A DNA stretch of 27,582 nucleotides. Source: a virus. The position numbers and the translations under genes were made by a program. The stretch lies in the IMG/VR virus record IMGVR_UViG_3300027788_000058, positions 1 through 27,582 of that record; one strand, given 5' to 3'. Positions 1 to 27,582 of the stretch are shown here, one piece after another. Under the pieces are notes generated by a model. It was not told the DNA's origin and did no database searches. It saw only the letters and a program-made list of their open reading frames with translations. Position 1 is the stretch's first letter, and each line of letters opens with the position of its first letter.

Positions 1-2
1 TC

Positions 3-1436
3 CCAACTTTTGCTCTTACTCCGAGTTCCGAGAGGACTCCGACTACAGAGAATTACATTACTAACTTTGATTTTCTAAATCAATATCTTCCTGACACTTA
101 CGAAAAAGAATTCGAGCGTTATGGAAATCGAACTATCTCTTCATTTCTACGTATGGTAGGTGCTGAGATGCCTACAAATTCTGACCTTATTAAATGGGCT
201 GAACAAGGTAGATTGCATACTAAATATACTCAGGTAGGAACAGCTGCTATTCTCAATGCTGACAATGCTACATTCCAAGTGAATGATGTTATTGACCCAA
301 CTACAGCTCAACAAGTTGTAAGAGTCGGTCAAACAATTGCAGTTGTACAGAACAATGGTTCTGGTATAAACAAAGCTGTTGTAACCGCTGTTAACAATGC
401 AGGTGGAGGAGCTGGACAGTTTACTGTTGGGTTCTACGAAGCAGGCGGATTAATTACTGCTGGTACTGGAGTTGGAAATTCTGATGTTACTATATTTGTT
501 TATGGATCGGAATTTAGAAAAGGAACTGCTGGAATGGTAGGATCTCTTGAAGCTAACGACTTTATCTTTTCAAACAAGCCAATTATCTTGAAAGATACTT
601 ATACTGTATCTGGATCTGACATGGCTCAAATTGGATGGGTTGAAGTTACAACTGAGAACGGTGCAAACGGATACCTTTGGTATTTGAAATCTGAGCATGA
701 AACAAGACTACGTTTTGACGACTACTTAGAGACTGCAATGATTGAAGCTGTACCCGCTGAACTTAATGGTGGAGCTGCTGCTGCGCTAGGTAATGGAGCT
801 GCTGCAGGAGCACAAGGAGCTGGATCAGATGGAATTTTCTATTCTGTGGCTCAAAGAGGTAACATCTGGAACGGTGGTAACCCAACAACTTTAGCAGATT
901 TTGATTCAATTATTTCTCGTTTAGATAAGCAAGGAGCGATTGAAGAAAATGTTATATTCCTAGACCGTCAATTTGGATTTGACATTGATGATATGTTAGC
1001 TGCACAAAACTCTTACGGAGCAGGTGGAACTTCATATGGTCTATTTGACAATGACGAAGAGATGGCGCTAAACTTAGGTTTCTCAGGATTTAGAAGAGGT
1101 TATGACTTCTACAAAACTGACTGGAAATACCTTAACGACCCTACTATGAGAGGTGGTCTTCCAACTGGAGCAAACTCAGGACGTGTAAACGGACTACTTG
1201 TACCCGCTGGATCAACTAGTGTTTATGACCAAATTCTTGGTAAAAATGCTAAACGTCCTTTCTTACATGTTCGTTATAGAGCTTCTGAAACAGAGGATAG
1301 ACGTTACAAAACTTGGATTACTGGATCTGCCGGTGGCGCTGCTACTAGTGACATAGATAATATGCAAGTTAATTTCTTGTCTGAAAGAGCTGTATGTACT
1401 TTAGGTGCAAACAACTTCTTCTTATTTCAAGAATAG
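3..1436 (+). CDS. Major capsid protein, 5' end outside window
   Basis: Probable HK97-fold major capsid protein forming the phage head shell. The reading frame is open to the left edge: codons from position 3 translate without a stop into the Met at 153 (residues such as NFDFLNQYLPDTYEKEFERY lie before it), so the ATG at 153 is internal and the true start lies upstream. 477 residues are visible. Segments such as ETRLRFDDYLETAMIEAVPA, ALNLGFSGFRRGYDFYKTDW and HVRYRASETEDRRYKTW match what I recall of major capsid proteins from marine Bacteroidota phages; this is recall, not a search. A Gly/Ala-rich stretch near 770-830 is probably a surface loop. The gene is followed by a strong hairpin at 1450-1473, fitting a highly expressed gene ending its own transcript. 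Tail and ejection genes downstream support the call. Confidence 0.82.
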   Translation, partial: PTFALTPSSERTPTTENYITNFDFLNQYLPDTYEKEFERYGNRTISSFLRMVGAEMPTNSDLIKWAEQGRLHTKYTQVGTAAILNADNATFQVNDVIDPTTAQQVVRVGQTIAVVQNNGSGINKAVVTAVNNAGGGAGQFTVGFYEAGGLITAGTGVGNSDVTIFVYGSEFRKGTAGMVGSLEANDFIFSNKPIILKDTYTVSGSDMAQIGWVEVTTENGANGYLWYLKSEHETRLRFDDYLETAMIEAVPAELNGGAAAALGNGAAAGAQGAGSDGIFYSVAQRGNIWNGGNPTTLADFDSIISRLDKQGAIEENVIFLDRQFGFDIDDMLAAQNSYGAGGTSYGLFDNDEEMALNLGFSGFRRGYDFYKTDWKYLNDPTMRGGLPTGANSGRVNGLLVPAGSTSVYDQILGKNAKRPFLHVRYRASETEDRRYKTWITGSAGGAATSDIDNMQVNFLSERAVCTLGANNFFLFQE

Positions 1437-1449
1437 TAGAGTACTTTTT

Positions 1450-1473
1450 AATGGGGGTGTCAAAGCCCCCATT
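1450..1473 (+). terminator. Hairpin terminator after the capsid gene
   Basis: Perfect 8-bp inverted repeat, AATGGGGG at 1450-1457 and CCCCCATT at 1466-1473, with an 8-nt loop. It begins 13 nt after the capsid stop codon. The sequence downstream is AT-rich but has no clean T tract, so it may be a partial terminator or an mRNA 3'-end stabiliser rather than a full stop. Confidence 0.6.
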
Positions 1474-1510
1474 ATATTATAAATTTTAAATTAAATCTAA
1501 ATTATATTAA

Positions 1511-2263
1511 ATGAAAAAGAATACAGTTTTTGTAGACAAACAATACAAACTAACAAGAGATACACCGCCCTTATCTTTAATACTAGCATCTAGGCATACG
1601 CAAAGATTTCCTTTATTACATTGGGACGAAGCGACTGGAACTAATCGACCACTTAGATACGCTAGAAATCAAAAAACTCCATTTCAAGATGAACAAGACA
1701 ACTCTGCTATTTTAGAGCCTGTTGTTTTTGAAAATGGATTCTTAAGTGTTCCTAAAAACAATCAAGTATTACAACAGTTTTTATCTTTACATCCTGGCAA
1801 CGGACAATTGTTTGTTCAAGTTGACAAGGCTAAGGAAGCTGCTGAAGTTGTAGAGGATTTAAATATGGAGGTAGATGCTTTAATTGAAGCTAGACAATTA
1901 ACTTTAGAGCAAGTAGAAAACGTATCTAGAGTTATATTTAATACCGACATAACAAAAGTTAGCACTGCTGAGTTAAGGCGAGATATTTTAATATTTGCCA
2001 AGACAGATCCTAAAGGGTTTTTACAATTGTTAAAAGATCCAATGCTGAAGCTTAACGCTACGGTTCAATCTTTCTTTGATAAAAACATTTTAACTTTAAG
2101 AAATGATAAAAAAGAAGTGTGGTTTAATACACCTTCTAATAAAAAGAAAATGCTTAACGTCCCTTATGGAGAAGAGTTTCTTCACATGGCCGTATCTTTC
2201 TTTCAGTCTGATAACGGAGTTGAATCTTTTAAACATTTAAAAGAATTAGCAAAAAATTCATAA
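1511..2263 (+). CDS. Head-region structural protein of unknown function
   Basis: Unrecognised 250-residue protein lying between the capsid gene and the small paralogous genes, a position often held by head-completion, decoration or connector proteins. The N-terminal part (about residues 15-95) has a compact globular look (PPLSLILASRHTQRFPLLHW, then RPLRYARNQKTPFQDEQ), and the middle (about 105-150) is rich in Glu/Ala/Val and predicted helical. The C-terminal part (150-245) contains ELRRDILIFAKTDPKGFLQL and a basic NKKKM segment. No signal peptide, membrane segment or catalytic motif is seen. The ATG follows a long AT-rich leader without a Shine-Dalgarno sequence, as usual in Bacteroidota. A virion or assembly role is inferred from position alone. 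Confidence 0.6.
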   Translation: MKKNTVFVDKQYKLTRDTPPLSLILASRHTQRFPLLHWDEATGTNRPLRYARNQKTPFQDEQDNSAILEPVVFENGFLSVPKNNQVLQQFLSLHPGNGQLFVQVDKAKEAAEVVEDLNMEVDALIEARQLTLEQVENVSRVIFNTDITKVSTAELRRDILIFAKTDPKGFLQLLKDPMLKLNATVQSFFDKNILTLRNDKKEVWFNTPSNKKKMLNVPYGEEFLHMAVSFFQSDNGVESFKHLKELAKNS

Positions 2264-2268
2264 AAGCC

Positions 2269-2298
2269 TTGAGTAGTTAAAAACATTGCCTATATTTG
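2269..2298 (+). promoter_or_regulatory. Bacteroidota-type promoter, both elements present
   Basis: TTG at 2269-2271, a 19-nt spacer and TATATTTG at 2291-2298 match the Flavobacterium/Bacteroides sigma consensus (TTG, 17-23 nt, TAnnTTTG). It begins 5 nt after the upstream stop codon. The expected start near 2304 is only about 20 nt before the terminator at 2324-2355, so it would make a very short RNA or an attenuated leader for the gene at 2395. Confidence 0.6.
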
Positions 2299-2303
2299 CA
2301 TAT

Positions 2304-2355
2304 GTTTTCATAGTTTGTTGATTAAGGTGCTCGCAATAGTGAGTGCCTTTTTTTT
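2304..2355 (+). ncRNA. Possible ~50-nt leader RNA or small RNA
   Basis: This is the stretch between the inferred start of the promoter at 2269-2298 and the end of the terminator T tract. The RNA would consist of an unstructured 20 nt followed by the terminator hairpin. It may be a short phage RNA, an attenuator, or a by-product of stacked regulatory elements. The start site is an estimate from promoter geometry. Confidence 0.22.
2324..2355 (+). terminator. Intrinsic terminator
   Basis: Nine-pair stem AAGGTGCTC/GAGTGCCTT (2324-2332 with 2341-2349, two G-U pairs), an 8-nt loop, and a run of eight T at 2348-2355. This is a classic rho-independent layout. It would end transcripts from the 1511 gene and from the promoter at 2269-2298. 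A TAnnTTTG promoter core follows after a single G. Confidence 0.7.
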
Positions 2356-2356
2356 G

Positions 2357-2364
2357 TACCTTTG
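2357..2364 (+). promoter_or_regulatory. Promoter -7 element TACCTTTG
   Basis: TACCTTTG fits the Bacteroidota TAnnTTTG core and lies 30 nt before the ATG at 2395. No clear TTG is found 17-20 nt upstream, because the terminator stem occupies that stretch, so the upstream element is weak or absent. It is supported by the same terminator-then-TAnnTTTG arrangement at 3012-3057. Confidence 0.5.
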
Positions 2365-2394
2365 TTTTTTATTAACATCTAAAATTTATAACTG

Positions 2395-2691
2395 ATGGAC
2401 AAATTTTTTAAAGTAAGTACCGCTGGAAATGGTACTTTAGCCATCCCAGCTTCTGATATAATCTGGGTTAATACACAAGGCGGTGGATATACCGCGACTG
2501 ACTTATTCTTAGCAAACAACAGTACGTTTGATGTAGTTACAGTAACACATGCGGCAGATACGTCAGCAATAAAGATGGTAACATACCTGCAAAATAAATT
2601 AATAGAAGTAGCTCAAGGCAAGTGGTCTGAATCTGTTTTAGATATAACTGACGACTCTCCTTTAGTAATCTCTAACGTAACCATCTCTTAA
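2395..2691 (+). CDS. Small structural protein, paralogue 1 (decoration candidate)
   Basis: 98-residue protein of unknown function, mostly short beta-type segments (DIIWVNT, ATDLFLA, FDVVTVTHAAD) with one probable helix (IKMVTYLQNKLIEVA). It is clearly related to the product of the next gene: both start with a Met-x-Lys-(F/Y)-Phe pattern, have a VT(V/I)THA(A/S)D(T/A)S core near residues 48-60, and then a helix. A pair of small, beta-rich, tandem products between capsid and tail genes suggests capsid decoration or another abundant virion protein; this is inference from size, fold impression and position. It has its own terminator and promoter upstream, consistent with strong independent expression. 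No Shine-Dalgarno sequence precedes the ATG. Confidence 0.65.
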   Translation: MDKFFKVSTAGNGTLAIPASDIIWVNTQGGGYTATDLFLANNSTFDVVTVTHAADTSAIKMVTYLQNKLIEVAQGKWSESVLDITDDSPLVISNVTIS

Positions 2692-2702
2692 ATATAGAAA
2701 TA

Positions 2703-2990
2703 ATGATAAAATATTTTCAACTTTTTACTTTTGCTAATACGGCAACTGTATTACTTAATGCTAACTCAATAAAAAGCATTATACAAACTGCTGCGACAAC
2801 AACGGTTCTTAAATACAACTCAGCTGCTGATGCTGATCAAGTAACTATAACTCACGCATCTGATGCCTCTGGTGTAGCGGTTCAAAATTTTCTAATCGCC
2901 CACCTTGAAGACTTGATGTCTAGCACCTATACAAATGCAGCTCCAGTTATAACTCTTCCTTTTGCATACGCTTCTATAGGTGTTTCATAA
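2703..2990 (+). CDS. Small structural protein, paralogue 2 (decoration candidate)
   Basis: 95-residue paralogue of the preceding product, starting 11 nt after its stop and so co-transcribed with it. The shared core is DQVTITHASDAS near residues 45-56, followed by a helix (VAVQNFLIAHLEDLM). The N-terminal strand pattern also aligns (MIKYFQLF against MDKFFKVS), but overall similarity is modest, so the duplication is old. The C-terminal tails differ completely. Function unknown; a decoration or other copy-rich virion role is inferred. Transcription probably ends at the strong terminator at 3012-3046. Confidence 0.65.
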   Translation: MIKYFQLFTFANTATVLLNANSIKSIIQTAATTTVLKYNSAADADQVTITHASDASGVAVQNFLIAHLEDLMSSTYTNAAPVITLPFAYASIGVS

Positions 2991-3011
2991 AGAGGATTAA
3001 TCACTTTTTAC

Positions 3012-3046
3012 AAGAGGAGGTCAAAATAATTGACCTCTTTTTTTTT
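3012..3046 (+). terminator. Intrinsic terminator overlapping a promoter
   Basis: Perfect 8-bp stem GAGGTCAA (3017-3024) with TTGACCTC (3030-3037), a 5-nt loop, and nine T at 3038-3046. The A/G-rich bases at 3012-3016 can extend the stem into the T run. The first three bases of the 3' arm (TTG) double as the upstream element of the next promoter. Confidence 0.78.
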
Positions 3047-3057
3047 GCTTATCTTTG
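3030..3057 (+). promoter_or_regulatory. Promoter embedded in terminator: TTG-17-TATCTTTG
   Basis: TTG at 3030-3032 lies inside the 3' arm of the terminator stem; the T9 tract forms most of the 17-nt spacer, and TATCTTTG at 3050-3057 is the core element. The ATG at 3074 is 16 nt after the core, giving a leader of about 10 nt. It would drive the tail operon beginning at 3074. Confidence 0.65.
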
Positions 3058-3073
3058 TACAAAATAAGTAGTA

Positions 3074-3784
3074 ATGATAAACTCTGTACGTAATACAGTT
3101 TTAGCGATTATAAACAAAAATAACTACGGCTATATATCCCCTTCAGATTTTAACTTGTTCGCAAAGCAAGCTCAGTTAGATTTGTTTGATGAATATTTTG
3201 TTCAATATAATCAACAAATAAACGAAGAAAATTCTAGGGTATCCGGAACAGGATATGCGGACATTAAGAAAGGATACGAAGAAGTTATTGATTACTTTTC
3301 TAAATTTGCTACACTAACACCAAACACAGTAAATGTGTATACTTTGCCAAGTGACTACTATTTAATAAATCAAATATCTTGCTTTACAGGTGGACAACTT
3401 CAGGGAGAAGCTGAAAAGGTAAGTTCTAGTAAAATAAATTTATTAAACAAATCTTTACTTACATCACCTTCTAGTCTTTATCCAGCCTATACTCAATCTG
3501 GAAATTCAATAACTGTATATCCAAATACTTTTGCTGGCGCACAAGATGTTAAGGCAACATATATTAGATATCCTTTAGATCCTAAATGGACTTTTACAAC
3601 CATATCTAATGGAAGCCCTATTTTTGATCAAAGTCAGTCTGATTATCAAGACTTTGAATTGCCTTTAGACGACTCAAATGATTTGGTAGCAAAAATATTA
3701 CAATACGCTGGAATATCAATTAGAGAGGCAGACGTATTTAAGTTTGGGCAGATTGAAGAACAGTCTCAAAATCAACAACAATAG
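3074..3784 (+). CDS. Tail adaptor/ring-type protein
   Basis: 236-residue protein resembling the first ring or head-tail adaptor-type protein encoded ahead of the tail hub in crAss-like and other Bacteroidota podoviruses; the N terminus INSVRNTVLAIINKNNYGYI followed by SPSDFNLFAKQAQLDLF is the part I recognise. Expected role: part of the connector or tubular tail between portal and tail tip. It begins with a helical region (1-55), then has a beta-rich middle (VNVYTLPSDYYLINQISCF, SITVYP, KATYIRYPLDP) and a helical C terminus ending in a Gln/Asn-rich tail. It is first in a tight operon: the next gene starts 2 nt after its stop. Assignment to a particular ring is not possible by eye. Confidence 0.6.
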   Translation: MINSVRNTVLAIINKNNYGYISPSDFNLFAKQAQLDLFDEYFVQYNQQINEENSRVSGTGYADIKKGYEEVIDYFSKFATLTPNTVNVYTLPSDYYLINQISCFTGGQLQGEAEKVSSSKINLLNKSLLTSPSSLYPAYTQSGNSITVYPNTFAGAQDVKATYIRYPLDPKWTFTTISNGSPIFDQSQSDYQDFELPLDDSNDLVAKILQYAGISIREADVFKFGQIEEQSQNQQQ

Positions 3785-3786
3785 CT

Positions 3787-4710
3787 ATGGCATATATAAA
3801 TCAAAAAAAGTATTATACCAACGACGGCAACAACCCTACTGACTCTAACTGGGGTTCGTACCAGTACGTTAGCTTAGACGATATAGTCACAAATTTCTTG
3901 TTGATGTACGATGGAAACCATTCCTTAGTTAATAACGAGAATAGATATAAAATATTGTTTCACGCAAAGCGTGGAATTCAAGAATTAAATTACGACGCAT
4001 TTAAAGAAATAAAATCTTTAGAGCTTACAGTCTTTGATGATCTTAAATTTGTATTACCTTCTGACTATGTCAACTGGGTTAAGCTGTCGCTATTTAAAGA
4101 CGGTGTAGTGAGAGATCTCACCGAAAACATACAAGTTCAGTCTGCAGTGTCTTATATTCAAACAGCGAGCTCTACGTTTACCTATGATAACGATGGTGTT
4201 ACTGTTAAAGAAGAAACCTCTAGCATAGACACCAAGCGATTAGACGGAAGTTTGCAGAGTATATACTTAAATGACGTTGTTGATGAAAATATTGATCCAA
4301 ACGTTAATAACTACGATTCAGATATTAACAACTCTAGGATCGGAGCTAGGTATGGTTTAAATACAGAAACAGCAAACATTAATCCTACGTTTACAATAGA
4401 TAAAAAATCCGGAGTAATAAACTTTGATTCTACTATGGCAAACCAAAGCTGTATTCTGCAGTATATATCTGATGGTATGGAAAACGGGAATGATTCTTTA
4501 ATTACTCTTAATAAAATGTTTGAAGAGTATATTTACGCTTACATAAGTTATGCTGTTTTAAATAGCAAGTTTGGAGTTCAAGAATATATTATAAATAGAG
4601 CTAGAAAAGATAAAGCAGCTTTATTAAGAAATGCAAAAATTAGATTAAGCAATATTCACCCAAGTAGACTCTTAATGAGCATGAGGGGGCAGAACAAGTG
4701 GATAAAATAA
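3787..4710 (+). CDS. Tail tubular/ring protein
   Basis: 307-residue protein that I recognise as the partner usually encoded just before the large stabilisation protein in crAss-like and related phages. The signature area is about residues 20-105: YVSLDDIVTNFLLMY, HAKRGIQELNYDAFKEIKSL, LKFVLPSDYVNWVKLSLFKDG. Such proteins are thought to form a ring of the short tail or connector, similar in role to podoviral tail tubular A or P22 gp4. The middle (110-215) is a variable, Asp/Asn-rich insertion, and the C terminus (225-307) is helical and ends in basic residues. It starts 2 nt after the upstream stop and ends 1 nt before the next ATG, so the three tail genes are one translational block. Confidence 0.65.
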   Translation: MAYINQKKYYTNDGNNPTDSNWGSYQYVSLDDIVTNFLLMYDGNHSLVNNENRYKILFHAKRGIQELNYDAFKEIKSLELTVFDDLKFVLPSDYVNWVKLSLFKDGVVRDLTENIQVQSAVSYIQTASSTFTYDNDGVTVKEETSSIDTKRLDGSLQSIYLNDVVDENIDPNVNNYDSDINNSRIGARYGLNTETANINPTFTIDKKSGVINFDSTMANQSCILQYISDGMENGNDSLITLNKMFEEYIYAYISYAVLNSKFGVQEYIINRARKDKAALLRNAKIRLSNIHPSRLLMSMRGQNKWIK

Positions 4711-4711
4711 A

Positions 4712-7700
4712 ATGGCAAAAACTCAAAGAAATTTTGTTAAAGGGCGGATGAACAAAAGCCTTGATGAAAGGCTTCTACCTAATGGTGAATATGAAGACGC
4801 ATTAAATGTAAGGCTAGGCTCTACAGAAGACTCTGAGATTGGCACTGTTGAAAACTCAAAGGGAAACACTCAGCTTACAGCGTTAATTTATAAAGATGAA
4901 ATTAGATTAAGCGCAGAAGCAAAGACCATAGGAGCTTATGAGGATGGCGCTAATGAGACTATATATTGGTTTGTTCATGACCCAGCTTTTACTTCAGGAG
5001 AAACTGGTAGATTAGATTTAATTGTTTCTTTTAACACTACAACCGGAAGAGCAACCTATCACGTTGTTAGTATAGATGACGGAAGTGGTATAGTTACAAC
5101 TCTTAACTTCGATCCAAAATATTTAATAACAGGAGTAAATTTAGTTGGAGATTTATTATTTTTTACAGACAACTTGAATCCTCCTAGGTTTATAAATGTT
5201 AGAAGAAACTATCCAATTCCTGACGCTTCTAATGTAGATGGTTTTACAGCTGAAAGTATTTTGGTTATAAAGAAACCACCAATAGCTGCTCCAACAATAG
5301 CTCCTTTTATTCAAGATTCAGAGAATGATTTTTTAGAGGATAAATTTATTTGTTTTGCTTATCGCTATGAATATCAAAACGGACAGTTTTCTGCAGTATC
5401 TCAGTTTAGTGACCCAGCTTTTTTATCTAAAACTTTTTCTTTTAGTTACAATACTTTTCTTAACGAAGGGATGACTAATTCTGCAAATGCTGTTTCAATA
5501 ACGTACAACACGGGAGGCCCTTTAGTTGTTGGGATTGAATTGTTATTTAAAGAAATGAATGATCCTACTATTAAAGTTATAGAAAGGATTAATAAAGAAG
5601 AGGTGGGGTTTCAAGATAATAATGATCAGGTATACGTCTTTGACAATCAAAAAATATTTACTGTACTTCCTGAATATGAAATACTAAGGCTTTACGATAA
5701 CGTCCCTAGAAGCGCTAAGGCTCAGACCTTAATGGGAAACAGGCTTATATACGGGAACTACGTAGAGGGTTATGATTTAAAAGATAGACTTGGAGCTTCT
5801 TTAAATCTTTCTTTCCAAGCTGATTTAATAGGATCAGAGATAAATTTAAATGTTGTTCCTGATTTAGAAGCAGATGGGTTTTATAATTTTAGTGGCGTAA
5901 ATCCTTTAACTATACCTGGATCTATATTTCGTATAGATTTGTCAGATTATAATAATAAAGAATCTTTAGTAAAAGGAGCTGGTGTTTCTTTTGAATTTCA
6001 GTTTGAGCACTCTACTTTTGATAGCGTTAGTTTTAACGCTCCTATTCCTGATGCTACAACTACACTTACTCAGATATCTTTTACCTACACATTGCCTCAA
6101 GATTTTACTTCAGTACATCAAATGGCAACTAGTAATGACTTTGTTGCAAGAATCGGTAGTTCTGCAACAATAAAAACTGTTGATTTAGCCTGCGACGGAA
6201 CTACTCTTACAGATCAAATGAACTGTTTAATACCTACTAACTTAGGCTCTTATGTAAAAGTAGGCAGTGGTATAACAGAAACAGATCAACCTATTATGAT
6301 TACTTCAGATCCAAACACTGGGGTAATAGGATTTCAACTTATAGCTATGGTTTTTAGAGACCCAACAGGTCCTAAGTTTATAAATGAATACTATACTATA
6401 GTAAGCGGAGGAGCTGCATATCAAAAAATAGCAAATGCATTTAGCCTTCACAGCAACAGGGGTTATGAAGTGGGGATGGTTTATATGGATGATTTTAACA
6501 GGTCTTCTACAGCTTTGGTTAGTCCTGAAAATACTATTCATATTCCTTGCGGAAATTCTCTTTTACAGAACTCGATACAAGTTACAATACCTGGTGCATC
6601 TCCCGCTCAGATAGCTCCTGATTGGGCTACAAGATATAAATTTGTTATTAAGCCAAGCAAGGGTACGTATGAAACTATTTATGCAAATGAATTCTATAAT
6701 GATCCTATTGATAATTATGTTTTCTTTCTTTTAGAAGGAGAAAACGCTAATAAAGTTGAGTCAGGGGATAGATTGATTGTAAAAAGAGATTCTGCAGGAC
6801 CAAGATCTAATTGCACTTATACTACAGTTTTAGAAAAAGAAGCTAAGGCTGCTAATTTTTTAACTATTGAAAACCCATTAAACCCTGGACAGGACCCTCA
6901 GGATAATATTCCTATTCAATCTGGGGTCTACATGAAGCTTAGTCCTAGTAACTTTATAGCTAACAACAATGAGACACCTGGAGGAGATATTTTTCAACCA
7001 GGGAAGCTTGTTGCAAGGGGTCAAAAAAATAACTCAAACCCAGGTTCATTTGCTTTAAATGCTTATCCTGTTAACATAATTAATCCCACAGGAAGTGGTG
7101 CTACTTCTTATGTAGATGTTACAGTTCCTGCAGGAAGTTCTTCTACAATGTCTATGAGGTTTGCAAGAAATAGAGCTAATTTCTGGGGCAGAGCTTGTGA
7201 TGGTAGAGAATATATTTTAAACATTGAAAATAGAGCTCAGGGTGATTATGATGATTTTAAAGAGTATTGGGATGGAGAAAACTTATCTTCTTTACTTGAC
7301 TCTGGTGTTTCTTCATTTTCGAATGTCCGACAAGAAGAATCTCCGTTTATTAATACATACATCTCTACGTTACTTACACAAGCTAGAGATCCTTTAAAAT
7401 CTGATTTTCCGACAAATACTAGTAATAATATTTGGCAATTTTTTAGAAACAGCGCTACTAATCAGTTGTTTCTATGTATGGTTGGAGGACCAGGTTGTAG
7501 CGACGGAGACGGCAGTAGATTTCACGTAGAGGTAGATATTGTTGTAGATAGATCAGACGGAACTATTGTTTTTGAAACTATACCTACTGATGCTTTGCCA
7601 GATGTGTGGTATGAAAATGATTTATCTTTTCCTATTGACAATTTAGGTCAGCATACCGGTGACGTTCAAAATCAAATAATTAATTTTGAAAACACGGGAG

Positions 7701-10162
7701 CAACAGCAACTCAAGATGCAATAATAAACACAGGATTTTACGACTGTATTTCTTTTGGAAATGGCGTTGAGAGTTATAAGATGAGGGATTCTATTGACGG
7801 TAAAGCTTTAACTTACGGAAACAGGGTGACAAGCACATCGGCTCAATTATACAAAGAAGCTAATAGATTCGCAGATTTAACTTATAGCGGAATATTTAAT
7901 GATGAATCTAATGTTAATAGATTAAATGAATTTAACTTAGGTTTATTAAACTTTAAACCACTAGAGGAGTCTTACGGTCCTATAGAAAAACTAGACAGCA
8001 GACGCACAGACATGCTAGTATTGCAAGAAGATAAAATATCTTATGTGCTAGTAGGGAAAGACCTTTTATCTGATGCTTCTGGGGGAGGAGCATTAACTTC
8101 TATTCCACAAGTTTTAGGAACTCAAATTGCTAGATCTGAAGAATATGGAATTAGCAACAACCCAGAAAGTTATACAAGATACGGAGTAGATAGGTTTTTT
8201 ACAGACCAAAAAAGAGGAGCTGTGCTTCAACTTAGAGGTGGAAGCGCTCAAAGTGATCAGCTTAAAATTATTTCTCAATTCGGAATGAGGAGTTGGTTTA
8301 GAGACTTTTTTATTGACACTGTTTCAAATCAAAAATTAGGAGGTTTTGATCCTTACATGAATGAATATGTGTTGGCTTCAACGGGTCAAAGTTTAGCGCC
8401 TATAGAAATCCCTTGTTTAGCTGGAGGATCTGTTGAAAACATAACGATTACTCCAGGTGAAGAGATAACTTATTGTGTTGATGTGGGTCAAGACATTGGA
8501 ATTGTTGATGTAGACTTTACAATTCCCCCAGGTAATTCTGGTAATGAATATACGATTGACGCTTTGTACAATGGATCTAGAGTGTCTAGTGGAAGACGCG
8601 CTTCTAGCGGCAGAATAAGTCTTTCTAAAAGTCAAACTGATCCATCTGAAGTTACTATAATAGCATCAACAACAGCAACAAGTCCTGATACGATACAAAT
8701 TGAAGTAAGTGAGGCTCAACAAAAACCATTGAACCTATACAATGTAGCATTAACAAGTAGTGGAGAAGCTGGAGAGTTTATTCACAATCAATACGCTTGG
8801 ACTAACGGAGCATTTAGTTCTCCTCTTCATTCAAATTTAGTTTCAATTGGAAACGATCCTACGAATCCTTCCGTATCTCAATATACAAAAGTAAGTGGTT
8901 TTCAGGGAGGCGGAATAGTTCCTAGTGAAGGAGCTACGGTTACCATGATAAGTAACAATATTGGATCAGATAATTTTGCTTTTAATCCTTCTAATAATAG
9001 TTTTAAATATCTTAGGACACCAGTTTTATATACAAACAGCGCTAAAGACGCTCTTGCTTTAAGAGCAGCGGCTAACTCCGCTACGCCTACAGTTGTTACT
9101 CCTGGAAACCCTAACAGATACTCTGCTGACTTTATAATGCCAGGTGGATCTGATAATGATAATCTTTATTTACTTTGGGATTACAGAAACGCTACTTCAG
9201 CTGTTCTTTGTCAAGAAGACACATTAAGAGATGCGTGTTGTGTTTGCGAAATTAATCCTAGTAAAAATTGTGGAGAAGGGGTGGCTTACTCTGGCGTTTC
9301 TCAATATCCTTCTACTACAATAATAAATTTAGGATCAGACATAGGAAGTGTTTCTTTACAATTTAATGCATCAGATTCTCCTGACAGATTTACAGTAGAG
9401 TTCGATGGAGCTGTTGTAATAGACACTGGATACAGAGGAAACACAAGTTATCAAGGTGAATTAAATAGTGCTTTAGCTGCTTTAGGTCAGCCATTAGCTA
9501 GAATAACTCCACCAGATAGTGGTGTGGTTTCGTTTACAAAGTCTAATGCATTTCCTACTGCAATATTAAAAGTTTATTCTCCTTTAAATCCTGCAGCTTG
9601 GACTGCTATAGTTAGTTGTGTTAGTGCAGTAACGCCTGTTCCTACGGCTACGCCGACTCCAACGCCCACAGCATTACCAATAACCCCTACACCGACGGCA
9701 GCTACGCCAACTCCTACAGCTACTCCTGCGGGACAAACTCCAACTCCAACTCCCGTACCAACAGCGACTCCTACGGTTACCCCAGCTACACCGACGCCGA
9801 GTCCTACAGCTGCTACTCCCGTACCGGCTACACCTACACCAACGGCGGTGCCCGTAACACCGACTCCAACCGGAACACCAATGCCTACTTTATATTATGT
9901 AGAGCGTAGTGCATCACCAGGAGTTTGTGGGGACTTTACGGGTGGTGTATACTGGTGGCCTGATCCATTAGGATATTTAACAGGTACATCAGAGGCTAAT
10001 GATATAGCTCCTAGTGGAACTCAGATATATGCAGGTTCTAATTATCAAGTTTGGTCTGGTACAGCTGGAACTTATGCAGTACTTGAACCTAATACTGGTG
10101 CTGACTTTACTCAAGATATAAGTAGTACGGGAATTGTGGGTACTGATGATTCCTGTTTTTAA
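4712..10162 (+). CDS. Large tail stabilisation/hub protein with Thr-Pro stalk
   Basis: 1816-residue tail protein. Its N terminus (RNFVKGRMNKSLDERLLPNG, then YEDALNVRLGSTEDSEIGTVEN) is the hallmark I recall for the large stabilisation or tail tubular/hub proteins of crAss-like and related podoviruses. The conserved core appears to run to about residue 1240, ending with a GGFDPYMNEYVLAS segment. Added modules follow: a beta module from about 1245, a Cys-containing linker (DACCVCEINPSKNC), a beta-sandwich-like module near 1523-1640 (FTVEFDGAVVIDTGY), a Thr-Pro stalk at 1641-1726 and a terminal 90-residue domain (LYYVERSASPG to DDSCF). That domain is duplicated at the end of the next protein. The C-terminal arm may project from the virion to contact the host or other tail proteins; this is inference. 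Confidence 0.72.
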   Translation: MAKTQRNFVKGRMNKSLDERLLPNGEYEDALNVRLGSTEDSEIGTVENSKGNTQLTALIYKDEIRLSAEAKTIGAYEDGANETIYWFVHDPAFTSGETGRLDLIVSFNTTTGRATYHVVSIDDGSGIVTTLNFDPKYLITGVNLVGDLLFFTDNLNPPRFINVRRNYPIPDASNVDGFTAESILVIKKPPIAAPTIAPFIQDSENDFLEDKFICFAYRYEYQNGQFSAVSQFSDPAFLSKTFSFSYNTFLNEGMTNSANAVSITYNTGGPLVVGIELLFKEMNDPTIKVIERINKEEVGFQDNNDQVYVFDNQKIFTVLPEYEILRLYDNVPRSAKAQTLMGNRLIYGNYVEGYDLKDRLGASLNLSFQADLIGSEINLNVVPDLEADGFYNFSGVNPLTIPGSIFRIDLSDYNNKESLVKGAGVSFEFQFEHSTFDSVSFNAPIPDATTTLTQISFTYTLPQDFTSVHQMATSNDFVARIGSSATIKTVDLACDGTTLTDQMNCLIPTNLGSYVKVGSGITETDQPIMITSDPNTGVIGFQLIAMVFRDPTGPKFINEYYTIVSGGAAYQKIANAFSLHSNRGYEVGMVYMDDFNRSSTALVSPENTIHIPCGNSLLQNSIQVTIPGASPAQIAPDWATRYKFVIKPSKGTYETIYANEFYNDPIDNYVFFLLEGENANKVESGDRLIVKRDSAGPRSNCTYTTVLEKEAKAANFLTIENPLNPGQDPQDNIPIQSGVYMKLSPSNFIANNNETPGGDIFQPGKLVARGQKNNSNPGSFALNAYPVNIINPTGSGATSYVDVTVPAGSSSTMSMRFARNRANFWGRACDGREYILNIENRAQGDYDDFKEYWDGENLSSLLDSGVSSFSNVRQEESPFINTYISTLLTQARDPLKSDFPTNTSNNIWQFFRNSATNQLFLCMVGGPGCSDGDGSRFHVEVDIVVDRSDGTIVFETIPTDALPDVWYENDLSFPIDNLGQHTGDVQNQIINFENTGATATQDAIINTGFYDCISFGNGVESYKMRDSIDGKALTYGNRVTSTSAQLYKEANRFADLTYSGIFNDESNVNRLNEFNLGLLNFKPLEESYGPIEKLDSRRTDMLVLQEDKISYVLVGKDLLSDASGGGALTSIPQVLGTQIARSEEYGISNNPESYTRYGVDRFFTDQKRGAVLQLRGGSAQSDQLKIISQFGMRSWFRDFFIDTVSNQKLGGFDPYMNEYVLASTGQSLAPIEIPCLAGGSVENITITPGEEITYCVDVGQDIGIVDVDFTIPPGNSGNEYTIDALYNGSRVSSGRRASSGRISLSKSQTDPSEVTIIASTTATSPDTIQIEVSEAQQKPLNLYNVALTSSGEAGEFIHNQYAWTNGAFSSPLHSNLVSIGNDPTNPSVSQYTKVSGFQGGGIVPSEGATVTMISNNIGSDNFAFNPSNNSFKYLRTPVLYTNSAKDALALRAAANSATPTVVTPGNPNRYSADFIMPGGSDNDNLYLLWDYRNATSAVLCQEDTLRDACCVCEINPSKNCGEGVAYSGVSQYPSTTIINLGSDIGSVSLQFNASDSPDRFTVEFDGAVVIDTGYRGNTSYQGELNSALAALGQPLARITPPDSGVVSFTKSNAFPTAILKVYSPLNPAAWTAIVSCVSAVTPVPTATPTPTPTALPITPTPTAATPTPTATPAGQTPTPTPVPTATPTVTPATPTPSPTAATPVPATPTPTAVPVTPTPTGTPMPTLYYVERSASPGVCGDFTGGVYWWPDPLGYLTGTSEANDIAPSGTQIYAGSNYQVWSGTAGTYAVLEPNTGADFTQDISSTGIVGTDDSCF
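9632..9889 (+). repeat. Thr-Pro repeat stalk, 86 codons
   Basis: In-frame run of Thr-Pro-rich codons (ACN CCN with interspersed GCN and GTN) encoding residues 1641-1726 of the large tail protein. Synonymous codons are well mixed, so exact DNA repeats are short. It joins a beta module to the terminal domain. Confidence 0.9.
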
Positions 10163-10188
10163 AACATAAAAAAACAGATTTAGCGGGG

Positions 10189-10219
10189 TTACAATAGATT
10201 CAGGAATTTGTTAACTTTG
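10189..10219 (+). promoter_or_regulatory. Promoter core TAACTTTG before the fibre gene
   Basis: TAACTTTG at 10212-10219 fits TAnnTTTG and lies 16 nt before the ATG at 10236. The best upstream element is TTA at 10189-10191 with a 20-nt spacer, one base off TTG. The 73-nt gap holds nothing else convincing apart from an AT-rich inverted repeat spanning the previous stop. Confidence 0.5.
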
Positions 10220-10235
10220 CAGTAATAAAAAATTA

Positions 10236-13200
10236 ATGGGACGAGGAACTTTTTATTTTGATGCAGCTACTTTTGAGAATGCTGTTGCGGTTTTCACTAA
10301 CAGTGGCTTAACTAATTGCGCTCCAGATGGATATTATTCTGACGGAACAAACGTTCGTCGTCAAGTAAATTGTGTTTTATTGGCTTTAGAAGCTTGTCCA
10401 GATTGTACAGCTGAAACACCCACACCAACAGCTACTCCGACACAAACACCTACTCCCACAGCTGCAACGCCTACCCCTACAGTAACTTTTGCAACACCCA
10501 CCCCCACAGCTGCAACGCCAACTCCTACAGCTGCAACACCGAGTCCAGTACCTCCAACACCGACTCCTACGTCAGTGCCTTCAGGATTCTATTATGAGTT
10601 AGAGCCTTGCTTAACACCAGGTGGTGTAGTTGTAGACGCATGTTATATATACGAAACATCATCTCCACTAGCATATCAGCAATATTTAAATTCCAATAAT
10701 GGTCTTTACTATTACTATAACATTGATACGTCTTCAGTTATTATAACTGTTCAAGCTGTAGCAGCTGGTAATAGATATTTTGTAGATGGTACACAGCAAT
10801 CTAATATTAATTTAATACCAGGGGCAACTTATTTAATTGATCAAAGCAACGCTTCAAACGACGGTCATCCTCTTATATTAAGCACTACAACGCCATCGCA
10901 AACAGAATATTCTACAGGAGTAGTTTATTTATTAGATAATGTGGTTACTACATATGCAAATTACACAAACACAACTATTTTTAATGCCGCAACTACAAGG
11001 CAGTTAAGAGTAACGCTTGAACTAACAGCGCCTAGTTTATATTATGTATGTGCTATACATCAAAACATGGGTGCAGATATTTCGCGTAACGCTGGCTTAA
11101 TAAGCGTTGATCAAGATTTAGTTTGCACTGGAAACATGGAATTAAACCCTGGTGTTATAAACTGTCCTCCAGTTTCTGAAACAACAAAATACAGTCTTCA
11201 GGATTGTGATACTTTGCTTAACAATTTCTACAGTGAAACTACTCAAAACTTTGTTGTCGGATCTAGAGTAAAAGACGACCTTACAAGCAATGTTTTTAAC
11301 GTAACTGGTATAATTACAGACACTTCTGGACTTGGAAACGTGGGAAGTATAACTTGTTTGGATTCAAATAATTTAACGCCTGACGATATTGGATTTACTT
11401 TTTGCACAACTGGATGTCCTCCCGCTATAACAGCTACGCCTACGCCTACTGCTGTTACTCCTACTCCTACCGTAACTCCAACTGCGACAGTAACACCAAC
11501 GCCCACAGGGACGCCTTTAACTCCGACACCCACTCCAACATCTTCGGCGGCAACTCCGACACCAACACCTACCGTAACTCCGACACCCACGCAAACAGGA
11601 ACACCGACTCCTACTCCAACGGTAACGGCTGCTACACCAACCCCTACAGGAACTCCTACGGCTACCCCTACACCTACACCGACAAGCACACCTACGCAGA
11701 CCCCTACAGGAACTCCTACAGCTACACCGACTGGTACACCAACACCTACCGCAACATCAGCCACACCTACACCGACAGTTACGGCCACGCCTACCCCAAC
11801 GGGGACACCTACTGCTACACCTACGGTAACGCCTACGGTTTATGCTTTAAACCATGCTTTACCTCAATCATCTAAAGGTGCGTCTTGTGGAACAGTGTCA
11901 GATCAAGGGATACTATACACAACTAGAAATAGAGGAGTTGATATTGAAGTAGGGGATACAATATATGCTAATTCTTCACTTACTATAACTTTTAATGGAG
12001 GGAATAATTACTATGGAGTTGCTACATCAACAGGAAATGTTACGGAACAGGAAATAAGAATTCAGACAAATGGCTTAGTGGTAGAGTCAGAGTCTTGCGT
12101 GTTCCCAACGGCTACGCCGACATCTACTCCTACCCCGACAGTTACTCCTATAACACCTACACCTACCGCTACCCCTGCGCCTACCGCAACACCTACATTA
12201 ACCCCCGCGACTCAGACACCTACGGCTACAGCTGTTAGACCAACGCCTGTTCCTACGGCTACTCCAACGGTAACAGCTGCTACGCCTGTACCAACAGCGA
12301 CTCCAACACCTACCGCTACTCCTACGGTTACCCCAGTTACACCTACACCCACACCAACGGGGACACCGACCGCAACACCTACCGCAACCGCAACACCTAC
12401 TGCAACACCAGTCACTCCTACTCCTACGGCTACACCTACCGCAACCGCAACGCCGACTGCAACACCAGTCACTCCTACTCCTACTGCAACTCCAACTGCA
12501 ACGGCCACGCCTACTGCCACACCTACTGCTACCGCTACAGGGACTCCTACTCCGACTCCTGATGGACCAACACCAACACCGACTGCCACACCAACAGTTA
12601 CCCCCGTAACACCAACACCAACTGCTACGCCTACGGCCACACCAACAGTTACCCCTGTAACACCAACACCGGTAACGCCTACTCCTGTAACGCCAACTGC
12701 AACAGCGACAGCTACTCCGACTGCAACTCCGACTGCTACGCCAACACAGACTCCTACACAAACACCAGCCACCCCAACTCCGACAGCTACGCCTACGGCT
12801 ACGCCAACGCAGACTCCTACACAGACTCCAACGGCTACGCCTACGGCTACGCCAACACAAACGCCTGCTACGCCGACGCCTACAGCTACTCCAACGCAGA
12901 CTCCAACGCAGACGCCTACAGCCACGCCTCCAACGCCTACGCCTGCTACACCGACGCCTACTGCTACGCCTCCAACGCCTACGCCTGCTACACCGACGCC
13001 TACTGCTACGCCTACACAGACGCCTACACAAACGCCTACACAAACGCCAACGCAGACGCCTACACAGACGCCAACGGCTACGCCGACTCCAACGCCTACG
13101 GCTACGCCACTGCCCAACTTGTACTACGTAGAGAGAAGTTCTTCTCCAGGTAGCTGTGGTGATTTGCAAAATTCTACTTACTACTGGGCAGATCCAACAG

Positions 13201-13394
13201 CTGCAGGGCTTAGACCAAATGGATCTATTGCTGAATTTATTGCACCTTCAGGAACTCAGGTATATGCAGATGCTAATTACGGTTCTTATTATTCAACAGG
13301 TGGAACTTATTCAATAACTCAGCCATCAACGGGTGATGACTATGAGCAGCCTATAACTAATGTAGGAATTGTTGGTTCTGACAGCTCATGTTAG
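10236..13394 (+). CDS. Modular tail fibre/adhesin-like protein with Thr-Pro stalks
   Basis: 1052-residue modular protein, probably virion-attached and surface-exposed. Order: residues 1-60, a small Cys-containing domain (GTFYFDAATFENAVAVFTNS, CPDC); 61-115, Thr-Pro linker 1; about 116-300, a cupredoxin-like module with candidate copper ligands His211 (NDGHPL) and Cys272, His275, Met278 (YYVCAIHQNMGA, the C-x2-H-x2-M spacing of amicyanin); about 310-398, a Cys-rich module of unknown role; 399-535, linker 2; 536-623, a small beta module (VDIEVGDTIYANSSLTITF); 624-960, linker 3; 961-1052, a terminal domain about half identical to the end of the preceding tail protein. About 529 residues are Thr-Pro repeat. 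No signal peptide is visible, as expected for a virion protein. Its own promoter core precedes it, and two glycosyltransferase genes follow. Confidence 0.7.
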   Translation: MGRGTFYFDAATFENAVAVFTNSGLTNCAPDGYYSDGTNVRRQVNCVLLALEACPDCTAETPTPTATPTQTPTPTAATPTPTVTFATPTPTAATPTPTAATPSPVPPTPTPTSVPSGFYYELEPCLTPGGVVVDACYIYETSSPLAYQQYLNSNNGLYYYYNIDTSSVIITVQAVAAGNRYFVDGTQQSNINLIPGATYLIDQSNASNDGHPLILSTTTPSQTEYSTGVVYLLDNVVTTYANYTNTTIFNAATTRQLRVTLELTAPSLYYVCAIHQNMGADISRNAGLISVDQDLVCTGNMELNPGVINCPPVSETTKYSLQDCDTLLNNFYSETTQNFVVGSRVKDDLTSNVFNVTGIITDTSGLGNVGSITCLDSNNLTPDDIGFTFCTTGCPPAITATPTPTAVTPTPTVTPTATVTPTPTGTPLTPTPTPTSSAATPTPTPTVTPTPTQTGTPTPTPTVTAATPTPTGTPTATPTPTPTSTPTQTPTGTPTATPTGTPTPTATSATPTPTVTATPTPTGTPTATPTVTPTVYALNHALPQSSKGASCGTVSDQGILYTTRNRGVDIEVGDTIYANSSLTITFNGGNNYYGVATSTGNVTEQEIRIQTNGLVVESESCVFPTATPTSTPTPTVTPITPTPTATPAPTATPTLTPATQTPTATAVRPTPVPTATPTVTAATPVPTATPTPTATPTVTPVTPTPTPTGTPTATPTATATPTATPVTPTPTATPTATATPTATPVTPTPTATPTATATPTATPTATATGTPTPTPDGPTPTPTATPTVTPVTPTPTATPTATPTVTPVTPTPVTPTPVTPTATATATPTATPTATPTQTPTQTPATPTPTATPTATPTQTPTQTPTATPTATPTQTPATPTPTATPTQTPTQTPTATPPTPTPATPTPTATPPTPTPATPTPTATPTQTPTQTPTQTPTQTPTQTPTATPTPTPTATPLPNLYYVERSSSPGSCGDLQNSTYYWADPTAAGLRPNGSIAEFIAPSGTQVYADANYGSYYSTGGTYSITQPSTGDDYEQPITNVGIVGSDSSC
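10416..10580 (+). repeat. Thr-Pro linker 1, 55 codons
   Basis: In-frame Thr-Pro-rich repeat encoding residues 61-115, with several imperfect copies of a CCTACAGCTGCAACGCC-like unit near 10460-10550. It separates the N-terminal domain from the cupredoxin-like module. Confidence 0.88.
11430..11840 (+). repeat. Thr-Pro linker 2, 137 codons
   Basis: In-frame Thr-Pro-rich repeat encoding residues 399-535. Codons are synonymously mixed, with short exact repeats such as CCCCTACAGGAACTCCTAC near 11640 and 11700. Gly residues (PTGTPT) are more frequent here than in the other linkers. Confidence 0.88.
12375..12488 (+). repeat. 57-bp tandem duplication inside linker 3
   Basis: Two adjacent 57-bp copies (12375-12431 and 12432-12488) differ at four bases by eye and encode the same 19 residues, TPTATATPTATPVTPTPTA. 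A further pair with a 51-bp offset begins at 12585 and 12636, with about 35 nt nearly identical. Confidence 0.8.
12924..13013 (+). repeat. 42-bp perfect tandem repeat inside linker 3
   Basis: Bases 12924-12971 and 12966-13013 are identical with a period of 42 bp (14 codons, unit TPPTPTPATPTPTA). Perfect identity at the DNA level marks this as a very recent in-frame duplication. Confidence 0.85.
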
Positions 13395-13412
13395 GGGTTA
13401 GTTAAATTTTAC

Positions 13413-13420
13413 TACCTTTG
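13413..13420 (+). promoter_or_regulatory. Promoter core TACCTTTG before the glycosyltransferases
   Basis: TACCTTTG fits TAnnTTTG and lies 26 nt before the TTG start at 13447. The nearest upstream element is TTA at 13391-13393 with a 19-nt spacer, overlapping the stop codon of the fibre gene. It would drive the two coupled glycosyltransferase genes. Confidence 0.5.
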
Positions 13421-13446
13421 AAATAAGATAATTAAATTTAATTCAA

Positions 13447-14676
13447 TTGGAAACTATTTTTGTACAAATTGCGAGCTATCGTGATCCAGAACTATTACCC
13501 ACAATAAAAGATTTACTGTTAAAAGCTGATAACCCTGACGCTCTAACTATATGTATTGCCCATCAGCATAGTAAAGAAGATGAGTGGGATACGTTAGAGA
13601 AATACGCTAATGACGGAAGGTTTATAATAATAGATATTCCACACGAAGAGTCTAATGGAGCGTGTTGGGCTAGGAATCAAATTCAACAACATTACGATAA
13701 TCAAACGTATACACTACAGCTAGATTCTCACCATAGATTTGTAGACGGATGGGATACCATCTCTATAGATATGCTAAAGTCTTTACAAAAAAAAGGACAC
13801 CCTAAGCCTTTGTTGACAGGGTACATACCTTCTTATGATCCAACCAACGATCCTAAGGGAAGGCATGATAAACCTTGGGGTATGTCTTTTGATAGGTTTA
13901 CACCAGAGGGCGTGGTTTTCTTTATGCCTTATCATATGGATAACAGCGTAAAAGAACCCGTTTTAGCTAGGTTTTATTCAGCCCACTTTGCATTTACCTT
14001 AGGGGAGTTTTGTAACGAGGTTCAGCATGACCCTTCTTTTTACTTTCACGGAGAAGAGATTACTATAGGTGTTAGAGCATTTACTTGTGGATATGATTTG
14101 TTTCATCCGCATGTAATTATTGCTTGGCATGAATACACTAGAGAAGGTAGGACTAAACATTGGGACGATAGTTCTGATTGGGGAAAAAGAAATACTAGGA
14201 CTCACAAAAAAACTAGACAACTGCTAGGTATTGATGGCGAGATTTGTTCTCCTTGTAATAAAAAATCTTTTGTCGGATACGATATAGGATCAGACAGAAG
14301 TGTAAATGACTATGAGATTTACTCAGGTATTAGATTTAAAGATAGAGCTATTACTAACAGTTGTACAAAAAACTTATTACCTCCTGGAGATAAAGACCAA
14401 GAGTATATGCCAAAGTTTAAGCACGCCATAGATTTAAATAAAAGTTTGTTTCCAGAAAGAGATTATGACTTCGTGGTATTAGCTTTTGAAGACAAAAATG
14501 GAGAGGCTATACATAGAAGAGATATAACTAAGGATGAGATAGCATCTCATTTAAAGGCCTCTAGCGAGTCTTTTACGGTATGGAGAGAGTATAATGGACC
14601 TAGACCCTATCAATGGGTCATGTGGCCTTACAGCGCCTCTAAGGGGTGGACAGATAGAAAGGTTGTTGTTTTATGA
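13447..14676 (+). CDS. GlcNAc-transferase family glycosyltransferase (PF11397-like)
   Basis: 409-residue cytoplasmic glycosyltransferase of the GT-A type, resembling the GlcNAc family (PF11397; eukaryotic members in CAZy GT60). Seen: N-terminal IFVQIASYRDPELLPTIKDL, a metal/nucleotide-binding DxH motif Asp93-Ser-His95 (LQLDSHHRFVDGWD), and HGEEITIGVRAFTCGYDLF near 200-220. A C-terminal beta module (about 325-409) ends VWREYNGPRPYQWVMWPYS, as in bacterial members I recall. Characterised Dictyostelium relatives attach GlcNAc to protein Thr or to Skp1 hydroxyproline. Start: TTG at 13447 is chosen because the in-frame TAA at 13429-13431 excludes an upstream ATG and the conserved strand begins at residue 3. 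It overlaps the next gene by ATGA. The substrate is unproven; the adjacent Thr-Pro proteins are the obvious candidates. Confidence 0.78.
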   Translation: METIFVQIASYRDPELLPTIKDLLLKADNPDALTICIAHQHSKEDEWDTLEKYANDGRFIIIDIPHEESNGACWARNQIQQHYDNQTYTLQLDSHHRFVDGWDTISIDMLKSLQKKGHPKPLLTGYIPSYDPTNDPKGRHDKPWGMSFDRFTPEGVVFFMPYHMDNSVKEPVLARFYSAHFAFTLGEFCNEVQHDPSFYFHGEEITIGVRAFTCGYDLFHPHVIIAWHEYTREGRTKHWDDSSDWGKRNTRTHKKTRQLLGIDGEICSPCNKKSFVGYDIGSDRSVNDYEIYSGIRFKDRAITNSCTKNLLPPGDKDQEYMPKFKHAIDLNKSLFPERDYDFVVLAFEDKNGEAIHRRDITKDEIASHLKASSESFTVWREYNGPRPYQWVMWPYSASKGWTDRKVVVL

Positions 14677-16967
14677 TACCAAAGATTATACATCAAACTT
14701 TTGAAACAAAGTTTACTCCTCCAGGAATGTCTAGAGCTAGAGGAAGTTGGTCTGCTAATAATCCAGAGTATGTATATAAGTTCTACGAAGCTACAGATAG
14801 GATAGATTTTATTAAAAATAATTTTCCTGTTAGCGTATTAAAAGCTTATCACGATATAATACCAGGGGCATTTAAAGCCGATTTATTTAGATACTGTGTT
14901 TTATATATAGAGGGAGGGGTTTATGCAGATTCCGACACCACATGTCTTACACCTTTAGATGAATACATAAATAAAGACACTAGCCTTTTAGTAGTTAGGG
15001 ATGACCCTATGGCAAAGAAGTGGTTGGCAAATGCATTTATAGCAACCAAAGCGGGAGAGGGTATATTTTTAGACGCCATAAACAGATGTGTAGAGAATAT
15101 AAAGAGCAGAAAGGAAATGTTTTATTTAGACTATACAGGCCCTGGCCTTCTAGGCAAGTGTGTAAATAGAAGATTAAACAGAGAAATTGAAACGGAATAT
15201 GAGTTAGGAAGTCAAGATGTAAATGGCTTAAAATTTAAAATATTAAAGCACGACTTTACAAGCACTGAATTTAAATACAATGACAAGCCCGTTATACACG
15301 TAGAATATCCTACCTACAGGGAGGAGATGAAAGAGCTAAACAATAAACCTTTCTATCATTACGTTCAAAACAATATTATATTTAAAAAGATTCCAAATAA
15401 AATAATCTACACCACTTATGACGCTCTAGATGTAAACAGCTACATGGTGGATTCTTTCACTAAATTAAATCCTGAATATGATTTAGTTTACTTCAATCAA
15501 CAAAAAGTAGATGAGTGGTTTAAAAAAAGCATATACAACGAAGCTTATTTAAAACTAAAAGAACGCGGTGAAAAATCAGACTTCTTTAGATATTGTTATT
15601 TATGGGAGAATGGCGGAGTGTATGTAGATGCAGATATATATTGCAATCAACCTTTAAGGAATTGGATTAACCATCAAGACCTTATAGTTGGCTTAGAAGC
15701 AGAAACAGATTCTGAAGACCCTATGTTTAAAGGTATAGGAATTAAAGTAGGAAACAAAATGTTAAGCGTTTGTAACTGGGCAATTGCCTCAGCACCAAAA
15801 CAACAACCTATTGGTCGTTTAATTGATGACATAATAAACAATCCAACCTCTGGAGTTTTACAGAATACAGGCCCTGGAAGATTTACAAAACATATCATAA
15901 ATTATTTTGGAGACAAAAGGTCTATTGATAACTGTATGTTATTACCTATCAACGCTTTAGGATCTAATCAATCTCATAGCGGATCGTTTAAAAGCAACAG
16001 GCCGTTTGAAGTAGATAGAGAAGATGTTTATTTAACACATATGTTTGCGGGTAGCTGGAGAGGGAATCAGAAAAGAAAATCAATTAATCTAATTCCAAAA
16101 GAAGTAAAGCCATCGGTAAGCCACAACATAACAATTTCAAAAAATAAAGATGGATACATTGGTGTTGCTAGGTATGACATAGACACAGCTAGGACTGAGT
16201 TTATGAAAAAACTCGGAAGCTCCACTACTTTGTTAGAGTACAAATTTGACAAAAGGTTTAACGTTGTTTCAAAAGAAATAAAAAATATACAAGGAGCAAA
16301 TCAATCTTATAAATTTGAAGACTATAGAGAATTTAAATATAAAGGCACAAGCTATTATTGCGTAGCATATTTAGATAAAAAATTCAACACCTACATGGGA
16401 GTTTTAGATTCTGAATATAATTTCCTAGGAAGAATAAACATCGACCGAAACCATAAGATGAGTTTTGGTATAGGTGGTGTGGTGGCTTGGGAGAAAAATT
16501 GGTTGTTCTTTGAAAAAGAAAACGAACTTTACTTTATCTACTCTACAACTCCAAACTTAATAATTTATAAATGTAAAGATTTTAACTCATTATCTTTCCA
16601 GGTTTACAGTAACACTCCAAACGTTTATGAATCAGCACTACCTAAAGATCAACTTTACTTTTCATCAAACACTTCTACGGGAGGATCTACTAATCCTATA
16701 TATGATTCACAAAATAACTGCTATGTATATTTAATTCACACAAAAATATATAAAGAAAGAGGCTACAATCATTTTGCAGTTTCTCTAGACAAAGACTTAA
16801 ATATAATGAACATAAATCCTATTCCATTTATAGGATACAAGATTGGATATGCTTTGATGTTTATAACTACAATGATTGAAAACAAAGATCATTACGTTAT
16901 TTGCGGAGGAATAGAAGACAATCAAAACTTTATCTGGGAGATACCTAAGTCTAGACTATCCATTTAA
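14673..16967 (+). CDS. GT32-GT32-propeller fusion glycosyltransferase
   Basis: 764-residue three-part enzyme. Part 1 (about 1-225) is a GT32/OCH1-type domain (PF04488-like): IPKIIHQTF start, AFKADLFRYCVLYIEGGVYA and DxD at Asp86-Ser-Asp88. Part 2 (about 238-475) is a second GT32-type domain: IPNKIIYTTYDALD, GEKSDFFRYCYLWENGGVYV and DxD at Asp319-Ala-Asp321. Part 3 (about 485-764) looks like the beta-propeller of GH130-like proteins often fused to glycosyltransferases: an ED-x-R motif at 549-552, KNWLFFEKENELYFIYSTTP and a terminal ICGGIEDNQNFIWEI. Both DxD motifs are intact, so two sugar transfers are plausible; propeller catalysis is uncertain. It overlaps the upstream enzyme by 4 nt (ATGA), implying coupled translation and one pathway, perhaps extending a first sugar. 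Confidence 0.8.
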   Translation: MIPKIIHQTFETKFTPPGMSRARGSWSANNPEYVYKFYEATDRIDFIKNNFPVSVLKAYHDIIPGAFKADLFRYCVLYIEGGVYADSDTTCLTPLDEYINKDTSLLVVRDDPMAKKWLANAFIATKAGEGIFLDAINRCVENIKSRKEMFYLDYTGPGLLGKCVNRRLNREIETEYELGSQDVNGLKFKILKHDFTSTEFKYNDKPVIHVEYPTYREEMKELNNKPFYHYVQNNIIFKKIPNKIIYTTYDALDVNSYMVDSFTKLNPEYDLVYFNQQKVDEWFKKSIYNEAYLKLKERGEKSDFFRYCYLWENGGVYVDADIYCNQPLRNWINHQDLIVGLEAETDSEDPMFKGIGIKVGNKMLSVCNWAIASAPKQQPIGRLIDDIINNPTSGVLQNTGPGRFTKHIINYFGDKRSIDNCMLLPINALGSNQSHSGSFKSNRPFEVDREDVYLTHMFAGSWRGNQKRKSINLIPKEVKPSVSHNITISKNKDGYIGVARYDIDTARTEFMKKLGSSTTLLEYKFDKRFNVVSKEIKNIQGANQSYKFEDYREFKYKGTSYYCVAYLDKKFNTYMGVLDSEYNFLGRINIDRNHKMSFGIGGVVAWEKNWLFFEKENELYFIYSTTPNLIIYKCKDFNSLSFQVYSNTPNVYESALPKDQLYFSSNTSTGGSTNPIYDSQNNCYVYLIHTKIYKERGYNHFAVSLDKDLNIMNINPIPFIGYKIGYALMFITTMIENKDHYVICGGIEDNQNFIWEIPKSRLSI

Positions 16968-16986
16968 TACATTAAGAATAAAATCG

Positions 16987-16994
16987 TAATTTTG
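16987..16994 (+). promoter_or_regulatory. Promoter core TAATTTTG
   Basis: TAATTTTG fits TAnnTTTG and lies 18 nt before the ATG at 17013, in the 45-nt gap after the glycosyltransferase operon. The upstream element is poor (TTA at 16964-16966 with a 20-nt spacer). Confidence 0.42.
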
Positions 16995-17012
16995 TAGCTA
17001 TAATATTTATAT

Positions 17013-18353
17013 ATGAGTTACTTCAAATGCGGCACTAGAGCAAACTCTGGAAATTTTGGTTTTGAAACATACAGAGGAGGGGATAATGTAACTTACAGGA
17101 TTGCTTCAAAAAAAACTATAAACATCCCTTACAACCTAGAACAAGTTGTAGGAACTATAGAGGCCGAGCAGTATGGAGGTCAGAATAGTGTCCTTGCAAT
17201 GGGGGTGGTTTTAAACAGCCAAGGATCTGAAGTTTTTAGATTTTACCCACAACAAGCCGGGGTTACTACCGATGCTTACAACACAATTGAAACGGTAACT
17301 GATGACAGTGCAGATGCAGAAATTCCTGCAGGAGACTATACGGTAATGAACTTTCAGTTAGTAGATGGCTTCAACACTTTCGGAACTTCTATAATATGTA
17401 TTTCAGGAGAAGAACAAGTTCCTGTTACTCCTGTACCTGAGACCCCTGTTCCAACACCCGAACCAACAACCCCTCCTACTCCGACTCCAGCCACTCCTAC
17501 TCCAAGTCCTACACCAGTTCCTACGGCTACGCCTATACCATTTAATCCTGTGCCGTCATTAATACTTCCTTTAGGACCTCAGTACACTTTGTCTTATAGC
17601 GAAGGGTCAGAAGGATGGCCATCTTTTTATTCATATAGTCCTGATTACATGGTTGGTATGAATAATTATTTTTATTCTTTTTCTGGAGGTAACATATATA
17701 GACACAATACAAACGAGATTAGAAATAACTATTATGGAGTTCAATACGACTCCTCCATAACCACAGTTATGAATGAATCTCCTTTTGACAATAAAATATT
17801 TAAAACTTTAAGCTTAGAATCTGATCAAGCCTGGAGAGCAACTATAACAACAGACATGAACGATCAAGCCTTTATCAACTCAACTTGGTTTGAACAAAAA
17901 GAAGGCGCTTGGTATGCAGCAATAAAAAACACCACTCAAGCTCCTACAGTTATAGACAACTTTAATGACAGGTCTATAAACGGAATAGGAAGATGTCTTT
18001 CTTGGTCTGGATCTTTAAATACAGGAGTTACCTTTTCATTCTCTGCAGAAACATATATTGATTCTATAATCAGCATAGGTGATTTCTTGTATTTTAATAA
18101 TGAATCCAACAATACCCCAGGGCTTGTAGGAAAGATTACAAGTATAACATCCAATCAGATAATTGCAGTTGGTAATATAACAGGATCTAACTTACCTACA
18201 ACTATAAATCCATTAATGATCGCTGTTAAAAATAACACTGCAGAATCTCATGGAGTTTTAGGCCACTATGCAACCATTCAGCTAGAACACACAGGGTCTG
18301 CTCCAACTGAGTTGTTCGCAATAGAGTCGCAGGTTATGAAAAGCTATCCTTAA
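17013..18353 (+). CDS. Tail-associated protein with Thr-Pro linker and hub-like module
   Basis: 446-residue probable virion protein. Residues 1-136 form a beta-rich domain I do not recognise (MSYFKCGTRANSGNFGFETY onward); 137-176 is a Thr-Pro linker. The region from about 195 to 310 (SEGSEGWPSFYSYSPDYMVG, FYSFSGGNIYRHN, YYGVQYD, FKTLSLESDQAW, FEQKEGAWYAAI) strongly recalls a module that in crAss-like and marine Bacteroidota phages sits within or at the end of the large stabilisation protein. Here it is on a separate gene, three genes downstream. Residues 310-446 are beta-rich (LSWSGSLNTGVTFSFSAET, LGHYATIQLEHT). It probably joins the tail and may complement the 1816-residue hub. It has its own promoter core. 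Confidence 0.65.
   Translation: MSYFKCGTRANSGNFGFETYRGGDNVTYRIASKKTINIPYNLEQVVGTIEAEQYGGQNSVLAMGVVLNSQGSEVFRFYPQQAGVTTDAYNTIETVTDDSADAEIPAGDYTVMNFQLVDGFNTFGTSIICISGEEQVPVTPVPETPVPTPEPTTPPTPTPATPTPSPTPVPTATPIPFNPVPSLILPLGPQYTLSYSEGSEGWPSFYSYSPDYMVGMNNYFYSFSGGNIYRHNTNEIRNNYYGVQYDSSITTVMNESPFDNKIFKTLSLESDQAWRATITTDMNDQAFINSTWFEQKEGAWYAAIKNTTQAPTVIDNFNDRSINGIGRCLSWSGSLNTGVTFSFSAETYIDSIISIGDFLYFNNESNNTPGLVGKITSITSNQIIAVGNITGSNLPTTINPLMIAVKNNTAESHGVLGHYATIQLEHTGSAPTELFAIESQVMKSYP
17421..17540 (+). repeat. Short Thr-Pro linker, 40 codons
   Basis: In-frame Thr-Pro-rich run encoding residues 137-176, with Glu residues (PETPVPTPEPTTPP) not seen in the other linkers. It separates an unknown N-terminal domain from the hub-like module. 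Confidence 0.85.
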
Positions 18354-18360
18354 AAATTAG

Positions 18361-18368
18361 TATCTTTG
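18361..18368 (+). promoter_or_regulatory. Promoter core TATCTTTG, near-leaderless
   Basis: TATCTTTG fits TAnnTTTG and ends only 7 nt before the ATG at 18376, so the mRNA would start at or within a few bases of the start codon. No good TTG upstream element is seen. It is the only promoter candidate I found for the operon 18376-27500. Confidence 0.5.
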
Positions 18369-18375
18369 CTGTTAA

Positions 18376-18786
18376 ATGGAATTTAATATAAGAAAGCTTC
18401 AATCCTCTGACTATGAGGATACTTTATTTGGTTGGTGGAAAGACTGGGGATGGGAAGCTCCACTCAAAGACTTTCTTCCAGATGACGGAAAGGGTGGACT
18501 TATAGTATTAGATGAAGATGTCCCTGTATGTGCAGGGTTTATATACGTAACAAATTCTAAAGTAGCCTGGGTGGATTGGATTATTTCTAATAAAAATTAC
18601 AGAGAGAAGTCTAAAAGACAACAGGCTATTGATTTATTAATAGAGAGCCTTACAAACGTATGCAAGGCTAATGGAAATAAGTACACATACGCTCTGATAA
18701 AACACAAGGGACTTATAGAGGTGTATAAAAAAAACGGATATACAATTGGAGAAAACTACACTCAAGAAATGATTAAAGTATTATAA
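18376..18786 (+). CDS. GNAT-like N-acetyltransferase
   Basis: 136-residue protein with the layout of a GNAT acetyltransferase: N-terminal strand MEFNIRKLQSSDYED, a WWKDWGWEAPLKDFLPDDG segment, paired beta strands (GLIVLDEDVPVCAGFIYVT, KVAWVDWIISN), a helix after YREKSKRQQAIDLLIESL where acetyl-CoA normally binds, and the C-terminal GLIEVYKKNGYTIGE pattern. The classical Q/R-x-x-G-x-G/A loop is not well preserved (REKSKRQQA). Similar small acetyltransferases occur in structural regions of marine and crAss-like phages as I recall them. The substrate is unknown: an amino sugar, a virion protein or a host target are all possible. It starts a long operon with 1-nt spacing to the next gene, so it is co-expressed with the ejection proteins. 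Confidence 0.68.
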   Translation: MEFNIRKLQSSDYEDTLFGWWKDWGWEAPLKDFLPDDGKGGLIVLDEDVPVCAGFIYVTNSKVAWVDWIISNKNYREKSKRQQAIDLLIESLTNVCKANGNKYTYALIKHKGLIEVYKKNGYTIGENYTQEMIKVL

Positions 18787-18787
18787 C

Positions 18788-19582
18788 ATGGCAATAATAA
18801 CAGCAACAGTAATAGGCGGTACAGCTTTATCAGCAGTAGGTGCAGGCACAATTGCAGCAGGTGTAGCTTTCGCTGGAGCAGCTGCAAATACAGCGGTAAG
18901 TTTAAATCAATCAAAAAAAGCAAAAAAAGCTCAGGGAGAAGCAGAAGCTCAAGCTGATAAAGCTTTGTCTTCTGCACGAGAAAGACTAGATATGAATTAC
19001 TTAGAGGGGCTATCTATTCAAAAAGAACCTTACGAATTACAAAGAGAAGCGCTTTTAGCTGGAGGAGCACAAGCCTTACAGGCAGCACAGTCAGGTGAGC
19101 GCGGAGTATCTGCAGCTGCGGGCAGAGTAGCTATAGCTCAGCAAGCGGGACAGGCTGAAATACGAACAGCTATGGGCAGGGAAATGGCTGACTTAGAGAT
19201 GATTGGACTTAAGGAAGAGTCAAGGTTAAGAGATATGCAAGCTGGCATAGATGTTCAGGAAGCTAAAGGAGCAACTTTAGCTGCTCAACAAGCGGCTGAA
19301 GACAGGGCTATAGCTCAACAAGGAATTGCAAAAGGAATTTCAGGAATGGGAAAAAGTGCATCAAGTATGATACCCGAATATCCAAAGACAGGAGGCGGAA
19401 CTGACAACCAAGGAGATTTTGCAGGCGTAGGTTACGGAACTTATAAAGACCAAGGAGGCACAATGTCTAGAGGAGATTATAAAAATATTTTGGGCGGAGG
19501 TACTCAAACAGGAAATTTGTTGGCGGGTGTTGGCGAGACAACATCAGGATTATTTGAACCTATATTTCGTAGAAAAAATTAA
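18788..19582 (+). CDS. Internal virion (ejection) protein, T7 gp14-like in type
   Basis: 264-residue protein. Residues 1-38 are a Gly/Ala-rich hydrophobic segment (VIGGTALSAVGAGTIAAGVA, FAGAAANTAVS) able to cross a membrane, followed by a long Ala/Gln/Glu-rich coiled coil (about 42-175) and a Gly-rich, disordered C terminus (180-264). This layout is typical of the smallest podoviral ejection proteins (T7 gp14, P22 gp7/gp20 type), which leave the virion and form a channel in the host envelope. The assignment rests on composition and on its place as first of three such genes ending with a giant protein. It starts 1 nt after the acetyltransferase stop. Confidence 0.62.
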   Translation: MAIITATVIGGTALSAVGAGTIAAGVAFAGAAANTAVSLNQSKKAKKAQGEAEAQADKALSSARERLDMNYLEGLSIQKEPYELQREALLAGGAQALQAAQSGERGVSAAAGRVAIAQQAGQAEIRTAMGREMADLEMIGLKEESRLRDMQAGIDVQEAKGATLAAQQAAEDRAIAQQGIAKGISGMGKSASSMIPEYPKTGGGTDNQGDFAGVGYGTYKDQGGTMSRGDYKNILGGGTQTGNLLAGVGETTSGLFEPIFRRKN

Positions 19583-19588
19583 AAAAAT

Positions 19589-21454
19589 ATGGCAACTAAA
19601 ATAGGTTTTCAATTAAATCCCAATAGATTTGTTTTTGATCCATCCAAAGAATTAGATGACTTTGTTGACACTGTAAACCAACAGGAAAAAGATAGAGAAG
19701 CACAAAGACAAAAGTGGAGAGACGAGCAAGATAAATTTTACAAATCTGCAAATGAGTTAAAGGCCACTCCCAACCAACAGGCAAATGAGTTTTTTGGAAA
19801 GTGGAGCGGTGGTCTAATGTCTGAAGCTACAGAGTTGCAAAGTGGACTTGAAAACGGAAGGATTGACTCTAGAGATTATTCTGCACAGTTTAGAAACTTA
19901 CTGCAGTCTAACGAGCAAATGATTGGCGCTCAAAAGAACTATCAAGCAAACGCCCAAAGGATTGTTGATGGTGTGGCTGACGACAGTTTAAGTGAAATAA
20001 ACTCAATGGCATTTGTCGAATACAATAAAGCTCTAGAGCTAGGGGCTATAGAAGTTGAGTCAGATGGCAGAGGAGGGTTTAAATTATTTAATAAAAACAC
20101 TGGTAAAGTATACAACCCTTATCAGCTAAGTAATTTAACTACTAGTAACGTTCCTAAGTTTGATTATATAACAGCTACAAAAAAAGTTGTAGAAGGTTTT
20201 GGTCAAAGGGGAATACAAGACGGGGCTGGAGGTTCAGTTGCAGGGGTTTATGCAAATATACAAAGTTCTGGAGAAAGCTTGGACAAGTTGTTAGACAAGG
20301 AAGCGGTTGCTATACTATCAGGTAATCAAGCACGTATAGCTTCCTTGCTTGTGGATGCGCAAGAATATAATGTGGTGTATGACGAAAAAGATTTAGTTGA
20401 TAAAGATGGTAAGCTTAAAGAAAAAACATTCCTTCGAAATCAAGACGGAACTTTTACTTTTACAGAAGCGGATGAAAAAGCGGCAACAACTTTTATGAGA
20501 GAAAAACTTAAAAACGCATTACCACTTGTAACAAAAGACGCTCCAATAAAAACTACCAAGCCTACTGATACAGCTAAAAGCCTGGTTATAGAAAAAGATC
20601 AAAAATTAAGTTATTTAAATACAATTAATCAAGCGCTTACAGGAGATCCTAAAGAGTCTAGGGCGGCAATAGATTCCATGATAGAAAAGGCTAATCAAAA
20701 TAGTCAGAGTGATACGGTATTAGATGTAAAAAGATCTAAAGATGGAAAAACATTTACAATTGTAAGGCAAACAAAGGGTGAAACAGGAACTTATGAAACT
20801 CCTTTTAATATTGAAGATATTAATTCTGATTCTCAACCTATATTTCAAATATTTTATGGAAACATAAAGGGATCTTACGCTGAATTATTAGATGAATTTA
20901 ATTCTAAAGAAGGCGGATTCACACCTAGGGTTATTAAAAATCCTGATTACGAAGAAGATGATTTGCTTAGAGAAAAGGGTACTATAAACGCAGAGAAGTT
21001 TATACCTAACCCAAATTATAAAGGAGCGTCTGAGTCTAGTAGAACAAAAATTAAAGAAAAATCTAAACTTAAACCCTTTAGAGATCAACTTTTTTATGAA
21101 GACCAAGTAACTCTAGATGGATCTAAAGACGTTAGTCTAATGGAACAATTACAACAAACGAAAAAAGAGGGTGGAATAGACTGGGATATAAACTACTTTG
21201 AAGATCCCATTGACACATCTAATCAGATGAGATCAAATATTACGAGTATATTTTCTATTTTAGATGCAGAAATTGAAGGATTTGAAAGTAATGTAAAAGC
21301 AGATAAAAATGGAATCATTATTGAAATGCCGTCAGTTTTTGATGACAAATTATTTTTGTCAAATAAAGATAAAGAGGGGTATGAATATGCTGTTGAAAAA
21401 ATTTACAATGCTGCATATAAGGAGAAAAAAATAAATATAGAAGATCTTAAGTAA
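19589..21454 (+). CDS. Internal virion (ejection) protein, middle gene
   Basis: 621-residue soluble-looking protein with high charge and Gln/Asn/Lys content. The N-terminal 130 residues (DFVDTVNQQEKDREAQRQKW, ELQSGLENGRIDSRDYSAQF) are helical and coiled-coil-like; the rest mixes short strand and helix segments with no enzyme motif I recognise. Position between a gp14-like and a gp16-like gene matches the T7 gp15 place in the podoviral ejection set, which is the basis of the call. The start ATG lies 6 nt after the previous stop, with an A-rich leader; the next gene begins 5 nt after its stop. Confidence 0.58.
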   Translation: MATKIGFQLNPNRFVFDPSKELDDFVDTVNQQEKDREAQRQKWRDEQDKFYKSANELKATPNQQANEFFGKWSGGLMSEATELQSGLENGRIDSRDYSAQFRNLLQSNEQMIGAQKNYQANAQRIVDGVADDSLSEINSMAFVEYNKALELGAIEVESDGRGGFKLFNKNTGKVYNPYQLSNLTTSNVPKFDYITATKKVVEGFGQRGIQDGAGGSVAGVYANIQSSGESLDKLLDKEAVAILSGNQARIASLLVDAQEYNVVYDEKDLVDKDGKLKEKTFLRNQDGTFTFTEADEKAATTFMREKLKNALPLVTKDAPIKTTKPTDTAKSLVIEKDQKLSYLNTINQALTGDPKESRAAIDSMIEKANQNSQSDTVLDVKRSKDGKTFTIVRQTKGETGTYETPFNIEDINSDSQPIFQIFYGNIKGSYAELLDEFNSKEGGFTPRVIKNPDYEEDDLLREKGTINAEKFIPNPNYKGASESSRTKIKEKSKLKPFRDQLFYEDQVTLDGSKDVSLMEQLQQTKKEGGIDWDINYFEDPIDTSNQMRSNITSIFSILDAEIEGFESNVKADKNGIIIEMPSVFDDKLFLSNKDKEGYEYAVEKIYNAAYKEKKINIEDLK

Positions 21455-21459
21455 AATAA

Positions 21460-24400
21460 ATGGATGAAATAATATACATAACTCCTAGTGGAATTGAAGT
21501 ATCTGAACAAAACCTCAGAGAAAAATACGGGGATGAAAAGTTTGAAGAGTTTGTATCTTCAGGTCAATTTATTTTAAAAAAAAAAGACAATACGGAATTA
21601 GAATCGGAAGATGGTTCGTCGGAGCAAGTAGAGTTTAGTCAAGATGATTTAGAAGTATTAGAAAAAGACTTTGGTTTTCCTGAAACAAATGAAGATCCAC
21701 AACAAACCAATGTAGTGGATGAAATCCCAGAGGCCTTAAGTGAAGAGGAGGTAGAGGTTACTGTAGACTCATCACAAATTTTTGAAGTTACAAACGAACA
21801 AGCAATAGAATCTTTACTTCAAAAGGGAATTAGCAGCCCAAGCAAGGAGCAAATAATTGAAGAGCTTAATGCTATTAATCAAGCAAAGCTTAAAGATCCT
21901 AATATATTAAATACAGAAAAGCAGAGATCATTTTTAGAAAGTAAAGGCGTTGACGTAGACGCTATGCTTAAAAATCGTAAGTTCGGCAATAAGGCAACAA
22001 CTAATACCGAAGCTGAAGACATAGACTTAGAGTACAATACCTTTATAAACAATAACGCCTCTCAAGATATACAAACAGATTTTACGTCTACCACTCTTAA
22101 ACCAGTTATTGAAGAAGTGGAAGAGGGCCTAGAAATTAAGCCTACTAAAGTAAGCAGAGGGATACTTGATGAGCTTAAAATAGATGTTGAAGATTTCTCT
22201 AAATGGGAGGCCAACACTCAGCGTGAAGAATCGTTGTCGTTTCAATTATTTAAAAAGGCTGCTAGTGAAGAAGGGCAAGCTTTTAAACAAGAGAAAAAAG
22301 ATACTGAAAAAATACTTTCATACAAAATGAAAGTAATGGAATCTCTTAGAAAAGACATAGACACGATAGATTCTAGACTTCAGATAGCAACAAATCCCAA
22401 AGACCAGTTACAGCTACTAAATATTAAAAAAGAATTAGAAGCAAAGCTAACGGAAGAATCAAACCTTTTAAGTAAAATGGGTTCTTTGTTTCCTACATAC
22501 AAAGAGTTTACTTATGACTTAGACCTGCAAAGAAGAAAAAGAATCTACGAAGCTAGTCAAGAAGGGGGAGCTGTAAGATTATTTACAGAGCTTGGAGAAA
22601 CTGCTAAAACAATACCCGTCACAATAAGTAACTTTGCATTAGGATCAGGAGCGGCAATTACTTCTTTGCTTGATCAAGCGCTAACAGGAGTTGGTGCTGA
22701 TAAAAAAGGAGTGTTAGCAGGTATAACAGAAATGCTTTTAGATGCAGGTGAAGCAATAGACATAGAGATAGGTCCTGTCAAAAGATCAGGTGTTACACAA
22801 GGAAAAAATGTTACTGTTGAAGGAATACAATATGTAGTAACCGAAGAAGGAGATGTACTAGATCCTGTTTCTAACGTAAGCCTTGTTGGTATTATATCAG
22901 ATGAAAAATTTAATCAAATAAAAAAACGCGCTGAAAACGTAAAATTTTCAGAAACAAATTATAGTGGCGGAGCTCTTGTTCAGGGTGGCATTCAAACTTT
23001 AGCTAATCTTTTTGCGTTAATAAAAGGAGGCCAAGCATTGTCAAAATCTTTGGGAGTTTCAGGAGGAACAGGAATGGGGTTAGCATCATACGCTAGTACC
23101 TCAGCTCAATCGGTAGAAGATATGAGGTCAGATTTAGTTAGCGCAGGTCTTACAGAGGATGAAGCTTTAAATAAAGCAGCTATTGCGGGCAATGCAATCG
23201 CCACATTAGACGGAGTTTTCTCAGGGTTAGCTGGCTCAAATACCAAGGTGCTAAGTAACTTGACTGGATTTAAAACAGCTATAATAAACGCTGTAAAAAA
23301 AGATGGAAAGAAGTTTACCGTCGATGAGCTAAAAAGAAAGGCTAAAGATTTAGCAAAAGAAAACATGAAAGAGCTTTTCATTGAAGAGCTACCTGTATTG
23401 TTTTCAGAAAAAGCTATAAGCGCTGCGGTAAATGAGTTGACTGGACTCTCGGTAAGAAGTAGTAGTGTGAAGAGTAGCGAAATAATGGAAACTGTTATTA
23501 TGACCTTAGGTGCAACCACTACTTTAGGGTCAGTAAATTTACTTTCAAGAAATCGTAGGTTAGACGCTCTTCGTTATGTAGCACGTAATGTAAGTGATTT
23601 AGATAAAACAGTAACGGAATTAGTAAGAAATAACAACATAACAGAAGATCAGGGTAAAAAAGTATATCAGGAGATTTACGCTATGCAAACTGCTGAGAAT
23701 AGAACTAAAGGTACTATAGTTGATTCAGAAAATATGCTTGAGGTTTCTGATTTGTTAAACCAACGTCAAAGATTAGTTGAACAAAAAGAAGGTTTGGAAG
23801 GACCTTTAAAAGAAGATCAAGATAAAAGAATAGCAGATGTTGATGAGCAAATAAAACAAGCAAAAGAAAGAGACAGCAAAGAATCTCAATCAAAAGAAAC
23901 GATAGATTCTTTAGCTGCAGAAGAGGGAAGTATTAATATTGAAAATCCCGCGGCTCCTATATCTTTTGAATATGATTCAGAAGAAGATATTCCAGAGTCT
24001 TTAAAATTAATTGAGCCTAAAGGAAAAGGATTTATAGAAATAGATGGTAAAAAGAAAGTGCGTTTAACTTATAGCGGTCAGCAATTAATAGACGCAGGGA
24101 TAGGTGTACAATCAGAAACAGTAACTACAAAGAAAGAAGATAAAAAAACTGATCTTGTTAAAGAAGAAAAGACAGAAGATGTTAGTGATACTAAAGATGA
24201 CATTATAATTAATGATTCATCTCAGAGAATGGAACTAATGAAAGAATCTAAAAACAATCCTGAATCGGTAAAAATTAAACTTGCTAAAGCAATTAAAAAG
24301 TACCTTCCTAAAGGAAAAACATATACTCAAGGAGTAGTAAATAGACTAAATAAACTTGTTTCTAAAGTTGAAACTGAAGAAGATTTTGAAGTTGCTATAG

Positions 24401-27324
24401 AGAAGGTGATGAATGAAGTTGACAAGCAAGTTAAAAAACAAAAAGACACTACATTAAAAAAAATACTTAAGCTTGTAAAGTCTAAAGCTAAAGGAACACC
24501 TACTGTTTCGGGAAGAAAAACAAATAAAGGTATAGACGCTGAAGGTCAATCTTTTTTCTCTTCAATAGAGCGTATAATAAATGCGGCAATAAACTCAGAT
24601 ATTAATGCTATGGCAGAAATATCAAATGAACTTTCAGATTTAGACAATATAGATCAAATATTAATAAAAGAAAGTGATGGAGAAAAATTAAATGTAGATG
24701 AAGAAAAATTATTAAATCAAGTCTTAGCGTTTGACACCTTAGGAGATATTGCCAACATGAGTTTAGAAGAGGTTAACGTAGTGTTGGAATCTTTAAAAGA
24801 CGTAAAAAAAGAATCTATTATTAGGTTTAAAGAAAACAGGCAAAAAAGAGTTGATGAAAAAAGAAAGTTTCAGCAACAAGCAGGGAAAGCGGTAGAAGAA
24901 AGAAACCCTGATCTTATAAATAAAGATGGAAAGGCAAAAGACGCTAACGAAATAGAGCAAGATAAAAACAGAATAGCAGCTGAATATAAAAAGAAAGGTA
25001 TACTAGGTAAACTATCAACTTTTCTTACAGACATAGTTAATAAAGGAGTTGATTCGGGGTTTAAAAATTTTACTAATTATATTTCAAACTTAGCTACTAT
25101 AACTAAGGCTTTAGATACTGCTACATCTTCTTTTTTTTATGACAACATTTATCGACCCTTAGCACGTCAAGACGAGGTCTACAATAGAGGCGTTCTTGAT
25201 CAAGAAAATAAAATAAAAGAATTACAAGAATCGATAGAGGGATTTGATAAAGAGATGCTGATTGGTGAGGTAAAGATAGATGGAATTAAAAACAAAGAAG
25301 GAGCAGTGTTTAGCAAAGAACAAGCACTTCGAATCTATTCTTTATATCAAAATCCTGTACAAAAAAATAAGCTTCAGAAACAAGGTTTTACAGATTCTAA
25401 AATGGAAAGTATTAAGGAGCAGTTAGGCCCAGAAGCAATTGCTTATGCCGATAGTGTAATCGAATATTTAAGTTCTGAGTATTATGATACTATTAACGGT
25501 ATATATAAAAAAAATAATGATATAAATTTAACTAAATTAGAAAACTACTTTCCCGTTAAAACTTTATCACAGAAAGAAGCTAGTGATATTATATCAGGGC
25601 AAGGGGGGTTTTCCCAAGTTTTTAATCAAACAACTATTTCAGCTTTAAAAGAAAGAGTGGACAAGACGGGGGATATAGATTTAACGCAAGGGTTTTCAGA
25701 TGTATTAGAAAACCATACAAATTCAATGGAAAAATATAAAGCTTATGCTGATGTTGTTGTTTCTTTGAATAATCTTTTTAATTCTAAAAAAGTAGAAGCG
25801 TTAGTTAATACTTTAGGAGTAAAATCTATGATAGAAAAAAGTATTAATGGTCAAATAAACCCTTCATCTGTAGATAGAGCCTTTAGCGCAAGTGGCATTA
25901 CCACTAGATTTGCTAATAGCTTTACAAAATATGCTTTAAGTTACAAATTTATTCAGCTTATAAAACAGGCCTCTTCTTTTATAACAGCATTTGAGACTTA
26001 TAAATTTAAACCAAAGTCAAATGCCTTACAGGACGCAACCATGTTTATGGTAGACGGATTGAAACTAGCACTACAATTGCCTAAAATATTATACACCAAA
26101 GACAATCCAATAAATAAAGCTATGGATATGTCTGCCTCTTTTAAGCGCAGGGTTCTGAAGGGATTAGAAGGAGATGTTTACGGGTTAGAATCTGGCTCTG
26201 AGACAATGAGACAAATAAAAAACCCCTCTAAGATTAGAAAAGCATTAAATAACTTTGTAAAGTTTGGTACGTATCCCACAATTATTGGGGATGTATTGGG
26301 GGTTATGGGGTATATGATTAATTATGAAAGAGACATTAAAAATGGAATGAGCGAAGCAGAAGCTTTAGAAAAATTCAATGACTACAATCAATCACAACAA
26401 TCACGTAGAGCAATTGACAAATCAGGAATACAAATGCCTGGAGATACAACGCTTGCGCCTTTAAGCAGAGGATTTACTATGTTTGGAAGTACTTTGTTTT
26501 TATATTTAAATAAAGTTGCTCAAACCTCTAGATCTATAACTAGAGACGTTTTAAAGGGTGGGCCTAAAAATGTAAAATCTAAAGATGTTAAAGGACTTAT
26601 GATTTATTATGGTGTTGCCAACGCTTTGTTTACAGCAGTATCCAATATTGCCAAGATAGGATTTGGAGATGATGAAGATAAAGATGAGGTATTAAAATCT
26701 ATTAAGGATTCTATGAAGGGCGCTCCTTTACTTTACCAAATACCTATCATGGGAGAAGCCATTGAGCTTGCGGTTCAGGCTGTTCAAAAAAACAAAGTTG
26801 CAGCGTTAAAAGAAGAATTAAAAAACTTAAAAGGACCGTATCAAAATAAACGAGCTAAGAAAATAAAAGAAGAAATAGAAACATATCCAAAAAAATATTA
26901 CCCAACCAATCAATTTTTAAATCCTATAGGAATTTTTGTAAATAAAGGAAGTAAAGTTATAAAAGATGGTTTTCAGTATAGAGACGCATTAAGCGTATTA
27001 GAAGCTATAGGAGGCGTTCAGTTAGATCCTTTTGTGGGATTATATAATGTGGCTAGAGGATTAACAGGTAAAGAAGACGATGAAGATTTTGATTTAGAAA
27101 ACTCAACATATGATCTGCTAGGAATTTCCCCCTCTTATCGACCTAAAAATGAAATACAAGCAAGAAAAGATAAAAAAGCATCTAAACCTCTAACAATAAA
27201 ACAGCAAAAGGAATTAAAGAGAAGAAATCCTGAAAAATATAATAAGTTTTTTGGAAAAGAATCTGAATATTATAAACGCAAACAAAGGCTCAGTAAGGCA
27301 AGGGCTGAAAGAAAAAAGAGATAA
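21460..27324 (+). CDS. Giant internal virion/ejection protein, 1954 residues
   Basis: Very large protein at the end of the ejection block, matching the place of T7 gp16. The N terminus (IIYITPSGIEVSEQNLREKY then GDEKFEEFV) is a short motif I recall from giant phage internal proteins. Residues about 40-130 are acidic; 270-350 coiled coil. About 500-560 is Gly/Ala-rich and hydrophobic (GGALVQGGIQTLANLFALIK), and about 860-1150 is highly charged and partly disordered. About 1180-1390 resembles domains of large polyvalent phage proteins (YSLYQNPVQKNKLQKQGF, YFPVKT). Hydrophobic stretches recur near 1490 and 1714-1736, and the C terminus is strongly basic. No lysozyme or transglycosylase signature is visible, so host-wall cutting by this protein is not supported. 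Ejection with the DNA is inferred. Confidence 0.62.
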   Translation: MDEIIYITPSGIEVSEQNLREKYGDEKFEEFVSSGQFILKKKDNTELESEDGSSEQVEFSQDDLEVLEKDFGFPETNEDPQQTNVVDEIPEALSEEEVEVTVDSSQIFEVTNEQAIESLLQKGISSPSKEQIIEELNAINQAKLKDPNILNTEKQRSFLESKGVDVDAMLKNRKFGNKATTNTEAEDIDLEYNTFINNNASQDIQTDFTSTTLKPVIEEVEEGLEIKPTKVSRGILDELKIDVEDFSKWEANTQREESLSFQLFKKAASEEGQAFKQEKKDTEKILSYKMKVMESLRKDIDTIDSRLQIATNPKDQLQLLNIKKELEAKLTEESNLLSKMGSLFPTYKEFTYDLDLQRRKRIYEASQEGGAVRLFTELGETAKTIPVTISNFALGSGAAITSLLDQALTGVGADKKGVLAGITEMLLDAGEAIDIEIGPVKRSGVTQGKNVTVEGIQYVVTEEGDVLDPVSNVSLVGIISDEKFNQIKKRAENVKFSETNYSGGALVQGGIQTLANLFALIKGGQALSKSLGVSGGTGMGLASYASTSAQSVEDMRSDLVSAGLTEDEALNKAAIAGNAIATLDGVFSGLAGSNTKVLSNLTGFKTAIINAVKKDGKKFTVDELKRKAKDLAKENMKELFIEELPVLFSEKAISAAVNELTGLSVRSSSVKSSEIMETVIMTLGATTTLGSVNLLSRNRRLDALRYVARNVSDLDKTVTELVRNNNITEDQGKKVYQEIYAMQTAENRTKGTIVDSENMLEVSDLLNQRQRLVEQKEGLEGPLKEDQDKRIADVDEQIKQAKERDSKESQSKETIDSLAAEEGSINIENPAAPISFEYDSEEDIPESLKLIEPKGKGFIEIDGKKKVRLTYSGQQLIDAGIGVQSETVTTKKEDKKTDLVKEEKTEDVSDTKDDIIINDSSQRMELMKESKNNPESVKIKLAKAIKKYLPKGKTYTQGVVNRLNKLVSKVETEEDFEVAIEKVMNEVDKQVKKQKDTTLKKILKLVKSKAKGTPTVSGRKTNKGIDAEGQSFFSSIERIINAAINSDINAMAEISNELSDLDNIDQILIKESDGEKLNVDEEKLLNQVLAFDTLGDIANMSLEEVNVVLESLKDVKKESIIRFKENRQKRVDEKRKFQQQAGKAVEERNPDLINKDGKAKDANEIEQDKNRIAAEYKKKGILGKLSTFLTDIVNKGVDSGFKNFTNYISNLATITKALDTATSSFFYDNIYRPLARQDEVYNRGVLDQENKIKELQESIEGFDKEMLIGEVKIDGIKNKEGAVFSKEQALRIYSLYQNPVQKNKLQKQGFTDSKMESIKEQLGPEAIAYADSVIEYLSSEYYDTINGIYKKNNDINLTKLENYFPVKTLSQKEASDIISGQGGFSQVFNQTTISALKERVDKTGDIDLTQGFSDVLENHTNSMEKYKAYADVVVSLNNLFNSKKVEALVNTLGVKSMIEKSINGQINPSSVDRAFSASGITTRFANSFTKYALSYKFIQLIKQASSFITAFETYKFKPKSNALQDATMFMVDGLKLALQLPKILYTKDNPINKAMDMSASFKRRVLKGLEGDVYGLESGSETMRQIKNPSKIRKALNNFVKFGTYPTIIGDVLGVMGYMINYERDIKNGMSEAEALEKFNDYNQSQQSRRAIDKSGIQMPGDTTLAPLSRGFTMFGSTLFLYLNKVAQTSRSITRDVLKGGPKNVKSKDVKGLMIYYGVANALFTAVSNIAKIGFGDDEDKDEVLKSIKDSMKGAPLLYQIPIMGEAIELAVQAVQKNKVAALKEELKNLKGPYQNKRAKKIKEEIETYPKKYYPTNQFLNPIGIFVNKGSKVIKDGFQYRDALSVLEAIGGVQLDPFVGLYNVARGLTGKEDDEDFDLENSTYDLLGISPSYRPKNEIQARKDKKASKPLTIKQQKELKRRNPEKYNKFFGKESEYYKRKQRLSKARAERKKR

Positions 27325-27326
27325 CT

Positions 27327-27500
27327 ATGCCATTTAGAAGTCAAGCGCAGCGAGCGTACATGTATAAGAACCTGCCTGAAATAGCAGAAAGATGGGAAGC
27401 GGAAACTAATTCAGGGACACTGCCTAAGCGTATACGTCCCAAAGAAAAGACTCCTAGCATAATTACACAGCGTAGAAGGAGACGAAAGGCGAGAAGATGA
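27327..27500 (+). CDS. Small conserved-type phage protein, 57 residues
   Basis: 57-residue basic protein starting MPFRSQAQRAYMYKNLPEIA and ending in an Arg/Lys cluster (QRRRRRKARR). The opening, a Met-Pro-Phe-(R/K)-Ser-x-Ala-Gln-Arg pattern followed by Tyr-Met-Tyr and Pro-Glu-Ile-Ala-(E/K)-Arg-Trp, is a pattern I recall in small proteins of many unrelated tailed phages; their function is unknown to me. It starts 2 nt after the giant ejection gene and so belongs to the same operon. Its last 38 nt overlap a possible opposite-strand gene. The basic tail could bind nucleic acid. Confidence 0.72.
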   Translation: MPFRSQAQRAYMYKNLPEIAERWEAETNSGTLPKRIRPKEKTPSIITQRRRRRKARR

Positions 27501-27582
27501 GCTTATAAAGTATATAAACAATAATAGTGTTAAGTAGCACAGCCAACATAAATTTTAACTTAGGGTTGTTATTTTCTGACAT
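27463..27582 (-). CDS. Possible small membrane protein, may extend beyond window
   Basis: Minus-strand frame with an ATG at the last base of the window, 39 residues (MSENNNPKLKFMLAVLLNTI, IVYILYKLIFSPFVSFYAV) and a TAA at 27463-27465. A polar N terminus with one Lys pair is followed by a hydrophobic helix at about residues 10-34, the form of a single-pass membrane protein. It converges on and overlaps the end of the 57-residue gene by 38 nt. If real, it marks the end of the late block and a change of strand; a small membrane protein here could take part in lysis, but nothing shows it. AT-rich DNA can give such frames by chance, and the start may lie outside the window. Confidence 0.33.
   Translation of the reverse strand: MSENNNPKLKFMLAVLLNTIIVYILYKLIFSPFVSFYAV

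Follow-up and report, generated by a model that had tools for sequence, protein, structure and literature searches.

Introduction

The muzzle of crAss-type phages, a T7-nozzle-like hexamer located at the tip of the tail, is believed to act as the gate through which DNA and proteins are ejected. The solved example, gp44 of phi-crAss001 (PDB 7qok, 7qol and 8ckb; PF25731 plus PF25729), is one chain of 1371 residues with its C-terminal module at 1244-1333, and is named ‘stabilization protein’ in GenBank records. It is described as comprising a ring-joining domain and a seven-bladed propeller like that of T7 (PMC10172136). The C-terminal domain of the T7 nozzle is described as a platform that binds the adaptor, with three strands provided by the first 45 residues (PMC6702177). 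The nozzles of T7, SU10 and phi-crAss001 are each formed from one chain (PMC6702177, PMC9509320, PMC10172136).

The closest one-chain relatives of the DNA studied here are found in Cellulophaga phage phi38:1 (gp097), the Flavobacterium elemo phages and Tenacibaculum phage Gundel_1. The whole module can be aligned with theirs, which is fused shortly after the core. In Cellulophaga phages phi19:3 and phi13:2, the module is a separate gene (gp120 plus gp121). Phi19:3 gp121 is labelled ‘structural protein’ on the strength of a note in its record that mentions similarity to phi8:3. Among the papers listed by searches of the open-access literature, none concerns a split tail nozzle or a split muzzle.

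Here we analyze an IMG/VR virus record of 27,582 nucleotides from a marine phage, hereafter the window (the whole stretch of DNA at its full length), in which the core and the module of a putative muzzle are encoded far apart. A preliminary description of this DNA had proposed that a tail-hub protein was broken up by the insertion of fibre and glycosyltransferase genes. We consider it likely, instead, that the separate module gene re-forms the muzzle with the hub in the virion, and that the gap between the two genes became a site for fibres and enzymes.

Results

The genes and segments that bear on this question are listed below.

3074..3784, plus strand: predicted structural protein of the virion, the first in a pair of ring-type genes that precede the hub (phrog_14543, E 5.9e-46)
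3787..4710, plus strand: predicted virion structural protein directly upstream of the hub (phrog_13977, E 1.5e-44)
4712..8398, plus strand: putative hub/muzzle core, hub residues 1-1229 (phrog_14478, weak PF25731, hhalign, joint alignment)
8399..9202, plus strand: hub C-terminal extension, residues ~1230-1497, its first part a predicted jelly-roll sandwich (profiles, model)
9203..10162, plus strand: extra hub module, Thr-Pro stalk and knob, the knob being residues 1721-1816 (sequence; knob match)
10236..13394, plus strand: putative Thr-Pro-rich stalked fibre ending in a hub-type knob (sequence, knob match, slot-gene profile)
13447..14676, plus strand: predicted GT60-type glycosyltransferase (PF11397, E 1.1e-68)
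14673..16967, plus strand: predicted DXD-type sugar transferase, Gly_transf_sug (PF04488, E 1.2e-28)
17013..17423, plus strand: N-terminal beta-sandwich of the module protein, residues 1-137 (predicted model)
17424..17579, plus strand: Thr-Pro linker, residues ~138-189 (sequence)
17580..18350, plus strand: putative muzzle C-terminal module, residues 190-446 (profiles; crAss_MUZ_C at 17718-17930)
18376..18786, plus strand: small conserved gene adjoining the module (relative in MW202828 annotated as N-terminal acetyltransferase complex subunit)

The ORF at 17013-18353 encodes 446 residues, arranged as an N-terminal domain, a Thr-Pro linker and the module. PF25729 (crAss_MUZ_C) matches residues 236-306 with E 1.9e-17 and 63.9 bits, above the curated Pfam cut-off of 27 bits. 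Among PHROGs, phrog_38031 covers residues 6-446 (E 6.5e-136) and phrog_18548, a 241-residue family of bare modules, also matches. Two further matches fall in the late parts of very large virion-protein families, at positions 1550-1642 of 1783 in phrog_15100 and 2065-2148 of 2289 in phrog_37948. A profile of 34 separate modules matches the C-termini of the fused muzzles of phi38:1 (1078-1323), elemo (1260-1492), Gundel (1157-1382) and Fpv3 (1729-1821), and gives E values of 9.5e-13 for phi4:1 and 2.8e-11 for phi-crAss001. Judged by these homologies, residues 190-446 are the C-terminal segment of a crAss-type muzzle (‘stabilisation’) protein. The preliminary description had likened residues of about 195-310, behind their own Thr-Pro linker, to the large stabilisation proteins. 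The strings that it quoted are present in the ORF and both the likeness and the linker are borne out, with the module running on beyond the proposed range to residue 446.

Predicted structures were examined for this protein. The N-terminal domain is predicted to fold (pLDDT ~79-93 per block). The module alone is not (pLDDT <50 over 177-269, 282-322, 408-419 and 430-446), a result that shallow alignments could also cause, the propeller part of the hub being modelled poorly too. The VIA list for model residues 202-443 includes the solved muzzle gp44 (7qok_A, chain range 23-1371) at rank 47, with 123 residues aligned, 17% identity, rmsd 4.3 and a Z of 6.1, below the value of 8 under which a match may mean only a common arrangement. 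Foldseek searches with the 446-residue model gave no PDB match at E 0.001 or better, and the top matches in BFVD are without names (best E 5.4e-20, 42% identity, 270 residues). Likewise, phmmer searches of PDB sequences with the module protein and with the hub gave no match at E 0.001, the weak ones listed being largely Thr-Pro-rich or unrelated chains. The N-terminal domain has a best VIA Z of 7.8, without a clear relative; in ten loci (L009-L013, L015-L019) it has a gene to itself, 174-176 residues long, immediately ahead of a bare module. Some of the chains listed for this domain are also found, at higher Z, for the jelly roll of the hub.

The 1816-residue hub matches phrog_14478 over residues 6-1497 (E 6.4e-227). 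PF25731 (crAss_MUZ) is weak in it, covering residues 4-352 only at 28.5 bits against a cut-off of 27. The hub has the same place behind the ring gene as phi-crAss001 gp44, whose core is homologous to the hub and whose module is homologous to residues 190-446 of the module protein. By gene order, 3787..4710 stands where phi-crAss001 has its ring 1 / tail tubular gene; the name ‘ring’ is given to the upstream genes by analogy, from position and synteny with that phage. On family membership, the hub is taken to be the main body of a crAss-type muzzle. The 34-module profile detected no module copy in the hub, its best domain there having an i-E of 0.068 and a score of -1.2, and none in the 42 other hubs of the same set. 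The preliminary description had named a module still present within the 1816-residue protein as a result that would overturn it, and this search did not give that result. Core and module are thus not on one chain in the window: they are separate genes, with 6850 bp from the hub stop to the module gene. This agrees with the preliminary description, which had placed the module about 6.9 kb downstream of the hub and given the hub additional modules and a stalk at its end; extra modules, a Thr-Pro stalk and a knob are indeed found there. A paralogue of the module retained in the hub was considered and ruled out, given that the module profile finds none.

The chain is cut at one place, after the last conserved strand of the hub (window hub ~1229). 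When three fused muzzles were aligned with hubs by hhalign, the alignment ended at profile position 1211 of 1468. In a joint alignment, the window hub pairs with fused muzzles to residue ~1229 and then continues into other sequence, and the fused muzzles pass straight into the module after the equivalent point. As measured by profiles, core and module are separated by 2-16 residues in fused proteins (10 rows, with no value obtained for an eleventh, the broken Panino locus L049), while split hubs have 105-1258 residues beyond the core end. Separate module ORFs mostly begin 3-12 residues before the module. In the sequence pattern, a strand with NEYVL at its end precedes the cut and TLxYSE follows it; judged by this pattern, the cut would fall in a turn between two strands of one propeller blade.

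The hub beyond the cut carries an extension that is shared among split relatives. When hub residues 1234-1497 were made into a profile that left out phi19:3, the extension was recognised in phi19:3 (E 1.9e-30) as well as in phi13:2; elemo, Gundel, phi38:1, phi-crAss001, phi14:2 and cr10_1 gave no match above threshold. A homologous extension is present in the hub ORF of 108 of the 110 split loci compared to none of the 10 fused. In the split locus L123, it is detected only weakly and in a neighbouring ORF. L133 is split without a homologous extension. In it, ~700 other residues follow the core, and its sister is a fused locus, which suggests a second split that took place independently. A programmed frameshift was also considered as the source of the module and ruled out, since the module ORF begins at a start of its own and the hub, for its part, runs into the conserved extension. 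Phi19:3 gp121 matches positions 1123-1377 of phrog_14478, which suggests that this family mixes fused and split members.

The extension model mostly has a pLDDT of 76-94 per block. Its first part, hub ~1233-1337 (window ~8408-8722), is a predicted jelly roll of ~100 residues that is similar in structure to the SIDT extracellular domain and to GOLD and pre-peptidase C-terminal domains (VIA Z up to 12.7 for residues ~1235-1336, rmsd 2.1). A Foldseek search with the hub-segment model returned eight matches at E 0.001 or better, seven of them to the SIDT extracellular domain, which we read only as a common jelly roll. Among the VIA matches listed for this segment there is no nozzle, the propeller part being modelled poorly there.

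Separate hub and module genes are the usual, and probably a long-standing, state in this marine family. A first set of 47 loci, made up of the window, phi19:3, MW202828 and 44 IMG/VR loci, contains no fused form; the upstream hub is in view in 45, all of which keep the order of hub then module on one strand. A wider set kept 80 loci of at least 520 relatives, with profiles used to tell split loci from fused ones. Before counting, we set aside four contigs as duplicates (L097, L115, L137, L077) and five loci as distant references (L050, L053, L054, L055, L057). The resulting 127 loci of the large marine family comprise 110 split, 10 fused and 7 not classifiable because the hub is not in view, a count in which near-identical copies are retained (e.g. 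L040-L044, L080/L081). Among the dropped references, a wide profile reads L057 as fused and finds the module inside ORFs of 2289 and 1961 amino acids in L053 and L054; it missed L050 and L055. Unsplit relatives, which the preliminary description had envisaged, exist in the one-chain forms of phi38:1, elemo, Gundel and phi-crAss001.

The distance between the two genes varies with what lies between them. They are at most 25 bp apart or overlap in 20 of the 110 split loci, including phi19:3 and phi13:2 (3 bp). Many other split loci have one slot gene, as we call the genes between hub and module, and no glycosyltransferase. With one slot gene the distance is 484-1341 bp in the first set; with a fibre and GT60 it is 2.4-3.6 kb, reaching 4.7 kb in L004 and L005, and in L045 one large gene accounts for 2.8 kb. 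The 6850 bp of the window is the largest distance among the 110 split loci. Phi19:3 and phi13:2 resemble the window in having a separate module gene and a hub with homologous extension, but differ in having no linker, no added N-terminal domain and no slot genes. Phi-crAss001 has neither the C-terminal hub extension nor slot genes. Most separate modules are without an added domain.

A second cut is present in some relatives. In 19 loci (L002-L020), out of 104 split loci where this could be counted, the hub is itself two ORFs, cut at the equivalent of window-hub residue ~172. Stop and restart fall within a few bases of each other (e.g. 1810-2844 and 2848-7344 in L002). The first hub piece carries 157-190 extra residues, which form a conserved domain that is absent from the rest of the set. 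As a result, the muzzle of these relatives would need three chains.

Other interruptions of muzzle genes were seen in single sequences. In the public sequence of Maribacter phage Panino (L049 17500-18100) the muzzle genes are interrupted; in our own reading of the record, as opposed to a computed result, its fused-type muzzle is two ORFs with a frame change between them. The muzzle gene of L081 is broken where that of the near-equal L080 is whole, and the L020 hub has an extra break at 4557-4558. These breaks may be real or may be sequencing errors.

The slot of the window contains a fibre gene and two transferase genes. The fibre gene matches the ordinary slot-gene profile (E 3.6e-9) and appears to be a Thr-Pro-expanded member of the usual slot-gene family. 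The knob of the hub (window 9872-10159) is homologous to that of the fibre (~13104-13391; E 1e-27), and both stand behind Thr-Pro stalks. In the gene at 13447-14676, PF11397 scores 232.8 bits against a Pfam cut-off of 21; we take this family to correspond to GT60. The product may be a putative GlcNAc transferase to a protein acceptor. GT60 includes enzymes that act on hydroxyproline or threonine.

Across 136 loci, the four duplicates included, enzymes of the slot are associated with Thr-Pro-rich stretches. GT60 is present in 23 of these loci, all of which have such a stretch, compared to 9 of the 113 loci without GT60. Several of these GT60-less exceptions have in the slot a 2OG-Fe(II) oxygenase, a radical SAM/SPASM protein, an O-fucosyltransferase or a carbamoyltransferase; this 2OG oxygenase family includes prolyl hydroxylases. 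With all enzymes counted, Thr-Pro stretches are found in 30/30 enzyme loci versus 2/106 others (threshold 16 of 30 residues), a count that is biased in that the 2OG, radical SAM, O-fucosyl- and carbamoyltransferase queries were found inside Thr-Pro loci. At a threshold of 18, the figures are 27/30 and 0/106. The 30 enzyme loci are clustered on the tree (three changes, with L114 on a distant branch), and Fisher values for the association therefore overstate the evidence. As a control, 46 distinct slot ORFs (of 62, from 86 split enzyme-less loci) were compared with Pfam; no enzyme family was found among them, and there was one weak HYR-like match.

Wherever hub and module are both in view, the enzyme ORFs lie between them (29/29). 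Slots with enzymes, GT32-type included, are at 13447-16967 in the window and in L002-L020, L033-L035, L114, L126, L129, L136, L151 and others. The slot enzymes probably modify the Thr-Pro stalks. None of the papers listed by our searches of the open-access literature concerns such stalk modification.

Discussion

We propose that a one-chain muzzle was cut at one place, such that the hub would have gained a new C-terminal domain and a stop and the rest of the muzzle would have restarted as a separate gene. The two chains would then most likely reunite non-covalently in the virion. The presumed architecture is the seven-bladed propeller plus platform of the T7 gp12 and SU10 nozzles, as these are described in the literature; these nozzles differ in being one chain. 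By analogy with the T7 platform, the separate protein should supply in trans the remaining strands of the last propeller blade, together with the ring-joining (platform) part that would dock the muzzle on the tail barrel. The poor predicted folding of the lone module fits a fragment that needs a partner, although shallow alignment could also explain it. The freed hub end would carry display domains. The gap between the genes would subsequently have been used by stalked fibre proteins and by enzymes whose probable role is to modify those stalks.

A broader reading is held more tentatively, and we judge it slightly more doubtful than probable. A T7-like muzzle propeller would be built from two separate chains, or three in 19 sampled relatives, each cut falling at a propeller loop and each new end bearing an added domain (at hub ~1230, and the 157-190 residues at ~172). 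The slot would hold stalked adhesins and exchangeable enzymes that hydroxylate, glycosylate or otherwise modify the Thr-Pro stalks made by the phage itself, resembling a phage-made mucin.

Conceivably, the module has left the muzzle altogether and now serves only as an anchor displaying its N-terminal domain or the fibres, while the hub closes without it. In favour of such a role, the module of the window and those of its close relatives bear an additional N-terminal domain, attached through a Thr-Pro linker, and the hub C-terminus has gained new domains. We nevertheless regard this as unlikely: most separate modules have no added domain, the hub contains no further copy of the segment, and the segment retains the full length and pattern of the nearest fused muzzles.

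The direction of change was addressed with trees. One of hub end plus module, for which 124 rows were cut to 77 by likeness, was rooted on phi-crAss001 and phi14:2. In it, fused rows are near the base and 65 split rows form one clade (99/98), phi19:3 and L082 stand apart and L133 is beside the fused L127, giving three changes. A single clade of all extension-bearing split rows is not rejected (AU p 0.107). A quick hub-core tree nests fused rows among split ones, with very long branches. The TerL tree needs two changes (one clade, AU p 0.053). In a concatenated tree, phi19:3 groups with the fused Gundel (SH-aLRT 99), so that at least two changes are needed. These last three trees do not settle the direction. 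The window is without terminase and portal genes, and in Crassvirales-rooted trees the terminases of its relatives are outside Crassvirales by construction of the root.

It seems a shade less probable than the anchor role that the separate state is ancestral in the marine family, with one-chain forms produced by later fusion and loss of the extension. The extension is common to phi19:3 and the window family, which suggests a single origin or an exchange of the region; as phi19:3 groups with the fused Gundel, an old split with re-fusions would account for it, and the nesting in the quick hub tree points the same way. However, phi-crAss001, phi4:1 and Fpv3 are one-chain, the more careful 77-row tree has fused rows near its base, and one clade of extension-bearing split rows is compatible with the data. 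The one-chain muzzle is probably the ancestral form; this is the better reading also because the nozzles of T7 and SU10, as well as that of phi-crAss001, are one chain.

It is very improbable that incoming fibre and glycosyltransferase genes broke a one-chain hub gene, as first proposed for this DNA. In the window, a fibre and two transferases do lie in the 6850 bp that separates the two parts. However, the genes overlap or are at most 25 bp apart in 20 of the 110 split loci, and further split loci have a single slot gene without any transferase. The hub runs past the end of one-chain homology into an extension common to split relatives, and split relatives without any insert already refute insertion as a general cause. 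The slot was already there when the fibre and glycosyltransferase genes arrived.

If the muzzle is re-formed from two chains, a propeller closed by a second chain would mean that an ejection gate can be assembled non-covalently. It would also suggest how tail tips gain displayed domains, namely by cutting a loop, extending one end and restarting the other. The split provides a natural split point for structural work on the cultured phages phi19:3 and phi13:2. In addition, the link between Thr-Pro stalks and enzymes yields a clear and testable prediction, the chemical modification of phage tail proteins.

The small gene kept beside the module (18376-18786, ~136 residues) has phmmer relatives in 48 loci, and also one on the opposite strand in phi19:3.
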